In this document: positions 1 to 64,000 of the stretch, piece by piece
Layout of the letters: each line of letters begins with the position of its first letter
Position numbering within the stretch: position 1 is the stretch's first letter
From: Acidimicrobiaceae bacterium
Lineage (GTDB): Bacteria; Actinomycetota; Acidimicrobiia; Acidimicrobiales; Poriferisodalaceae
Length of the DNA: 64,000 bases
NCBI GenBank assembly: GCA_026713105.1
Contig: JAPOPC010000056.1
Span: forward strand, 1-64,000
Direction of reading: 5' to 3'
Program-made: the position numbers and the translations under genes
The notes under the pieces: model-generated
Database searches by the model: none
What the model was told of the DNA's origin: nothing
The model's input: the letters and a program-made list of their open reading frames with translations, nothing else

Positions 1-32
1 GCAACAACGCACGCGTAAGGTCAACAGCCACG

Positions 33-81
33 GGGATCCTCCCGAATCGGGGTCTCGACACCTCCGATTCTGGGGGATCCC
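33..81. terminator. Imperfect inverted repeat, possible terminator
   Basis: Positions 33-50 and 64-81 are complementary over 18 bp with a few mismatches (GGGATCC and GAATCGG on the left, CCGATTC and GGGATCCC on the right) around a 13-nt loop. It lies beyond the 3' end of menC, which is on the minus strand. No T-run follows, so a terminator role is a guess. Confidence 0.35.
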
Positions 82-168
82 TCCCTATCCAGCCCGGACC
101 CTCACAGCGCTACCCCACGCGGAAACGCGAAGCGCCTCCAAAGCTCAGCAACGCCGTCGCAACTGTTT

Positions 169-265
169 GAAGCACGGAGGCCTCTGCCCTCGCACTGCCC
201 GGGCGAGACGGAGTGCACTTCGCCCGAAGCACGGAGGCCGCCGCCCTCGCGCTGCCCGGGCGAGA
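169..265. repeat. Two 40-bp direct repeats 57 bp apart
   Basis: Copies at 169-208 and 226-265 begin GAAGCACGGAGGCC and end CTGCCCGGGCGAGA, with three differences over 40 bp by eye. They lie just downstream of the menC stop codon. The rest of 1-272 shows no credible gene; short reading frames here consist of this repeat. Confidence 0.6.
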
Positions 266-272
266 TAGAAGC

Positions 273-1292
273 TCAGCCCGCGCCAACAGCAACAGGCAAG
301 TACCCCCCAGCAGGCGTCACATCTTCAGGCAACTCTTCAGCAAACAGCGAAGCAGTGCCGATCCCATGCACCCCGCGCGGATCGATAGCCACAGCAGTGT
401 CACGAGCAACCCGCAACCCTGCCGGCCCGCAGATAAACGTAGACACCACTGACCGCACCCCACGCATGGCGGCGCGCCGAGCAAGGTCGTAGGTGGCATG
501 CGGACCACCCAGGACAGCAGGCTTCAGCACCGCCACATCGATGGCGCCCACCTCGACGAGCCGGTCGAGCGCGTCAGGGTCGCGCAGGTGTTCATCGGCA
601 GCAATGGGCAGCCCGACAGTCCGGCTGATCTGCGCCCAGTCCGCCGGCTGAGGCGTCGGTTCTTCGATGAACTCGATGTCGAGATGGGCGACAGGGCGGA
701 GGGCCTTCACCGCGGTGGATCGGTCCCAACCCCCGTTGGCATCCAGCCGCAGCGCCACGCCGGCGGGCAGGGCCCGGCGCACCGCTGCAATGCGCGCTGC
801 CTCGCTCGCGGCAGTAGCCGCCGCAGCGTCGCCGCCCGGATCACGCGCGGCAACCTTCAGCTTCACCGCCAGATGCCCCGTAGCAGCAGCCCGCGCAGCT
901 CGCTGAGCCGCAGCTTCAGGATCCAGGTCGGATACCAGTGCATGCGTCGCGATGCGCCGCTGTGTGGGTGCCTCCCCCGCGAGCAACGTGGCCAGCGTGA
1001 CCCCCTCGATCTCAGCGTCAAGCTGCGTCAGCGCCGATTCCACCGCAGCAGCAGCGCAAGGTTCACGCGGCGGTTCACCCTCAGCAGGATCGGCTGCCCA
1101 GCGCTCGAGAGCCGCCAGCGCCTCGGAATAGGTCTCCACCCCGAACCCGGGCAGAGGCGCCGCCTCACCCCGACCAACGCAAGCGTCATCCCCCACCGAG
1201 ACCTCAATGCCCCGCCGCACCGCAATAGCCCCATGAGCAGTCAGCAAAGGCCGAGCTAGCACCAGCTCAAATTCCCGAAGGGTCGCCTGCAC
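273..1292 (-). CDS. menC: o-Succinylbenzoate synthase (MenC), enolase superfamily
   Basis: The predicted enzyme dehydrates SHCHC to o-succinylbenzoate in menaquinone synthesis, in the cytoplasm. The 339-residue protein has the enolase-superfamily barrel signature: KLK at 144-146, LDANGGW at 183-189, EEPT at 210-213, ADE at 232-234 and a late lysine at 257. D184, E210 and D233 are the expected Mg2+ ligands and the lysines the acid/base pair. Length fits MenC. It is separated from the other men genes by cdd and two unknown genes, but shares their strand. Other enolase-superfamily members, such as dipeptide epimerases, look similar; the nearby menD and menH favour MenC. Confidence 0.85.
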   Translation of the reverse strand: MQATLREFELVLARPLLTAHGAIAVRRGIEVSVGDDACVGRGEAAPLPGFGVETYSEALAALERWAADPAEGEPPREPCAAAAVESALTQLDAEIEGVTLATLLAGEAPTQRRIATHALVSDLDPEAAAQRAARAAATGHLAVKLKVAARDPGGDAAAATAASEAARIAAVRRALPAGVALRLDANGGWDRSTAVKALRPVAHLDIEFIEEPTPQPADWAQISRTVGLPIAADEHLRDPDALDRLVEVGAIDVAVLKPAVLGGPHATYDLARRAAMRGVRSVVSTFICGPAGLRVARDTAVAIDPRGVHGIGTASLFAEELPEDVTPAGGYLPVAVGAG

Positions 1293-1387
1293 CAGCTAGA
1301 CGCTATTGCCGCAGAGCCCGAGGAAACGAGGGGCCGGTGCAGAGGCCATACGCTCATCGATCACCGATGGCGAGAGGCAAGCCCACG

Positions 1388-1786
1388 ATGCCAAGCAACA
1401 AGGACATCGATTGGGCCCGACTGCGTACCGCAGCCCAAGAAGCGGCGCGCATGGCCTACGCGCCGTATTCGAACTTCTTCGTGGGAGCAGCCGGCCTCAC
1501 CGACGACGGCCGCATCGTGTCCGGCTGCAACGTCGAGAACGCGTCCTACGGCCTGACGCTGTGCGCGGAGTGCAGCATGGTGAGCGACTTGCACCGCAGC
1601 GGCGGCGGGCGTCTCGTTGCGGTGGCAGTGACCGGTCCCCACGGCAATCCGATCACTCCCTGCGGCCGCTGCCGGCAGCTGCTGGTGGAGGCTGGTGGCT
1701 CAGAATGCATCGTGAACGAAGTCGACACCGTTGGTGCGCTGCTGCCCGACGCGTTCGAGTTTCCTGCACCGCTGCCAACGAGTTGA
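1388..1786 (+). CDS. cdd: Cytidine deaminase
   Basis: Hydrolytic deamination of cytidine or deoxycytidine to uridine, in pyrimidine salvage. The 132-residue product has the zinc site of the family: CAE at 59-61 (C59 ligand, E61 proton shuttle) and PCGRC at 91-95 (C92 and C95 ligands). The substrate motif NVENAS is at 48-53. I chose the ATG at 1388 because GAGAGG lies 10 bases upstream and the protein then begins where the family usually does; ATG at 1367 and GTG at 1337 are in-frame alternatives. Length is typical of the small homotetrameric class. It diverges from menC. Confidence 0.93.
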   Translation: MPSNKDIDWARLRTAAQEAARMAYAPYSNFFVGAAGLTDDGRIVSGCNVENASYGLTLCAECSMVSDLHRSGGGRLVAVAVTGPHGNPITPCGRCRQLLVEAGGSECIVNEVDTVGALLPDAFEFPAPLPTS

Positions 1787-1939
1787 CCTTGCCCGCCAGT
1801 CGGGCTGTGCGTCTTGGGTTCGCATTAGTTCAGCGTGTCAATTCACTTAACAAACGCTTAGTAAGGTACTGCCAATTGACCAATTGAAGTTCTGCGGCGA
1901 GATACCTCGTCCGGGTCTCAGGCCTGAATGGAGGGCACC

Positions 1940-2566
1940 ATGCGCTACCCACAGCATCCGAACGACCGACGGGCCCGCGGTGACCCGGTTCATCGACGCC
2001 GACGCCGCTTCCCGAGGATCAGATTCGGCGCTGCGCTGCTTGCGGCGGTTCTCATGTCAACAGCGTGGCCTGCCGCCGCATTTGCTTCGGGTGAGAGTCC
2101 GGATTCCTCGTCCGGCACCGGGCCCATCAATCCGGATTCGCTGGTCATCCCCGAGGGAGAGTTCCAGAACCAGTGGCCAGGGAGATCGTGCGAATTCGAA
2201 GCGCAGGCACACCGCGTTCACCCCTCCACCTTCAGGGGCACGCGCTATGCCTCGGTGCATGCTTACTGGAATCATCTCGACGGCGATTGTCCGGCGCGCG
2301 CTACGGTCACGGCGAATCTTCAAGCCAAGCTCTGTGCCGATGAATTGGGCAACAATTGCTGGTACCAGACGATGAGGTCGGAGAGCCGCAGGCTCAGGCC
2401 CGGTGGCGGCACGAATCATGAGACTGTCGCCAAGTACCCTTGCGCTTCGTCGAACCGTGCACATTGGCGCGTGTATGTGGTGGTCAAGGTCGAGATCGAC
2501 AATTGGTTCGACAAGTACGCAACGTTCACCTCGGATCCTGTTGCGATGGCCTGCCGGATCTACTGA
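1940..2566 (+). CDS. Secreted protein of unknown function
   Basis: I do not recognise this 208-residue protein. The N-terminus has many arginines, then a hydrophobic stretch ending in AWPAAAFA, which looks like a signal peptide with an AxA cleavage site near residue 50. The n-region is unusually long and Arg-rich. The mature part of about 160 residues carries six cysteines and many aromatic residues, as expected for an exported, disulfide-bonded domain. ATG at 1940 is preferred over 1928 because GGAGGG sits four bases before it. The next gene starts 24 bases downstream with its own strong ribosome-binding site, so the two are probably co-transcribed. Confidence 0.7.
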   Translation: MRYPQHPNDRRARGDPVHRRRRRFPRIRFGAALLAAVLMSTAWPAAAFASGESPDSSSGTGPINPDSLVIPEGEFQNQWPGRSCEFEAQAHRVHPSTFRGTRYASVHAYWNHLDGDCPARATVTANLQAKLCADELGNNCWYQTMRSESRRLRPGGGTNHETVAKYPCASSNRAHWRVYVVVKVEIDNWFDKYATFTSDPVAMACRIY

Positions 2567-2590
2567 AGCCTGTCCGTTGTAGGAGCCGCC

Positions 2591-3115
2591 GTGCCTCATG
2601 CTGATCGCGGAGACGCTGTGTCGGTCGTCGCTCTGGGTGCCTATTGCGACGTCAGTTGGGGACAAGTCTGGGTAGCCGACGACAACTTTCGCCTGACAGA
2701 GCCGGAGATGGCCATTGAATGCCTAGAGATGCCCGACGGTCGGCTCCGCGAGTACTTCCCGCTCTTGGCGGCGACATCTCCCGACCGTGAGCTGGTTCGC
2801 AAGCTCACACGAAGGATCGAGTTCCAAGTATCGGAATTCGCCGATATCGCCGATGGTCGGCGCATCATGCTCCGTGACGACCGCGGCTGGAATGCGGTGC
2901 TGACACAGAACTGGTGGCAACGGGCCACCCGAGAGCATCTGGCCGAGGAGACGAAGAAGGTTTTCGCTCGCGATGAGCATGAGGACATACGCGAGCGTAT
3001 GGAATCCCTCGGCATCGCGATCGATCCATTGTCGTTGAGGTCAGCACCGTACGTAGTCGAGTTCGGACCATTTGTCCTTGCGCGGTTGCAACGCAGTGAG
3101 TTCGAAACTCGGTGA
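2591..3115 (+). CDS. Hypothetical protein, 174 residues
   Basis: Unrecognised soluble protein with no signal peptide or membrane segment. The GTG start at 2591 is supported by AGGAG five bases upstream. It is rich in charged residues and has a central helical, Arg/Glu-rich part (about residues 110-140, including WWQRATREHLAEE). It follows the secreted-protein gene by 24 bases, so the pair may be an operon, but nothing visible connects their functions. Confidence 0.65.
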   Translation: MPHADRGDAVSVVALGAYCDVSWGQVWVADDNFRLTEPEMAIECLEMPDGRLREYFPLLAATSPDRELVRKLTRRIEFQVSEFADIADGRRIMLRDDRGWNAVLTQNWWQRATREHLAEETKKVFARDEHEDIRERMESLGIAIDPLSLRSAPYVVEFGPFVLARLQRSEFETR

Positions 3116-3219
3116 CGCGCGGCGGCGCAACTTACGGGATGGACCTCGACACCGATTCTGACGACTGAAGTCGCACCATTTTCGAGTGGCCGATCACCCC
3201 GGCCGCGGTCGGCAGGAAG

Positions 3220-4026
3220 TCAGTGAGCGATGAGGTGCCGGCGGATGGCGGCTGCGCAGGCGTCGGGGTCTTCGAGATGGGCGGCGTGACCGGCATCTGC
3301 CACAACGGCGAGTTCGCTGTGGGGCAGCAGATCGGTCATCTCGCGGCCGATCGCGACGAACTTGGAGTCCAGCGCACCGCACAGCACCAGCGTCGGCACC
3401 GCGATGCCGTCCAGTCGATCCCACAGGGGCGTCATCGATCCCGTTCCCGCCGCACGCAGCGAGTTCGCCAAGCCGACAGGATCGCAAGCCATGCGCTGGC
3501 GGATGGAGGCCTGCCACTCGGCGGCGCTGAGCCGGGACCGCAACGTGTCCCACATCGGCAGTGCCACCCAGTCCTGCACGAAGCGCGCCAGGCCCTCTTC
3601 GCCGATCCGCTCGGCAAGCGCATCGTCGGCGGCGCGGCGCTGCGCGCGCTCGGCGGCGTCAGTGATGCCGGCAGTCGAGCTGATGAGCGTGAGCGATCGG
3701 CACACTTGCCGATGGGCCTCGGCTAGCGCCAGTGCCACCCGGCCGCCCATCGAGTAACCGACGATGTGGCACGGCCCCTCAGCCGAGTCGGCCGCGAGAC
3801 CAGCAACCGTCGCCGCCATGGCCTCGACGCTGTAGGGCGCAAGGTCAGCCGGCGAGGGGCTGCGCCCATGGCCAACCAGGTCGACGGTGATGCACCGGTA
3901 GCCATCGAGGCGATCGACCAGCGGTGCCATCGCGGCAGCACTCCCGGTGAACCCGTGGATGATGATGACCGGCGCGCCGCTGCCGCTCACGTTGGCGGCG
4001 AGCTGCAGCGTTTCGGGTTGCGGCAT
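3220..4026 (-). CDS. menH: Alpha/beta hydrolase, probable MenH (SHCHC synthase)
   Basis: Expected to release pyruvate from the MenD product SEPHCHC to give SHCHC in menaquinone synthesis. The 268-residue protein shows the alpha/beta-hydrolase fold: HGFTGS at 24-29 (oxyanion region), nucleophile elbow GYSMGGR at 90-96 with Ser92, an Asp in the segment CGALDSKF, and a catalytic His in DAGHAAH near residue 247. Its ATG overlaps the menD stop as TAATG, so translation is probably coupled. That position is the main reason to call it MenH rather than a generic hydrolase. Confidence 0.8.
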   Translation of the reverse strand: MPQPETLQLAANVSGSGAPVIIIHGFTGSAAAMAPLVDRLDGYRCITVDLVGHGRSPSPADLAPYSVEAMAATVAGLAADSAEGPCHIVGYSMGGRVALALAEAHRQVCRSLTLISSTAGITDAAERAQRRAADDALAERIGEEGLARFVQDWVALPMWDTLRSRLSAAEWQASIRQRMACDPVGLANSLRAAGTGSMTPLWDRLDGIAVPTLVLCGALDSKFVAIGREMTDLLPHSELAVVADAGHAAHLEDPDACAAAIRRHLIAH

Positions 4027-5918
4027 TACGACACGCTGGCCGCTGCATCCCCGACCGCCCGTTCGACTGCGCCGGCGAGGCGACGGTGCTGGTCCCGGTT
4101 GGCGTCGGCGTCGATGTCGATCGTGACGATGCGAAGGCCGCGCCCCGGACCGCGCGCCGCCAGCAACTCCGCGAGCTGCTCGCAGGAGTTGACGTGGTGA
4201 TGCTCGCAACCCATGGCCTCGGCGAGCCCGCGGGCCAGTTCGGCACTGCTGCGCCCAGGTGGCGTGGTGAGCAGCCGGTCGAATGCACCGGCATCCACGA
4301 CGCCGTACGCCGGCAGGAACGAGAAGATGGTGCCGCCGCCGTTGTCGACGACCACCACGGTGAGGTCGAACCCATCTGGTCGAGCGGGCTCAGCCGACTC
4401 TGAGTCGAACGCCCCGACAAGCCCGCCGAGATCGTGGCGAAACGCCAAATCGCCGACCAGCACAGTCGTCGCGGTACCGCCAGCCGCGACGCCGGCCGCC
4501 GCGGAGATCACACCGTCGATGCCGCTAGCACCCCGGTTGGCATGCACCGCCAAAGGCTCAGCGCGGGCTCGCAAGTACGAATCGACATCGCGCACAGGCA
4601 TCGAGTTCGACACAAACAGCGCACAACCCTCCGGAAGGCTGCGCCCGAGTTGCCGAGCAACAACCGCTTCCAGCAACGGCTCACCATCCAGCAAGCCATC
4701 AATGGCAGCAGCAGCCCGCCTATCAGCAGACGCCCAGCGCTGCCCCCACGCGCTGCCCACAGGGCTCAGCTGCGCTGCGGCATCAGCCAAGGCGGCAGGC
4801 CCCATCGACAGGTGCAGCGAAACGCTGAAGCTCGCATCAGTCCAGCCACCCGCCGGATCCACCAGCGCAAAGGCAGGCCGATGGCGCTCGATCCAAAGCC
4901 GCAACGGCTTGCAAGTAGGAGCCCCACCGACACGCAGCACAGCCTCAGGCGGCTCAGCATCAGCCCAAGCCGTACGCAGCAGCAAATCGTGATGGTCAGT
5001 AACAACAACCCCACCCAACTCACGCCGAAGCTGCGAGCAAGGCTCAGCCAGCAAAGGCCACCCAGTAGCCCGACAGAAATCCGCCACCGCCCCCACCCAC
5101 CGATCCCCGTCATGCATCGGACCAGCCACCACCACCCCACGAGCACGCCCACGAGCAAACGCCACCAGCTCCGCCACATCCCCCGCCGACACACCGAAGC
5201 CAGTCCCAGGGACAAACGCACGAATAGGGAGGGGAGGGGCAGGGGTCTGCGACGTTGCGACCTGCTGGATCGCGGGAGCAGAGCACTGCCCCTCCCCTCC
5301 CGAAACCCCGGGTGAAGCAACATCGCCAATCGACTCAATCGACCCAATCGGCTCCAAAGGCTCCAAAGGCTCCAAAGGCTCACGAAAAGGCACATTCAGA
5401 TGCACCGGCCCAGGATTCATTCCCGCCGCCAGCGTCACAGCCCGAGCAGCCGCAACACCGAACCACCGCACCGCCTGATCAACGGGCAGCTCCGAAGCCA
5501 CCGGCGTCTCACAGAACCAGCGCACATGACTGCCGTACAGCGAGTGCTGATCGATGGTCTGCCCAGCGCCCCAGCCCCGCAACTCAGGCGGCCGGTCAGC
5601 AGTCAGCACCACCAGCGGCACGCCGGAATAGTGTGCCTCGACCACCGCCGGCAGGTAGTTGGCCGCTGCAGTGCCCGACGTGCACACCAGCACCACCGGC
5701 CGCCCTGAACCCTTCGCCAGCCCGAGCGCGAAGTAGCCGGCGGATCGTTCGTCGATCCGCACCCAGGTGCGCAAGCCGGCGGTGGCGTCCACGGTGAGCG
5801 CCAGCGGCATCGACCGAGAACCCGGCGACACCACCGCATCGCTGATGCCGGCTGCAACCAGACCCTCACACAGCGAGCGGCAGGCCAGGTAGGCGGCGTC
5901 GTTGTCGGCGATCTGCAT
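4026..5918 (-). CDS. menD: SEPHCHC synthase (MenD), ThDP enzyme with an in-frame repeat insertion
   Basis: Couples isochorismate and 2-oxoglutarate to make SEPHCHC, using thiamine diphosphate. The protein is 630 residues. The start region is typical (SPGSRSMPLAL, an isochorismate/ThDP-binding motif), followed by WGAGQTIDQHSLYG, the ThDP-domain segment VHANRGASGIDG and VVDNGGGTIFSFLP. ATG at 5918 lies 8 bases after the upstream isochorismate synthase stop. Residues about 206-231, between the N-terminal and middle domains, are encoded by a dispersed hairpin repeat (5227-5301), preceded by short tandem repeats giving EPLEPLEP. These make the linker longer than usual but leave the frame open and the catalytic motifs intact. 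Confidence 0.92.
   Translation of the reverse strand: MQIADNDAAYLACRSLCEGLVAAGISDAVVSPGSRSMPLALTVDATAGLRTWVRIDERSAGYFALGLAKGSGRPVVLVCTSGTAAANYLPAVVEAHYSGVPLVVLTADRPPELRGWGAGQTIDQHSLYGSHVRWFCETPVASELPVDQAVRWFGVAAARAVTLAAGMNPGPVHLNVPFREPLEPLEPLEPIGSIESIGDVASPGVSGGEGQCSAPAIQQVATSQTPAPPLPIRAFVPGTGFGVSAGDVAELVAFARGRARGVVVAGPMHDGDRWVGAVADFCRATGWPLLAEPCSQLRRELGGVVVTDHHDLLLRTAWADAEPPEAVLRVGGAPTCKPLRLWIERHRPAFALVDPAGGWTDASFSVSLHLSMGPAALADAAAQLSPVGSAWGQRWASADRRAAAAIDGLLDGEPLLEAVVARQLGRSLPEGCALFVSNSMPVRDVDSYLRARAEPLAVHANRGASGIDGVISAAAGVAAGGTATTVLVGDLAFRHDLGGLVGAFDSESAEPARPDGFDLTVVVVDNGGGTIFSFLPAYGVVDAGAFDRLLTTPPGRSSAELARGLAEAMGCEHHHVNSCEQLAELLAARGPGRGLRIVTIDIDADANRDQHRRLAGAVERAVGDAAASVS
5227..5301. repeat. 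Hairpin repeat family 1, short copy inside menD
   Basis: The arms are GGGAGGGGAGGGGCA and TGCCCCTCCCCTCCC. The core holds CTGCGACGTTGCGACC and TGCTGGATCGCGGGAGCAGAG-like blocks shared with copies at 20439, 24727 and 50158. This copy lies inside the coding region of menD and keeps the frame open. The arms differ in sequence from the other copies but still pair. Confidence 0.8.
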
Positions 5919-5926
5919 GCCGCGGC

Positions 5927-7951
5927 TCAATCGTCTCTGAGCGCGTACAGCAGCGCCTCGAACTTGGTGGCGGTCTCGGCCAGTTCTGCCGGGGGATCTG
6001 CGCCGGCCACGATGCCGCCGCCCGCGAACAACCTGGTCTCCGACGGGCCGGTCAGCGCACAGCGCAACGCCACGCGGAACTCGCCGTGCCCGTCCAGTGT
6101 TGTCCAGCCGACTGGCGCTGCATACCAGCCCCGGTCGAAGCCCTCGTGCTCGGAGATCCAGTCGCGTGCGACTCGCCGCGGCAGTCCCGCGACCGCCGCC
6201 GTCGGATGCAGTGCGCCAGCGAGTTCCAGCACCGTCGAGCCGGCCGTGACACGCCCGGCGATCGGCGTATGCAGGTGCATGATGCGCCGCAGTTCCATGA
6301 CGCCGGTCGGTGACGGGGGATCGAGCATCACCCCGCTCGCGCGCAGCGTGTCGCGCACATCGGTTACCACCATCGCGTGCTCGGTCAGCTCTTTGGGGTC
6401 GCGCTGCAATTGGGCTGCGAGTTCCCGGTTGCGTGCGGGGTCGCGGTGACGGGGCTGCGAGCCGGCCAGTGCATCGGTTCCCAGCCGTGTGCCGTCGAAG
6501 CGCACCAGCCGTTCGGGCGTGGCACCCAAGAACGTCTGCGACTCCCGACCGAAGGCGAACGTCACGCACGATGGGTATCGCTGGCGCAGCCGGTCGAGCA
6601 CGGCGATGGGCTCGAGCCCCGAGGCGATGCGCAGCTCGCGGGCCGTCACGACCTTGTCGAGCCCGCCGTCGGCGATCCGGCCGAGAGCGCGCCGCACGAG
6701 CTGGAGGTAGCCGTCGTCGGTCTGGTAGCTGTCGCCGAGCGATGCAAGCACCGCTGCGTTCAGATCGCTGGTCGCGGGGGCTACGGCGTCGCCTGCCCGC
6801 TCAGCCTCGAAGAGCGGTGCGTCGCTCGCCCCCGGCGCGGAGATCGCCCAAGACCGCTGGCCGTGGCGGACCACGAGCAGTTCGGGCAATGTCAACGAGC
6901 CGGTGCCGAACGCCTCCCACGCCGAGTCCGCCTCCGGCGGGTCCGCGCTGAACGAGAAGCCGCCCACCAGCAGTGGACCGGTTGGGTGGCCGCTGTCGCC
7001 GGTCATTGTGACCTCCAGCCGGCCCAGCGTCTCGGCAACGGTGGCCCAGCGTTCGGCACCTGCGGGAGCCTCGGCTTCGAAGGCGCTGCCCACAGCGCAG
7101 AATTCCAGATCGTCCGCTCCGGATGCCCAGTACACCCGCTGGGGACCCTCGGCTGCGGCGAACACCGCGAGCGGGTCGGTTGCGTCGGCGAGCTCCCGGC
7201 ATTCCAACGTCACGGTGTGGGTGTCGCGCCCGCCGACGTCTGGCCCGACGGCCCCACTGTCGTGGTCGTCACCGGCCAGGATGCGTTCGGTGGCTCGTTC
7301 CACCAGCGACTCGCGGAAGTGCTGCGCCACCAGATCGGTGACCAGCGGAATCAGCCGCGCCGCCAGGTCTGCCCGCTCTGCCGCGGGCCGCTCGGAGAAT
7401 CGGTCAGCGAACAGTTCGACGGCATCCGCAGCGACCGCTTCCATGTTCGATGCATGCCGAAGCGCGAGGCCGATGAGATCGTCGAGCGGCATCTCGGCCG
7501 CGAGCAGCTCGGTGGCAGCGTTCAGCATCGTGAGCGCTCCGGAGCTGTAGAGCGCGTTATCGCTGGCGGTATCGCCGGCCGCCGCCTCGCCGACGTTGCT
7601 CACCGAGGGGTGCAGCGGCCGCACCAGGCCGGTGTCGGTCGCCAGCCGCACGAGTTCGGGATCGAGCCCGGACTGCCGCACCAGCTCGTCGAAGGTCAGC
7701 GTGTCGTCGTGGCGTGCGCCCAGCGCCCCCAGCATCGGGTCGTCGTGGCCGTCGCCGAGCTGTCGAATCTGCGCGAGCGAGAAACCCGCCCCTGACAGGC
7801 GCCGGATCTCGCCGAGCCGTCGCTCGTGGCCTTGGTCGTAGTGCGCCACCCGCCCCTCGCGCACGGGCGGGTGCAGGAGCCCGATCTTCTGGTAGTAGCG
7901 CACCGTGTCGACGCTCACCGAGTGGGCCGATGCCAGCTCTTCGACTCGCAC
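5927..7951 (-). CDS. menF: MerR-type HTH domain fused to isochorismate synthase (MenF/EntC family)
   Basis: The frame is continuous, about 674 residues from a GTG at 7951. The first ~70 residues are a MerR-type winged helix (VDTVRYYQKIGLL, then SLAQIRQL). Residues ~75-220 resemble the helical C-terminal region of actinobacterial MerR regulators. From about residue 240 it reads as a chorismate-binding enzyme: DKVVTARE (lysine base), FLGATPERL, LAGSQPR, LTEHAMVV, LHPTAAVAGLP, RGWYAAPVGW and LFAGGGIV. This part converts chorismate to isochorismate, the first committed step to menaquinone, and menD follows 8 bases later. An internal GTG before TLECRELAD could also start a free enzyme. The enzyme assignment is firm; the regulatory role of the N-terminal part is inferred. 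Confidence 0.85.
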   Translation of the reverse strand: MRVEELASAHSVSVDTVRYYQKIGLLHPPVREGRVAHYDQGHERRLGEIRRLSGAGFSLAQIRQLGDGHDDPMLGALGARHDDTLTFDELVRQSGLDPELVRLATDTGLVRPLHPSVSNVGEAAAGDTASDNALYSSGALTMLNAATELLAAEMPLDDLIGLALRHASNMEAVAADAVELFADRFSERPAAERADLAARLIPLVTDLVAQHFRESLVERATERILAGDDHDSGAVGPDVGGRDTHTVTLECRELADATDPLAVFAAAEGPQRVYWASGADDLEFCAVGSAFEAEAPAGAERWATVAETLGRLEVTMTGDSGHPTGPLLVGGFSFSADPPEADSAWEAFGTGSLTLPELLVVRHGQRSWAISAPGASDAPLFEAERAGDAVAPATSDLNAAVLASLGDSYQTDDGYLQLVRRALGRIADGGLDKVVTARELRIASGLEPIAVLDRLRQRYPSCVTFAFGRESQTFLGATPERLVRFDGTRLGTDALAGSQPRHRDPARNRELAAQLQRDPKELTEHAMVVTDVRDTLRASGVMLDPPSPTGVMELRRIMHLHTPIAGRVTAGSTVLELAGALHPTAAVAGLPRRVARDWISEHEGFDRGWYAAPVGWTTLDGHGEFRVALRCALTGPSETRLFAGGGIVAGADPPAELAETATKFEALLYALRDD

Positions 7952-8059
7952 CGCCTCAGCGTAGGCCCATCGTGGGAGTGATGACTCCAAGAGTCGGCAC
8001 TTCGCCGCCCCCGGATGCGTCCAAAAAGCGACCGGTTGGGCGGTGGCTAGGGTGGCTCG

Positions 8060-8662
8060 ATGGCAGAACGCGTGCGCCTGCGTGCCGACGACTGGGTAGC
8101 GGCCGCGCTGGACGTGCTCGTTTCTGACGGCATCAGCGCCGTCAAGGTCTTGCCGCTGTCCAAGAAGCTCGGCGTCACGCGGGGCAGCTTCTACTGGCAC
8201 TTCGAGAACCACGAAGCCCTGCTCAACCGTCTCCTGGAGGTGTGGGAAGACACCAACTCGGGTTCGATCATCCGAGCGGCGGCGCTCGAGGGCAGCATCG
8301 TCGACCGCTATGTCGCGTTGATGCGGTGCTGGCTGGGCTTCGAACGCTTCGACCCGCACCTTGAAGTGGCGGTGCGCAATTGGGGCCGCAGCAACCCAGA
8401 GTTGTGGCAGAAGCTCAGGGCAACCGATCAGCGCCGCGTGGATGCGTGCGTGGAAATGCTCGCTTCCGAGGTCAGCGACCCGGAAATGAGATTGCACCGG
8501 GCGCGCACCATCTATTTCCTGCAGATGGGCTGGTACGAGCTGGAGGTCGATGTGCCGATGGATGACCGCATCGAAGCGTTGACGTACTACTTCGAGATCT
8601 ATGTGGGCCGTGCGCCCACCGCTGTCGAACGGACGGAAATCCTTGCGGGCTTGCGCCGCTGA
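8060..8662 (+). CDS. TetR-family transcriptional regulator
   Basis: The 200-residue protein has an N-terminal TetR helix-turn-helix, seen in LSKKLGVTRGSFYWHFENHE (about residues 32-51), followed by a helical ligand-binding region rich in Trp and Tyr. It is divergent from the isochorismate synthase fusion gene (108 bases between starts) and points toward the mttB-like gene, 142 bases downstream. Either could be its target. The ligand cannot be told from sequence. Confidence 0.88.
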   Translation: MAERVRLRADDWVAAALDVLVSDGISAVKVLPLSKKLGVTRGSFYWHFENHEALLNRLLEVWEDTNSGSIIRAAALEGSIVDRYVALMRCWLGFERFDPHLEVAVRNWGRSNPELWQKLRATDQRRVDACVEMLASEVSDPEMRLHRARTIYFLQMGWYELEVDVPMDDRIEALTYYFEIYVGRAPTAVERTEILAGLRR

Positions 8663-8804
8663 CCATCAGTTGTTCATTCAGATATTGCGCAACTTGCATC
8701 GCGTTCATATTGACGTGATCCAAACAGGTCCGTACGGTTCGAGCCAGTGAGCAGCCCAGTGATCCCAAGTCTGATCGACATGGCGCGGCTATGGCGTAGC
8801 GAAG

Positions 8805-10319
8805 ATGGCGCGTCGAGGTCGTAGGCGCCAGGCCGCGACCACCGTTGCGCCGGCGCCGCTGGGCCAAGCACGCAACACCTTTCCGCCGCTCGAGCTCATC
8901 AGCGCCGACGAAGTCGAACGCATCCACGAGGCATCGCTGCGAGTGCTGTGCGAGATCGGCATGAACTTCCTGCTGCCCGAAGCGGTACAGATCTTGTGCG
9001 CGGCAGGTGCAAGCTCCGACGACGGCGTGCGCGTGCGGTTCGAGCCCGAGATGGTCACCGAGCAAGTCGCACTCGCACCGTCGCAGTTCACGCTGCATGC
9101 CCGCGACCCGGCCAACAGCGTTGTCTTCGGCGACGACTGGGTGGTGTTCGGCATGGTCGGCAGCCCGCCGAATGTGTCCGACCTCGACCGCGGCCGGGTC
9201 ACCGGCAACTACGCCGACTTCTGCAACATGCTGCGGTTGCAGCAATCGCTTGATGCCGCCGACACCTGCACCGGCCACTCCGTCGAGCCGATCGATCTCG
9301 AAGTGCGCACACGCCATCTGGACGCCGTGTCGGCCATGTACACGCTGTCGACCAAGCCCGGGTTCTGCTACTCGCTGGGACGCGCACGCGTCAGCGACGC
9401 CATCGAGATCGCCCGCATCGCCCGCGGCATCGACCACGACACACTCCTGCGCGAACCGTCCATCCACACGGTGGTGAACGCGAACTCGCCGCTTGTGTAC
9501 GACAAGCCGATGCTGGAGGGTGCCATCGAACTCGCCCGCCACGGCCAGCCGGTCGTGTTCACGCCATTCACCCTCGCGGGGGCGATGGCGCCCGTCACCA
9601 TCGCTGGTGCCCTCACCCAGCAGAACGCTGAAGCGCTTGCGGGCATCACGCTGTCGCAGCTGGTGAACCCCGGCGTGCCCGTCGTGTACGGCAGCTTCAC
9701 GTCCAACGTCGACATGCGATCGGGCGCGCCGGCGTTCGGCACGCCCGAGTACGCGAAGGCCACCATCATCAGCGGCCAGCTCGCCCGCCGCTACGGCCTG
9801 CCGCTGCGGGCCTCGAACGCGAACGCCTCCAACGCCCCCGACGTCCAGGCCGCCTACGAGTCGCAGATGTCGCTGTGGGCGTGCGTGGTCGGCGGCATCA
9901 ACTACGTGCTGCACGGTCTGGGCTGGATCGAGGGCGGGCTGTGCGCCTCGTATGAGAAGGTGATCATCGACGCCGAGATGATCCAGATGATCCGGGCGAT
10001 GCTGCAGCCAACGGTGATCGACGACGCGTCGCTGGCGGTCGACGCCATTGCGGAAGTCGGGCCTGCCAACCACTTCTTCGGCGCTGCCCACACGCTGGAG
10101 CGCTACGACACGGCGTTCTACGAGCCGATGCTGTCGGACTGGCGCAACTTCGAGACGTGGCACGAGGACGGGGCGCTCGACGCCACCCAGCGGGCGAACG
10201 GCATCTGGAAGCAGCTCTTGGCCGACTACGAAGAGCCGCCGATGGATGACGCCATCCGCGCCGAGCTCACCGACTTCGTAGAGCGCCGCCGAGCAGAAGG
10301 CGGCGTAGAGCCCCTCTAA
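8805..10319 (+). CDS. Trimethylamine methyltransferase (MttB)-like, non-pyrrolysine type
   Basis: The 504-residue protein is of the length and pattern of the MttB/MtgB superfamily, which move a methyl group from a quaternary or tertiary amine to a corrinoid protein. Recognisable stretches are RIHEASLRVLCEIG near the N-terminus, NANSPLVYD, VVFTPFTLAGAMAPVT and YESQMSLWACVVGG. There is no in-frame stop codon at a pyrrolysine site, so it belongs with the non-Pyl members; those studied act on glycine betaine or related compounds. The first 20 residues are basic and low in complexity. No corrinoid protein or reductive activase gene is nearby, so the substrate is open. The TetR gene just upstream may control it. 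Its stop overlaps that of the convergent ligase gene. Confidence 0.8.
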   Translation: MARRGRRRQAATTVAPAPLGQARNTFPPLELISADEVERIHEASLRVLCEIGMNFLLPEAVQILCAAGASSDDGVRVRFEPEMVTEQVALAPSQFTLHARDPANSVVFGDDWVVFGMVGSPPNVSDLDRGRVTGNYADFCNMLRLQQSLDAADTCTGHSVEPIDLEVRTRHLDAVSAMYTLSTKPGFCYSLGRARVSDAIEIARIARGIDHDTLLREPSIHTVVNANSPLVYDKPMLEGAIELARHGQPVVFTPFTLAGAMAPVTIAGALTQQNAEALAGITLSQLVNPGVPVVYGSFTSNVDMRSGAPAFGTPEYAKATIISGQLARRYGLPLRASNANASNAPDVQAAYESQMSLWACVVGGINYVLHGLGWIEGGLCASYEKVIIDAEMIQMIRAMLQPTVIDDASLAVDAIAEVGPANHFFGAAHTLERYDTAFYEPMLSDWRNFETWHEDGALDATQRANGIWKQLLADYEEPPMDDAIRAELTDFVERRRAEGGVEPL

Positions 10320-11845
10320 TTGATCTGCTTCTCCATGCCTTCCCAGTACGGCGCACGGAGCTTGAACTTCTGGAGCTTGCCGGTGGCGGTGCGGGCGAGC
10401 TCCTCGCGGAAGTCGACGCTGGTGGGGCACTTGAAGTGCGCCATCCGCTCGCGGCAGAAGTCGATGAGCTCCCGCTCGGTTGGCTCGCCGTCGACGACCA
10501 CAAGAGCCTTGATGGTCTCGCCCCACTTCTCGTCGGGCACGCCGATCACCGCAACTTCGGTGACTGCCGGATGGCTGAACAGCACGTCCTCCACCTCGAT
10601 GGAGGACACGTTCTCGCCGCCAGAGATGATCACGTCCTTCTTGCGGTCGGAAATCGTGACGTGGTGCTCATCGTCCATCGTGCCGCCGTCGCCGGTGTGG
10701 AACCAGCCGTCGGTGATGGCCTCGGCAGTGGCCTCGGGCTGCTCCCAGTAGCCCTCGAGCACCACGTTGGCCCGCGCCAGGATCTCGCCCTGGCTGTCCA
10801 CGTCGATCTTGACGCCGATCGCCGGCGCACCCGCCCGGCTCAGCTTGCGGGCCTTGTCGTCGGGCTCGAAATCGTCCCATTCGGGCCGGCAGCGGTTCAT
10901 GGTCAGCAACGGCGCCGTCTCGGTGAGGCCGTAGATCTGGATGAACTCCCAGCCCAGTTCGGTCTCCATCCGGGCGATGGTGCGCGTGGGGGGCGGGGCG
11001 CCCGCCACCACCATCCGCACCCGTCCGCTGCCGGGAATGGGACCCTCCCACTCGGCCGCAGCATCCAGCACTGCTGCCACCACGGCCGGCGCGCCGCACA
11101 TCAGCGTCACGCCGTGCTGGTCGATGCGCTGCAGAATCTCGGGGCCGCGCACCTCGCGCTGCACCACGTGCTTGCCTCCCATGCCGGTCACGGCGTAGGG
11201 CATGCCCCAGCCGTTGCAGTGGAACATCGGCAGCGTGTGCAGGTACACGTCGCGGTCGTTGACGCCCGAGTGCCAACCGAAGGTGGTGGCGTTCACCCAC
11301 AGCGCCCGGTGGGTCTGCTGCACGCCCTTGGGGCGGGCGGTGGTGCCGGAGGTGTAGTTGATGGTGGCGGTGACGTCCTCGTCGGGGGTCCAGGGGGCCG
11401 GCTCGGCGCCCGACGCGTACATCTGGTCGTCGGCGTCGGTGCCCATCACCACGAAGTGCTCGACGTCGATGTCCTTGCAGGTGTCCTCCATGGAGGGATC
11501 TACCAGCAGCATCGTGGCGCCGCAGTGATCGATGATGTAGCTGATCTCGTCGTGGCTGAGGCGGAAGTTGATCGGCACGAAGATGCGGCCGTAGCCCGAC
11601 ACGCCATAGAACGACGTCATCAGCCGGCCGGCGTTCTGGGACACCATCGCGACCCGCTCGCCGTGGCCGATGCCGAGCTGGTCCAGCTTGGCGGCTTGGG
11701 CCCGCACCAGTTCGCCGAACCGGGCGTAGGTGATCTCGCCAAGCCCGCCGCCGGGTGCCTCGGGCTCGTCGGCCAGCGCTACCCGGTCCGGATAGACGTT
11801 CTCAGCCCGGTACAGGAAGTCGGAAACAGTAAACGGAACCTTCAT
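10316..11845 (-). CDS. AMP-dependent acyl-CoA synthetase
   Basis: The 509-residue ANL-superfamily ligase activates a carboxylic acid to its acyl-AMP and then its CoA thioester. Motifs in order: the P-loop-like INYTSGTTARPKGVQQTH, the IYGLTETAP motif, DGWFHTGDGG, and the hinge region DRKKDVIISGGENVSS. The C-terminal domain ends with the catalytic-lysine region (RTATGKLQKFKLR). This pattern is that of medium/long-chain or cinnamate/fatty acid CoA ligases; the substrate cannot be chosen by eye. The stop codon overlaps that of the convergent mttB-like gene by four bases. Confidence 0.88.
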   Translation of the reverse strand: MKVPFTVSDFLYRAENVYPDRVALADEPEAPGGGLGEITYARFGELVRAQAAKLDQLGIGHGERVAMVSQNAGRLMTSFYGVSGYGRIFVPINFRLSHDEISYIIDHCGATMLLVDPSMEDTCKDIDVEHFVVMGTDADDQMYASGAEPAPWTPDEDVTATINYTSGTTARPKGVQQTHRALWVNATTFGWHSGVNDRDVYLHTLPMFHCNGWGMPYAVTGMGGKHVVQREVRGPEILQRIDQHGVTLMCGAPAVVAAVLDAAAEWEGPIPGSGRVRMVVAGAPPPTRTIARMETELGWEFIQIYGLTETAPLLTMNRCRPEWDDFEPDDKARKLSRAGAPAIGVKIDVDSQGEILARANVVLEGYWEQPEATAEAITDGWFHTGDGGTMDDEHHVTISDRKKDVIISGGENVSSIEVEDVLFSHPAVTEVAVIGVPDEKWGETIKALVVVDGEPTERELIDFCRERMAHFKCPTSVDFREELARTATGKLQKFKLRAPYWEGMEKQIN

Positions 11846-12000
11846 GTCGTCCCCTCAGTGTCGTGCGTCGCCGTGGACCATGTTCGTCTGTTGGTTCAGT
11901 CGCCCGGCGGCCGGAGGTTGCCCCGACGGCTCGGCCGCGCCAACTCTAGGGCGGCCTGTGGCGGCGATGCCCTGGACTGCTGGCTTCTAGGGTCGCGCCC

Positions 12001-12921
12001 ATGGAGGGATCGCCAGGAGCACCGCCCCCGGCCGGCCAGTTCGATGTTCACGTCATTGACGGCACCTACGAGTTGTTCCGTCACTTCTTCGCGGTGCCCA
12101 GCCGCAAGGCGCCCGACGGCAGTGAGATCGGGGCGTTGCGAGGCGTGCTGGGCAACATGGTGATGCTGCTGGAGGCCGGCGCAACGCACATCGCCGTCGC
12201 CACCGATCATGTCGTGGAGTCGTTCCGCAATGATCTGTGGCCGGGCTACAAGGACGGCTCGGGCATCGACCCCGACCTGGCGTCGCAGTTCCACCCCACC
12301 GAGGAGGCGTTGGAGCTGCTGGGCGTCGCTGTCTGGCCGATGGTGGAGTTCGAAGCCGACGACGCCATGGCAGCAGGCGCGGCGATGGCTGACGACGACG
12401 AGCAAGTCCGGCAGGTGTTCATCTGCACGCCCGACAAGGACTTGGGCCAGTGCGTGGGCGGCAAGGTCGTCCAGTGGGACCGCCGGGCCGACGAGGTGAT
12501 CGACGCGGCAGGCGTCGAGGCCAAGTTCGGCGTCAGGCCCCCCTCGATTCCCGACTATCTAGGTTTGGTGGGAGACAGCGCCGACGGCTTTCCAGGCCTG
12601 AAGGGCTGGGGCGCCAAGTCGACGTCGGTGATGCTCTCGCACTACGGCCACATCGAGAACATCCCCGACGCGCACGCCGACTGGGAGCCCAAGGTCCGCG
12701 GCGCTGCAGGCCTCGCTGCAACGCTCGTTGCTGAGCGAGATCTCGCCTTGCTGTTCCGCCGCATAGCCACGGTGCGCACCGATGCGCCCGTGTCAGACAG
12801 CGTCGATGAATTGGCATGGCGTGGCCCGCACCGCGGCTTTGAAAACCTTTGCAATCAGATCGGCGCCGAGAACCTGTTCGACCGGGTAATGAATCTCGCC
12901 GCCTACCGCGCCGACACGTGA
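12001..12921 (+). CDS. 5'-3' exonuclease / flap endonuclease, Pol I N-domain type
   Basis: The 306-residue stand-alone protein resembles the 5'-nuclease domain of DNA polymerase I. Metal-binding acidic clusters are visible in VIDGTYELFRHFF (about residues 18-30), EADDAMAAGAAM, ICTPDKDLGQ and VGDSADGFPGLKGWGAKS; the last is the helix-hairpin-helix-like DNA-contact region. It probably trims flaps or RNA primers during repair or replication. Actinobacteria often carry such a protein in addition to PolA. It stands alone, ending one base from the convergent VOC gene. Confidence 0.85.
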   Translation: MEGSPGAPPPAGQFDVHVIDGTYELFRHFFAVPSRKAPDGSEIGALRGVLGNMVMLLEAGATHIAVATDHVVESFRNDLWPGYKDGSGIDPDLASQFHPTEEALELLGVAVWPMVEFEADDAMAAGAAMADDDEQVRQVFICTPDKDLGQCVGGKVVQWDRRADEVIDAAGVEAKFGVRPPSIPDYLGLVGDSADGFPGLKGWGAKSTSVMLSHYGHIENIPDAHADWEPKVRGAAGLAATLVAERDLALLFRRIATVRTDAPVSDSVDELAWRGPHRGFENLCNQIGAENLFDRVMNLAAYRADT

Positions 12922-12922
12922 G

Positions 12923-13282
12923 TCAGGCGGGCTGATTCAGCTCGATCATGTTGCCGGCCGGGTCGAAGAAAAACGTCTGGCGGGCGGACGTGCCCGGCAG
13001 CGGCACCGGGTCCTTGACCCTCACGCCAGCGTCTCGCAGCTCAGCCACGGTGGCGTCGATGTCGGCCACCTTGAAGGCCCAGTGCTGGCCCTTGGGCGGC
13101 ACCCAGTCGGCCACTTCGATGAGATGCACCTCGCCGCCGCCAGGGGTCTGCAGCCACCGCCCGTTGAAGCCGAAGTCGGGCCGATCAAGCTGCTTCATGC
13201 CCAACACCTCGGTATAGAACGGCGCCGCAGCATCCACATCGGCGCAGTTGATCGACACGTGATGCACAGGCCCCAGTTCCAT
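12923..13282 (-). CDS. VOC-family (glyoxalase-like) protein
   Basis: The 119-residue single vicinal-oxygen-chelate domain has two beta-alpha-beta-beta-beta modules. It begins HHVSINCADVDAAAPFYTEV, typical of glyoxalase/dioxygenase relatives, and ends FFFDPAGNMIELNQ. The likely metal ligands are a His near residue 8, a His in GEVHLIEV and the Glu near the end. Such small proteins can be lyases, isomerases or resistance proteins; neighbours (an exonuclease and pccB) do not decide. A link to methylmalonyl-CoA epimerase is possible because acyl-CoA genes follow, but this protein is shorter than typical Mce. Confidence 0.75.
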   Translation of the reverse strand: MELGPVHHVSINCADVDAAAPFYTEVLGMKQLDRPDFGFNGRWLQTPGGGEVHLIEVADWVPPKGQHWAFKVADIDATVAELRDAGVRVKDPVPLPGTSARQTFFFDPAGNMIELNQPA

Positions 13283-13359
13283 GCCCGCAGCTTAGGCCCA
13301 AGCCCCGCACCCCAAACCACCCGAGCTAGGGAGCGGCGCGCTCTCGTAGGCTCTGCCAG

Positions 13360-14916
13360 ATGTCTGAGCCCACCATGGACGAGCGGCTGGAAGAGCTCGC
13401 CCGCCGCCGTGACGAGGCGCGCAACGCCGGTACCGAGCGGGCCGTCCAGCGCCAGCACGACAAGGGCAAGATGCTCGCCCGCGAGCGCATCGAGTACCTG
13501 TTCGACGACGGCACCTTCCACGAGCTCGACATGCTCGCTCGCCACAGGGCCCACGACGTCGGCCTCGACGAGCGCCCCTACACCGACGGCATCATCACCG
13601 GCTGGGGCAATATCGAGGGCCGCAAGGTGTTCGTGGCCAGCCAGGACTTCACTGTGTTCGGCGGCGCCCTCGGCGAGGTGTTCGCCGAGAAGACCCACAA
13701 GGTCATGGACCTCGCCGAGTCGGTCGGCGCCCCCATCATCGGCCTCAACGACGGCGCCGGCGCCCGCATCCAGGAAGGCGTCGTCTCGCTGGCCGGCTAC
13801 GGCGGCATCTTCCGCCGCAACGTGCTGGCCTCGGGCGTCATCCCGCAGATCAGCGTCATCATGGGTCCGTGCGCCGGCGGCGCTGTGTACTCGCCCGCCA
13901 TGACCGATTTCATCTTCATGGTGCGTGACTCCAGCCACATGTTCATCACCGGCCCCGACGTGGTGAAGACCGTCACCGGCGAGGATGTCACCCTCGAGGA
14001 GCTCGGCGGCGCCGGTTCGCACAGCACCAAGTCGGGCGTGGCCACGTTCGTGGCGGCCGACGAGAAGGCCGTCCTCGACGACGTGCGTTACCTGATGTCG
14101 TTCCTGCCGTCGAACAACCTCGACGCGCCGCCGGTCATCGAGGCCACGGACGAACCTGACCGCTGGTGCCCGTCGTTGCGCGACCTCATGCCGCACAGCC
14201 CCAACGTGCCCTACGACATGAAGCAGGTGATCGGCGAGGTCGTCGACGACGGCGACTTCTTCGAGTACCACGCCGCCTGGGCGGGCTCGATCGTTTGCGG
14301 TTTCGCACGGCTCAACGGCCGCTCAGTGGGCGTTGTGGGCAACCAGCCGATGGTGATGGCCGGCGTGCTCGACATCGAGTCGTCGGAGAAGGCGGCCCGT
14401 TTCGTGCGCTTCTGTGACGCCTTCAACATCCCGCTGCTGACGTTCGTGGACGTTCCCGGGTTCCTGCCCGGCGTCGATCAGGAGCATGGCGGCATCATCC
14501 GCCACGGCGCCAAGCTCTTGTACGCCTACTGCGAGGCGACCGTGCCGCGGGTGCAGGTGATCACCCGCAAGGCCTACGGCGGCGCATATGTCGTCATGGA
14601 TTCCAAGTCGGTGGGCTGCGACGTCAGCTTCGCCTGGCCCACAGCCGAGCTGGCCGTGATGGGCCCCCAAGGAGCGGTGGAGATATTGAACCGGCGCGAG
14701 CTGCAGCAGGCCGCCGACCCCGAGGCCCGCAAGGCGGCGCTGGTCGACGAGTACAGCCGCAAGTATGCGAACCCCTACATCGCCGCCGAGCGAGGCATCG
14801 TCGATGCGGTCATCGACCCTGCCGAGACCCGCCAGAAAGTCATCGCTGCATTCGACATGATCGGCGCCAAGCGCGAGGAGTTGCCGCGCCGCAAGCACGG
14901 CAACGTGCCCCTGTAG
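13360..14916 (+). CDS. pccB: Acyl-CoA carboxylase beta subunit (carboxyltransferase)
   Basis: The 518-residue carboxyltransferase moves CO2 from carboxybiotin to an acyl-CoA, probably propionyl- or acetyl-CoA. It has the expected N- and C-terminal crotonase-like halves. The oxyanion-hole segments are GAGARIQEGVVSLAGYGGIF and, in the second half, FVDVPGFLPGVDQEHGGIIR with AYGGAYVVM. Length matches PccB/AccD5. A small epsilon-like subunit gene follows 33 bases later and a CoA-transferase after that. The biotinylated alpha subunit is not in the window. Substrate specificity depends on one residue in the second half and is not assigned here. Confidence 0.93.
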   Translation: MSEPTMDERLEELARRRDEARNAGTERAVQRQHDKGKMLARERIEYLFDDGTFHELDMLARHRAHDVGLDERPYTDGIITGWGNIEGRKVFVASQDFTVFGGALGEVFAEKTHKVMDLAESVGAPIIGLNDGAGARIQEGVVSLAGYGGIFRRNVLASGVIPQISVIMGPCAGGAVYSPAMTDFIFMVRDSSHMFITGPDVVKTVTGEDVTLEELGGAGSHSTKSGVATFVAADEKAVLDDVRYLMSFLPSNNLDAPPVIEATDEPDRWCPSLRDLMPHSPNVPYDMKQVIGEVVDDGDFFEYHAAWAGSIVCGFARLNGRSVGVVGNQPMVMAGVLDIESSEKAARFVRFCDAFNIPLLTFVDVPGFLPGVDQEHGGIIRHGAKLLYAYCEATVPRVQVITRKAYGGAYVVMDSKSVGCDVSFAWPTAELAVMGPQGAVEILNRRELQQAADPEARKAALVDEYSRKYANPYIAAERGIVDAVIDPAETRQKVIAAFDMIGAKREELPRRKHGNVPL

Positions 14917-14949
14917 ATCGGCAGCGCAGATGGCACGAGCGAGCGACCG

Positions 14950-15156
14950 GTGACAGCGCCTGTGATCAGCGATGCGAACGTGGCCATCACGCCCGCCGCA
15001 ACTGCGTCCGAAGCAGCGGCCATCGTCACCGCACTCGAGCTGCTGTGGCCGCGTCCCGCTCCGCCTGCCCCCGACGCAGGCCCGCCCAGCAAGTGGCGTT
15101 TCAGCGGCCGCGCGTGGCAAGCCCCCACATCCTGGCCCGCCGTCCGCTACCGCTAG
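14950..15156 (+). CDS. Acyl-CoA carboxylase epsilon-like small subunit
   Basis: The 68-residue protein has a short helix (ASEAAAIVTALELLW) followed by a proline-rich stretch and a C-terminal segment containing W, SGRAW and another W. This resembles AccE/PccE, the small epsilon subunits that bind the carboxyltransferase of actinobacterial acyl-CoA carboxylases and raise activity. Position directly after pccB is as expected. Start is GTG at 14950. Homology is hard to prove at this size, so the call rests on pattern plus position. Confidence 0.7.
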   Translation: MTAPVISDANVAITPAATASEAAAIVTALELLWPRPAPPAPDAGPPSKWRFSGRAWQAPTSWPAVRYR

Positions 15157-15188
15157 CCGTGACAGCCGGCCCGACTCCCGCGCCACCC

Positions 15189-16307
15189 ATGCCGCTCGAC
15201 GGCTTGCGGGTCGTGGACCTGTCCTCAGTGTTCGCCGGGCCGCACTGCGCCCGCTACCTGGCCGATTTTGGGGCCGATGTCATCAAGGTGGAGCGGCCCG
15301 GCGGCGACACGGTCCGCAACATGGGCTGGCGCGACGCGCACGGCGAGACGCTGTGGTGGCGCCTCGTCAACCGCAACAAGCGCTGCGTGACGCTCGACCT
15401 CAAGGCCGACAGCGACCTCGCAATACTGCGGCGGCTGCTCACCGTCGCCGATGTGCTGGTGGAGAACTTCCGCCCCGGCAAGCTCGAAGCCCTCGGACTG
15501 GTGCCCGACGAGCTGATCGAAGCCAATCCGAAGCTGGTGATCGTCCGGCTGACCGGCTTCGGCCAGGACGGTCCCTACCGGGACCGGCCGGGCTTCGCCA
15601 CCCTCGCTGAGGCAATGAGCGGCTTCGCCTCCATGAACGGCGAGGCCGACGGCGCCCCGCTGCTGCCGCCGGTGGCGCTCACCGACGAGATCGCCGGCCT
15701 CGCCGGCGCGTTCGCAGCAATGACGGCGCTGCACAGCGGCGTCGGTCAGGTAGTCGACGTCAACCTGCTCGACTCCATGTCACAGGCGATGGGCCCGCTG
15801 ATGACCGCCTGGCACTCCGAGGGCTACCTGCAGCCCCGCCTCGGATCAGGCATCCCCTACAGCGTCCCCCGGGGCACCTACCAGGCATCCGACGGGGGCT
15901 GGCTGGCCGTCAGCACGTCGAGCGACTCGGTCGCGGCACGAGTCATGGCGATGATCGGCATCGGCGACGACGAGCGCTTCACCACCTTCGAGGGCCGCAT
16001 GGCCCACCGCGCCGAGCTCGACACGGCCATGGCCGCCTGGGTATCTCAAAGAACGCTCAGCGAAGCGGTCGCGGCTTTCGACGAAGCCCAAGCCGCAGCA
16101 GCACCGGTGCTCGACATGAGCCAGCTCGCCGCAGACCCCCACGCCAAGGCCCGCAAGGTCTTCGTCGAGGTCGACGGCCTCGTGCAGCAGAACGTGATTG
16201 CCCGCCTCGGCGCCACACCCGGCCAAGTCCGCTGGACCGGCCGCGACGAGGGCGCCGACAACGACTGCCTCACCGACCTCACCGACGCCGACCCCTGGCC
16301 CCGATGA
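15189..16307 (+). CDS. CaiB/BaiF family CoA-transferase
   Basis: The ~372-residue class III CoA-transferase moves CoA between carboxylates through an enzyme aspartyl-CoA intermediate. The N-terminus is typical (PLDGLRVVDLSSVFAGPHCA), followed by YLADFGADVIKVERPGGD, KLVIVRLTGFGQDGPY, and the region carrying the catalytic Asp. ATG at 15189 gives the usual family N-terminus; GTG at 15159, two bases after the preceding stop, is an equally possible start. It could hand CoA to a substrate of the neighbouring carboxylase or B12 mutase, but the acid is unknown. Confidence 0.87.
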   Translation: MPLDGLRVVDLSSVFAGPHCARYLADFGADVIKVERPGGDTVRNMGWRDAHGETLWWRLVNRNKRCVTLDLKADSDLAILRRLLTVADVLVENFRPGKLEALGLVPDELIEANPKLVIVRLTGFGQDGPYRDRPGFATLAEAMSGFASMNGEADGAPLLPPVALTDEIAGLAGAFAAMTALHSGVGQVVDVNLLDSMSQAMGPLMTAWHSEGYLQPRLGSGIPYSVPRGTYQASDGGWLAVSTSSDSVAARVMAMIGIGDDERFTTFEGRMAHRAELDTAMAAWVSQRTLSEAVAAFDEAQAAAAPVLDMSQLAADPHAKARKVFVEVDGLVQQNVIARLGATPGQVRWTGRDEGADNDCLTDLTDADPWPR

Positions 16308-16336
16308 TCGAGGGGCGGGCGCAGGCGGCGCTTGCC

Positions 16337-17773
16337 TCAGCCGCCGGAGCCGATCGGCTGCACGCCCTTCAGCTTCAGCAAGACCCACCGAGCACCCTTC
16401 ATCACCGGATACGCAACTCGCGAGATCAGCGGCGAACGAAACGCCAGTCGGTTGAACTTGTTGAACATCCCACGGTCCTCCGCCAGCAGCGCCAGCACGT
16501 TCAGCGCATCGTGACCGACAAAGAAGCGCTCGCCGATCTTGACCACCATCCCGTCGTTGAGATCGTGCGGCAACTCCCGGACTTCGGAGACGATCGGGCC
16601 GCCCAGCCGCGCATCGACCAGCACGAATTCCCCGACTGACTGTTGCAGCTTCAAGTACTGGGCGTAGTTGTTGCACATCAGGCATTCGCCGTCATACACG
16701 AGCCAGACCCGATCCGTTTGCTGGGGCTGCTGTGCCTGCTGGCGGCGTTTCAGCGCGCGGAACGGGATACCGACGATCGGCAGCGACCGCACGGTGCCCG
16801 AGAGCGAGAACCGCGCAGGAGCGAGGGGCGACAGCAGCAAGAACAGGCCCACCATGACGATATTGAGGGAGAACGAGATGTTCATGAGCCAGTCGCTCGT
16901 GATGTGGAACAGCATCAACACGGCGCCGATCGGCCGATGCAGGTGAGGCCGGAACAGCACCAACAGCGCAAAGATCTCGATATAGAGCGTCATCCACCAC
17001 ATCGATTGGGCCAGCCACTCGTGCGGCGCGACGAACGGCAGGAGTGGCGGAATGTCGTCAGCTTCTGCGAGCAATCGGTCCAACAGGATGCGCGTCAGGG
17101 CGTCAGACGAGAACAGTTCGAGCCGGCCGTACCAGATCTTCCAGATGCCCGACAACGTGTACGACAACAGGATGACGCTCTGCGCCATCCACAAGGCCGT
17201 GAGGCACCGCCGTACGCTGTTCCGCCCGTGGGCTCGGCCGTGCTGGCGGCCGGGCAGGAACAGCAGCGCGAAGCCGACCAGCATCAGTACATGTACGCCG
17301 TGGTTGATCGAGCCGTACGAATTCCGTATCGCCACGTGCAGGAACAGGTGCAAGAAGGCGCCGAACCGCAAGACGAAGATGCCTGGGGCCGCCGCTGCGC
17401 CGAGAGCGAACAGCAGACCGACCGCTGTCAGCGCAATCTGGTAGCCCAGCCAATCCGTTCCCACAAGCTGCTCCACCAGCCTGATGGGCCACAGCGGCGC
17501 CGTCGGAGGACCGCCGGAGTAGGCGTCTCCGAACGGGTAGTGAGCCGTGCCGACGAGGTAGGCGAGGAACACGTAGTAGAAGCGGCTCAGCAGCACCACG
17601 TTGTTCGCACTGCGAATTAATCCGGCGGGGGTCCGAGGCTCGGCGGTGCCGACGCGGAGCACCGACGTGCTGACCCGTCGCAGGCGCCGTCGGATTCGCA
17701 GCGACATCGCAACTGGGCTGCGTCGCGGGATCGTGACGGCTTGGGCCCGTTCGTCGGTGGCATCGTGCGGCAT
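16337..17773 (-). CDS. Membrane protein with HTTM-like domain fused to DCC (DUF393) thiol-disulfide domain
   Basis: The 478-residue protein has two parts. About residues 50-330 form a multi-pass membrane region with many aromatics and histidines (FGAFLHLFLHVAIRNSYGSI, NHGVHVLMLVGFALLFLPG), resembling the HTTM domain of vitamin-K-dependent carboxylase relatives. From about 350 there is a DCC domain: VYDGECLMCNNY with D361, C364 and C367 in a D-x-x-C-x-x-C motif, and a second conserved part around FFVGHDALNVLALL. DCC proteins are predicted thiol-disulfide oxidoreductases. A fused pair suggests membrane redox work, perhaps with menaquinone; that is inference. It begins 3 bases after the stop of an unknown TM-anchored gene and is probably co-translated with it. 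Confidence 0.8.
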   Translation of the reverse strand: MPHDATDERAQAVTIPRRSPVAMSLRIRRRLRRVSTSVLRVGTAEPRTPAGLIRSANNVVLLSRFYYVFLAYLVGTAHYPFGDAYSGGPPTAPLWPIRLVEQLVGTDWLGYQIALTAVGLLFALGAAAAPGIFVLRFGAFLHLFLHVAIRNSYGSINHGVHVLMLVGFALLFLPGRQHGRAHGRNSVRRCLTALWMAQSVILLSYTLSGIWKIWYGRLELFSSDALTRILLDRLLAEADDIPPLLPFVAPHEWLAQSMWWMTLYIEIFALLVLFRPHLHRPIGAVLMLFHITSDWLMNISFSLNIVMVGLFLLLSPLAPARFSLSGTVRSLPIVGIPFRALKRRQQAQQPQQTDRVWLVYDGECLMCNNYAQYLKLQQSVGEFVLVDARLGGPIVSEVRELPHDLNDGMVVKIGERFFVGHDALNVLALLAEDRGMFNKFNRLAFRSPLISRVAYPVMKGARWVLLKLKGVQPIGSGG

Positions 17774-17776
17774 CGA

Positions 17777-18322
17777 TCAGCCGCCATCCATCGCGGTAGC
17801 GAGACGGCCCGTGCGGGTGTTCCACCGGACGATCACCTCACTGGGTTTGAAGAAATCAGTCCTGGTCAACCGTCCGTCGGCGAAATCGCTGATGTTGTCT
17901 TGCAGCTCACGCAGATCGACGTCGGCCTTGATGATGCTGAAATCGATGCTGCGCTCGCCGAGTGCCCGTCCGATGATCGGATACAGCACGCCGGTGACGG
18001 CCTCATCGCAGTCACGATCCTTCGCGCATGCGATCGCAACGCGCCGCAGCGCCTTCCAGTCCCGGACGTCGTCGCTCGGAATCAGGTAGAAGGTCTCAGC
18101 CGGCGGCTCGCCGTCGATCGCGTCGATGATGAGGCCGTATTCGAACGATTCCCAGTCGGGGATGTGAGTGAAGAGCTTCCACTTGAAGAAGGGGAAAACC
18201 TCGACGTGGTCGGATTCGAGCACGGAATTCAGCGGGATCATGGCGAGGTACAGCACGATGAAGCCCGGTACGAGCAGCTTCCACCGGCGGCGACGCCTGG
18301 TGCGTGAGGCGGTGTCCGTCAC
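17777..18322 (-). CDS. Single-pass membrane protein of unknown function, partner of HTTM-DCC gene
   Basis: The ~181-residue protein starts at GTG 18322 (a longer frame opens at 18373). After an arginine-rich stretch comes one membrane helix (LLVPGFIVLYLAMIPLNSVL, roughly residues 16-35), then a soluble domain of ~145 residues with two cysteines (IACAKDRDCDEA). I do not recognise the domain. The 3-base gap to the HTTM-DCC gene and the shared strand make a functional pair likely; the basic N-terminus suggests the domain lies outside the membrane. Confidence 0.7.
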   Translation of the reverse strand: MTDTASRTRRRRRWKLLVPGFIVLYLAMIPLNSVLESDHVEVFPFFKWKLFTHIPDWESFEYGLIIDAIDGEPPAETFYLIPSDDVRDWKALRRVAIACAKDRDCDEAVTGVLYPIIGRALGERSIDFSIIKADVDLRELQDNISDFADGRLTRTDFFKPSEVIVRWNTRTGRLATAMDGG

Positions 18323-18389
18323 AGGAGCCTCACGTCCCGGCGAGGGTTGTCCTCGGCGATGGGCGCACGCCATGCACGTGGTGCATGGG

Positions 18390-20366
18390 TCAGCCCCCTA
18401 CGGCGCGTGATCGCTCGGCCAAGCCGGCGATGTCGGCCATGATCGCGGACAGCTCGAAGTCTTTCGGCGTGTAGACGGCGGCCACCCCGGCGTCACGGAG
18501 CGCCTGATGATCCGCCGGCGGGATGATGCCGCCAACGATCACCGGAGCGCTCACACCCTCGGCATCGAGGCATGCCAGCACCTCTGGCACGAGTTCGAGG
18601 TGGCTGCCCGACAGGATCGACAGGCCGATCACGTCCACGTCCTCGTCGCGCGCTGTCGCGGCAATGTGGCCCGGAGTCAGCCGAATGCCCTCGTACACGA
18701 CTTCCATGCCGGCGTCGCGTGCTGCGACTGCCACTTGCTCGGCCCCATTGGAATGACCGTCCAAGCCGGGCTTGGCCACCAGCACCCGCGGCGGCCCTCC
18801 CGCCATCGCTGCGCATCGCTGGGCCACCGTCGCCAGTGCCGGACCCCGCGAGGTGCCGCCCGCAGCCGCGCCGCCCAAACCGGTCGGCGCACGGAATTCG
18901 CCGAACACCTCGCGCAGGGCTTGTGCCCACTCGCCGGTGGTCACCCCGGCATGGGCCGCCTCGATGCTCGGCCCCATGATGTTCACGTCACCTGATGCGG
19001 CCACCCGCAGGTCGTCCAGCGCCGCCACGACCCGGTTCGAGTTCCGGGCGCTGCGCCAGCGTTCGAGGTCGGCCACCAGCTCGGCTTCCACCGCGGGATC
19101 CACCCGCAGGATCGACTCGTCGCCCTCCAGCGGCGACGGCGCCGTCTCGGTGAAGTCGTTGACTCCCACCACGGTCAGCTCGCCGCTCTCGATCTGGCGC
19201 ACCCGTCCGGTGTGGCTCGCCCCCAGCCGCCGCTTCAGCTCGGTGATCGCCGCAAAGGCGCCGCCCATATCGAGCACCTCTGTCAGCTCAGCCTGCGCCG
19301 ACTCCACCAGCTCAGCTGTCAAGCCCTCTACCACCACCGAGCCGTCGAAGATGTCGCCGTACTCCAGCAGGTCGGTCTCATGGGCCAGCACCTGCTGGAT
19401 TCGCAGCGACCACTGCTGGTCCCATGGGCGCGGCAGCCCCAGCGCTTCATTCCAGGCAGGCAGCTGCAGCGAGCGGGTCCGGGCTCGCTGCGACAGCGTG
19501 ACGCCGAGGGCTTCGAGCGTGATCCGGGCCACGTTGTTCTCCGGCTGTGCCTCGGTGAGCCCGAGCGAGTTCACCTGCACGCCGTACCGGAACCGTCGCA
19601 TCTTGGGGTCGGCCACGCCGTAGCGATCGGCACAGATCTGGTCCCACATCTGGGTGAAGGCCCGCACCTTGCAGACCTCTTCGATGAAGCGGATGCCCCC
19701 GTTCACGAAGAACGAGATGCTGCCCACGGTGGCGTCGAACCGGTCCGGGGGCACCTTGCCGCTGTCACGCACCGCGTCCAGCACGTCGATGGCGGTCGCC
19801 AGCGCGTAGGCGATCTCCTGGGTGGGTGTGGCCCCGGCCTCCTGCAGGTGGTAGCTGCACACGTTGATCGGGTTCCACTGCGGCACGTGCTGTGAGCAGT
19901 ACGCCACTACGTCGGTCGTCAGCCGCCTGCTGGCGTCGGGGCCGAAGATGTACGTGCCCCGGCTCAGGTACTCCTTCACGATGTCGTTCTGGGTGGTGCC
20001 CCGCAGCGCCTCCGAAGCGACACTGGCGTTCTGCGCGTTGGCGATATAGAGGCTGAGCAGCCACGGCGCGGTGGCGTTGATGGTCATGGAGGTGTTCATG
20101 GCATCGGGTGGAATACCGTCCATGAGCTGAGCCATGTGGCCCAGGTGGGTGACGGGGACGCCCACCTTGCCCACCTCACCACGCGCCATCGGGTGGTCAG
20201 GGTCGTAGCCGGTCTGCGTCGGCAGGTCGAACGCCACGGACAGCCCGGTCTGGCCCTTGGCCAGCATCGAGCGGTACAGCTCGTTGGACGCCCGGGCTGT
20301 GGAGTGCCCCGAGTACGTGCGCATCAGCCACGGCCGCGTGCGCCGTGGCGATTCAGTGCCAGTCAC
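18390..20366 (-). CDS. B12-dependent acyl-CoA mutase, ethylmalonyl-CoA mutase/MeaA-like
   Basis: One 658-residue chain holds both the substrate-binding barrel and the cobalamin domain. The barrel part reads RTYSGHSTA, GLSVAFDLPTQTGYD, GEVGKVGVPV, NTSMTINATAPWLL and NVCSYHLQEAGATP, a pattern closest to ethylmalonyl-CoA mutase/MeaA. The B12 domain has D-G-H-S-N-G at 536-541 (base-off His538), SILSGSH near 583 and GGIIPPAD near 612. The GTG start at 20366 gives the family-like N-terminus. It probably works in acyl-CoA carbon flow with the carboxylase and CoA-transferase upstream. No crotonyl-CoA carboxylase/reductase is visible here, so methylmalonyl- or another acyl-CoA remains possible. Confidence 0.85.
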   Translation of the reverse strand: MTGTESPRRTRPWLMRTYSGHSTARASNELYRSMLAKGQTGLSVAFDLPTQTGYDPDHPMARGEVGKVGVPVTHLGHMAQLMDGIPPDAMNTSMTINATAPWLLSLYIANAQNASVASEALRGTTQNDIVKEYLSRGTYIFGPDASRRLTTDVVAYCSQHVPQWNPINVCSYHLQEAGATPTQEIAYALATAIDVLDAVRDSGKVPPDRFDATVGSISFFVNGGIRFIEEVCKVRAFTQMWDQICADRYGVADPKMRRFRYGVQVNSLGLTEAQPENNVARITLEALGVTLSQRARTRSLQLPAWNEALGLPRPWDQQWSLRIQQVLAHETDLLEYGDIFDGSVVVEGLTAELVESAQAELTEVLDMGGAFAAITELKRRLGASHTGRVRQIESGELTVVGVNDFTETAPSPLEGDESILRVDPAVEAELVADLERWRSARNSNRVVAALDDLRVAASGDVNIMGPSIEAAHAGVTTGEWAQALREVFGEFRAPTGLGGAAAGGTSRGPALATVAQRCAAMAGGPPRVLVAKPGLDGHSNGAEQVAVAARDAGMEVVYEGIRLTPGHIAATARDEDVDVIGLSILSGSHLELVPEVLACLDAEGVSAPVIVGGIIPPADHQALRDAGVAAVYTPKDFELSAIMADIAGLAERSRAVGG

Positions 20367-20438
20367 AGCCGTGAACGCTAGGCCCTCGCCGGATCGCTGA
20401 GCCGCTGAGAACTCGAGCCAGTAGGCACAGATGCCAGA

Positions 20439-20590
20439 GCTGGGGAGGCGGCAGGAGACTCTGCGACGTTGCGACCGGTTCCTTATCGGATGCACGGCGA
20501 TGCGTCAATGACGCCGTCCAAGAGATGCGGTGCGGTGCAGATCTCTCGCTGCTGGATCGCGGGAGCAGAGGCTCATGCCGCCTCCCCAGC
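20439..20590. repeat. Hairpin repeat family 1, long copy
   Basis: Arms GCTGGGGAGGCGGCA (from 20439) and TGCCGCCTCCCCAGC (to 20590) pair perfectly. Next inside are CTCTGCGACGTTGCGACC and CTGGATCGCGGGAGCAGAG, as in the other copies. Between them is a ~75-base segment found again only in the copy at 50158. It fills the gap between the mutase start and the aat stop, 235 bases in all. Confidence 0.85.
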
Positions 20591-20601
20591 GGGCTCGCTT
20601 C

Positions 20602-21309
20602 CTAGCCGTCGAGCATGCGGAAGACCATCGGGCGCAGCCAGATTTCTGGCAGCGGCCGGGTGATGGCTTCAGCCAGCAACTCCAGATACGCCGCGCGCTC
20701 AACCTCTACGGCGCCCAGCCCAGCCAGATGCGGCGTGGACCATTGCACGTCGAGCAGTGCGCCCCCCGTCACCTTCATCGCATCCACCAGGGCCACGAGC
20801 GCGACCTTGGAGGCGTCGCTCTCGGTGTGGAACATCGACTCGCCGGCGAAGAGCGCGCCGACGGCCACGCCGTACAGGCCGCCCACCAGTTCGTCGTCGA
20901 GCCAGGTTTCCACGCTGTGGGCCCACCCCAGCTCGTGCAGCTGGAGGTAAGCGGCGTGCATGTCGTCACTGATCCAGCCATGCGGGCGGGCGGGATCGGC
21001 GCATGATTCCAGCACCTGTTCGAAGGCGGTGTCGATGCGGATGTCGAAGCGCTTGCAGGCCCGCCGCAACGAACGGCTGACGCGCAGGTAGCTGAGCGGC
21101 AGGATGCCGCGCGGGTCGGGTGACCACCAGCCGACGGTGTCGCCCAGCGGCATGGGGAACAGTCCTGCCCGGTAGGCACCGAGCAGCGTGCCCGCTTCGA
21201 GGTCTGCCCCAGCCCCGACCAGGCCGTTCTCATCCGCGGTGGACGCCGGTGGGAACGACCATCCCGACGCGTCTGGCTCCGTCGGGCCGTCTTCAGACTG
21301 GCGCTGCAT
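20602..21309 (-). CDS. aat: Leucyl/phenylalanyl-tRNA-protein transferase
   Basis: The 235-residue enzyme adds Leu or Phe to proteins with N-terminal Arg or Lys, marking them for ClpS/ClpAP-type degradation (N-degron pathway). It has the family core: AYRAGLFPM near residue 46, WWSPDPRGILPL, the segment GWISDDMHAAYLQLHELGWA, then the highly typical GGLYGVAVGALFAGESMFH followed by SDASKVAL. Length and motif order match Aat closely. ATG at 21309 is the only sensible start. The family is common in proteobacteria and patchy in actinobacteria. Confidence 0.95.
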   Translation of the reverse strand: MQRQSEDGPTEPDASGWSFPPASTADENGLVGAGADLEAGTLLGAYRAGLFPMPLGDTVGWWSPDPRGILPLSYLRVSRSLRRACKRFDIRIDTAFEQVLESCADPARPHGWISDDMHAAYLQLHELGWAHSVETWLDDELVGGLYGVAVGALFAGESMFHTESDASKVALVALVDAMKVTGGALLDVQWSTPHLAGLGAVEVERAAYLELLAEAITRPLPEIWLRPMVFRMLDG

Positions 21310-21365
21310 CGGAGCGAGCCTACGCCTGATCGGTTCGCTGCGCCCGGCCTGCCAGCGTGTCTGCG

Positions 21366-22301
21366 CTAGCTGCGCGCATCGGTGTACGCGGCGATCTGGG
21401 CCTCGGTGGCCTCGCTGATCGTCACGCTGCGCACCACGACCTCGTCGACCGGCTCGTCGCCGGCGCCGGTCGCCACGCCTTCGATCTCCATCACGACGTC
21501 CAAGCCCTCGACGACATGGCCGAGCGGTGAGTACAGCGGCGGCAGCCCTGCGCCGTCGTCGCCGGTGATGATGAAGAACTGCGAGCCGTTGGTGGCGGGA
21601 TTGCCCCGGTTGGCCATCGCCACCGAGCCGATCCGGTACCAGTCGTCGGCTGGCGGGAAGTCGCCCGTGAACTGGTAGCCGGGACCGCCCCTGCCGTACT
21701 GCAGTTGCACGTCGCCGCCCTGCACGACGAAGTTGGCGATGATCCGGTGGAACAGCGTCCCGTCGTAGGCGCCCCAGCGGCCGAGCACCACGAAGTTGTT
21801 GACGCTGAGGCGATCCAGCGACGGGTCGAGCACCATCGTGAAGGCGCCCATGTTGGTGTCGAAGCTCGCGGCGTACAGCGTCTCGACGTCGATGCACAGC
21901 GGGGGCGGTGCGTCGAACTGGTTGAGCGGGCCATCGCTGCCGTCTTCAGCGGGGCAACTCGCCGGATCCGCCGCGGGGGCTGCGGTGGTCGTAGCGGCCA
22001 CGGCGTCAGTGGCATCCGGCGCCTCGTCGGTCGCCTCGTCGCTCGTTGCGCCGGTCGGCTCGTTGGTCTCGAACGTCGTGACCGCGGGTGCCGCAGCCTC
22101 GGCGTCGGTCGCCACGTCGTCGCTCTCGTCGTCACCGCCTGAGAACGTGCTCCACAGCCACAGCCCCACCAGCACGGCGACCACGGCGAGCACGATGCGC
22201 AGTACTTTGCGCCCCACGGTGGAGCGCTTCTTGGCGCGCTCGGCCTCGGCCACCGCCCGCATGCGGTTCTCTCGCTGGCGTTGTCTCTTCTCGCTGCTCA
22301 T
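21366..22301 (-). CDS. Membrane-anchored cyclophilin-type peptidyl-prolyl isomerase
   Basis: The 311-residue protein has a basic cytoplasmic N-terminus, one membrane helix near residues 32-50 (VLRIVLAVVAVLVGLWLW), an acidic Ala/Thr-rich spacer of ~70 residues, then a cyclophilin domain. The domain shows FHRIIANFVVQGGD (active-site Arg and Gln region) and NGSQFFIITGDD. It should fold or isomerise proteins outside the membrane. The spacer is of low complexity and likely keeps the enzyme away from the membrane through the cell wall. It is 56 bases upstream of aat on the same strand. Confidence 0.92.
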   Translation of the reverse strand: MSSEKRQRQRENRMRAVAEAERAKKRSTVGRKVLRIVLAVVAVLVGLWLWSTFSGGDDESDDVATDAEAAAPAVTTFETNEPTGATSDEATDEAPDATDAVAATTTAAPAADPASCPAEDGSDGPLNQFDAPPPLCIDVETLYAASFDTNMGAFTMVLDPSLDRLSVNNFVVLGRWGAYDGTLFHRIIANFVVQGGDVQLQYGRGGPGYQFTGDFPPADDWYRIGSVAMANRGNPATNGSQFFIITGDDGAGLPPLYSPLGHVVEGLDVVMEIEGVATGAGDEPVDEVVVRSVTISEATEAQIAAYTDARS

Positions 22302-22405
22302 AAAGACCCCTGACCAGTACCGGCGGTCACACTACCGACGCCCCAGCACGCCCGGCGCGGCACCCCAGCACCCCCTCGGACGCCTGCCCGTTACCCTCGC
22401 CCGAC

Positions 22406-23632
22406 GTGCCGCTCGTAGTGCAGAAGTTCGGTGGAACGTCGGTCGCCAGCGCGACGCGCATGCGCGAGGTTGCCGATCATGTGAAGCACTGCCGCAGCCG
22501 CGGCGACGAGATCGTTCTCGTGGTGAGCGCCATGGGCTCCGAAACCGACGAGCTCATCGCGCTGGCCACGCAGATCTCCGACGAGCCGTCGGGCCGCGAG
22601 ATGGACATGCTGATCACGGCAGGCGAGCGCAAGGCGATCGCGTTGTTGTGCATGGCACTGCACGACGCGGGTGTCCCAGCCGACTCGTTCACCGGCAGCC
22701 AGGCGGGCTTTCTCACCGACACCAACCATCGCAACGCCAAGATCCTGTCGGTCGCGCCCAAGCGGGTGACTGAGTCGCTCGAAGCCGGGCGGGTCGCTGT
22801 CGTGGCGGGGGCGCAGGGCGTGTCCACCGACAACGATGTGACGTTCCTGGGCCGCGGCGGCTCGGACACGACCGCGGTGGCGCTGGCGCACGGTCTCGGC
22901 GCCGACGCCTGCGAGCTCTACACCGACGTGTCGGGGGTGTTCACGACCGATCCAAGGGTGTGCCCCAACGCCCGCAAGATCGCTCGCATCGGGTTCGACG
23001 AGCTGCTCGAGATGACGGCGATGGGCTGCCCCAAGCCGGCTGCCCGATCGGTCGAGGTTGCCCGCACGTACGGCGTTCCCCTGCACGTGCGCTCGGCATT
23101 TACGTGGGAACCGGGAACATGGGTCGTCGATACGGAGTCAGGCATGGACGCGAGAGAGATGGAAAAGCCGATCGTGACCGGCATCGTGCCGGACACATCG
23201 CAAGCCAAGGTGACGCTGGTCGGCGTCCGTGACGAGCCGGGCATCGCTGCCAAGGTGTTCCGCACCCTCGCCGACGCGGCGGTCATCGTCGACATGATCG
23301 TGCAGAACGTGGGCGATCACGACCGCACGGACATCTCGTTCACCGTGCCCGCAGAGAGCGCCGATGAGGTGCGAGCCATTTGCGAGGGCATGGTCGACAC
23401 GGTGGGCTTTTCATCGGCGAACACCGATGCCGGCATCGCCCGGGTGTCGCTCGTGGGCGCGGGCATGGCCAGCCATCCCGGCGTGGCCGCAACCATGTTC
23501 GAGACGCTGGCCGCCCAGCACATCAACATCGAGATGATCTCCACCTCGCCGATCCGCATCTCCTGCGTAGTAGCCGAAGCCGACGTAGACCGAGCCACGG
23601 TCGCCCTCCACACAGCCTTCGGCCTGGATTGA
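22406..23632 (+). CDS. lysC: Aspartate kinase
   Basis: The 408-residue protein phosphorylates aspartate at the head of the lysine, threonine, methionine and DAP pathway. The kinase part opens VQKFGGTSVAS and includes VTFLGRGGSDTTAVALA and YTDVSGVFTTDPR. Two ACT domains follow (starting near VTLVGVRDEPGIA and VSLVGAGMASHPGVAATMF), which give feedback inhibition by lysine and/or threonine. Like other actinobacterial lysC genes it may also give a separate beta subunit from an internal start; I see no strong site for it. asd follows 44 bases later, and a GCCCG/CGGGC hairpin lies in that gap at 23644-23658. Confidence 0.96.
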   Translation: MPLVVQKFGGTSVASATRMREVADHVKHCRSRGDEIVLVVSAMGSETDELIALATQISDEPSGREMDMLITAGERKAIALLCMALHDAGVPADSFTGSQAGFLTDTNHRNAKILSVAPKRVTESLEAGRVAVVAGAQGVSTDNDVTFLGRGGSDTTAVALAHGLGADACELYTDVSGVFTTDPRVCPNARKIARIGFDELLEMTAMGCPKPAARSVEVARTYGVPLHVRSAFTWEPGTWVVDTESGMDAREMEKPIVTGIVPDTSQAKVTLVGVRDEPGIAAKVFRTLADAAVIVDMIVQNVGDHDRTDISFTVPAESADEVRAICEGMVDTVGFSSANTDAGIARVSLVGAGMASHPGVAATMFETLAAQHINIEMISTSPIRISCVVAEADVDRATVALHTAFGLD

Positions 23633-23652
23633 AAATCACAGGAGCCCGCTAA

Positions 23653-24696
<1,044 letters not shown>

Positions 24697-24726
24697 GGCA
24701 CGGTGCCGAGAGGCACAGATGTTGTA

Positions 24727-24807
24727 GCTGCGGAGGCGGCAGGGGAACTCTGCGAGGTTGGAACCTGCTGGATTCCCGGAGCAGAGGGCACCTGCCGCCT
24801 CCGCAGC
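24727..24807. repeat. Hairpin repeat family 1, short copy
   Basis: Arms GCTGCGGAGGCGGCAGG (from 24727) and CCTGCCGCCTCCGCAGC (to 24807) are perfectly complementary over 17 bp. The core is the shared one: CTCTGCGAGGTTGGAACC, then TGCTGGATTCCCGGAGCAGAG-like sequence. The arm differs from the 20439 copy at one pair, changed on both sides. It sits between the convergent asd and dehydrogenase genes, where it could also act as a terminator. Confidence 0.85.
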
Positions 24808-24815
24808 GGGCGCAA

Positions 24816-25835
24816 CTACTGGCCGCGGCGCACCACCACTTCGGCACCCGCCACCTCGGGCTCATCATCGACGATCTCAGCAGGAAAGCCGGGAGCCGTG
24901 ATGGTCCAACCAGTGGCGTCCTCAAGCCGCCGCATGATGTTCGGCGACCACTCCCGCTCGCCGTAACGGGCCGCACCGTCGGCGAACACATCCACCAGCA
25001 CCGGCGACAGCTCCAGCGGCAGGCCGTGCTCAGCGGCGATGTCGGCGAACAGCCCGATGTCCTTGCACACCAAGTCCATGGTGAAGTTGATGTCACGCGA
25101 GCCGTTCAGGATCACCTGGCTCTCGGTCTCGTGGACGAACGAATTGCCCGAGCTGATGCGGATCGCCTCGTACGTCGTGGCCAAATCCATGCCTGCGGCG
25201 TGGGAGGTGACGAGCGCTTCGCACAGCGAGACCAGGTTGGCGGTGGCCAGGTAGTTCGTCACCACCTTCAGAATCGACGCCGAGCCCAGCGGCCCGGTGT
25301 GCAGGATGCGCCGCCCCATGGCCCTCAGCAGCGGCAGCATCGCCTCGAAGGTGTCGCGCTCGCCGCCGGCAAAGATCGAGATGTTGCCGGTGGCGGCCCG
25401 ATGGCAGCCGCCCGACACCGGGCAGTCAATGGCGGCGCCCCCCGCCGCTTCCACCCGTGCACCGAGCCTGCGCACCTCGTGGTGGTCCGTCGTGCTCATC
25501 TCAGCCCAGATCTTCGGACCGGATCCGGCTGAGCCCGATGCGACGGCTGAACCGAAGCCGGCCAGCACCCCATCAGGCGCCTCGAGCACCGCCGCGGACG
25601 CAGCAGGCGTCGGCAGGCAAGTGATCACCACATCGCAGCGCTCCGCCAACTCAGCACCCGAGGAAGCCTCGCCAGCACCAGCATCCAGAAAAGGCACCAC
25701 AGCCGCCCGATCCAAATCACGAACAACCAGCTCAAACCCATTGCGAAGCAAAGAAGAAGCCAGCTTCCCCCCAACATTCCCAAGCCCAACAAACCCCACC
25801 CGAGCAGCAGTCGCACTCGCGTCACCATCCGCCAC
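24816..25835 (-). CDS. 3-Hydroxyisobutyrate dehydrogenase family oxidoreductase
   Basis: The 339-residue NAD(P)-dependent beta-hydroxyacid dehydrogenase has a Rossmann motif GFVGLGNVGG near residue 13, the substrate segment IDCPVSGGCHRAATG, and KVVTNYLATANLVS carrying the catalytic lysine. The C-terminal helical domain is typical. Its ~40 extra C-terminal residues include a Trp-rich end. Substrates in the family range from hydroxyisobutyrate to tartronate semialdehyde and imines; none can be chosen here. Start is GTG at 25835. Confidence 0.85.
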   Translation of the reverse strand: MADGDASATAARVGFVGLGNVGGKLASSLLRNGFELVVRDLDRAAVVPFLDAGAGEASSGAELAERCDVVITCLPTPAASAAVLEAPDGVLAGFGSAVASGSAGSGPKIWAEMSTTDHHEVRRLGARVEAAGGAAIDCPVSGGCHRAATGNISIFAGGERDTFEAMLPLLRAMGRRILHTGPLGSASILKVVTNYLATANLVSLCEALVTSHAAGMDLATTYEAIRISSGNSFVHETESQVILNGSRDINFTMDLVCKDIGLFADIAAEHGLPLELSPVLVDVFADGAARYGEREWSPNIMRRLEDATGWTITAPGFPAEIVDDEPEVAGAEVVVRRGQ

Positions 25836-25927
25836 GCCGCCACCTCGCAGAATCAGCGGTCAAGACCGGAGCCTTTTGGCCCTTCTAATGTCGCGAGCGC
25901 GGCGAAGCCTTGCGCTCGCAAAAACCA

Positions 25928-26001
<74 letters not shown>

Positions 26002-26081
26002 GTTTGCGACCGCCACAAGCGAATCGCTCCGGTGAAGTTACCGGTCCTGCCAGCGCGGGCGCTACCGGGCGACGAGATCGC

Positions 26082-26468
26082 TCACGGGGTGCTCGCGGCG
26101 TCGCGCTGCAACAGTTCCTGCGCGGTGCGTCGCAGCAGCAGAGGATTGAGCGGTTTGACCAGCCACGCATCCGCCTCCGAGCGTCGGGCCAGGAAGATGT
26201 CGGCCTCCCGATCGGCGAGCATCAGCACGGGCACCCGCGGCAGCCTGCCCACGCCTGATTCGAGGCGCAGGTCCAAGCAAGTGGCCATGCCGCCCATGTT
26301 GCCGATCTGGAAATCCAGGATCACCAGGTCAGGCGTGCTCGCCTTCACCGCTGCCCGGACGTCATGACCTGATCGCACCACTCGGAAGGTCACCTCAGGA
26401 TCGGAGAGCGCGGCGGCCACCTCTTCGACCACCCAGTCGGCATCGGTGGCCAGCAGCACGTCGGTCAC
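26082..26468 (-). CDS. Stand-alone response-regulator receiver domain
   Basis: The 128-residue single receiver domain has an acidic pair near the N-terminus (TDADW), phospho-acceptor Asp52 in LVILDFQIGN, and the conserved lysine in AWLVKPLNP. The usual Thr/Ser at the end of beta-4 is replaced by Ala (LMLADRE). There is no output domain, so it acts by protein contact. No histidine kinase is adjacent. The GTG start at 26468 is 86 bases from the divergent NfeD-like gene start. Confidence 0.87.
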   Translation of the reverse strand: MTDVLLATDADWVVEEVAAALSDPEVTFRVVRSGHDVRAAVKASTPDLVILDFQIGNMGGMATCLDLRLESGVGRLPRVPVLMLADREADIFLARRSEADAWLVKPLNPLLLRRTAQELLQRDAASTP

Positions 26469-26553
26469 GATGGCGCAGCGTAATGGGGTCGGCGGTGCCC
26501 GGCGTCGTGCCGCGCCTCTAGAGTTCGGGCGGCCGCCGATCCAGGGAGCCTGG

Positions 26554-27975
26554 GTGAACGCACGTCAGCACCGCCGCCGGTTCGCACGCCTGGGGGCCTT
26601 GATTCTGCTGCTGAGTGCGGTGATGGGCTTGGCTGCCGCTCCGGCGTCTGCGCACGATGAATCGGGCGAGCACTCACACGAGTCCGATACCCCCCAGATT
26701 GTCGGCGAAGAGCGTCCACGGATGATCGTGGTGGTGGAAGTCAGCGGGCTCATTGATCCGATCATGGCGTCGTACATCAAGCGACAGCTCGTTTCCGCGT
26801 CGGGTCTCCATGCGACCGGCGTGGTGCTCCAGATCGACAGTGCAGGCACCACGCTCGACGACGACGAGCTGGTCGAATTGGCAGACAACGTGCGCCTCGC
26901 GCACCTGCCGGTAGGCGTCTGGGTCGGCCCCAGCGGAGCGCAGGCGCTGGGAGGCGCCGCTCACTTGGTCACCTCGGCCGACTTCGCCGCGATCGCTCCG
27001 GGAGGGCGCATCGGCGATTTCACGGCGGTCAAGGGTCTCGTTCATGCTCACGGCACCGGAACCGGCGATGTCCACAGCCACGACGGCGATGGACTTCATT
27101 CGGGTTCGACCGTGCGCTTCTACGACGCCGACACCGCCATGGGTGCAGGTTTGACCCACAGCACGGCACCGGTGATCGGCGAGTTCCTGTTCGCCATGTC
27201 CGACGAGGGCCACCTGCCGCCGATCGGGCAGAACGTGACCGGCGACGACGGCGTAGTCCGGCGGGCTCCCGCAGACGATGTGGTGGTCTCGTTCGTGAAG
27301 CTGCCGCTGCTCGACGGTCTGTTCCACACCGCTGCCAGCCCTGCGGTCGCCTATTTGCTGCTGCTCGCTGGGCTGTCGCTGCTGCTGCTCGACTTCTACA
27401 CCGGCGGCATCGGCATCGCTGCACTGGTCGGAGTGGCGTGCGGGCTGCTTGCCGCGTTCGGCCTGGGGACGCTGGACATCCGGCCGTGGGCGCTGGCGCT
27501 GCTCATCGCCGGCTTCGTGGCCTTCGCGGTGGACATTCAGACGGGTGTGCCGCGCTTTTGGACCCTGGTGGGCGGCGTGGCAGTGCTTGCCGGGTCGCTG
27601 ACGCTGTTCGGTCAGCACTCGATGAGCTGGATTCCCTTGCTCGTCGGGCTCGTCGGCGTCGCCGTATACGTGCTGTCGGGATTGCCTTCGCTGGTGCGGA
27701 CCCGCTATGGCACCGCCACGGTGGGTCGGGCGTGGCTGATCGGGGTCGAGGGGCACGCGGTGACCGACATCGATCCCGACGGAACCGTCGAAGTCCATGG
27801 CGCCCGGTGGCGGGCGAGGGTGAACCGTCTCACGCCCTTGCAAGCGGGCGAACCGTTGCGTGTCAGCGGCCTGATTGGGGTCGTGCTGGAGGTGGAGCCG
27901 CTCGAAGGCGCGGCCGTGGACTACCGCCAGATGAGGAAAAAACGGACGGATGCGACGGTTTCCAAAACCGAATGA
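26554..27975 (+). CDS. NfeD-like membrane protein with ClpP-type domain
   Basis: The ~473-residue NfeD1-type protein has a signal peptide (LGALILLLSAVMGLAAAPAS), a ClpP/crotonase-like domain to about residue 230, four or five membrane helices, and a C-terminal OB-fold domain (about 390-450). The family forms membrane proteases linked to stomatin-like proteins. The segment that normally holds the catalytic Ser (P-S-G-A-x-A-A-S-A-G) reads GPSGAQALGGAAHL here, so the nucleophile appears lost. The GTG at 26554 has AGGGAG upstream. No stomatin/flotillin gene is adjacent. Confidence 0.8.
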   Translation: MNARQHRRRFARLGALILLLSAVMGLAAAPASAHDESGEHSHESDTPQIVGEERPRMIVVVEVSGLIDPIMASYIKRQLVSASGLHATGVVLQIDSAGTTLDDDELVELADNVRLAHLPVGVWVGPSGAQALGGAAHLVTSADFAAIAPGGRIGDFTAVKGLVHAHGTGTGDVHSHDGDGLHSGSTVRFYDADTAMGAGLTHSTAPVIGEFLFAMSDEGHLPPIGQNVTGDDGVVRRAPADDVVVSFVKLPLLDGLFHTAASPAVAYLLLLAGLSLLLLDFYTGGIGIAALVGVACGLLAAFGLGTLDIRPWALALLIAGFVAFAVDIQTGVPRFWTLVGGVAVLAGSLTLFGQHSMSWIPLLVGLVGVAVYVLSGLPSLVRTRYGTATVGRAWLIGVEGHAVTDIDPDGTVEVHGARWRARVNRLTPLQAGEPLRVSGLIGVVLEVEPLEGAAVDYRQMRKKRTDATVSKTE

Positions 27976-27990
27976 GGTTTCGTTTACCTC

Positions 27991-28019
27991 TTGTCAAGCG
28001 ATTTTTCGTGTTCTAATGT
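27991..28019 (+). promoter_or_regulatory. Candidate sigma-70 promoter for whiB
   Basis: TTGTCA at 27991-27996 and TAATGT at 28014-28019 are separated by 17 bases, close to the -35/-10 consensus. They lie in an AT-rich patch unusual for this DNA, 22 bases before the WhiB ATG at 28041. A GGGGGA ribosome-binding site follows. Confidence 0.55.
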
Positions 28020-28040
28020 CCCCTGCGACAAGGGGGACAT

Positions 28041-28307
28041 ATGAGCGCTTTGCTGGTCGAAGAATGGCAGGACAGGGCAGCGTGTCGAGGACCTCAGGCG
28101 GCGGTATTCTTCCCGCCGCCCCGCACGGAGCGGCGAGACGAGAAGGCTGAGCGCGAGGCACGGGCAAAGGCCATTTGCGGCCAGTGCTCGGTCGTCAGCG
28201 ACTGTCTCGATCATGCGCTGGACGTCGGCGAGGCGCATGGCATCTGGGGCGGACGCAACGAGATCGAGCGGCGCAACATGCTGGTCCTTCGCACCGAGGC
28301 CAGCTAA
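28041..28307 (+). CDS. WhiB-family iron-sulfur regulator (1 of 3)
   Basis: The 88-residue protein has the four cluster-binding cysteines C15, C46, C49 and C55, the turn motif GIWGG at 67-71, and a basic tail, all typical of Wbl proteins that bind [4Fe-4S] and the sigma factor. An Arg/Glu-rich stretch lies between the first and second cysteines. ATG at 28041 is preceded by GGGGG and by a good promoter at 27991. It converges on selB. Confidence 0.92.
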   Translation: MSALLVEEWQDRAACRGPQAAVFFPPPRTERRDEKAEREARAKAICGQCSVVSDCLDHALDVGEAHGIWGGRNEIERRNMLVLRTEAS

Positions 28308-28385
28308 CAGCCCCAACGCCAGTCCCGTACCCACCGTCTGTCGCCCCAGCGCGCCAGCGCGGGTTCAGCCATACCGTGACATCCC

Positions 28386-30122
28386 TCAGGGGCTGCGTCC
28401 ATCGGACACTGCGGGCAGCCTTGGTCCGGCGATGCGTAGATCTCCCCGCCGCCGCGTCACGCCCGTCCGGTCCAGGTGGCCCACCAGCGGCAGCGCGTAC
28501 TTCCGGGTGGTGCCGAGTTCCTCGCGAATCTCCGCGACGGTGACGCCCTCTGGCTGAGCACCGAGCAGGCCCGCGATCCGTACGGCTGCCGCCTCGACAG
28601 CGGAAGCCGCAAACCAGATCCCGTCTGCATGCACGAGATCGCCGCGAGCTTGCAGCGCCAGGAGCTCGCGCTGGGTGACGCCGCTCACCGCAGGCGGCGA
28701 GAAGGGCGACGCCGCCAGCTCGGCGATGACCGGATGGTCGGCGAGAACGTCGGCTGCGTCGGCGCGCCGAGCCCGGCCGGTTTCGATCACGACGCCGTCG
28801 AGCGTGTCCATCGCGAGCCGCTGCCGTTCGTCGAGCGCAGCTAGGTCGAGACCGAGCGGTCCGGCACGCTCGATCTGGTCACGAAGGTCGTCAACCAGCG
28901 CCTCGGCCAGTTCTGGCGGCGCCACCCAGTCGCCGAGCACCGGTTCGGGGCGTTCGCCGGTCAGCCGCTCGAGCTGGGCCGCTTCGACCCATCCGCGCTC
29001 GGCGATCATGCGTTCAAGGCGGGCGTCGGGCTTGGCGACCGAAGCCCGCAATTGCGGGTCGGGATCCAGCACGGAGCCGCCGCCGACGGTCTGCCCCCGG
29101 CCGAAGTCGCGCAGCACAAAGCGGTCTCCCATCACGAGCGGCAGCGCCACCGGCAGGTGCAGCCGGGCATAGCCGGTCTGGCCGGGAGCGATGCGCTCGG
29201 GCCCCAGCACCCGAAGCCGCACCGGCCATTCGCCCGATCCGAGGTACAGGGCGTAGGCGCCACGCCGAGTCACATCACTGCCGAGGGTGGCGAGCACCGT
29301 CAGGTCGACGTCGATGCTGCGGGTGTGGTGCCACTGGTCGCGCCGCACCAAAGCGATGCCGCGTCCCAGATCGTCGGCATCGACACCGGTGAGATTGAGC
29401 GCGACACGGTGACCCGGACCGATCCGCTCGACTGCCGCGCCTTGGGTCTGGATGGCACGCACCCGCGCCGCCCGGCCTCCTGGTGCAGTCACCAGCTCGT
29501 CGCTGGCCGCAACACTGCCGCCCGCGAGCGTGCCGGTCACGATCCGGCCCGCGCCGGTGGCAGCGAACGACCGGTCAATCCACAAGCGAGGCCGGTCATG
29601 GTCGGCGGCGGTGGGCGTGGCAGCGCACAGGTCGTCGAGCGCGCCCCGCAGTTCGTCCAGCCCAGTGCCGTCGATCGCATCGGTGGCGACGACCGGTGCA
29701 TGCGCGAGGAACGTGCCCTCGACATGCTCGGCGACGTCCAGCCGGGCTAGCTCGGCCAGTTCGTCATCGACGAGACCGATCTGGCTGAGCACCACCACGC
29801 CGTGGGAGATGCCCAGCAGATCCAGGATCGCCAGGTGTTCGGCCGACTGCGGCTTCCAGCCCTCCGGCGCTGCCACGACGAACAGGGAGGCGTCCACTGC
29901 TCCCACGCCGGCCAGCATGTTCTTCACGAAGCGGATGTGGCCGGGGACATCCACGAAGCTGACCTGACGGCCCGACGGCAAGGTGCAGAACGCGAAGCCG
30001 AGGTCGATGGTGAGCCCGCGCGCCTTCTCTTCTGCCAGCCGGTCGGGATCGGTGCCGGTGAGCGCACGCACCAGTGTCGACTTGCCGTGATCCACGTGCC
30101 CTGCGGTGCCAACAATGTGCAC
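28386..30122 (-). CDS. selB: Selenocysteine-specific elongation factor SelB
   Basis: Delivers selenocysteyl-tRNA to UGA codons marked by a SECIS hairpin. The ~578-residue protein has the GTPase G1 GHVDHGKST at about 8-16, the switch region EKARGLTIDLGFAF and G3 DVPGH. The G4 position reads LSQIGLVD instead of the usual T/N-K-x-D. Domains II and III follow, then winged helices at the C-terminus (GVTVAEIREELGTTRKYALP and on) that bind SECIS. The GTG start at 30122 lies 38 bases after the selA stop. Together with selA and the UCA tRNA it shows that this organism can insert selenocysteine. Confidence 0.92.
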   Translation of the reverse strand: MHIVGTAGHVDHGKSTLVRALTGTDPDRLAEEKARGLTIDLGFAFCTLPSGRQVSFVDVPGHIRFVKNMLAGVGAVDASLFVVAAPEGWKPQSAEHLAILDLLGISHGVVVLSQIGLVDDELAELARLDVAEHVEGTFLAHAPVVATDAIDGTGLDELRGALDDLCAATPTAADHDRPRLWIDRSFAATGAGRIVTGTLAGGSVAASDELVTAPGGRAARVRAIQTQGAAVERIGPGHRVALNLTGVDADDLGRGIALVRRDQWHHTRSIDVDLTVLATLGSDVTRRGAYALYLGSGEWPVRLRVLGPERIAPGQTGYARLHLPVALPLVMGDRFVLRDFGRGQTVGGGSVLDPDPQLRASVAKPDARLERMIAERGWVEAAQLERLTGERPEPVLGDWVAPPELAEALVDDLRDQIERAGPLGLDLAALDERQRLAMDTLDGVVIETGRARRADAADVLADHPVIAELAASPFSPPAVSGVTQRELLALQARGDLVHADGIWFAASAVEAAAVRIAGLLGAQPEGVTVAEIREELGTTRKYALPLVGHLDRTGVTRRRGDLRIAGPRLPAVSDGRSP

Positions 30123-30160
30123 GCCGCCAGCATGCCCTGCGCGGAGTGCAGCGATGTGGC

Positions 30161-31444
30161 CTACTCGCTCAGCGCGTGGCGGACGGCCGCGGTTACCACG
30201 GCATCGTCGGCGGGGTCGACGGTGCGCAGGTCGATCACGGTGGTCTGCTCGTTGACCCGGGCAACAACCGGCGGGTCGTTCGCCCGCAGTGCCGCTGCGT
30301 AGTCGCCGTCGAGCTCGACACCGGCAGAGGGGATCTCCTGGCCGGGCAACGACCCGGCGCCGGCCAGAGCGCTCGTGCGCGCCGGCCGACCGACACCGAG
30401 CGCCGCGGCGCGCTCGTCCAGCTCGTCGACGGGCACCTGGGCCATCCGCCAAAAGGGGATCGCATCGGCATCGCGCCGCAGGTAGGCCAGCGCCACCGAC
30501 TGCAACGCATCCAGCACCAGCGACCCGGGTCGGAAGGCCCGCATCAGCGGGTGAGCAGCACAGAGGGAGATCAAGTCGGCCCGACCGCAGATGATCCCGG
30601 CCTGAGGTCCGCCCATCAGCTTGTCGCCGGAGAAGGTCACCAGCGCAGCACCCGCAGCGAGGGTCTGGCGGGCACCCGGCTCGCCGGCCAGCCAGTCCGG
30701 CCGCGCCCCCAACCACGCGCACCGCTCGTCGAGCAGGCCCGATCCCAGATCTGACACCACCGGCGGCCCGATCTTGGCAAGGTCGGCCACAGCAGCTTCC
30801 TCGGTAAAGCCGGTGATGCGGTAGTTGGACGGATGCACTTTCAGCAGCAGCGCGATGTCGTCACGCTTGGTGGCGGCTCGGTAGTCGCCAGCCCGGGTGC
30901 GGTTGGTGGTGCCCACCTCCACAAGCCGCGCGCCCGACTGCTCCATTACCTCAGGAACCCGGAAACCGCCCCCGATCTCCACGAGTTCGCCCCGAGACAC
31001 GGCCACCCCGCGGTCACGAGCCAGCGCCGCCAGCACCAGCGTCACCGCAGCAGCGCAGTTGTTGACGACCAGGGCCGCTTCAGCACCGGTAAGCGTCGCC
31101 AGCAGCAACGAGGCATGCGAAGTGCGCGACCCCCGCCGCCCCGACCCCAAGTCGAATTCCAGATTGCTGAACCGCACCGGACCGTCGGTGCCGGCTTCCA
31201 GCCCCAGCGGAGCCCGACTGTAATGACGGCCGAGCGGAGCTCGACCCAGATTCGTGTGCAGCAGTACGCCCGTGGCGTTGACAGCCGGCCCCAGCAAGTT
31301 CCGCCGCAGCCGGTGCGCCTCATCGGCCGCCGAGTCGGGATCCCCAGCCGCAATAGCCGCCCGGGCAGCAATGACCAGCAAAGGATGCGGCAAACCAACG
31401 TCCGCGATCCGAAGCGCCAGATCGTTCACCGACGGCGGCCTCAT
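30161..31444 (-). CDS. selA: L-seryl-tRNA(Sec) selenium transferase SelA
   Basis: The PLP enzyme converts seryl-tRNA(Sec) to selenocysteyl-tRNA using selenophosphate. The 427-residue protein has NATGVLLHTNLGRAPL near residue 60, VVNNCAAAVTLVL, KVHPSNYRITGF, and FSGDKLMGGPQAG, whose lysine should bind PLP. ATG at 31444 gives a normal N-terminus. selB follows, forming a selAB operon. No selD (selenophosphate synthetase) is in the window. The region upstream is repeat family 2 rather than coding. Confidence 0.95.
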   Translation of the reverse strand: MRPPSVNDLALRIADVGLPHPLLVIAARAAIAAGDPDSAADEAHRLRRNLLGPAVNATGVLLHTNLGRAPLGRHYSRAPLGLEAGTDGPVRFSNLEFDLGSGRRGSRTSHASLLLATLTGAEAALVVNNCAAAVTLVLAALARDRGVAVSRGELVEIGGGFRVPEVMEQSGARLVEVGTTNRTRAGDYRAATKRDDIALLLKVHPSNYRITGFTEEAAVADLAKIGPPVVSDLGSGLLDERCAWLGARPDWLAGEPGARQTLAAGAALVTFSGDKLMGGPQAGIICGRADLISLCAAHPLMRAFRPGSLVLDALQSVALAYLRRDADAIPFWRMAQVPVDELDERAAALGVGRPARTSALAGAGSLPGQEIPSAGVELDGDYAAALRANDPPVVARVNEQTTVIDLRTVDPADDAVVTAAVRHALSE

Positions 31445-31474
31445 CGCCCGGACACTACCGCCACCCCGCGAACC

Positions 31475-31543
31475 CCTAGCAGGAAGGCACAGAAGACCGA
31501 GGAGTGCGGTGGCGTCGCCGACTGGGCGTATTTCGCAGCGCCA
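31475..31543. repeat. Hairpin repeat family 2, half copy
   Basis: About 69 bases nearly identical to 31565-31633, so the two form a direct repeat 91 bases apart. It holds the left arm and the block TATTTCGCAGCGCCA but not the right arm. It lies in the 339-base gap between selA and the Nudix gene (31445-31783), which otherwise shows no gene. Confidence 0.75.
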
Positions 31544-31593
31544 AGACAATCGCCACCGCGCCAGCCCCTAGCAGGAAGGCGCAGAAGACCGAG

Positions 31594-31698
31594 GAGTGCG
31601 GTGGCGTCGCCGACTGGGCGTATTTCGCAGCGCCAGAGCGACGGCACTCGCAACGGGCGGCGCTGCGCTGTCGCCCAGGCGGTGATGCCACCGCACTC
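31594..31698. repeat. Hairpin repeat family 2, full copy
   Basis: The left arm GAGTGCGGTGGC (then GTCGCCGACTGGGCG) pairs with the right arm GCCACCGCACTC at 31687-31698 and the bases before it. An inner perfect stem CGCAGCGCC/GGCGCTGCG lies inside. The same core occurs at 32742 and 37363. Confidence 0.8.
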
Positions 31699-31783
31699 CG
31701 GGCGCGACTAAGGGCGCGACCACGGGCGCAGCCAAAGTGCCCCAAGTAGCGTCGCCAAGGCGTGTCCGACGACAGGAGCCGAC

Positions 31784-32632
31784 GTGACAGATTCCGCCAT
31801 GACGGCTGACATTCCGATGCGCCTGGCAGCCACCGTGATGCTGGTCCGAGACGGCGCCGACGGCCTCGAGGTGTTCATGCTGCGCCGCAACCCACGCAGC
31901 GAATTCGTCCCCGGCCAGTTCGTCTTCCCCGGCGGTGCCGTCGACGCGGAGGACCGAGACGACCCGGGCTTGGAGGCAGTCTGCTTCGGACTCGACGATG
32001 CAACCGCCTCCGCATTGATCGGCGTCGATCATGGAGGTCTCGCGTTCTGGGTGGCCGCAGTCCGGGAGTGCTTCGAGGAAGCGGGTGTCCTGCTGGCCCG
32101 CAACGGCAACGATCACGTCTCCTTCGATGACCTCGGAACGGCATCGCGATTCGAGGCGCTGCGCCGGCAAGTCCACAGCGGCGAACTGCGGCTGGCGCAG
32201 ATGTGCGAAGACGAGGGCCTCGTGCTCGAGCTGGACGAACTGCGCTTCGTGAGCCATTGGATCACGCCGGTCGGCCCGACACGCCGCTTCGACACCTGTT
32301 TCTTCATCGCCCATGCGCCCGACGGCCAAGAGCCGCTGCACGACGGCAGCGAGACGGTCGAGAGCACCTGGATTCGCCCGGCCGATGCGTTCGCCCAGCA
32401 CGCCGAGGGCAAGTTCATGATGATCTTCCCCACCCTCAAGAACCTCGAGCCGCTGCTCGAAGTCGACACCGTCGCCGACCTCATGACCTGGGCCGACCGC
32501 CTAGAGGACATCCCAGCCATACTCCCAGCAATAGCGATCAGCCCCGACGGAGAGGCCGTGACGCTCATGCCCGGCGACAACGGCTTCGAAGAGGCAATAG
32601 CAAACCCCCCACCCTCAGGCAGCCTCCAGTAG
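31784..32632 (+). CDS. Nudix hydrolase
   Basis: The 282-residue protein hydrolyses a nucleoside-diphosphate-linked compound. The Nudix box is split over a long insert: GGAVDAEDR near residue 47, then after ~40 residues AVRECFEEAGVLL with the R-E-x-x-E-E metal-binding helix. Such an insert is known in the NUDT19/CoA-type and other large Nudix proteins. AGGAG lies just before the GTG at 31784. The C-terminal region is helical and the substrate is unknown. Family 2 repeats flank the gene on both sides. Confidence 0.85.
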   Translation: MTDSAMTADIPMRLAATVMLVRDGADGLEVFMLRRNPRSEFVPGQFVFPGGAVDAEDRDDPGLEAVCFGLDDATASALIGVDHGGLAFWVAAVRECFEEAGVLLARNGNDHVSFDDLGTASRFEALRRQVHSGELRLAQMCEDEGLVLELDELRFVSHWITPVGPTRRFDTCFFIAHAPDGQEPLHDGSETVESTWIRPADAFAQHAEGKFMMIFPTLKNLEPLLEVDTVADLMTWADRLEDIPAILPAIAISPDGEAVTLMPGDNGFEEAIANPPPSGSLQ

Positions 32633-32741
32633 CAAAAGCACAACAAGCCAAGGACCACGCCGCCACCGACCGGGTGTATTGCGCACCGCCAAGACTCGGT
32701 GTCCCCGGCCACGCGCTGGCAGGAAGCCACAGAAGGCCAAG

Positions 32742-32846
32742 GAGTGCGGTGGCGTCGCCGACTGGGCGTATTTCGCAGCGCCAAAACGACGGCAAGCGTT
32801 ACGGGCGGCGCTGCGCTGTCGCCCAGGCGGTGATGCCACCGCACTC
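32742..32846. repeat. Hairpin repeat family 2, full copy
   Basis: Nearly identical to the copy at 31594, with the same arms and inner stem. A degenerate half copy precedes it at about 32666-32705, repeating the half-plus-full arrangement seen at 31475-31698. It fills the gap between the convergent Nudix and mrp genes. Confidence 0.8.
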
Positions 32847-32871
32847 CGGGCGCGCGTTACCAAGGAGAGCG

Positions 32872-34062
32872 CTATCGACGACCAACAAACGTCACAGGAA
32901 CAGGCCCATCCATCCGAGCAGTACAAGTCCCCATATCCACAGGCGGGCAGAACTCAGAAACCAGCAGCTCGGTGATCCGCTCGAACACCACAGCAGCAGC
33001 CCCACCTGCTCCACCACCAGTAACCGGCTCGCCAGCATCACCACCAGCAGACACCGCAGGTTCCAGCGGGACCGAGCCCAGCAGCGGCACACCGAGGTTG
33101 GTGGCCAAACGCTCCCCGCCGCCCTCGCCGAAGAACGACCAGCGCTGCCCGTCGGGCGCCTCGAATGGACCCATGTTCTCCACGACGCCCACGATCGGCA
33201 TATGGCTGCGGCGCGCCATGTCAGCCACGCGCACCGCCACCTTCTGGGCGCTGAGCGCCGGGGTGGTCACCACCAGCATCTCGGCCTGGGGCAGCAGCCG
33301 GGCGAGCGCCATCTGCACGTCGCCGGTGCCGGGGGGCATGTCGATGAGCAGGTAGTCCATCTCGCCCCAGTCCACGTCGTGCAGGAACTGCTCGACGGCC
33401 TTGGCGAGCATGAGTCCCCGCCACATCAGGGCGGTTTCCTCGGTCTCCACCAGCAGTCCGGTCGACACGACCTTCAGCAGGCCGTCGCCGGCAGCGAGCT
33501 CGTCGGGCACGATCTTGCCCCGCTCCTCGCCCTCGCCGGGAGGCCGGGCGCCGAGGCGACCTTCCAAGCCGAGCATCCGGGGAATGCTGAATCCCCAGAT
33601 GTCTGCGTCCAGCACGCCCACGACGAAGCCGCGCGCGGCCAGCGCTGTCGCCAGATTCACGGTCACCGACGATTTGCCCACGCCGCCCTTGCCTGAGGCC
33701 ACTGCCAGCACGCGGGTGCTGGCGTGGACCTGCGTCGGCGCAGCGTTGTCGCGCGCGGTGCGGCGGGCACGCTCCATCACCCGGGCCTTCTCTGCAGCGT
33801 TCAGCTCGTCCCAGTGCAGCCGCACCTGCTCGATGCCTGCCAGACCGGCGACCCGCGTCTCGCAGTCGCGCTTGATGGTGGCGCGCAGCGGGCAGCCGGC
33901 GGTGGTCAAGGCCACGGTCACGTGCCCGGTGGTGCCTTCGCGGTAGGCGTTGCGCACCATGCCCAAATCGACGATGTTGTCGCCCAGTTCAGGGTCCATG
34001 ACGCCGCGCAGGATCGAGATCATCGCCTCGTCATTGGCGGGGGCATCGGTGGACGCGCTCAC
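32872..34062 (-). CDS. mrp: Mrp/ApbC-type Fe-S cluster carrier ATPase
   Basis: The 396-residue protein has an N-terminal MIP18-like domain (about 1-95, ILRGVMDPELGDNIVDLGMV) joined to a P-loop ATPase of the MinD/Mrp class (AVASGKGGVGKSS near 118, DADIWGFSIP, LIDMPPGTGD). It probably loads Fe-S clusters onto target proteins. The CxxC usually seen near the ENM motif is absent (ENMGPFEAPDGQRW), as in some actinobacterial Mrp. A ~35-residue C-terminal tail follows a Gly/Ala stretch. It is divergent from the IscA-type carrier gene, 175 bases away. Confidence 0.9.
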   Translation of the reverse strand: MSASTDAPANDEAMISILRGVMDPELGDNIVDLGMVRNAYREGTTGHVTVALTTAGCPLRATIKRDCETRVAGLAGIEQVRLHWDELNAAEKARVMERARRTARDNAAPTQVHASTRVLAVASGKGGVGKSSVTVNLATALAARGFVVGVLDADIWGFSIPRMLGLEGRLGARPPGEGEERGKIVPDELAAGDGLLKVVSTGLLVETEETALMWRGLMLAKAVEQFLHDVDWGEMDYLLIDMPPGTGDVQMALARLLPQAEMLVVTTPALSAQKVAVRVADMARRSHMPIVGVVENMGPFEAPDGQRWSFFGEGGGERLATNLGVPLLGSVPLEPAVSAGGDAGEPVTGGGAGGAAAVVFERITELLVSEFCPPVDMGTCTARMDGPVPVTFVGRR

Positions 34063-34237
34063 GGGGCGCAGGGTAATGGCGTCGTGCGCAGGCCCACCGG
34101 TCGGGAGCTGCGCCAGCCCGGGTGCGGCGGTCAGCGGGCAGCACACTTTGCTGAGCCGACCTGTGCAATCGCGTGTTGTGGCACTAGCATCGGTCACGGA
34201 ACATTCGCCCACTGGGACTGATTCGGGAGTCGCTGTT

Positions 34238-34573
34238 GTGATCACCCTCACCGATACCGCCGCTGACAAGGTCCACGAGCTCATCGCCGAGGAGTTGTCC
34301 GAGGCTGGAGGCGAGCAGGAACTGGCACTGCGGGTCGCAGTGCGCCCGGGTGGCTGCTCGGGCTTCAGCTACGAGATGTTCTTCGATTCCGAAGTGGCCA
34401 ACGACGACATGTCGAAGGCCTACGGCGACATCAAGGTCGTGTCAGATCCGATGAGCGCCCAGTTGCTCGAAGGCGCCACGCTCGACTTCACCGACGGCTT
34501 GATGGGATCAGGCTTCGCCATCGACAATCCCAACGCGCAGCGCACCTGCGGCTGCGGCAACTCGTTCAGCTGA
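34238..34573 (+). CDS. HesB/IscA-family iron-sulfur carrier (ErpA-like)
   Basis: The 111-residue A-type carrier has the three conserved cysteines, one in VRPGGCSGFSYEM (about residue 43) and two in RTCGCGNSF near the C-terminus. The GTG start at 34238 is supported by GGGAG eight bases upstream. It probably passes [2Fe-2S] or [4Fe-4S] clusters to apo-proteins. The next gene, 59 bases downstream, encodes an eight-cysteine Fe-S protein, a plausible client. Confidence 0.93.
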   Translation: MITLTDTAADKVHELIAEELSEAGGEQELALRVAVRPGGCSGFSYEMFFDSEVANDDMSKAYGDIKVVSDPMSAQLLEGATLDFTDGLMGSGFAIDNPNAQRTCGCGNSFS

Positions 34574-34632
34574 GCCGCACTGGTCCCGACCTCAGCCTGA
34601 GCCCGCCGCTTGGCGCGGGCTCGGCTGGCGAC

Positions 34633-36303
34633 TTGCAGGCCTCCACTCTCCGTTTTGACGTCGACGGCCGCGCCGTCGAGGTGCCCGAAGACGGCGACAC
34701 CCTGCTCGGCGTGCTGCGCGACCGCGTCGGCATCGAAGCGGTGCTCGACGGCTGCAGCCCCCAAGGGCAGTGCGGCTGCTGCACGGTGCTGGTCGACGAC
34801 GAGCCCCGCGTGGCCTGCGTCACACCGGCAAGACGGGTAGCGGGCCGCCGGATCACCACCGCCGCCGGATTGAGCCCCGACGAGCAACAACGCTGGTCCG
34901 AGGCCTTTCTGGCATGCGGCGCCACCCAGTGCGGTTTCTGCACGCCGGGAATTGTCTGCCGCTTCGTCGGCCACGAGCGCCGTGGAGCCGACTTGTCAGA
35001 CCGAACCACGGTCGACAGAGCACTCGCGGCACACCTCTGCCGCTGCACCGGTTGGCAGACGATCCGCGAAGCGGCCGCCCACACCGCAGCGGCACTCACC
35101 GCACGAGCGAGCGACCCACCCGAGCGTCACCGCGCCACCGCTGCCCCGGCAACGGTGTCGTCCGCCGAAGTCCCCGAGCGCGACCCCGAAGCGGCAGCAC
35201 GCCGCGCCAGCATCGAGACCGGCGGACCCCAACAGTCAGTGCCCGCAAGTGTGCTCGGCGACATCGATTTCGGAGCCGACGGCGCACCCAACGGCACGCT
35301 CACCGCCGTCGCCGGCCCAGCCGGCGAATGGCACGCCGCCGAAACCTTGGCCCAAGCCCGCCAACAAGCCGGCAAGGTGCAAGGCCGCCGCACCACGCTC
35401 GAGCCGGCCCCGCCGATCGACATCCCCGAGCCACCGCCGGGCACCCAGTGGGATGTTCGCCTGGCCACATGCTGGACCGAACCCGGCTACCTCGAAACCG
35501 ACGCCGCCTGGTGCGTACCCGACGGCGAGCCGTCGGACCCGTTGGCCAACGGAGGAGCGTTCGGCGGCAAGGCTGAGTCACCGGTCCGCGACGAAGCGAG
35601 ACATCTGGCCGAAGAGCTCGGCCAACCAGTCCGTGTGCTGTGGTCACGAGAAGACGCCGTAAGGCGAGGCCCCAAACGCCCCCCGCTGGCCGCAGGCCTG
35701 CACGCCGATGGCACCGGCATCATCCGCATCGCCCGAACCCCAGGAGCAGCAGAAGTGCTGCAAGCAGTACTGCCCAACGCTGACATAGTCGAAGTCGACC
35801 TACCCGGCCCGCCCACATCTACCGCCCTACGCGCCGCACCCTGGGCAGAAGCCCAGATGCTCGCCGCCGCGCTCAACCGCCGCCAAGCCGCCGACCCGCT
35901 CGTCGAATCCACCGCCACAGTCGACGTCACCTCACCCGACGGCGCCGCGGCCCGCGCCACCGTCAGCCCGGACGGCATCAAGGTGCACATCGACGCGGGC
36001 GACCCACTCGACGAGGTAACGCTGCGCAGCTACGTCATCGGCGCCAGCCATATGGCCTGGAGCTGGGTCACATCGGAATCCCTGTCGGTCGACGCCGAAG
36101 GCGAGATACAAGACCTGACGATCCGCAGCTTCGGCATAGCCCGCTCCGCCGAAACCCCCCACATAGAAGTCGAGATCGAACCCTCCCAACACCCACCAGT
36201 CCAAGCCGGAGAAGCAGTCTTCGCAGCAGTAGCAGCAGCCACCTGGCTCAGCCAAGGCACTCCACCCCAACTCCCCACTGGGGGAAGCCGGTCATCGCGC
36301 TAG
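34633..36303 (+). CDS. [2Fe-2S] domain fused to a shortened xanthine-dehydrogenase-type molybdenum domain
   Basis: The 556-residue protein begins at a TTG. Residues 1-150 are a complete CoxS/XdhC-like small subunit: plant-type cluster C41, C47, C50, C62 and second cluster C100, C103, C136, C138. After an Ala/Pro-rich linker, residues ~270-540 carry pieces of the Mo-binding large subunit: GGAFGGK ending at 313 followed by RDEARHLAEELGQPVRVLWS, and a C-terminal part with VHIDAGDPLDE, LTIRSFGIAR and PPVQAGEAVFAA. A full Mo subunit is about 700-800 residues, so half is missing. The Fe-S-first fusion order recalls selenium-dependent xanthine dehydrogenases. It may be a reduced enzyme or a decayed one; the frame is intact. 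Confidence 0.75.
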   Translation: MQASTLRFDVDGRAVEVPEDGDTLLGVLRDRVGIEAVLDGCSPQGQCGCCTVLVDDEPRVACVTPARRVAGRRITTAAGLSPDEQQRWSEAFLACGATQCGFCTPGIVCRFVGHERRGADLSDRTTVDRALAAHLCRCTGWQTIREAAAHTAAALTARASDPPERHRATAAPATVSSAEVPERDPEAAARRASIETGGPQQSVPASVLGDIDFGADGAPNGTLTAVAGPAGEWHAAETLAQARQQAGKVQGRRTTLEPAPPIDIPEPPPGTQWDVRLATCWTEPGYLETDAAWCVPDGEPSDPLANGGAFGGKAESPVRDEARHLAEELGQPVRVLWSREDAVRRGPKRPPLAAGLHADGTGIIRIARTPGAAEVLQAVLPNADIVEVDLPGPPTSTALRAAPWAEAQMLAAALNRRQAADPLVESTATVDVTSPDGAAARATVSPDGIKVHIDAGDPLDEVTLRSYVIGASHMAWSWVTSESLSVDAEGEIQDLTIRSFGIARSAETPHIEVEIEPSQHPPVQAGEAVFAAVAAATWLSQGTPPQLPTGGSRSSR

Positions 36304-36315
36304 CGTCACCGAGCG

Positions 36316-36777
36316 ATGGCTGAACCAGCAATTGACAAGCTGCGGCGCCTTGTAGCCGCAGAAGACGGACTGTGCAGCTTTGTCTGCCTCGACAGCAGCG
36401 GAAGCCCGCACGTGTCGATCATCAACGCGGGGGTGATGGACAATCCCGTGACCGGCGAGACCAGCGTGGCATGCGTCGTGCGAGCCAATGTCCGCAAGGC
36501 ACGCCTGCTCCGTGACGACCCGCGTGCGGCAATCGCGTTCCGCCACCGCTGGGACTGGGTCGCCGTCCACGGCAACGCCCAGCTCATCGGCCTCGACGAT
36601 CCCGCGGACGGTTTCGACAACGACAACCTGCCCGAGCTGCTTCGCGAGGTGTTCCGCTCGGCCGGCGGCGCCCACGAAGACTGGGACGAGTACGACCGGG
36701 TGATGGCCCGCCAGCGGCGCCTCGCGATCTTCATCACACTCGACCACATCACGTCCAACGCCGGCAGCATCAGCTGA
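36316..36777 (+). CDS. PPOX-class (pyridoxamine oxidase-like) flavin/F420-binding protein
   Basis: The 153-residue split-barrel protein of the pyridoxamine 5'-phosphate oxidase superfamily includes the strand pair GLCSFVCLDSSGSPHVSIIN, the cofactor-binding segment VRANVRKARLLRDDPRAAIA, and DWVAVHGNAQLI. This pattern is that of the F420/FMN-dependent reductases and heme-oxygenase-like members common in actinobacteria. It starts 13 bases after the Fe-S/Mo fusion, and RidA follows 26 bases on, so the three may be one operon. Cofactor and substrate are not determined. Confidence 0.8.
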   Translation: MAEPAIDKLRRLVAAEDGLCSFVCLDSSGSPHVSIINAGVMDNPVTGETSVACVVRANVRKARLLRDDPRAAIAFRHRWDWVAVHGNAQLIGLDDPADGFDNDNLPELLREVFRSAGGAHEDWDEYDRVMARQRRLAIFITLDHITSNAGSIS

Positions 36778-36802
36778 GCCCCCAAGCGCAGGAGAGCACC
36801 CC

Positions 36803-37150
36803 ATGGCTGCACCCGTCGCCCACTATTCGAAGTGGTACCGAGCCGGCGATTTCGTGTTCGTCTCGGGCCAGATCGGCCTCGCAGACGGCGCGCTCGTCGA
36901 AGGCGTCGAAGCGCAGGCCCGAGCGGTGCTCGCCAACGTCGTAGAAGCCCTGGAAGAAGCCGGAGGCACGCTCGACGACGTCGTCAAGTGTCTGGTCTTC
37001 ATGACCGACATCTCCAACTTCTCGCTGATCAACTCGATCTACGCAGAAGCCTTCGGCAACCACCGCCCAGCCAGAAGCGCGATCGGCGTGGCTGCCCTCC
37101 CCCTGGGCGCCGAAGTAGAGATAGAAGCCATCGCCCACCTCCCCGAGTAG
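36803..37150 (+). CDS. RidA family (YjgF/UK114) enamine/imine deaminase
   Basis: The 115-residue RidA protein hydrolyses reactive enamines/imines such as 2-aminoacrylate. It shows YRAGDFVFVSGQIGL near the N-terminus, the segment DDVVKCLVFMTDISNF, and PARSAIGVAALPLGAEVEIE with the catalytic Arg. AGGAG lies 9 bases before the ATG. It probably shares a transcript with the PPOX gene. Confidence 0.93.
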   Translation: MAAPVAHYSKWYRAGDFVFVSGQIGLADGALVEGVEAQARAVLANVVEALEEAGGTLDDVVKCLVFMTDISNFSLINSIYAEAFGNHRPARSAIGVAALPLGAEVEIEAIAHLPE

Positions 37151-37170
37151 CAGCGAAGTACGCTCAAACC

Positions 37171-37326
37171 GTGTTCGGCGCCATAGCCATAGTGATCGTG
37201 CTCCTGCTGAGCCCCTTCATCATCACGATCTCCCTGGCAGCAGTAGCAGCAGCCCTAGGAAAGCTCCTACACGAAGACGCCGAAGACCGCCACCAAGGCA
37301 GTTCCCTCCTAGAAACCAACGTCTGA
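37171..37326 (+). CDS. Small single-pass membrane protein, 51 residues
   Basis: From the GTG at 37171, one long hydrophobic helix (residues ~2-30, with AIVIVLLLSPFIITISLAAV) is followed by a short charged tail (HEDAEDRHQG). It follows ridA by 20 bases on the same strand. No ribosome-binding site is obvious, so expression is uncertain and function unknown. Confidence 0.5.
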   Translation: MFGAIAIVIVLLLSPFIITISLAAVAAALGKLLHEDAEDRHQGSSLLETNV

Positions 37327-37362
37327 CGTAACCCCCCAATGGGTGAAGGCACACCCAAACAA

Positions 37363-37473
37363 GGGGTGCGACGTGGGGCTGCCGGATGGGCGTATTTCGC
37401 AGCGCCAAAACAACGGCGCTCGCAACGGGCGGCGCTGCGCTGTCGCCCAGCCGGCAGCCCCACGGCGTGCCCC
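37363..37473. repeat. Hairpin repeat family 2, full copy with different arms
   Basis: The left arm GTGGGGCTGCCGGATGGGCG and right arm CGCCCAGCCGGCAGCCCCAC pair at 19 of 20 positions. The core TATTTCGCAGCGCCA and GGCGGCGCTGCGCTGTCG is the same as in the 31594 and 32742 copies, whose arms differ. Arm changes are therefore matched on both sides. It lies between the small membrane protein gene and the glnR stop. Confidence 0.85.
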
Positions 37474-37489
37474 GGGCGCAAGATGACAG

Positions 37490-38194
37490 CTAGCGCCAGC
37501 GATAAGTCCCCAAGCGGTACCCAACAGACCGAACAGTCTGGATCAGGTCAGCATTCTCCTCACCCAGCTTCGCCCGCAACCGCCGGACATGGACGTCCAC
37601 GGTCCGCGCCCCCCCGTAGTACTCGTACCCCCACACCTGGTTCAGCAACGCCTCGCGCGTGAAAACCCGCCCAGGCTGTGACGCCAGGAAGCGCAGCAGC
37701 TCGTACTCCATGTAGGTGAGGTCGAGCGGGCGCTCGTCCACCACTGCCTCGTAGGTGTCGAGGTTGATGCGCAGCGGCCCGTAGTCGATGATCTCGGTGG
37801 ACCCGCCGTTGGATGCGGCCGCCAGATGCGCCAGGCGGGCCTCGAGCTCGCGGGGATGGAACGGGTCCAAGCAGAAATCGTCGAACAGCTCGTCGCGCAT
37901 CGTCAGCTCGTCGAGCGCGTTGCCGCGCACCAGCACCAGCACCGGCAGTGTGGCGGCTGCGTTCTCGCGCAGCGCCCGCGCCACCGCCCAAGCGACGTCG
38001 GTGCCGCCCGAGCCGCCTGAGTCGTTCCCGCCGCCGCTGTCGAGCCGGATGATCGCCCCGGCCCAGCCCTCGGGCGGCGCGCCCGCAGTCACATCAGCAG
38101 CGCTGGCCACCGGCTTCCAGGCGTAGCCGCCGAGATCCAAGAACTGCGCCAGCTCAGCACTGGCGGCGGCGGGATGGACGGCGTACATGATCAC
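37490..38194 (-). CDS. glnR: GlnR-type orphan response regulator of nitrogen metabolism
   Basis: The 234-residue OmpR/PhoB-class regulator has an atypical receiver domain (low similarity to phospho-receivers and a Gly/Ser-rich insert near residue 55) and a strong winged-helix domain: LTYMEYELLRFLASQPGRVF then LLNQVWGYEYYGGARTVDVH. The latter is the hallmark of GlnR, which controls nitrogen assimilation genes in actinobacteria without a partner kinase. It starts 4 bases after the glnA stop and so forms a glnA-glnR pair; glnA, glnII and nadE are probable targets. Confidence 0.88.
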   Translation of the reverse strand: MIMYAVHPAAASAELAQFLDLGGYAWKPVASAADVTAGAPPEGWAGAIIRLDSGGGNDSGGSGGTDVAWAVARALRENAAATLPVLVLVRGNALDELTMRDELFDDFCLDPFHPRELEARLAHLAAASNGGSTEIIDYGPLRINLDTYEAVVDERPLDLTYMEYELLRFLASQPGRVFTREALLNQVWGYEYYGGARTVDVHVRRLRAKLGEENADLIQTVRSVGYRLGTYRWR

Positions 38195-38198
38195 AACT

Positions 38199-39569
38199 TC
38201 ACACGGCAGCGAAATAGTTGTCCAGTTCGAATTGGGTCACTTGCGACTGGTAGGCCGCCCATTCTCGCCGTTTGTTGCGCAGGAACCAGCGGAACAGGTG
38301 CTGACCGAGCGTCTCGGCCACGAGCGCGCTGCCTTCCATCTCGTCGAGGGCTTCGTCGAGCGAGGCGGGCAGATTATGCCCGTAGGCCGGCCCGCCGTGG
38401 TCGCTGTAGCCGGTGATGGACGGGGGAGTCTCAGGCGGCAGCTCGTAGCCCTCGGTGATCCCCTTCAGCCCGGCGGCCAGGATGACGGCGAACGCGAGGT
38501 ACGGGTTGCACGCGGGGTCTGGCGCTCGGTACTCGACCCGCGTCGCTTCGGTGGATTCGTTGCGTGTCGGCGGCACCCGGATGAGCGCTGCACGGTTGCT
38601 GCGCGCCCACGAGATCGCCACCGGCGCTTCGTACCCGGCAATCAGCCGCTTGTAGCTGTTGACGAGCTGGTTGGTGACCGCGGTGATCTCCCGGGCGTGG
38701 TTAAGCAGTCCGGCCACGAAGCCCCGCGCCACGTCGGACAGCCCGTCGGTCGAGTCGGGGTCGCTGAAGGCGTTGCGCCCGTCGCGGAACAGCGACATGT
38801 GGGTGTGCATCCCTGAGCCCTGCACGCCGGCGAGCGGCTTGGGCATGAAGGTGGCGTGCACGCCGTGCTCGAAAGCGATCTCGCGCACCAGCAGCCGGAA
38901 CGTCATCACGCTGTCGGACATGGTGAGTGCATCGGCGTAGCGCAAGTCGATCTCGTGCTGGGACGGTGCGTCTTCGTGGAAGGAGTACTCGACCGGTATG
39001 CCCATCGTCTCGAGCGCGCTCAGCGTGCGGTGCCGGATGTCGGAGGCAATGTCGGCGGTGGTCAGGTCGAAGTAGCTGCCGGCGTCGAGCGGCACCGGCC
39101 GCCCGTCCGCCCGTTCGGGCTCGAACAAGAAGTACTCCATCTCGGGCGCGACATAGAAGGTGTAGCCCGCGTCGCGTGCACGGTCCATAACCCGACGCAG
39201 CACACCGCGGGGATCGCCGTCGAACGGGACGCCGTCGGCCCCGGTGATGTCGCAGAACATGCGGGCGGAGATCTCGTCGCTGACGCCGCCGTTGCGCGCA
39301 GGCATCAATTCGAACGTCTCGGGGTCGGGCAGGGCCACCATGTCGGCCTCGGCGACGCGGCCGAAGCCCTCGATGGACGAGCCGTCGAAGACCATGCCTT
39401 GCTCGAAGGCTGTCTCGAGTTCTGCGGGTGAGATGGCGAACGACTTGAGCTGACCCGCCACGTCGGTGAACCACAGGCGAACCAGGCGCACGCCGCGTTC
39501 GGTGACGCGGCGCAGCACGAAGTCTTGGGGTCGTTCGCGTCCCGGGCTCGTTGCATTGGGGATCGTCAC
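38199..39569 (-). CDS. glnA: Glutamine synthetase type I
   Basis: Makes glutamine from glutamate, ammonia and ATP. The 456-residue protein has VFDGSSIEGFGR near residue 62, APEMEYFLFEPE (metal site), HEDAPSQHEIDLRYADA, and MPKPLAGVQGSGMHTHMSLF with the N-H-H-x-x-x-H-like metal/ATP region. The adenylylation loop of the long beta subtype is not visible, which fits the shorter actinobacterial GSI-alpha-like or GlnA4 class. The GTG start at 39569 follows from the family N-terminus. It is divergent from glnII and followed at once by glnR. Confidence 0.93.
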   Translation of the reverse strand: MTIPNATSPGRERPQDFVLRRVTERGVRLVRLWFTDVAGQLKSFAISPAELETAFEQGMVFDGSSIEGFGRVAEADMVALPDPETFELMPARNGGVSDEISARMFCDITGADGVPFDGDPRGVLRRVMDRARDAGYTFYVAPEMEYFLFEPERADGRPVPLDAGSYFDLTTADIASDIRHRTLSALETMGIPVEYSFHEDAPSQHEIDLRYADALTMSDSVMTFRLLVREIAFEHGVHATFMPKPLAGVQGSGMHTHMSLFRDGRNAFSDPDSTDGLSDVARGFVAGLLNHAREITAVTNQLVNSYKRLIAGYEAPVAISWARSNRAALIRVPPTRNESTEATRVEYRAPDPACNPYLAFAVILAAGLKGITEGYELPPETPPSITGYSDHGGPAYGHNLPASLDEALDEMEGSALVAETLGQHLFRWFLRNKRREWAAYQSQVTQFELDNYFAAV

Positions 39570-39868
39570 AGTGGCCTGCCCCTTCTGGTCGGGCTCGCGA
39601 TTTGGCTGTTCTGCGCGGTGGGACTGGTCTCGCCCCTTCGGCTGAGCCCCCATTGTCGGCGGTGCTGGGGGGCCCGAGCTAGGAGTCTGAGCGAGCTTCA
39701 CGCGCTGTTCACAATTGGGCAATCGCCCCGAAACCCTGGGTCGTTTGTATCGTGCCCACGGATATTGGTGTCAGCCGCCATCCGGTCCCGCTGCGCGCGG
39801 GTTCGCAGGACTGCTTACCTGACCCGATCCGCACCCGATTTACATGCGATGCAGCGAAGGAGCATGCA
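39570..39868. promoter_or_regulatory. glnA-glnII divergent promoter region with weak GlnR-box-like motifs
   Basis: This 299-base gap separates two divergent glutamine synthetase genes. TTCAC at 39708 and GAAAC at 39730 are exactly 22 bases apart, matching the outer spacing of GlnR sites (gTnAc and GaAAc half-sites every 11 bases), with a partial match GCAAT at 39719 between. The match is incomplete, so this is only a candidate operator. Confidence 0.35.
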
Positions 39869-40882
39869 GTGACTTACCGGGCTGAGTACATCTGGACCGA
39901 CGGCACCGAGCCCACGGCCGAAGTGCGTTCCAAGACGAGGGTTCTCGCCGACGGCGATGAGCCGGGCATCTGGGGCTTCGACGGCTCGAGCACCAACCAG
40001 GCCGAAGGCAGCGACTCCGACGTCGTGCTGCAGCCGGTTTACACCTGCCCTGATCCGCTGCGGGGCGGCAACGACATCATGGTGATGTGCGAGACCTTCC
40101 TGCCCGAGACGATGGAGCCGCACCCCACCAACATGCGGGCCAAGCTGCGGGCGATCCTCGACAAGTACGGCGATCAGGACTTCTGGTTCGGCCTCGAGCA
40201 GGAGTACACCATGCTCGACCCGGTCACGAAGTGGCCCTCGGGCTTCCCGCCCAACGGCTTCCCCGGCCCCCAGGGTCCGTATTACTGCGGCGTGGGCGCG
40301 CTGCGCATTCACGGCCGTGACGTAGTCGAGCAGCACACCACCTGGTGCATCGAGGCGGGCCTGAACATCTCGGGCACCAACGCCGAGGTCATGCCCGGTC
40401 AGTGGGAGTTCCAGATTGGTCCCGTCGACGCACTCACCGTCGGCGATGAGATCTGGCTGGCTCGCTACCTGCTGTACCGCGCCGGCGAGGATCACGAGAT
40501 CGAGGTCAGCCTGGCGGCCAAGCCCATGCAGGGCGACTGGAACGGTGCGGGCATGCACACCAACGTGTCCACCAAGGCCATGCGCGAGAACTACGACGCC
40601 GTCGTGAAGGCGGCCGAGTCGCTGGGTGCGCCGGGCAAGCCCGAGGAGCACATCGTCGGCTACGGCCACGGCATCGAGCTGCGCCTCACCGGCGAGCACG
40701 AGACCGAGCGGTACGACACGTTCAGCTACGGCGTGTCCGACCGTGGTGCCTCGGTGCGCATCCCCTGGCAGGTCGCCCAGGACGGCAAGGGCTACATCGA
40801 GGATCGCCGGCCGAACGCCAACGCCGATCCCTACGTGGTCACCGCCCTGCTCAGCCAGACCATCGGCGAAGCCCTAGCCTAA
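39869..40882 (+). CDS. glnII: Glutamine synthetase type II
   Basis: A eukaryote-like GS of 337 residues, half-length relative to GSI and found in some actinobacteria and rhizobia. Motifs: GIWGFDGSSTNQAEG, WFGLEQEYTMLD, NAEVMPGQWEFQIGP, GDWNGAGMHTNVSTKAM and RGASVRIPWQV. The GTG start at 39869 has AAGGAG seven bases upstream. Having both GS types side by side with glnR indicates a dedicated ammonia assimilation locus, probably with one enzyme for low nitrogen. Confidence 0.95.
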   Translation: MTYRAEYIWTDGTEPTAEVRSKTRVLADGDEPGIWGFDGSSTNQAEGSDSDVVLQPVYTCPDPLRGGNDIMVMCETFLPETMEPHPTNMRAKLRAILDKYGDQDFWFGLEQEYTMLDPVTKWPSGFPPNGFPGPQGPYYCGVGALRIHGRDVVEQHTTWCIEAGLNISGTNAEVMPGQWEFQIGPVDALTVGDEIWLARYLLYRAGEDHEIEVSLAAKPMQGDWNGAGMHTNVSTKAMRENYDAVVKAAESLGAPGKPEEHIVGYGHGIELRLTGEHETERYDTFSYGVSDRGASVRIPWQVAQDGKGYIEDRRPNANADPYVVTALLSQTIGEALA

Positions 40883-40912
40883 CCCAGCCCCCGGCCAACC
40901 GCGGGCGCGCGC

Positions 40913-42847
40913 TCAGCGGTAGAAGTTCGTGATCGGCATGCGCCGATCCTTGCCGAAGCTCTTCGCAGTGATGCGAGGCCCGGGCGGCGACTGACGGCGC
41001 TTGTACTCGGCGATGTCGATGAGTCTCGTGACACGGTGCACGACCTCGGGATCGGCACTGAGTTGTTCGAGCATTACGGGCTGTTCGAGCATCTCGGCTG
41101 CGCTGAGATCGCCTTCCACGTAGGCCTCCACCAGCGGGTCCAGCAGTTCGTAGGGCGGCAGGCTCTGGTCGTCGCGCTGGTCGGGCCGCAGCTCCGCTGA
41201 GGGCGGCTTGTCGATGCAGGCCCGCGGGATGCGCTCGCCGTCACCCTGGCGGTTGCGCCATTCGCACAACTCGTACACGAGCAGTTTGGGCACGTCGCGA
41301 ATGACCGCGTACGCGCCGGCGGTGTCGCCGTACAGCGTCGAGTAGCCGACGGATGTCTCGGTCTTGTTGCCAGTGGTCAGCACCAGCCAGCCGAACCGGT
41401 TCGACAGCGCCATGAGCAGCACACCGCGGATGCGGCTCTGGAGGTTCTGATCGGTGAGATCGGCGGCGGCGGTGTCGTCGAGCGAGTCGGCGTCGGACGA
41501 GCCGTCGTCGTCAGCGCCGCCGGCTGAGTCACCGACCGCGCCGATGCCGCCAGCAGCCGGGCCAGTGTCGGCAGCCTCTTCGAGCATCCCAGCCAAAGCT
41601 GCGTGCGCTGGCTCGATCTGCACCGTGTGGAAGTCGATGCCGAGGTTCGCGGCGAGCTGGGCGGCGTCGGTGCGTGAGCCCTCGCTGGAATAGCGCGACG
41701 GCATGGAGACGCCGTGGACATGTTCGGGTCCGAGGGCGTCGGCGGCAATGGCCGCCACGGCACTCGAGTCGATGCCGCCCGAGAGTCCGACGGCCACGTC
41801 GGTGAAGCCGTTCTTTCCGACGTAGTCGCGTGTCGCAACCACCAGCGCCTGCCAGACCTCTTCCAACGGTTCCAGTGGCGGGGCGATCGACTCTCGCTGG
41901 GTGGCCGCAGCCGGTGCGATGGCACCCGAGGGCGCATCGAGCGAAGCGGTGCCGTCGCCGGCGCGCAGCTCGGCTCTGCGGCGGTGCCCGCTGCGGTCGT
42001 CGCCGAGTTCCGATGCAGAGATCTCTTCACTGCGCAGCGGCACGTCGCAGACGGCGATGTGTTCGCGGAAGGCAGGCAGCCGGCACACCACGCTGCCGCC
42101 CGCGTCGGTGACGAACGAGCTGCCGTCGAAGACCAGTTCGTCTTGGCCACCCACCTGGTTGACGTAGACGACCGGGACCCCGAGCGTCGCCGCCCGCGCC
42201 CGTGCGACCGCCTCCCGGTCGGCCTGCTTGCCGCGCCGGTACGGCGACCCGTTGACCACCACCACGAGCTGTGCGCCCATCCCCACCTGGGTCAGCACGG
42301 GGCTGGTGTCGTCGTCACCGCCAAGTCCAGCCCCGAGATCGCCGTCGGGTGCCGCGGCGTCGGCGGTGCGGGGCGGCCCCCACAAGTCCTCGCACACCGA
42401 GACACCCACCTGCACACCGCCGACCTTCAGCAGCGGCCCCGCCTCGGTCCCAGGCACGAAGTAGCGCTGCTCGTCGAATACGGCGTAGTTCGGCAGCAGA
42501 TGCTTGCGGTACACCCCGCGCACCGCGCCGTCCCAGCACATCGCCACCGAGTTCCACAACCGCACCGGCCCACCCAGCCCGGTGTCCTCAGGAAACCCCA
42601 CCACAGCAGGCACTGACCCGGTGTGGCGAGCAATCCGCTCCAGCGCCAAGCCAGCTCCCGCCACGAACGCAGGCTTCAGCAACAAGTCCTCAGGCGGATA
42701 CCCAGTGACGGTCAGCTCGCTGAACACCACCACCTCAGCACCGAGCCCGACGGCCTCGTCATAGGCGTCCATGACCATCGAGGCATTCCCGTCAAGATCC
42801 CCCAGCCGCAGATTCAGCTGCGCCAACCCCACAAGCAAGACCGCCAC
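40913..42847 (-). CDS. nadE: Glutamine-dependent NAD+ synthetase
   Basis: Amidates deamido-NAD to NAD+ with glutamine-derived ammonia. The ~644-residue protein has an N-terminal nitrilase-type glutaminase (Glu in VFSELTVTGYPPEDL, Lys in YRKHLLPNYAVFDEQRYF, Cys in VGVSVCEDLWGPP). A C-terminal synthetase follows with the PP-loop GLSGGIDSSAVAAIA and TGNKTETSVGY. Two acidic low-complexity inserts are seen: one after ICS-like DVPLRSEE in the linker, and one of ~40 Asp/Ala-rich residues in the synthetase domain. Start is uncertain: GTG at 42847 is preferred, with GTG 42868 or 42832 possible. It may share nitrogen control with glnII. Confidence 0.92.
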   Translation of the reverse strand: MAVLLVGLAQLNLRLGDLDGNASMVMDAYDEAVGLGAEVVVFSELTVTGYPPEDLLLKPAFVAGAGLALERIARHTGSVPAVVGFPEDTGLGGPVRLWNSVAMCWDGAVRGVYRKHLLPNYAVFDEQRYFVPGTEAGPLLKVGGVQVGVSVCEDLWGPPRTADAAAPDGDLGAGLGGDDDTSPVLTQVGMGAQLVVVVNGSPYRRGKQADREAVARARAATLGVPVVYVNQVGGQDELVFDGSSFVTDAGGSVVCRLPAFREHIAVCDVPLRSEEISASELGDDRSGHRRRAELRAGDGTASLDAPSGAIAPAAATQRESIAPPLEPLEEVWQALVVATRDYVGKNGFTDVAVGLSGGIDSSAVAAIAADALGPEHVHGVSMPSRYSSEGSRTDAAQLAANLGIDFHTVQIEPAHAALAGMLEEAADTGPAAGGIGAVGDSAGGADDDGSSDADSLDDTAAADLTDQNLQSRIRGVLLMALSNRFGWLVLTTGNKTETSVGYSTLYGDTAGAYAVIRDVPKLLVYELCEWRNRQGDGERIPRACIDKPPSAELRPDQRDDQSLPPYELLDPLVEAYVEGDLSAAEMLEQPVMLEQLSADPEVVHRVTRLIDIAEYKRRQSPPGPRITAKSFGKDRRMPITNFYR

Positions 42848-43034
42848 AAGAAAAAACCCTACGCCCACCCCTCACACCCACCACGGGGGTGAACGCACAC
42901 CCCGAAGAGGGCGACGCGCGAGCAGCGCGCGGAGGCAACGGCACGAGTCATAGGTACGCTCACCCGAAACCGGGGGGAGCGAAAGCAACCACCGGTTGCA
43001 GAAGCAGTCGGGGGACAACCAGCGAGGTGGAGCG

Positions 43035-43970
43035 GTGGCCAAAGAGAGGGTCGAACGTGACGAGGAAGATCTCGTCCGCCTGTACCTGACCGACATCGGC
43101 CAGTACCCCCTGCTGAACAAGGACGACGAAGTCCGGCTCGCCCAGCAGATCGAAAAGGGCATCTCTGCCAAGGAGACGCTCGAGAAGGACAAGGGCGTCT
43201 CGGGCCCGCAGCGCCGCCGCCTCCTGCGCACCCAGCAGCAGGGTGCCCGTGCCGAGCGCACGTTCGTGCAGTCGAACCTGCGGCTCGTCGTGTCGATCGC
43301 GAAGAAGTACCAGGCTTCAGGCTTGCCGCTGCTCGACCTCATCCAGGAAGGCAACTTGGGCCTGATGCACGCCGTCGAGAAGTTCGACTGGCGCAAGGGT
43401 TTCAAGTTCTCCACGTATGCGACGTGGTGGATCCGCCAGGCGATCACCCGTGGCATTGCCAACACCGGGCGCACCATCCGGCTGCCGGTGCATGCGGGCG
43501 ACACGCTGGCTCGCCTGCAGAAGGCCCGCTCGCGGCTCGAGCTGAAGTACGGTCGCCCCGCCACGCTGGGCGAGCTGGCGATCGAAGTCGACATGCCCGA
43601 GCAGAAGGTCACCGAGGCGCTGCGGTTCGCTGCCGAGCCGCTGTCGCTGTCTGAGCCGCTGCGCGAAGACAGCGATGCCGAGCTGGGCGACGTCGTCGAA
43701 GACCGTGCCGCGGAGTCGCCGTTCGAGGTGGCAGCCACCACGTTGCTGCCCAGCGAGATCGTGCGGCTGCTGTCGCCGCTCGACGAGCGCGAGCGCGAGA
43801 TCCTCAAGCTGCGCTACGGCCTTGACCGCGGCGAGCCCCGCACGCTCGAGGAGGTGGGCGAGCACTTCCAGCTCACCCGCGAGCGCATCCGACAGATCGA
43901 GGCGCGGGCGATGTCCAAGCTGCGCCATCCCAGCACCGACACCGGTGCTCGGGATCTGCTCTCGGTCTAA
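43035..43970 (+). CDS. RNA polymerase sigma factor, SigA/HrdB-like (group 1/2)
   Basis: The 311-residue sigma-70 protein has region 1.2 (DLVRLYLTDIGQYPLL), region 2 (SNLRLVVSIAKKYQASGLPL, LIQEGNLGLMHAVEKFDW, YATWWIRQAITRGI), region 3, and region 4 ending in EVGEHFQLTRERIRQIEARA. It lacks the long region 1.1 of many primary sigma factors, so it could be group 2 (SigB/HrdA-like) or a compact primary sigma. GTG at 43035 is chosen because GGAG lies close upstream; a TTG at 42996 would add 13 residues. Confidence 0.92.
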   Translation: MAKERVERDEEDLVRLYLTDIGQYPLLNKDDEVRLAQQIEKGISAKETLEKDKGVSGPQRRRLLRTQQQGARAERTFVQSNLRLVVSIAKKYQASGLPLLDLIQEGNLGLMHAVEKFDWRKGFKFSTYATWWIRQAITRGIANTGRTIRLPVHAGDTLARLQKARSRLELKYGRPATLGELAIEVDMPEQKVTEALRFAAEPLSLSEPLREDSDAELGDVVEDRAAESPFEVAATTLLPSEIVRLLSPLDEREREILKLRYGLDRGEPRTLEEVGEHFQLTRERIRQIEARAMSKLRHPSTDTGARDLLSV

Positions 43971-43973
43971 GCG

Positions 43974-44048
43974 TTAGGCGTCGGTCAGGCGTCGAACCAC
44001 GATCACGATCAGAGCGCCGACGATCACGGCGAGCAACAGCTTTTTCAT
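43974..44048 (-). CDS. Possible 24-residue membrane peptide
   Basis: ATG at 44048 with AGAGGA about 9 bases upstream opens a short frame: MKKLLLAVIVGALIV then IVVRRLTDA. It is almost entirely one hydrophobic helix with a Lys-Lys start and Arg-Arg end. Its stop lies 3 bases from the sigma factor stop (convergent) and it is downstream of tRNA-Sec on the same strand. Such micro-membrane proteins exist, but this one could be chance. Confidence 0.35.
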   Translation of the reverse strand: MKKLLLAVIVGALIVIVVRRLTDA

Positions 44049-44192
44049 GGTGCATCGTCCTCTGTGCGGGATGACTGTGTGGGATGACTGCGCAAGATGA
44101 CGGGGGCCATCGGCACAGCGAATGCTAGGCGCACATCTTCCCAACAGCGCGCGCAATTCGGCGACTGACGGTTGCCGTCAGTCGGCATGGAT

Positions 44193-44288
44193 TGGCGGAG
44201 GTGGACGGGAATCGAACCCGCCGGACGGGGATCACCCGTCCCGCCCGCTTTGAAGGCGGGGGAGCCCACCAGGCGCTCAGACACCTCC
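44193..44288 (-). tRNA. selC: Selenocysteine tRNA (anticodon UCA)
   Basis: The 96-nt minus-strand RNA has the features of bacterial tRNA-Sec. The acceptor GGAGGTGT faces CCACCTCC, an 8-position stem with the last pair mismatched, followed by G73 and an encoded CCA. The anticodon stem CCCGC/GCGGG encloses the loop CTTCAAA, giving anticodon TCA. A long variable arm pairs GGACGGG with CCCGTCC, and the T-arm is GCGGG TTCGATT CCCGT. It reads UGA with SelB, and is 12.7 kb from selAB. A serine tRNA with UGA anticodon was excluded by reading the loop. Confidence 0.93.
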
Positions 44289-44437
44289 GCCGGCCATCTT
44301 TGCCCACCGTGGCGGGCCGCGCCAGCGGTCGAGGCGGCCCGAGGTCGCCAGAAAACAAGTTGATCGCGCCCCGCCGCATCGGCCAAGGTCACTGCTCACG
44401 ATGAATTTCATCTGTTGTCATGTAATTGGGAGCAACC

Positions 44438-45070
44438 ATGATCTATGCCTATGTGGGCGCTAAGGGCGGCGTCGGCAACACCGTGACGGCACTGCTCGCT
44501 GCGAGCAGCGCCAAGCGGGCCGGCCGCGATGTGGTCCTCGTCGATCTGACCGGCGACTTCGGTGTGGTGCTGGGGACAGCGCCCGATCTGCCGGGAATCG
44601 CGGAGTGGACCGCAGCGGAGGAATTGTCGCTGGGTGCGGTATCCGCGCTGGCGGTCGATGTGGCGCCGGGCATCAGCCTGCTGCCGCGCGGCAGCGGCGA
44701 TGTCGACGACGCCCGGCTCGGCACGCTGTGGTCTCTGCTCGGGGGCAAGCCGCGCGTCAACATCATCGACGCGGGGCGCGGCCGCCGAGCCCTGGAGCGG
44801 GTGGCGGGGCCGCGGGTGCGGCGCCTGCTCACCATGACCTGCTGCTACCAGGCGCTGCATCGCGCGCGCGACGTCGTGGCAGAGGTCGACGACGTGATTG
44901 TGCTGACCGATACCCAGCGCGCCCTCGGACTTGCCGACATCGAGGCTGCGCTGGGGCGCCATGCCGATGCGGTCGTGGCCGTCGACCGCTCGATCTCCCG
45001 CTGGGCGGATGCGGGCCTGCTGCTGGACCGCTGTGCGAAATCGGCGCGCTCGCTGGATGCGTTCCTGTGA
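44438..45070 (+). CDS. CpaE/TadZ-like ATPase of the Tad pilus locus
   Basis: The 210-residue MinD/ParA-superfamily protein heads the Tad cluster and probably localises the pilus machine. The P-loop is deviant: YVGAKGGVGNTVTA has the signature first lysine but Asn where GK[ST] is usual, as seen in other CpaE/TadZ proteins. A Walker-B-like VVLVDLTGDFG follows. ATG at 44438 has GGGAG six bases before it. The stop overlaps the tadA GTG (GTGA), so translation is coupled. Confidence 0.82.
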   Translation: MIYAYVGAKGGVGNTVTALLAASSAKRAGRDVVLVDLTGDFGVVLGTAPDLPGIAEWTAAEELSLGAVSALAVDVAPGISLLPRGSGDVDDARLGTLWSLLGGKPRVNIIDAGRGRRALERVAGPRVRRLLTMTCCYQALHRARDVVAEVDDVIVLTDTQRALGLADIEAALGRHADAVVAVDRSISRWADAGLLLDRCAKSARSLDAFL

Positions 45071-46206
45071 ACCGCATGGCACGTGCTGTCGCTCGCCACC
45101 CGGCCAGCCGGACGCCATCGAGCAGGGATCCGTCTGGCCTCCCACACCCGAGCACAGCATTCGTGGAGGAGATCCACGAGCGGTTCCTGCCGACCCCGGC
45201 TCCGCAGCCCCGCGAGGTTGCCGACGCTGTTGACACCGCGGCCCCGCTGCTCGAGCGCAGTCACGCAGCCGATCTGGTGTCCGAGGTGCTCGCTCGCCTC
45301 GCCGGCATCGGCCCGCTGGCCGAGATCTGGACCGATGACGAGGTGACCGAGGTGATGATCAACGGCCCGGGGCCGATCGTGGTGGAGCGGCGGGGCTGCC
45401 TGTCGACGGCGGGCCGGATCAGCGCAGCCGAAGTGCACCGCCTCGTCGAGTACCTGCTGGGCCCGACGGGTCGGCGGGTCGACCGTCGCCTGCCGATGGT
45501 GGACGTTCGGCTCGACGACCGCACCCGCTGTCACATCGCGGTGCCGCCGGTTGCGGTGGACGGCCCGTACATCACGCTGCGCCGCTTTCCTGCCGGCGTC
45601 CGCCGCCTCGACGCGCTCGCCGGCCCACGGGTCGCCGCGCAGCTCGATCAGCTCATCGCTGCACGAGCCAACGTGATGGTCTTCGGCCCCACCAGCACCG
45701 GCAAGACGTCGTTGCTGGCGAGCCTGCTGGCCACGGTCGCCGAGCGGGAACGGCTGGTGGTGGTCGAGGAGGCCGCGGAGCTGCCCCGGCTCGGCGTCGG
45801 GACTGCCCGCCTGGAGGGCCAGCCGCCCAACGTCGACGGGGTCGGCGGGGTGACGATGGCCGAGCTGGTGGCGGCGGCACTGCGGATGCGGCCAGATCGC
45901 CTGGTGGTCGGCGAGGTACGGGGCCCCGAGGCGGCGGCGCTGCTGCAGGCGCTGACGACGGGCCATCGCGGCTCGCTGTCGACGCTGCACGCCGATGATC
46001 CCGCGCATGCGCTGTGGCGATTCGAGCAGCTCGCCCGGGCCGGCGGCGCAGTGGGCGATGTCGGCGCCCATATCGCGTCGGTCCTGGACGGACTCGTCCA
46101 CATGAGCCGCGGCGTGGGCGGCCGCAGGACCGTTGCCGCCATCTACGACGTGCGCGATGACGGTTCGTTGGAAGAAGCGGCTGGATGTGTTGAGGCCACG
46201 TGCTGA
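45067..46206 (+). CDS. tadA: TadA/CpaF-type pilus assembly ATPase
   Basis: The 379-residue secretion ATPase powers Tad (Flp) pilus assembly. After an N-terminal helical part come VTEVMINGPGPIVVERRG (typical of CpaF), the Walker A VFGPTSTGKTSLL, an Asp box (VVVEEAAELPRL), Walker B RLVVGEVRGPEAAALLQAL and the His box GHRGSLSTLHADDP. GTG at 45067 overlaps the cpaE-like stop by four bases; ATG at 45076 is an alternative. tadB overlaps its 3' end by 7 bases. Confidence 0.94.
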   Translation: MNRMARAVARHPASRTPSSRDPSGLPHPSTAFVEEIHERFLPTPAPQPREVADAVDTAAPLLERSHAADLVSEVLARLAGIGPLAEIWTDDEVTEVMINGPGPIVVERRGCLSTAGRISAAEVHRLVEYLLGPTGRRVDRRLPMVDVRLDDRTRCHIAVPPVAVDGPYITLRRFPAGVRRLDALAGPRVAAQLDQLIAARANVMVFGPTSTGKTSLLASLLATVAERERLVVVEEAAELPRLGVGTARLEGQPPNVDGVGGVTMAELVAAALRMRPDRLVVGEVRGPEAAALLQALTTGHRGSLSTLHADDPAHALWRFEQLARAGGAVGDVGAHIASVLDGLVHMSRGVGGRRTVAAIYDVRDDGSLEEAAGCVEATC

Positions 46207-46838
46207 GTCTCAGCGTGCTGCTGGCCTGCGTGGGTGCCGTCACCTCGCCCGCGGCACGCGGCTGGTTGCGGGTGCGACGAGACCGGCGACGCGAGCGGAT
46301 GGCGGTCGCCGCCCGCTCGGCATACCTCGGCGACTACTGCGCTGGGGTGTCGCGCCGGCTGGGCGGCGGCGACACGATGCTGCAGGCGCTGCGGGCTGCC
46401 GCCGATGGGCCTATGTCGGCGCCGCTGGAGCAGATCTCCGCCGAGCACGAGCGGGGAGTCACGCTGAGCCGCGCCGTGCAGCGATGGGCGGCCAGCGAGC
46501 AGACATCGGAGGCCGCATTGCTCTCCACGGCGGTCACGCTGGCCTCAGAACGGGTGGGCGCGCAGCCGCAGCTCTTCGATCATGTGGCTGTGGCCGTGCG
46601 GGCGCGAGCCGACATGGCGGCTGAGGCTCATGTCCACGCGGCGCAGGCCCGGGCGTCGGTCTGGGTCGTCGCGGCGCTGCCGTGGGTGATAGCGCTGGCG
46701 CTGCTGGCCGAGGGCGGTGCCGCCGCACGGGTGCTCACCTCCACGCCGTTGGGCTGGTTCTGCGTGGGCGCGGCGCTCACACTCGAGCTTGCGGGCGTGT
46801 GGTGGATGCGCGCTGCAGTGACACGGGCCCTGCGATGA
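46200..46838 (+). CDS. tadB: TadB-like pilus inner-membrane platform protein
   Basis: The 212-residue protein has a hydrophobic N-terminus, a cytoplasmic GspF/T2SSF domain (LGDYCAGVSRRLGGGDTMLQAL, HVHAAQARASVWVVAALPWV) and two C-terminal membrane helices. It forms the membrane platform with TadC. It is shorter than many TadB proteins. It is coupled on both sides: it overlaps tadA by 7 bases and the next gene as ATGA. Confidence 0.85.
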   Translation: MLSLSVLLACVGAVTSPAARGWLRVRRDRRRERMAVAARSAYLGDYCAGVSRRLGGGDTMLQALRAAADGPMSAPLEQISAEHERGVTLSRAVQRWAASEQTSEAALLSTAVTLASERVGAQPQLFDHVAVAVRARADMAAEAHVHAAQARASVWVVAALPWVIALALLAEGGAAARVLTSTPLGWFCVGAALTLELAGVWWMRAAVTRALR

Positions 46839-47704
46839 CGGGCGGGTTGTTCGCAGCGCTGGCGGACGGAGCATGGATGAGCTCCCTCGCCGCCGGTCCG
46901 GCATGGGTGAGCACGCTGGCCGCCGGTTCGGCATGGGTGAGCACGTTGGCCGCCGGTCCGGCATGGATGGGTTCGCTCGCCTCCAGCCCAGTACTTGGCA
47001 GCGTCGTGCTGTCGAACCCGGTCGTCATCGGTGGCCTGGCTGCTGCGGCCGTGTGCTGGGGCGGTGCGGTGACCCGCCCCGATCCAGGCCGCCGCCGTGT
47101 GCTGCAGCTCGTGCCCGTCGAGTTTCCTGCCAGCAATGCACGCAGCACCAGTGGCGATGCTGCCGGCGGCCGTGCAGCCCCCGGCCGTGCTGCCGCTGGC
47201 CGTGCTGCCGCCGGCCGTGCAGCCCCCCGCCGTGCGGCGTGGACGCGCCGCGGCGACATCCCGCGTCCGGATCATGTCGTCGCCGACCTCGGAGCCATCG
47301 TCGACGTGATGAACGTGGCCCTCACGTCGGGGCTGTCGATCAGCGCTTCGCTGCAGCTCGCCGTGAGCCATCTCGATGCGGCGAGCGGAGCCGGACGCCT
47401 GCTGGGGGCATTGGCCGCGCCACAGCGCCCGCTCGACGAGGCCCTCGACGAATTCGGGCGCATGTGCGGCCCGCGGGCCCGCGCCTTCGCTGCCGCGGTC
47501 ACGGGGTCGTTGCGCACCGGCATCCCGCTGGCGCCTGAGCTGGAGCGTCTCGGGCGCGAGCTGCGCGACGACCGCCGCCGCCGTCTGGAAGGCAAGGTGC
47601 GCCGCCTGCCGGTGCTGCTGCTGTTCCCCCTCGTGCTGTGCGTGCTGCCCGCACTCGGGCTCGTTGCCATCGTGCCGGTCCTCGTCGCGGCCTTCGGCGC
47701 GTGA
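46835..47704 (+). CDS. tadC: TadC-like platform protein with internal repeats
   Basis: The 289-residue T2SSF-domain protein has its conserved part at ~145-285 (ALTSGLSISASLQLAVSHLD, TGIPLAPELERLGRELRDDR, and the C-terminal hairpin VLLLFPLVLCVLPALGLVAI). The N-terminal ~50 residues are three near-repeats of a ten-residue unit like TLAAGPAWVS, encoded by 30-bp DNA repeats at 46887-46985. A second repeat block gives GRAA units near residue 110. Both blocks are unusual for TadC and may vary in number between strains. ATG overlaps the tadB stop. Confidence 0.82.
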   Translation: MTGGLFAALADGAWMSSLAAGPAWVSTLAAGSAWVSTLAAGPAWMGSLASSPVLGSVVLSNPVVIGGLAAAAVCWGGAVTRPDPGRRRVLQLVPVEFPASNARSTSGDAAGGRAAPGRAAAGRAAAGRAAPRRAAWTRRGDIPRPDHVVADLGAIVDVMNVALTSGLSISASLQLAVSHLDAASGAGRLLGALAAPQRPLDEALDEFGRMCGPRARAFAAAVTGSLRTGIPLAPELERLGRELRDDRRRRLEGKVRRLPVLLLFPLVLCVLPALGLVAIVPVLVAAFGA

Positions 47705-47705
47705 G

Positions 47706-47858
47706 ATGCCGCCCGGCCCGCCCGCAGCCGTCCGCCGTCTGGAAGGCAAGGTGCGCCGTCTGCCGGTGCTGCTGCTGTTCCCGCTTGTGCTGTGCGTGCT
47801 GCCCGCGCTCGGGCTCGTTGCCATCGTGCCGGTTCTCGTCGCGGCTTTCGGTGTTTGA
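47706..47858 (+). pseudogene. Duplicated 3' end of tadC
   Basis: A 154-bp tandem duplication: CCGTCTGGAAGGCAAGGTGC at 47581 recurs at 47735, and ATGCCGCCCGGCCCG at 47706 recurs at 47860. The second unit is out of frame with tadC but opens its own ATG two bases after the tadC stop, giving a 50-residue frame that repeats the C-terminal membrane hairpin of TadC (VLLLFPLVLCVLPALGLVAI). Differences from the first copy are nearly all silent, so it may be translated. Confidence 0.6.
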
Positions 47859-48014
47859 GATGCCGCCCGGCCCGTACCGCCAGTCCGCAGCGCCGACCCG
47901 CGTGCTCTCGCTCGTACCAGCGGCCCGCACCTCCGGCCTGCGCGCTCTCGCTCGCAGCCGCCCACGCCCCCATATCCAGCCGTCCGACCACGACATGAAC
48001 TTCAAGGAGCCCAG

Positions 48015-48284
48015 ATGTCCGAACCCACGACCACCCTTCCCCGGAGCGCTCACACGCCGGTACGCCGCACGCACCGGCTTGATGCCGTCGTGACCGGTGT
48101 CACCGGTCAGACCAATCAGACTGGTGACACCGGCGAGGCCGGGCAGACCACGGCCGAGTACGCCTTGCTCACCGGTGCCATCGCATTGCTGGTGGCGGCC
48201 GTCACCGCTTGGGCGACCAGCACTGGCAAGATCGGCCGCCTGCTCGACGCGGTCTTCAATTACCTGACCAAGGCCATCTCCTGA
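48015..48284 (+). CDS. Flp-type pilin-like small protein (DUF4244-like)
   Basis: The 89-residue protein has a charged N-terminus followed by GEAGQTTAEYALLTGAIALL, where a prepilin-peptidase cut before the TTAEY segment would leave the conserved Glu at position 5 or so of the mature helix. The helix is ~25 residues, ending TWATSTGKIG-like and RLLDAVFNYL. This fits the actinobacterial DUF4244/Flp pilin. It is preceded by AAGGAG at 48003. The N-terminal part has VTGVTGQTNQTGDTG repeats. Confidence 0.8.
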   Translation: MSEPTTTLPRSAHTPVRRTHRLDAVVTGVTGQTNQTGDTGEAGQTTAEYALLTGAIALLVAAVTAWATSTGKIGRLLDAVFNYLTKAIS

Positions 48285-48718
48285 TCAGGTGCCGGCGCGC
48301 CGCGGATGAACGCGGGCAGGCCACCGTCGAGCTGGCCCTGCTCATGCCGTTCCTGGTGTTGTTGCTCATGTGCATCGTCCAGACGGCCTTGGTCGCGCGC
48401 GACGCGGTGCTGGTGTCGCACGCCGCCCGGGTGGGCGCGCGCATTGCGGCGGTGGAGCCGTCGATCGACGCAGTCCGCAGCGCCGTGGTGTCCGCCGCGC
48501 CGCTTGATCCGGACCGGCTGGAAATCGAGCGACATGACGGTGACCTGGTGCGCGTCACCGTGCGTTACCGCTCTGCAACGGAGGTTCCGCTGGTCGGTGC
48601 GTTGATCGGCGACGTCCATTTGTCGGAGTCGGCAGCGATGCCTGACGAGCGTTCAGTCGGTCGGCCAGCGTCGTCGGAAATTGCCGCTTGCGCATGTCAC
48701 ACCCATGAGGTTCAATGA
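48281..48718 (+). CDS. tadE: TadE-like pseudopilin
   Basis: The minor pilin-like protein has the TadE signature: ERGQATVELALLMPFLVLLL with Glu five residues into the helix, then a ~100-residue extracytoplasmic part. No ATG or GTG fits; a CTG at 48281 overlapping the pilin stop (CTGA) gives the normal N-terminus (145 residues), whereas a TTG at 48209 would overlap the pilin gene by 76 bases. The tail has two close cysteines (CACHTHE). Confidence 0.8.
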   Translation: MIRCRRAADERGQATVELALLMPFLVLLLMCIVQTALVARDAVLVSHAARVGARIAAVEPSIDAVRSAVVSAAPLDPDRLEIERHDGDLVRVTVRYRSATEVPLVGALIGDVHLSESAAMPDERSVGRPASSEIAACACHTHEVQ

Positions 48719-48740
48719 CAAGTCACACACCTGTAATTAC

Positions 48741-48835
48741 AGGTTGGGAATCTCGGCGGCCAGCGAACGGCCAGCGGATGGCCGGCAAACGGCCAGCAAG
48801 CCGGCCAGCAAGCAAGGTCATGACCGCCGGGACGA
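48741..48835. repeat. Degenerate short tandem repeats before whiB
   Basis: A run of CGGCCAGC-type units (CGGCCAGCGAACGGCCAGCG and variants) fills most of the gap between tadE and the WhiB start at 48859. It is likely a replication-slippage array. Confidence 0.5.
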
Positions 48836-48858
48836 GCTGGGACAGCCGTGGAGGACCG

Positions 48859-49137
48859 ATGGCATTCGTAACCGACGCAACAGCCGAAGTACCGGTAGGC
48901 AACTGGTGGGACGAGGCAAACTGCCTGGGAGTCGATCCGGATTTGTTCTTTCCCGAGCGCGGGGCCAGCACCCGTGAGGCCAAGGCGGTGTGCCGCGGCT
49001 GCGTCGTCAGCGACGAATGCCTCGAGTACGCACTCCAGAACAGCGAGAAGTTCGGCATCTGGGGCGGCATGAGCGAGCGAGAACGCCGCCGCGTGCGCCG
49101 CCAGCGAGCCCTCACGAGGCGCGCCGCCGCCGGCTGA
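48859..49137 (+). CDS. WhiB-family iron-sulfur regulator (2 of 3)
   Basis: The 92-residue Wbl protein has cysteines C22, C45, C48 and C54, GIWGG at 66-70, and a basic ERERRRVRRQRA tail. It is most like the WhiB1/WhmE-type short proteins by pattern. ATG at 48859 has GGAGGA four bases upstream. An in-frame ATG at 48715 would add 48 residues made from the repeat array and is rejected. It lies between the Tad locus and tatA. Confidence 0.92.
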   Translation: MAFVTDATAEVPVGNWWDEANCLGVDPDLFFPERGASTREAKAVCRGCVVSDECLEYALQNSEKFGIWGGMSERERRRVRRQRALTRRAAAG

Positions 49138-49290
49138 CCTGCCGCTCGCCGATTCGGCGCCGGTTCACCTGCCGCTGCTGCCGGTTGGCCTGCCGCTCGC
49201 TGATTCGGCGCCGGTATACCTGCCGCTGCTGCAGGCTGAGCTACCGCCGGCGGACTTGGCGCTAGCTGACTTGCCGGCGGCTCGCTGGCC
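49138..49290. repeat. 51-bp tandem repeat after whiB
   Basis: The unit starting CCTGCCGCTCGCCGATTCGG at 49138 recurs at 49189, with further partial units (CTGCCGCTGCTGC) between and after. It fills most of the gap between whiB and tatA. There is no believable gene in it. Confidence 0.55.
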
Positions 49291-49348
49291 GTCGCGTCAT
49301 CCAGCCCGGCTACCGGTCTGATCGGGCACTGGTACCCTCGCGGGCGTG

Positions 49349-49543
49349 ATGGCAATCGCACCCGGACCGCCCGAACTGCTCATCCTGCTCATCATCGTGC
49401 TCGTGCTGTTCGGGGGCGCCAAGCTGCCGAAGCTGGCGCGCTCGCTTGGCCAAGCTCAGCGTGAGTTCCGCGAGGGCGTGAACGACGAGGACAAGGCGGC
49501 CGGCGACAGCTCATCGAGCGAGTCCAAGCCCAAGGATTCCTGA
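49349..49543 (+). CDS. tatA: Twin-arginine translocase subunit TatA/E
   Basis: The 64-residue protein has one N-terminal membrane helix (PPELLILLIIVLVLFGGAKL) with the FGG-x-KLP hinge, an amphipathic helix (LARSLGQAQREFREG) and an acidic/Ser tail, the hallmark of TatA. It forms the pore for folded Tat substrates. ATG at 49349 is used; GTG at 49346 is adjacent. TatC is not in the window. Confidence 0.92.
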   Translation: MAIAPGPPELLILLIIVLVLFGGAKLPKLARSLGQAQREFREGVNDEDKAAGDSSSSESKPKDS

Positions 49544-49573
49544 CTCAGACTCCTGAGTCAGACGCCTGAGTCA
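49541..49573. terminator. Inverted repeat after tatA, possible terminator
   Basis: TGACTCAG at 49541-49548 and CTGAGTCA at 49553-49560 are perfectly complementary, and CTGAGTCA occurs again at 49566-49573. The first arm includes the tatA stop codon. There is no T-run. The rest of the gap to whiB (49574-49742) shows nothing. Confidence 0.4.
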
Positions 49574-49742
49574 GACGGCGTAGTTGGCGCGGCCGCCGTT
49601 TGGCCGGTACTGCCCGGCTTGGCTGTATTGGTGCGGGGCCGTCCGTCCGATCCCCAGCATCGGCAGTGGCACCATGCAATTGGCTGTGCGGGGCTCAAAC
49701 GCGACCGATGACGGCTGCGGCTGCGAACCGGCCGCTGCGGGG

Positions 49743-50060
49743 TCAGGCAGCCCGGGCGGCCTTGCTCGCACGTCGACGATCTCGCAGAATCCGGCGGCGC
49801 TGCCGCTCTGAGGTTCCGCCCCACACGCCGTGGGTGATGTTGTTGGCGAGTGCGTACTCGCGGCACAGGTCCTTCACCGGGCACTCGGCGCACACCTTCT
49901 GAGCGGCGATCACGCCGGCACCGTCATTGGGAAAGAACACGTTGGGGTCGATGTCCGCACACCTGCGGCGGTTGACCCACTCGGTGGCCAGGCTCTCCGA
50001 GCCTGGACTGCCCGGTTCGCATCTGCTCGGTTCGTAGACCGGATTGATCTGCAACATCAT
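49743..50060 (-). CDS. WhiB-family iron-sulfur regulator (3 of 3)
   Basis: The ~105-residue Wbl protein has cysteines C34, C57, C60 and C66 (plus an extra C14), GVWGG near 78-82 and a basic tail (SERQRRRILRDRRRASKAAR). The N-terminus is longer than in the other two. ATG at 50060 or 50057 starts it. Confidence 0.9.
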   Translation of the reverse strand: MMLQINPVYEPSRCEPGSPGSESLATEWVNRRRCADIDPNVFFPNDGAGVIAAQKVCAECPVKDLCREYALANNITHGVWGGTSERQRRRILRDRRRASKAARAA

Positions 50061-50157
50061 GAGAACCAACGCCGAACGAGCACAGAAGGTTCCCTGCGTC
50101 GCGCACTCTCATCCAATTCTCAGCAAGAGGGTCCTGCCGCAAGGCACCCGAATTCGA

Positions 50158-50310
50158 GCTGGGGAGGCGGCGGGAGACTCTGCGACGTTGCGACCGGTTC
50201 CAGGGTGGATGCACCGTGATGCGTCTATGACGTCGGCAAGAAAAGCGGTGCGGTACGAATCTCTCGCCTGCTGGATCGCTGATCGCTGAGGGTCCTGCCG
50301 TCTCCCCAGC
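50158..50310. repeat. Hairpin repeat family 1, long copy
   Basis: Arms GCTGGGGAGGCGGCGGG and CCTGCCGTCTCCCCAGC pair with one or two mismatches. The core CTCTGCGACGTTGCGACC and the ~75-base inner segment match the 20439 copy. The right core has GGATCGCTGATCGCTGAG, so it is the most diverged copy. Confidence 0.8.
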
Positions 50311-50354
50311 GGGCGCGCATCGGTACCCTTGGGCCACCCCCATCGAGGATCGCC

Positions 50355-50648
50355 GTGACCGACATCGCCACCGACGCCGAAGCCCCCCAGCTCCCTCCCG
50401 AGGTCGGCATCCGCATTATCTATCTCGGACCGGTCGCGCCGCATTGGGAGCTCGAGGGCATCTACGGCGACGAAGCGGCCGTCGACGAGTTCCGCCGTCG
50501 CACCAACGCCCGACTGCAGCTTCTGCCGCCCCACGACCCGCAATTCCGCCGCAATCGCGAGCGGGTCGTGCGTGACGCCGAGCGCGAGAACTACGAGCTG
50601 CACTGGGACCTCGGCATGCCCGACGAGGACGAAGCAGCAGCTTCCTAG
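50355..50648 (+). CDS. Hypothetical protein, 97 residues
   Basis: A soluble small protein rich in acidic residues at both ends. The middle reads IRIIYLGPVAPHWELEGIYG then FRRRTNARLQLLPP. I do not recognise it. Start GTG at 50355; no membrane segment. It is preceded by a family 1 repeat and followed by the pst promoter region, so it probably stands alone. Confidence 0.65.
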   Translation: MTDIATDAEAPQLPPEVGIRIIYLGPVAPHWELEGIYGDEAAVDEFRRRTNARLQLLPPHDPQFRRNRERVVRDAERENYELHWDLGMPDEDEAAAS

Positions 50649-50667
50649 GTCGCGTGAACCGGTCGCG

Positions 50668-50706
50668 TTCACGAGTTGTTCACGGCATCCGTTCTGACCG
50701 TTCACC
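50668..50706 (+). promoter_or_regulatory. PHO-box-like direct repeats upstream of pstS
   Basis: GTTCAC occurs at 50668, 50679 and 50701, the second 11 and the third 22 bases after its predecessor, with a GTTCTG at 50692 near the missing fourth register. Streptomyces-type PhoP boxes are built of 11-bp direct repeats of this kind (GTTCACC). It ends 45 bases before the pstS ATG, and phoP is encoded in the same cluster. Confidence 0.7.
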
Positions 50707-50750
50707 CAGAGCCCGCGGAGACGTAACCGGCCCTTCGTAGGTTCCCGTCC

Positions 50751-51902
50751 ATGCAAAAAATATCTCCCAACCGCCGCGGCACGAAGTTGCTCTTGGCATT
50801 GCTCACCTCGTTCGCTCTGATCGCCGCTGCGTGCGGCAGCGACGACTCGTCTGAGGCCGATGGCGGCACCGCCGGCGCTGCAGCGACGACGGCTGCACCG
50901 GCTGACGACGACTCGTCTGGCACCGCGAGCGCTGCAGCGACGACGGCTGCAACGGCTGACGACGACGATGACATGTCGCTCAGCGGCTCCATCAGCGTCA
51001 CCGGCTCCTCCACGGTCGAGCCCGTCACCAACCTGGTGGCTGAGGCCTTCGCCGACGAACACCCAGGTGTGGCGTTCTCGGTCGCCGGCCCCGGCTCGGG
51101 CGACGGCCACAAGGCCGCCTGCGCTGGCGAGGTCCCGATCTGGAACAGCTCACGCCAGATCAAGGATTCAGAGGCTGAGTGCATCAACGGCGCCGGCATC
51201 GAGTTCATCGAGCTGCGCGTCGGCATCGACGGCATCTCGGTCATTACCGCTGCCGCCAACGACACCGTCGACTGCCTGAGCTTCGAGGACCTCTACAGCC
51301 TCATCGGCGACGAGGCCATTGGCTTCCAGAAATGGTCGGACGCCAACGACCTCAACGCCGAGCTGGGCGGCAGCGGTCCGTTCGGCGACGGCGCCCTGGA
51401 GATATTCGCCCCCGGCGAGGAGTCGGGCACCTTCGACAGCTTCATCGAGATTGCGCTCGAAGACGTCTGGGAAGGCCGTGTCGAAGAGGGACATGCCGAT
51501 GAGAACTTCGCCGTGCGCCCCGACTACAACGCCTCGGCCAACGACAACGTGATTATTGACGGCATCGCTGGCAACGAGCACAGCCTGGGTTGGGTCGGCT
51601 TCGCCTTCGCCGACGCGAACCGCGACGTGGTCAAGCTGGTGGAGATCGACGGTGGGGATGGCTGCGTCTCCCCGACGCCCGAGACCATCGCTTCGGCGGA
51701 GTTCCCGATCGCCCGCTTCCTCTACACCTACATCGACGCAGCGCAGGCCTCCGACCCCGCGATCAAGGCATTCGTCGACTTCATGCTGAGCGACGAGGGC
51801 CAGACCTACGTGGTCGAGGCCGGCTACGTCAACCTCGACCCGGCCGACCTCGCCCAGTCACGCAGCAACTGGAGCAATCTGACCACCGGAATGACCTTCT
51901 AG
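50751..51902 (+). CDS. pstS: Phosphate ABC transporter substrate-binding lipoprotein PstS
   Basis: The 383-residue lipoprotein captures phosphate. Signal peptide with lipobox LIAAACGSDD (Cys28 is lipidated), then an Asp/Ala/Thr-rich linker with near-repeats (AAATTAAP, AAATTAAT). The PstS domain contains ISVTGSSTVEPVTNLVAEAF and EESGTFDSFIEIA, whose Ser/Thr residues bind phosphate. It starts the pstSCAB-phoU-phoRP cluster and is expected to be induced by phosphate starvation. Confidence 0.95.
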   Translation: MQKISPNRRGTKLLLALLTSFALIAAACGSDDSSEADGGTAGAAATTAAPADDDSSGTASAAATTAATADDDDDMSLSGSISVTGSSTVEPVTNLVAEAFADEHPGVAFSVAGPGSGDGHKAACAGEVPIWNSSRQIKDSEAECINGAGIEFIELRVGIDGISVITAAANDTVDCLSFEDLYSLIGDEAIGFQKWSDANDLNAELGGSGPFGDGALEIFAPGEESGTFDSFIEIALEDVWEGRVEEGHADENFAVRPDYNASANDNVIIDGIAGNEHSLGWVGFAFADANRDVVKLVEIDGGDGCVSPTPETIASAEFPIARFLYTYIDAAQASDPAIKAFVDFMLSDEGQTYVVEAGYVNLDPADLAQSRSNWSNLTTGMTF

Positions 51903-52067
51903 CCACCGACCGACAGATCCGGGAACCCTCCCTCCCGCTGACGGCCCCCCTCAGGTGCGAATCGCCGCTGGCTCGCACCTGTGGGGGGCGTCGGTGAGGA
52001 AGACTGCGAAAGATCCGCTCGCGGCTTGTCGATCCGCAAGACTCGCCGAAGGCATGGAAACCAACGA

Positions 52068-53006
52068 ATGAGCCTCACCCAAGACCGGCCAGAGCTGACC
52101 GCCGCCGACCTGCAGACGTCGCGCAGTCGCCGGGCTCGTTCGCACACGGTCCGCTGGCTGTTCATGGGGGCGGCCGCGGTGACGGTGCTGGTCAGTGCGC
52201 TCATCATCTGGACGGTGGCGTCGGAGGCGTGGACCTACATCAGCCAGGTCGAACTCGACAAGCTCACCGACATCGGATGGTTCCCCCGCCGGGGCCTGTT
52301 CGACCTCAGCACGCTGCTGGTCAACACGCTGCAGATCTCGGTCATCGCCATGCTGGTGGCGGTGCCGTCGGGCTTCGGTGCCGCGATCTACCTTTCCGAA
52401 TACGCCCATCCCCGGGTGCGCAAGGTCATGAAGCCCACCCTCGAGCTGCTGGCCAGCGTGCCCAGCGTGGTGCTCGGCGTGTTCGCCATCAGCTTCATCA
52501 CCCCGTCGATCCTGACGAACTTCTTCGACGACATCAACTACTTCAACAAGCTGGCCGCCGGGATCGCAGTGGGCCTGCTGGTCATCCCGCTGATCGCCTC
52601 GATCGCGGAGGACTCGCTGCGGGCGGTGCCGCTGGCGCTGCGAGAGGCGTCCGCCGGTTTGGGCGCCCGCAAGGTCACCACCTCCATCCGGGTGGTACTG
52701 CCGGCTGCCCTGTCGGGCCTCATGGCCGCCACCATCGTCGGGTTCAGTCGTGCGATCGGCGAGACCATGGTGGTCACCATCGCATCGGGCGGCGGCGACA
52801 CGTCGCTGTTCAACCTGTCGATTCTCGAATCGGGCGGCACTCTCACCTCGGCCATGGCGGCGCTGGGCCTCGGCACGGACCAGGTGGCCGGCAACAACCT
52901 GGCGTTCCAGAGCCTCTACTTCCTCGGTGCACTGCTGTTCGCCATCACGCTGGTGCTCAACATGTTGGGCGACGTCATCGTCCGCCGGCTGCGGAACAGG
53001 TACTGA
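52068..53006 (+). CDS. pstC: Phosphate ABC transporter permease PstC
   Basis: The 312-residue permease has six membrane helices and the ABC-permease EAA loop (AVPLALREASAGLGARKVTT). Also typical is ASVPSVVLGVFAISFI. ATG at 52068 gives the normal length. The stop overlaps the pstA ATG by one base (TGATG). A 166-base gap separates it from pstS; it contains a CAGGTGCGA/TCGCACCTG inverted repeat at about 51952-51981. Confidence 0.95.
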   Translation: MSLTQDRPELTAADLQTSRSRRARSHTVRWLFMGAAAVTVLVSALIIWTVASEAWTYISQVELDKLTDIGWFPRRGLFDLSTLLVNTLQISVIAMLVAVPSGFGAAIYLSEYAHPRVRKVMKPTLELLASVPSVVLGVFAISFITPSILTNFFDDINYFNKLAAGIAVGLLVIPLIASIAEDSLRAVPLALREASAGLGARKVTTSIRVVLPAALSGLMAATIVGFSRAIGETMVVTIASGGGDTSLFNLSILESGGTLTSAMAALGLGTDQVAGNNLAFQSLYFLGALLFAITLVLNMLGDVIVRRLRNRY

Positions 53007-53944
53007 TGTCTGTTCTGACCACCCCCGCCGGCATCGCCGCCGACGCCGCCGATGTGCTGCGCCGCCGCCCAGGCGCCGACATCGCCGGAGCCGTCTTCAG
53101 GTGGCTGCTGATCGGCGCCACGGTGTTCGCGACGGGGTTCCTGGGCGTTCTGCTCGCCGTCATGATCGTGGACGGCTGGGATGTGCTCTCGGGCAACCTC
53201 TGGTACTTCCTGACGAACGGCTTCTCCCAGCGCTCCGCAGCCGAGTCCGGCGTCTCGCAGGGCATCATCGGCAGCTTGCAGGTGGCGCTGGTCACGGGCG
53301 TGTTCGCCGTGCCGATCGGCGTCGCCACCGCCATCTACCTCGTCGAGTACGCCCAGGACTCCCGCTTCGCCCGCATTGTCGAGCTGAACATCCGCAACCT
53401 GGCCGGCGTGCCGTCGATCGTCTACGGCCTGCTGGGCCTGGCGGTGTTTGTGCAGACGATCGACCGATTCACCAAGGGTGCGTCGGTCATCGCAGGCGGC
53501 ATGACGCTGGCGGCACTGGTGCTGCCGATCATCGTCATCACCTCGGTCGAAGCGCTCAAGGCTGTGCCCGATTCACTGCGCGAAGCCGCCTACGGTGTGG
53601 GGGCCACCAAGTGGGAGGTGCTCTCACGCCAGGTCCTGCCGGCTGCGCTGTCCACGATCCTCACCGGAACTGTGCTGGCACTGGCGCGCGCCCTCGGCGA
53701 GGCGGCGCCGCTGATCTTGGTGGGCGCCGCCACAGGCTTCCTGAGCTTCGGCGACGCCAACATGTTCGAAACCTTCACCGGCCCCTACACGGCCCTTCCG
53801 GTGCAGATCTTCAATTTCGCCCGCTTGCCCGGCGCAGACTGGGGAGTGAATGCTGCCGCGGCCAGTGTCGTCATCCTGGTGCTGGTGCTGGCCGTGAACG
53901 GATTGGCTATCTACCTGCGCAATCGCTTCGAGAAGCAGTGGTGA
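53006..53944 (+). CDS. pstA: Phosphate ABC transporter permease PstA
   Basis: The 312-residue partner of PstC has six membrane helices, the segment NLAGVPSIVYGLLGLAVFV and the EAA loop AVPDSLREAAYGVGATKWEV. Its start overlaps the pstC stop, giving coupled translation of a 1:1 heterodimer. It is followed by a short GACCCCGCTCCCCA tandem repeat (53945-53990) and pstB. Confidence 0.95.
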   Translation: MSVLTTPAGIAADAADVLRRRPGADIAGAVFRWLLIGATVFATGFLGVLLAVMIVDGWDVLSGNLWYFLTNGFSQRSAAESGVSQGIIGSLQVALVTGVFAVPIGVATAIYLVEYAQDSRFARIVELNIRNLAGVPSIVYGLLGLAVFVQTIDRFTKGASVIAGGMTLAALVLPIIVITSVEALKAVPDSLREAAYGVGATKWEVLSRQVLPAALSTILTGTVLALARALGEAAPLILVGAATGFLSFGDANMFETFTGPYTALPVQIFNFARLPGADWGVNAAAASVVILVLVLAVNGLAIYLRNRFEKQW

Positions 53945-53990
53945 CCCCGCCCCCCTGACCCCGCTCCCCAGACCCCGCTCCCCAGACGCG
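53945..53990. repeat. Short CCCCGCTCCCCAGA tandem repeat
   Basis: Two to three imperfect copies of a 16-base C-rich unit lie between pstA and pstB. No other function is visible. Confidence 0.45.
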
Positions 53991-54046
53991 GTACCCCCTG
54001 ACGCAGAATGATGAACGGTTGACACGTGACACTTGAGAAGGCCCTG

Positions 54047-54952
54047 ATGAGCCAAGAGCCAGAAGCTTCAGCGTCTGATGTGACGGTGCCAGACGCTTTG
54101 GCGCCGAAGGATCAATCTCGTGCGCGCATCGACGTGAGTGCTGTGGCGGCGATGGCTCCCCAGCGCGTCGAGACCAGCACCGTGTTCGAGTGCGCCGACG
54201 TCGACGTGTACTACACCGATTTCCGGGCGCTGCGCGACGTCACGCTGGACGTGAACTCCCATGAGGTGACTGCGCTGATCGGTCCGTCGGGCTGCGGCAA
54301 GACAACGTTCTTGCGCTGCTTCAACCGGATGAACGATCTCATCGAGGGCGCCCGGGTGGAGGGCACCATCAACTACCACGGGGTCGACCTGTACCAGGAC
54401 GAGGTCGACCCCGTCGAGGTGCGGCGGCGGGTCGGCATGGTGTTCCAGAAGCCGAACCCGTTCCCCAAGTCGATTTACGACAACGTCGCGTACGGGCCGC
54501 GGCTGGCGGGCGTGAAGCGGTCCGAGATCGACGACGTGGTCGAGGGCTCGCTGACCCGGGCTGCCCTGTGGGACGAGGTCAAGGACCGCCTGAAGATGTC
54601 GGCGTACGGCCTGTCGGGCGGCCAGCAGCAGCGTCTGTGCATTGCCCGTGCCATTGCGGTGCAGCCCGACGTGGTGCTGATGGATGAGCCCTGTTCGGCG
54701 CTCGACCCGATCGCCACCGGCCGCATCGAGGAGCTCATCGCCGAGCTGAAGACCGACTACACGATCATCATCGTGACCCACAACATGCAGCAGGCTGCTC
54801 GCATCAGCGACATGACGGCGTTCTTCTCGGTGCAGGCCAACGAGATGGGTCAGCGCACCGGCGAGCTGGTCGAGTATGCGCCGACCAGTTTGATCTTCAC
54901 CAACCCGGACGATCCCCGCACGGAGGCCTACATCACCGGGCGGGTCGGCTGA
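54047..54952 (+). CDS. pstB: Phosphate ABC transporter ATPase PstB
   Basis: The 301-residue ATPase has an unusual ~45-residue N-terminal extension before the PstB core. Core motifs: Walker [41 protein letters not shown], signature LSGGQQQRL, Walker [14 protein letters not shown], and [15 protein letters not shown] at 54047 follows GAGAAGG by five bases; a GTG at 54026 is less likely. Confidence 0.95.
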
Positions 54953-54971
54953 CTTACGGCACACTGCACAT

Positions 54972-55679
54972 ATGACCGAAGAGGTACGAACCGAGTTCCA
55001 TCAGTTGATGGAAGAGGTTCGGGCCGACCTCGTGCAGATGGGCGGCATGGTGGCCGAAGGGGTCTCGGCGGTGACCGCGGCGCTGCTCGCCGGCGACATT
55101 GCCAGCGCCGATCAGATCATCACCGCTGACGACGAGCTCGACCTGCTCAGCCTCGAAGCCGAGGAGAAGTGCGTGCAGCTCTTGGCGCTGCAGCAGCCGG
55201 TGGCGGTCGATTTGCGCGCCATCCTGACCGACCTGCGGATGATCTCTGAGATCGAGCGCAGCGGCGACCTGGTCACCAACATCGCGAAGGCCGTCGTGCG
55301 CCTGCTCGGCGCTGAGCTGGTGCCCCGGGTACGTGGCCTGCTTGACCGCATGCGTGAGCAGGCGGTGCGGCTCACGGCCATGGCCATGGACGCGTACGCC
55401 GATCGTGATGCGGGGCTGGCGGCGGTGCTCGACGAGATCGACGACGTGCTCGACGACCTGCACGGGCAGTACCTCGACGCGGTGTTCGCTTCGCAGAACG
55501 CGGGGCATATCGACACCCAACAGGCCGTGCAGCTAGCTGTGGTGGGCCGGTTCTACGAGCGCATCGGTGATCACGCGGTGAACATTGCGCAGCGGGTCGA
55601 GTTCCTGGTGACGGGGCAGCTGCCCGAGCACATAGGGGCCAACCGGGCTCGTGCCCGGCGGGAGCAGGACGAGATGTGA
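54972..55679 (+). CDS. phoU: Phosphate signalling protein PhoU
   Basis: The 235-residue all-helical protein has two PhoU repeats with E/D-x-x-x-D metal sites, for example RTEFHQLMEEVRADLVQMG and ERSGDLVTNIAKAV, then FYERIGDHAVNIAQRVEFL. PhoU connects PstB transport state to PhoR kinase activity. It is 19 bases after pstB, and its stop overlaps the phoR GTG (GTGA). Confidence 0.95.
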   Translation: MTEEVRTEFHQLMEEVRADLVQMGGMVAEGVSAVTAALLAGDIASADQIITADDELDLLSLEAEEKCVQLLALQQPVAVDLRAILTDLRMISEIERSGDLVTNIAKAVVRLLGAELVPRVRGLLDRMREQAVRLTAMAMDAYADRDAGLAAVLDEIDDVLDDLHGQYLDAVFASQNAGHIDTQQAVQLAVVGRFYERIGDHAVNIAQRVEFLVTGQLPEHIGANRARARREQDEM

Positions 55680-57001
55680 TTGCGGCGCTGGTGGCGGTGG
55701 CGACCGCACTGGCAGTTGCGCTGGTTGCCGTGTTGGTTTTGGTGCGGGCGCGGACGTCGGCTGCGGAGCGGCTGGGCCGTGTGGTGCACCGTTTCGCCGG
55801 CGAGTCTGACGAGCCGCGCCCCGGTGAGGCGCGCCTCGATCACAACAGCCTGGACGAGTGGATCAGCTACTTGGAGTCGATTGCCACGACGGTCGCCATG
55901 ACGGTCAATCTGGCAGAGCGGGACCGGGCCCGCTGGCAGCTCGCGATGAACGAGCTGGCGGTGGGTGTGGTGCTGGTGGACGAGGACGGCACCGCGTGTG
56001 CCAGCAATGCGCTGGCGGACGAAATGATGTCGGCTCGGGACGCGATGGCGCTGGTGGGTGCGGGGGTGACCCAGCTGCTCGAGTCGGCCCGGGAGGGGCA
56101 GGCTCGCTCCCGCACGGTGAAGCTGACTGGGCCGCCGCCTCGGGTGATCGAGATCGGCGCGCATCCGGTGGCGAGCGACAGCCATGCGCTGGGCGCTGTA
56201 GCCGTGATGGCCGACCGGACTGAGGGCGTGCGGGTGGATGATGTGCGCCGCGACTTCGTGGCCAACCTGAGCCATGAGCTGCGGACGCCGGTGGGTGCCA
56301 TTGCGCTGCTGTCCGAGACGTTGGCCGAGGAGGACGATGCGGCGGTGCGCGCCCGGCTGGTCGACCGGATCGGTACTGAGGCCGAGCGGGTGCGCCACAT
56401 CATCGACGACTTGCTGGAGCTGAGCCGGGTGGAGCTCGAGGGTTCGATGCGCCAGGAAGAGGTGGCGGTGGTGCCGCTGCTGGGGGAGGTGGCCCAGCAG
56501 TATTCCGAGCATGCTCGCAAGCATGATGTGTCGCTGGTGCGGCCGGGTCCCGATGACGCGTCGGCCCAGATCGTGTTGCAGGCCGATCGGGGGCAGTTGC
56601 TGCGGGCCGTGGGGAATCTGGTGGACAACGCCATCAAGTACAGCGACCCGGGTTCGCAGGTGCGGCTGACGGTGTCACCGAGTGCCGATGGCGAACAGGC
56701 GCCGGCGTGTGTGGACATCGTGGTCGCCGACGACGGCATCGGCATTCCCGCCGATGAGACCGAGCGGGTCTTCGAGCGCTTCTACCGGGTCGACAAGGCA
56801 CGTGCCCGGGCGACGGGCGGCACCGGGCTGGGCCTGAGCATCGTGAGACACGTGGTGATGAATCACGGTGGCGAGGTGACGCTGCACACTCGCGAGGGCG
56901 TCGGCACCACGTTCACGCTCAGATTTCCAGTTTCTGGCAGCGCAGTTTCTGGCAGCACAGTTTCTGGCAGCGCAGTTTCGACAGACAGGGCGAGCACATG
57001 A
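55676..57001 (+). CDS. phoR: PhoR/SenX3-like sensor histidine kinase
   Basis: The 441-residue kinase has one N-terminal membrane helix (residues 2-23), a PAS-like domain (about 85-185), HisKA with His200 in ANLSHELRTPVGA, and HATPase with NAIKYSDPGS, DDGIGIP and GTGLGLSI. The C-terminus ends in three near-copies of SGSAV encoded by 15-bp tandem repeats. With a single helix and a PAS domain it matches SenX3/PhoR, which sense phosphate through PhoU and Pst. Overlaps both neighbours. Confidence 0.93.
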   Translation: MIAALVAVATALAVALVAVLVLVRARTSAAERLGRVVHRFAGESDEPRPGEARLDHNSLDEWISYLESIATTVAMTVNLAERDRARWQLAMNELAVGVVLVDEDGTACASNALADEMMSARDAMALVGAGVTQLLESAREGQARSRTVKLTGPPPRVIEIGAHPVASDSHALGAVAVMADRTEGVRVDDVRRDFVANLSHELRTPVGAIALLSETLAEEDDAAVRARLVDRIGTEAERVRHIIDDLLELSRVELEGSMRQEEVAVVPLLGEVAQQYSEHARKHDVSLVRPGPDDASAQIVLQADRGQLLRAVGNLVDNAIKYSDPGSQVRLTVSPSADGEQAPACVDIVVADDGIGIPADETERVFERFYRVDKARARATGGTGLGLSIVRHVVMNHGGEVTLHTREGVGTTFTLRFPVSGSAVSGSTVSGSAVSTDRAST

Positions 57002-57702
57002 CATCGGTACTGGTAGTCGACGACGAGCCGTCCTTCACCGAAGCCCTGTCGGTGGGCTTGCGGCGCAGGGGTTTCGAGGTGCGCACGGCTGCTGACGGTC
57101 GTGCGGCGCTGCAGGCCATCGATGAGGCCGAGCCCGACCTCGTGCTGCTCGACGTGATGCTGCCGGGCATGTCGGGTTTGGATGTGTGCCGGGAGATCCG
57201 GAAGAACTCCAAGGTGCCGCTGATCATGCTGACGGCCTTGGGCGAGGAGACCGACGCTGTGGTGGGCCTCGAGATCGGTGCCGACGACTACGTCGCGAAG
57301 CCGTATCGACTGCACGAGCTCGTGGCGCGCATCCGGGCGGTGCTGCGGCGTGCCGCCGATCAGCCGACCGAGCCGCCTACCGATCCGTGTCTGCGTGAGG
57401 GCGAGGTGGAGCTCGACATCGACTCACATGAGCTGCGGGTGCGGGGCGAGCTGGTGACCTTGGCGCTGAAGGAGTTCGAGCTGCTGGCCTACCTGCTGGC
57501 ACATGCCGGGCGGGTCGTGACCCGCGACAGCCTCATGCAGAACGTGTGGGGCTACAACTACGTGGGCGACACCAAGACGATCGATGTGCATGTGAAGCGG
57601 CTGCGGGCCAAGATCGAGGACGATCCGTCGAACCCGCAGCGCATCACGACGATTCGCGGCTTGGGGTATCGCTACGAGAGGGCTTCGGAGCAGTCGGGTT
57701 GA
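56998..57702 (+). CDS. phoP: PhoP/RegX3-like response regulator
   Basis: The 234-residue OmpR-class regulator has phospho-acceptor D52 (LLDVMLPGMSG), T79, K101 (VAKPYRLHE) and a winged-helix output domain (LALKEFELLAYLLAHAGRVV, NVWGYNYVGDTKTIDVHVKR). It most resembles RegX3/PhoP. ATG overlaps phoR as ATGA. The likely target is the 11-bp repeat box before pstS. Confidence 0.94.
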   Translation: MTSVLVVDDEPSFTEALSVGLRRRGFEVRTAADGRAALQAIDEAEPDLVLLDVMLPGMSGLDVCREIRKNSKVPLIMLTALGEETDAVVGLEIGADDYVAKPYRLHELVARIRAVLRRAADQPTEPPTDPCLREGEVELDIDSHELRVRGELVTLALKEFELLAYLLAHAGRVVTRDSLMQNVWGYNYVGDTKTIDVHVKRLRAKIEDDPSNPQRITTIRGLGYRYERASEQSG

Positions 57703-57801
57703 CGCTGTCGGGCTGAGGCAGCTGACGCTGCCATACCGGGCCGTGTAGCACCGAAGGCCCACAATGGTGGCCGTGATCGCGCGGGTACGGCAGGTCGGCT
57801 G

Positions 57802-59304
57802 ATGCAGCCGTTCACGTGGCTTGCCCGTACGCATCTGCTGTCTGCGGCTGGTGATGCGCTGATTGCGATTGCGCTGGCGGGGTCGCTGTTTTTCAACCTG
57901 GATCCGGCGGCGGCGCGGCCCAGGGTGGCGCTGTACCTGGTGGTGACGATGGCGCCGTTCGCCGTGGTCGGGCCGCTGATCGGGCCGCTGGTGGATCGCA
58001 GCCGTGGCGGGCGGCGGGGGATGATCATCGGTGCCGGCATTGCCCGGGCGGTCTTGGCGCTGCTGATGGTGCGCCATCTGGATTCGCTGTTGCTGTTCCC
58101 CGAGGCGTTCGGTGCGCTGGTGGCGGGCAAGACGTATCACGTGGCCAAGAGCGCGGTGGTGCCGGGGCTGGTGCGCGAGGAGCGCGATCTGGTCGAGGCG
58201 AATTCGAAGCTGATGCTGCTGAGCGGGCTCGGGGGTGCGCTGGCTGTGGGGCCGGGAGTGCTGTTGAGCTTGGCGTCGTCGCGCTGGGTGCTGGTGCTGG
58301 CGTCGGTGGTGTTCGTGCTGATGACGTTCCCTGCCGCGCGGCTGCCGCGCACGGCGGTGCGACCGCCGCCTGGCCTCGCTGCGGAGACGTGGGGCGATGA
58401 GCTGAACCAGCCCGGCCAGCCCCCCCAGCCCGGCCAGCCCTCCCAGTTCGGCCAGCCCTCCCAGCCCGGCCAGCCCTCCCAGTTCGGCCAGCCTCCCCAG
58501 TCCGGCCAGCCCTCCCAGTTCGGCCAGCCCCCGCAGTCCGGCCAGCCCTCCCAGTTCGGCCAGCCTCCCCAGTCCGGCCCGCCCTCGCAGCCGGGCCTGC
58601 GCTACGGGCCCCCGCAGTCTCGATCGCCCGATCAGCCTGCGCATGTGTCGAGGCGGCGGGGCGCGATGCTGCTGGCGGGTTCGGCCATGGGCGTCGTGCG
58701 GGCCATGACCGGTTTCACGCTGTTCCTGATCGCGTTCTGGCTGCGGACCGACGATGCGGCCCCGTTGTGGTTCGGCTTCATGTTCACCGCCAGCGCCGTG
58801 GGCCAGCTCATCGGCGCGGTGTCGGCGCCCGTGCTGCGCCGTCGCATCCGCGAGGAGATGCTGCTGGCCAGCACGCTGCTGGCGGCGGCCGCGATGTCGT
58901 TCTATGTGGTGACGTCGCCCGACCGCGTCTCGGTGCTGTTCCTGGCCGTGGTGATCGGCTTGATGTCCGCCCTGGGCAAGCTGTGCTTCGACGCGATCGT
59001 GCAGCGCGATGAGGTGCCGGCGGAGCGGGGGCGGACGTTCGCCCGCTTCGAGACCCGCTTCCAGCTGATGTGGGTGATCGGGGCGCTCGTGCCGGTGGCT
59101 GCGCCGAGCGGCATCCTGCCGCTGCGGGCCGGGGTGATGCTGCTGGGCATTGCCGCCACGGTCGCGGTGCTGCTGTACGCGGGCGGCATGTGGGCACTGG
59201 CCCGTGGCCGCCGACCCCCCTCAGAGATCATCGTCACCCGTGTCCGCACCCGCATCGTGCAGACCCGGGTGCGGTCGCGGGACCGCCGCAACCGCGAGCT
59301 CTAG
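57802..59304 (+). CDS. MFS transporter with repeat-rich central loop
   Basis: The 500-residue, ~12-helix major facilitator protein contains PFAVVGPLIGPLVDRSRGGR (motif A-like) near residue 50. The long cytoplasmic loop between the two halves holds ~55 residues of Gly/Gln/Pro/Ser repeats (units like GQPSQFGQPPQS) encoded by ~36-bp DNA repeats at 58413-58590. The transported compound is unknown. Its stop overlaps that of the convergent DUF2342-like gene by four bases. Confidence 0.85.
   Translation: MQPFTWLARTHLLSAAGDALIAIALAGSLFFNLDPAAARPRVALYLVVTMAPFAVVGPLIGPLVDRSRGGRRGMIIGAGIARAVLALLMVRHLDSLLLFPEAFGALVAGKTYHVAKSAVVPGLVREERDLVEANSKLMLLSGLGGALAVGPGVLLSLASSRWVLVLASVVFVLMTFPAARLPRTAVRPPPGLAAETWGDELNQPGQPPQPGQPSQFGQPSQPGQPSQFGQPPQSGQPSQFGQPPQSGQPSQFGQPPQSGPPSQPGLRYGPPQSRSPDQPAHVSRRRGAMLLAGSAMGVVRAMTGFTLFLIAFWLRTDDAAPLWFGFMFTASAVGQLIGAVSAPVLRRRIREEMLLASTLLAAAAMSFYVVTSPDRVSVLFLAVVIGLMSALGKLCFDAIVQRDEVPAERGRTFARFETRFQLMWVIGALVPVAAPSGILPLRAGVMLLGIAATVAVLLYAGGMWALARGRRPPSEIIVTRVRTRIVQTRVRSRDRRNREL
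58413..58590. repeat. Tandem repeats in MFS gene encoding Gly-Gln-Pro loop
   Basis: Alternating CAGCCCTCCCAGTTCGGC and CAGCCTCCCCAGTCCGGC units occur some four to five times and keep frame. Copy number may vary between strains. Confidence 0.75.
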
Positions 59305-60422
59305 AGCGGCAGGTCCAGCCGGGCCAGCCACAGGCCCGGTGCGGCGAGCTCGTTGGGCGTCGGGAGCGCGCCGGGCTCGAAGAGGCGCGCCAGTCCTTCG
59401 GGGCCGGCTCGCTCGATCACGCCGGCGATGAAGCTGTCTCCCCGCTCGCGTGCCTCGTTGCTGAGCCGCACGCCGAGCAGGCGCTCGGCGTAGACGTTCC
59501 CCTCGGTCAACTGGCGGCGGCGGACGGCTTCGCTGAGCGCGCCGAATCCGCCGATGAGGCGAGGGCCTGCCTGGGCGACCACATGGTCCACATAGGCGGT
59601 GACGACGCTGATGAGGGCTTCGAGATGATCGCTCTTGTCGTCACGGGCCACGCCGAGCAGCAACTCGGGATTGCCGAAGATGCGCTGGAGCTGTTCTTGG
59701 AGCTGCGCTTGGAACTGTTGCGGTTCGCTGCTGTCGAACGAGGTGGCTTCCAGCTCGCCGAAGTCCATGTCATCGCGGCGGCGGAAGCCGTCGACATGTT
59801 CCCGCAGGTACATGTCGAGCTGTGCCCGCACGCCCGGTACTGCCAGCACGGCCCCCAGGGCGTGCTCCCGGATGGCGACCCACAGCATCACGTCGTCGAC
59901 GTCGAGGCTCCATTCGTTGGCGAAGTCGCTGATATTGGCGGTGACGATGAGCGCCTGTCGCATGGGCACGATGAGGTCGGAATTGCCGAATGCCTTGGCG
60001 GCGAGGTGGCCGGCCATCATGCCGGCGGTCATCGCCACGGTCATGGGGCTCATCATGGCGAGCAGGCCGGCGACGGGGTCTTGACTCGGCGCCTCGCCCA
60101 GGCGCTTGGTCAGCCGGTCCATGAGGGGGCGGATGGCTTCGAGGGCGCCGGTCGCCCAGCCGGAGCGGGTGACCGGTGTGATGTGCGGCTCGACCTGCAG
60201 GCCGGTGACATGTCCCACGTGCAGCTCGGCCACCCGGCTGATCTCGCTGAGGCGATGCCGCTCGACCGGGTCGACGTTGTGTTCGGGCTTGCCGTCGGTG
60301 GCGAGCTGGGTGGCGGATTGGCGGGCGCCTTCCCACATGGATTCCGCGTTGCCGCCCAGAATGGATGAGATGTCGCCGAGGAACGGGATGCCCGAGAATG
60401 GATGATCGTCGTCGTCGTCCAC
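59301..60422 (-). CDS. DUF2342-like (putative zinc-dependent metalloprotease/hydrolase) protein
   Basis: The ~373-residue mainly helical protein matches by pattern the actinobacterial DUF2342 group: PVTRSGWATGALEAIRPLMD, GMMAGHLAAKAFGNSDLIVP, DVMLWVAIREHALGAVLAVP, then YVDHVVAQAGPRLIGG. In relatives I recall an R-E-x-x-H near LWVALRE; here the segment is REHAL, so the metal-binding His is shifted or lost. GTG at 60422 begins MDDDDDHPF. Function is unknown in the family, which has also been linked to F420 gene neighbourhoods. Confidence 0.7.
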   Translation of the reverse strand: MDDDDDHPFSGIPFLGDISSILGGNAESMWEGARQSATQLATDGKPEHNVDPVERHRLSEISRVAELHVGHVTGLQVEPHITPVTRSGWATGALEAIRPLMDRLTKRLGEAPSQDPVAGLLAMMSPMTVAMTAGMMAGHLAAKAFGNSDLIVPMRQALIVTANISDFANEWSLDVDDVMLWVAIREHALGAVLAVPGVRAQLDMYLREHVDGFRRRDDMDFGELEATSFDSSEPQQFQAQLQEQLQRIFGNPELLLGVARDDKSDHLEALISVVTAYVDHVVAQAGPRLIGGFGALSEAVRRRQLTEGNVYAERLLGVRLSNEARERGDSFIAGVIERAGPEGLARLFEPGALPTPNELAAPGLWLARLDLPL

Positions 60423-60485
60423 AACGGCATCGTACGGCTGGATGAAACGGCCCGGAACGTCGCTGCGATGGGGCATCGTAGAGAT

Positions 60486-61433
60486 ATGACTCGGGTGGCG
60501 GTGTCGGGAGCGGGTGGCGTGATCGGTGCCCGGGTGCTGCAGTGGCTGGCGCAGTCGTTCGAGGTGGCTGACGCTGTTGGCATGGTTGAAGCTGACGGTC
60601 AGTTCGACGTGGGCGGTGCCGAGGTGCTGGTGCATCTGCGGCTGACGGGGAACAACGCGGATCGGGTGCGGCGGGTGTTGGCCGCGGCGGATGGGGTCAG
60701 GCATCTGACGCTGGTGTCGAGCGCGAGCGTGTACGGGGCGTGGCCGAATCATCCGACGCCGATCTCGGAGGATCTGCCGGTGCGGCCGAACCTGGAGGCG
60801 TCGTGGGCGGTGCATCATGCCGATGCCGAGCGGATGGTGCTGGAGTGGTGTGATCAGGGCGATCGCACGGCGGCGATCCTGCGGCCGGCGCCGGTGGTGT
60901 CGAGCGGCTTGGGCGGGCCGATCGGCGAGGCGATGCTGGCTGCGGCGCCGATCCGCACCGGCAGCGACGATCCGCCGGTGCAGTTCTTGCATCTGGACGA
61001 CTTGGCGTCGGCGGTCGTGCTGGCGACCCAGCGCCGGCTGTCGGGCGTGTTCAACGTGGCCCCCGATGGCTGGCTGTCGCCCGGGGAGCTGCGGGCGTTG
61101 CTGGGGGCCCGGCCCAAGATCCGGCTGCCGATGCCGCTGCCCAAGCGGCTCGACCGTTATGTGGCCCGCCGGGTGGGTCATTCCGCCCCCGAGGGCCTGT
61201 TGCCCTACACCCGCTATAGCTGGGTCGTGGCCAATGACCGGCTGCGGTCTGAGGGCTGGGAACCCCGCTACAGCAGCGCGCAGGCGTTCGTGATCGCGGA
61301 TGTCGGGATGCCCTGGGATGACCTCAATGCGCGCCAGCGCCAGTACGCCACGTTGGTCGGTGCGGGGGCCGCAGTGGCGGTGGGGGGCTGGGCTGCCGCG
61401 GCTTGGCTCCGGCGCTCCTACGCTTTGCGATGA
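60486..61433 (+). CDS. NAD-dependent epimerase/dehydratase family protein
   Basis: The 315-residue extended-SDR protein has the dinucleotide motif VSGAGGVIGARVL near residue 4, VLVHLRLTG, the catalytic segment VSSASVYGAW (the following Y-x-x-x-K is not clear; AERMV replaces it) and FLHLDDLASAVVLA. The C-terminal helix (AAAVAVGGWAAAAWL) looks membrane-anchored. It is a probable sugar-nucleotide- or lipid-modifying enzyme, possibly atypical in its active site. The moaE ATG overlaps its stop. Confidence 0.75.
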   Translation: MTRVAVSGAGGVIGARVLQWLAQSFEVADAVGMVEADGQFDVGGAEVLVHLRLTGNNADRVRRVLAAADGVRHLTLVSSASVYGAWPNHPTPISEDLPVRPNLEASWAVHHADAERMVLEWCDQGDRTAAILRPAPVVSSGLGGPIGEAMLAAAPIRTGSDDPPVQFLHLDDLASAVVLATQRRLSGVFNVAPDGWLSPGELRALLGARPKIRLPMPLPKRLDRYVARRVGHSAPEGLLPYTRYSWVVANDRLRSEGWEPRYSSAQAFVIADVGMPWDDLNARQRQYATLVGAGAAVAVGGWAAAAWLRRSYALR

Positions 61434-61900
61434 TGACGGTGCCGTCCGAGCAGGACACCTGGGTTGAGCTGACGGCTGAGGAGTTGCCGATCGGCGCCGT
61501 CTACGACTGGGCGCTCGACCCCGCCGCGGGGGCGGTGGTGCTGTTCTCGGGCACGGTGCGGGATCACGCTGAGCACCGCACGGGTGTGACACAACTGGTG
61601 TATGAGGCTTATGAGTCTGAAGTGGCGCCGCGGCTTGCCGACATCGCCGCCGAGATGCGACGGCGGTGGCCGAGCGTGCGCAAAGCAGCGCTGCTGCACC
61701 GGGTGGGCACGTTGAGTCTGACGGAGAGTTCGGTCGTGGTGGCTGCTTCGTCGCCCCACCGTGATGTGGCATTCGAAGCTGCCCGCTTCGGCATCGATAC
61801 GTTGAAGGCCACGGTGCCGATCTGGAAGCAAGAGCATCATGACGCCGGGACCGACTGGGGATTGCAGTCCCAGCCGATCGCACAGGTGCCCGGGTCATGA
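61430..61900 (+). CDS. moaE: Molybdopterin synthase catalytic subunit MoaE
   Basis: The 156-residue protein transfers sulfur from MoaD thiocarboxylate to precursor Z, making molybdopterin. Motifs: VVLFSGTVRDHAEHRTGV near residue 36, VYEAYESEVAPRL, LLHRVGTLSL, and the catalytic-lysine segment KATVPIWKQEHH. ATG at 61430 overlaps the epimerase stop. It shows the organism makes Mo cofactor, as the Fe-S/Mo fusion at 34633 would need. Confidence 0.93.
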   Translation: MMTVPSEQDTWVELTAEELPIGAVYDWALDPAAGAVVLFSGTVRDHAEHRTGVTQLVYEAYESEVAPRLADIAAEMRRRWPSVRKAALLHRVGTLSLTESSVVVAASSPHRDVAFEAARFGIDTLKATVPIWKQEHHDAGTDWGLQSQPIAQVPGS

Positions 61901-62655
61901 GCCCGCTGCTGTTCTTGGCCATTGCGATCGTGGTGCCGCTGTTGGGGATGCTGGTGCTGGGCGTGGGCGCTCGCATCAAGAACCAGAAGGTGACCGACGA
62001 CGAGACGGAGCCGTTCCGGCGCCGGTTGGCGTCGCTTACGCCTCGGTCGCCGTCTGGGCGACTGCCGGGCACACCAGGATTGGCGAGGGCGATGCGACGG
62101 CTCCGGGGTTCAGGCGACACCATCGAGGCCGAGATCGACGCAGGCGCCAACGCAGCAACCAACGCAGCAGCGGGCGCAGCAACCAGCGCAGCAACCGGCG
62201 TAGCAGCGGGCGCAGCAACCGGCGCAGCAACCAGCGCAGCAGCGGGCGCAGCAACCGGCGCAGCAGGCGACGCGGCGGTGCCGGTCGATGCCCCCGCAGC
62301 AGCCCGCGGGCATCGGACAAAGCCGACCACAGCCAGCATCCGGTTGATCGAGCGCGACTATTCGGTACCGCAACTGCCACCGTTCAACGTGAGCAATCCC
62401 AGGCCCGCGGCGCCGGCAAACACCCCAAACGTGCTCGTGATCGGCAACGGACCCGACGGGCTGCAATCAGCGGCCCACGCAGCTCAGCAACCGCAGTCGG
62501 CGGCACGCCGCCACGACGCCGAAGACCACCCACCGCACGGCCACGCAGGCACCGATGAGGAAAACAGCCAACGTCTCTCACCCGGCCTGCGCCCACCGCC
62601 CAGCGGCTCGCCGCCAGGTGTGTCTCGCAACCAGAGGCGTCGTCCTGGCTCGTGA
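61897..62655 (+). CDS. Membrane protein with Ala/Gly/Thr repeats, function unknown
   Basis: The 252-residue protein has one N-terminal helix (LLFLAIAIVVPLLGMLVLGV), then ~45 basic residues, then a block of Ala-Gly-Thr repeats (residues ~85-130, units such as GAATGAATS) encoded by 12-bp repeats GCAGCAACCGGC at 62140-62270, and a Pro/His-rich C-terminus. ATG overlaps the moaE stop as ATGA. The C-terminus overlaps the start of mreB, which is unusual if mreB begins at 62618. Confidence 0.6.
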   Translation: MSPLLFLAIAIVVPLLGMLVLGVGARIKNQKVTDDETEPFRRRLASLTPRSPSGRLPGTPGLARAMRRLRGSGDTIEAEIDAGANAATNAAAGAATSAATGVAAGAATGAATSAAAGAATGAAGDAAVPVDAPAAARGHRTKPTTASIRLIERDYSVPQLPPFNVSNPRPAAPANTPNVLVIGNGPDGLQSAAHAAQQPQSAARRHDAEDHPPHGHAGTDEENSQRLSPGLRPPPSGSPPGVSRNQRRRPGS

Positions 62656-63649
62656 CCTCGCGATCGATCTCGGCACCGCGAACACGCTGGTGTACGAGCG
62701 GGGGCGTGGCATCGTGTTCAACGAGCCGTCTGTCATCGCGCTCAATGAGCGTTCTGGCGACGTGCTGTCTGTCGGGCGCGAAGCCTGGCAGATGATCGGG
62801 CGCACGCCCAGCTACATCATTGCTGCACGGCCGCTTCGCAACGGCGCCATCACCGACTTCGACGTCACCCAGCGAATGATCCGGCTCATCCTGCAGGGCG
62901 TGGGCGTGGGCCGCTTCGGCCGGACCCGTGTCGCAGTCTGTGTGCCGTCGCTCATCACGCCGGTCGAACGGCGAGCGGTGATCGAGGCCGCACGGCGGGC
63001 CGGTGCGTCCGATGTCCGGCTCATCGAGCAGCCGATCGCCGCGGCCATCGGCACCGGCTTGCCGATCCACGAGCCGACCGGCTCGCTTGTCATCGACATC
63101 GGCGGCGGCACCGCCGAGATCGCCATGGTGTCATTGGGCGGCTTGGTGTCGCTGCGTGCGGTTCGTGTCGGGTCGTTCGACTTCGACTCTGCGTTGATGA
63201 GCTACGCACGGCGTGCGCACGGCATAGCAATCGGTGAACGCACGGCCGAAGAACTGAAGATCAGCATCGGCTCGGCATGGCCGATCGATGACAAGTTCGA
63301 CGCCGAGGTGAAGGGCCGTGACCTGACGACGGGGCTGCCCCGCACCTTCGTCATCACGCCGACCGAAGTGCGCTCCGCGCTGGCTGACACGGTGGACCTC
63401 ATGGTGGAAGCCGTGCTGGAGTGCTTGGGCGAGGCGCCGCCCGAACTGGCGCAGGACCTCATCCACACTGGCGCCCTGATGGTCGGCGGCGGTTCGCTGC
63501 TGCGAGGCCTGGACCAGCGCATCGCGTCGGAGGCACGTGTGCCCGTACTGCGCTCGGAGTCGCCGCTCGAGACCGTCGTGCTCGGTGCCGGCCGGGCGCT
63601 CGAGAACTTCGAGTCGCTCCACGCCTCGCACACAATCCCCGGCCGCTAG
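62618..63649 (+). CDS. mreB: MreB-like cell-shape actin
   Basis: The ~343-residue actin-fold ATPase reads LAIDLGTANTLVYERGRG (phosphate 1), VLSVGREAWQMIGRTP, VAVCVPSLITPVERRAVIEA, AAAIGTGLPIHEPTGSLVIDIGGGTAE (phosphate 2, quoted in part), and LMVGGGSLLRGLDQ. It organises wall synthesis at the membrane. Start is uncertain: GTG at 62618 or ATG at 62555 extend beyond the usual N-terminus; no ATG/GTG lies nearer. mreC, which often follows, is not seen before the window ends. Confidence 0.88.
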   Translation: MCLATRGVVLARDLAIDLGTANTLVYERGRGIVFNEPSVIALNERSGDVLSVGREAWQMIGRTPSYIIAARPLRNGAITDFDVTQRMIRLILQGVGVGRFGRTRVAVCVPSLITPVERRAVIEAARRAGASDVRLIEQPIAAAIGTGLPIHEPTGSLVIDIGGGTAEIAMVSLGGLVSLRAVRVGSFDFDSALMSYARRAHGIAIGERTAEELKISIGSAWPIDDKFDAEVKGRDLTTGLPRTFVITPTEVRSALADTVDLMVEAVLECLGEAPPELAQDLIHTGALMVGGGSLLRGLDQRIASEARVPVLRSESPLETVVLGAGRALENFESLHASHTIPGR

Positions 63650-63747
63650 CGCGGGCTGCCGGCGTTCTACCGCTGCGGCGGGGCACGCTGGTTGGGTGCG
63701 CTCACCGGATCACTGTTCTTGAGATCACCGTTCTTGGGATCGCTGTT

Positions 63748-64000
63748 CATGGGATCACTCTTTCGCGGGGGTGTGACACGACCGGGCGTGCGGGTGGCGA
63801 CGCGGCTGGGCGTGCGGGGTGTGACACGACCGGGGGTGCGGGTGGCGACGCGGCTGGGCGTGCGGGGTGTGACACGACCGGGGGTGCGGGCGGTGACGCG
63901 GCTGGCCGTGCGGGTGGCGACGCGGCTGGGCGTGCGGGGTGTGACACGACCGGGGGTGCGGGCGGTGACGCGGCTGGGCGTGCGGGGTGTGACACGACCG
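63748..64000 (+). CDS. Possible partial repeat-encoded protein running off the window
   Basis: A plus-strand frame is open from ATG at 63748 to the window end, and back to the mreB stop. It begins MGSLFRGGVTRPG and then repeats eight-residue units (VTRPGVRV, ATRLGVRG). Upstream, 15-bp repeats encode SLF/SPF-like triplets. The minus strand is also open, so coding is not certain. Confidence 0.25.
63772..64000. repeat. 24-bp tandem repeat array at window end
   Basis: Two alternating 24-bp units, TGTGACACGACCGGGGGTGC plus GGGT and GGCGACGCGGCTGGGCGTGC plus GGGG, repeat from 63772 to the end. The first unit begins at 63772, 63820, 63868, 63940 and 63988. Because 24 is a multiple of three, all frames without stops remain open. 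The array continues beyond the window. Confidence 0.85.

Follow-up and report, generated by a model that had tools for sequence, protein, structure and literature searches.

Menaquinone (vitamin K2) is the respiratory quinone of most Actinomycetota, and its synthesis starts with MenF. To our knowledge, the transcriptional control of this pathway is poorly described. MenF and its relatives EntC and DhbC normally stand alone as enzymes. PutA, NadR and BirA, trigger enzymes or regulators made from enzymes, carry a DNA-binding and a metabolic enzyme domain in one chain. The same holds for BzdR, the nearest conceptual precedent for the protein described here (PMC3602430). Regulators of the MerR family such as CadR, CueR and BmrR have a winged helix-turn-helix (wHTH) and a dyad between the -35 and -10 elements, and activation by MerR proteins requires a promoter spacer of 19-20 bp (PMC9909328). 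Rv1828/FtsR of Mycobacterium and Corynebacterium act at ftsZ via AACCCTAAAGTAAAGGTTGAGGGTA (PMC6683498), and a review gives fatty acids as the Rv1828 ligand (PMC9909328).

The locus described here lies in the window, by which we mean the whole stretch of 64,000 nucleotides that was analysed. With the MerR family it shares the wHTH fold, the helix-turn-helix residues and a dyad between predicted -35 and -10 elements; it differs in a 17-bp instead of a 19-20 bp spacer, in a tandem double dyad and in the enzyme domain that follows the regulator. With Rv1828/FtsR it shares a homologous C-terminal domain and a regulator part of similar size, whereas its site is GAGT-N4-ACTC at menaquinone promoters, making the proteins kin by domain and not by target; comparison of the neighbour (menF) and of the site alone gave no correspondence to action at ftsZ via a 25-bp inverted repeat. 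The enzyme has the fold, the catalytic residues and the operon partners menD, menH and menC of MenF, EntC and DhbC but stands behind a regulator. By architecture it resembles a trigger enzyme, an enzyme and a DNA-binding regulator sharing one chain in which the functional residues of both are intact. Compared with PutA, NadR, BirA and BzdR, the DNA-binding part is of MerR type and the enzyme is one of menaquinone synthesis; unlike in BzdR, the active site of the enzyme is preserved, and the genome has no other MenF. We consider it probable (roughly 0.7), from comparison of sequences, that the protein is a dedicated autoregulator of the menaquinone pathway, probably a repressor, joined to the first pathway enzyme, which it would control. 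Our literature search, with subscription papers and unpublished annotation outside its reach, returned no description of the regulator, the operator or the fusion, and the regulator and its site appear to be undescribed so far.

A MerR-Type Regulator and MenF in One Frame

The gene and its menaquinone partners are laid out in the window as follows.

5927..7951, minus strand: merR-menF fusion gene, 674 aa, GTG start, one stop-free frame
7742..7951, minus strand: MerR wHTH DNA-binding domain, residues 1-70 (MerR_1 match; CadR structural match)
7274..7705, minus strand: C-terminal effector-type domain of the MerR part, residues about 83-226 (homology to the Rv1828 C-terminal domain)
7220..7273, minus strand: disordered linker, residues 227-244 (low pLDDT; length differs among congeners)
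5930..7219, minus strand: MenF isochorismate synthase, residues 245-674, fold about 245-672 (TIGR00543; E. coli MenF 3bzn)
4026..5918, minus strand: menD, the next gene after merR-menF (TIGR00173, 440 bits, cut-off 244.2)
3220..4026, minus strand: menH (TIGR03695, 222.9 bits, cut-off 208.55)
273..1292, minus strand: menC (TIGR01927, 147.6 bits, cut-off 130.55)

The preliminary description of this locus had proposed a genuine fusion of a MerR-type regulator to an isochorismate synthase, and this proved correct: in the unbroken frame, Pfam matches MerR_1 at residues 2-65 (1.8e-15) and Chorismate_bind at residues 413-663 (3e-69), and many relatives are fused likewise. In the AlphaFold model, the MerR part opens with the wHTH (residues 1-70), continues with another small HTH (about 84-112) and a disordered loop (116-128), and ends in long helices at 137-225, followed by residues with pLDDT <50 (220-241); by this prediction, the N-terminal MerR part is complete. 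Structure comparison of the predicted model placed CadR at Z 12.4 (rmsd 4.0, 103 residues aligned). Eleven positions of the wHTH (V14, D15, T16, R18, Y19, Y20, Q21, G33, R34, Y38 and H42) do not vary in an alignment of 73 rows. The helix-turn-helix, which is under purifying selection as described below, thus keeps its consensus, the loss of which had been named as a reason to reject the proposal. The rest of the MerR part is related to the Rv1828 C-terminal domain both by profile (6e-5 across positions 85-200) and by structure (5ydd, Z 9.5, rmsd 3.3, 121 aligned). The regulatory domain of Rv1264 was a further structural match (Z 9.0), to which we gave no weight because the domain is helical.

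The MenF part scores 294.8 bits against the curated isochor_syn model TIGR00543 (cut-off 224.75), and its model superimposes on E. coli MenF 3bzn with Z 46.5 (rmsd 3.0, 393 aligned). Residues K433, E480, E524, E656, E659 and K663 are unvarying in the 30 fusions, and the first five of them align with EntC and DhbC; in EntC/MenF, such residues serve as catalytic Lys and Glu and in Mg binding. The C-terminal part is thus predicted to be an intact isochorismate synthase MenF that converts chorismate to isochorismate. It is the only isochorismate synthase of the genome, where the sole other match is a chorismate-binding protein of 27% identity. An internal GTG had been suggested as the start of a separate enzyme form. 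This candidate was rejected because the GTG is found in merely five of nine congeners, with a Leu codon in the others, and has no Shine-Dalgarno sequence.

Several peculiarities of the neighbourhood and of MenF were also recorded. In the window's genus, a cytidine deaminase gene lies on the opposite strand between menH and menC, and in the window two plus-strand ORFs of 212 and 174 aa with no Pfam match (1928-3115) lie between menH and this gene; the ORF pair is absent from the loci of congeners. Other congeners (among them L081, L064 and L066) carry an Ala/Gly-rich insertion of about 20-60 aa between the MenF N-lobe and core, a variable Cys-containing loop with a recurring CATCGxADGSGVCGL-like motif that is absent from the window protein. 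Downstream of a separate merR, MenF and MenD are joined in a single frame of about 1020 aa at L129:5696-8755, as judged by Pfam and NCBIfam, and at L148:5708-8770, as judged by frame length alone.

Recurrent Fusion in the Relatives

We searched named genomes with the MerR part and examined the best 80 loci, nearly all from draft Acidimicrobiia genomes; nearly all relatives are uncultured. In all 80 best relatives, menF lies directly downstream of the MerR part on the same strand. The two are fused in a single frame in 30 of them (31 with the frame-broken L085) and separate in 49. The preliminary description had asked whether split relatives together with a sequencing error could account for the fusion; split relatives do exist, while a sequencing error or a chimera is ruled out by the single frame in many genomes. 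In L085, a congener, the merR-menF frame is broken within a low-complexity insertion, apparently through an error of assembly or binning.

Within family f1 (39 genomes), the single-frame fusion is found in the window's genus and in genera g3, g4 and g10, and genera g2 and g5 to g9 have the same two proteins separate, adjacent and codirectional. A tree built from the MerR and MenF parts, with the linker left out, requires at least four changes between the fused and the separate state, and fusion persists across a clade of 19 rows. For 46 of the 49 separate pairs, menF has a possible start codon that lies within merR, 4 or 10 nt from its end, so that fusion is a short step. Outside the order, UbiE (MenG) and/or MenF come next after MerR in 27 of 28 loci, and the 28th is at a contig end. 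One record labelled Deltaproteobacteria (L161, OFTM60) has merR upstream of menF and menD, which may reflect a wrongly labelled bin or a transfer.

A Putative Tandem-Dyad Operator at the Promoter

A conserved dyad was first visible in a promoter alignment of nine congeners. The site upstream of merR starts is a tandem, GAGT-N4-ACTC-N3-GAGT-N4-ACTC, which we scored on its 16 fixed positions with a threshold of three mismatches at most. By this measure it is present in the merR-menF promoter of 79 of 81 loci, 32 of them perfect, and none of 1620 dinucleotide shuffles was equally good; the fixed positions hold about 1-2 bits each. The following elements lie upstream of the fusion gene in the window.

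7976..8002, minus strand: putative tandem-dyad operator AAGTGCCGACTCTTGGAGTCATCACTC, 1 of 16 fixed positions off, the best match in the 3.96 Mb genome
7992..7997, minus strand: -35-like CCGACT, 17 bp before CACGAT, overlapping the first dyad (family consensus nTGACT)
7969-7974, minus strand: candidate -10 CACGAT at the family-conserved position (congener alignment, column counts)
7958-7963, minus strand: candidate -10 TACGCT, 6 nt before the GTG, in leaderless position (congener alignment, column counts)
8060..8662, plus strand: divergent TetR-type gene (TetR_N, 4.3e-9)

The family consensus, in which the promoter elements are predicted, places the second dyad between nTGACT and TAnaaT, the latter starting one base past the operator. 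In the consensus of 79 sites, the best -35-like hexamer is 17 bp from the -10. Site and start codon are most often 13 nt apart, and merR-menF transcripts may accordingly be leaderless. The promoter geometry is less certain in the window's genus, where the -10 at the family position begins with C; several congeners have a degenerate first dyad. The conserved operator falls inside 7951-8060, the region proposed earlier for binding, and the sequence thereby bears out the suggestion that the protein could control its own operon. HspR, a MerR-family repressor of Actinobacteria, binds the HAIR site CTTGAGT-N7-ACTCAAG, which likewise has GAGT/ACTC half-sites; the site described here differs in its N4 spacing, its tandem copies and its association with menaquinone instead of heat-shock genes.

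The TetR gene is confined at this locus to the window's genus. There, it and a trimethylamine methyltransferase gene (MTTB family) occupy 8060-10319 between an acyl-CoA ligase gene and merR-menF; elsewhere in the family the acyl-CoA ligase gene is directly upstream of merR.

In family f1, all zero-mismatch sites are at the merR-menF promoter, and we found no operator at menB in this family. When the bare pattern was searched in 296 genomes of the phylum, it returned four genomes. One was a known relative and one was judged to be chance; the other two lie outside the class and have merR-menF directly behind the site. Besides its merR-menF site, one of the loci outside the class (L215) carries another exact match at 10197, in the gap between the divergent genes menB and menE, and an exact match likewise separates menB from menE in a genome of the same order as the window's (G045); the site would therefore mark promoters of other menaquinone genes and not just that of the regulator. 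By sequence comparison, then, the regulator and its putative site occur across the phylum. Other hits were set aside. The next-best match in the window's genome (C57:1977, two mismatches) is inside an open frame of 1175 codons and was taken as chance, as were exact matches in G183 (L219) and G358 (L217) with no MerR/MenF match in the 6.5 kb read. Two g10 genomes have in common a near-perfect second tandem dyad away from merR-menF (G037:C16:14535 and G038:C198:4486).

Selection and Joint Loss

All parts of the fusion are under purifying selection. Median dN/dS in the window's genus is 0.23 for the wHTH, 0.11 for the MerR C-terminal domain, 0.23 for the MenF N-lobe and 0.14 for the MenF core, and in the second fused clade the corresponding values are 0.19, 0.16, 0.25 and 0.17. 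Constraint on the wHTH is somewhat weaker in the window's genus than in separate merR genes, for which the value is 0.06 and near saturation.

One genome has lost operator and DNA-binding domain together. In G015 (L067, G015:C32, 4330-4470), the operator is missing up to just before the -10, and codons about 9-72, which encode the helix-turn-helix, are missing too; the -10, the start codon and the remaining fusion frame are kept. This comes from one metagenome-assembled genome, and the double loss would be hard to explain as an assembly error since the deletions are in-frame and matched in function.

Possible Mechanism and Alternative Explanations

We propose that the MerR part would bind, as a dimer, the tandem dyad at 7976-8002 and would control its own merR-menF-menD-menH transcript, likeliest as a repressor. 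Repression appears the somewhat likelier mode because the dyads, which overlap the -35, occupy a spacer of normal length and not the longer one from which MerR proteins activate. Joining regulator and enzyme would fix their ratio at 1:1 and could make one part responsive to the state of the other, and the first pathway step and the expression of its genes could thereby be set together. Repression might be relieved by a menaquinone-pathway compound or a lipid bound to the Rv1828-like domain, or else by chorismate or isochorismate bound at the MenF site. Since fatty acids are listed as ligand of Rv1828, whose C-terminal domain is a homolog of the one here, a lipid or menaquinone-pathway compound is by analogy a plausible ligand.

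TetR proteins bind dyads of this kind, and in the window's genus the dyad lies between the TetR and the merR-menF genes; it could therefore be the operator of the TetR regulator and not of the MerR part. We regard this as so improbable that it can be discarded, because the same dyad precedes merR in genera, families and classes that have no TetR gene at the locus. For the same reason, the earlier suggestion that the protein also controls the divergent TetR gene is not supported, and the TetR gene is probably not why the operator exists. It is also improbable, to a lesser degree, that the fused MerR part does not bind DNA and is merely a dimerisation or allosteric domain of MenF. The G015 deletion would fit such a role in that the enzyme can do without the wHTH while the rest is retained, as would the relaxed wHTH constraint after fusion in the window's genus. 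However, the key HTH residues do not vary among the 30 aligned fusions, fused lineages retain the operator, and where the HTH was lost the operator was lost with it.

Sensing could take place through the Rv1828-like C-terminal domain, of, for example, a menaquinone precursor or a lipid, with enzyme and regulator independent and their fusion neutral, and to this we give slightly less than an even chance. This domain is the most constrained part of MerR in the window's genus, Rv1828 has been assigned fatty acids as ligand (PMC9909328), linkers are disordered and very variable in length, and one small change is enough to fuse genes that overlap by a few bases in nearly all separate pairs; yet the repeated changes of state and the persistence of the fusion in a whole clade suggest that it is tolerated or favoured. 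The MenF domain itself could instead be the sensor, chorismate or isochorismate in its active site altering DNA binding in the manner of a trigger enzyme like PutA or NadR. This is rather unlikely. These exact two genes were fused recurrently with the active site preserved, and in BzdR a shikimate-pathway enzyme domain was turned into the effector domain of a regulator (PMC3602430), but a conserved effector-type domain is already present in the MerR part, and the same operator accompanies homologs that are separate and have no MenF domain. Recurrent fusion does argue for a contact between regulator and enzyme. A more specific version, to which we assign a marginally lower likelihood again, is that occupancy of the MenF site would be relayed to the fused MerR part and so open or close the menaquinone operon, with the same complex forming in trans in species where the proteins are split.

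Implications

The dedicated, probably repressing autoregulator that we favour would give the menaquinone pathway of these bacteria a candidate regulator of its own, along with an operator precise enough for targets to be found by pattern alone. Since nature provides this protein in fused, split and HTH-less form, the coupling of enzyme and regulator at the chorismate branch point becomes directly testable.
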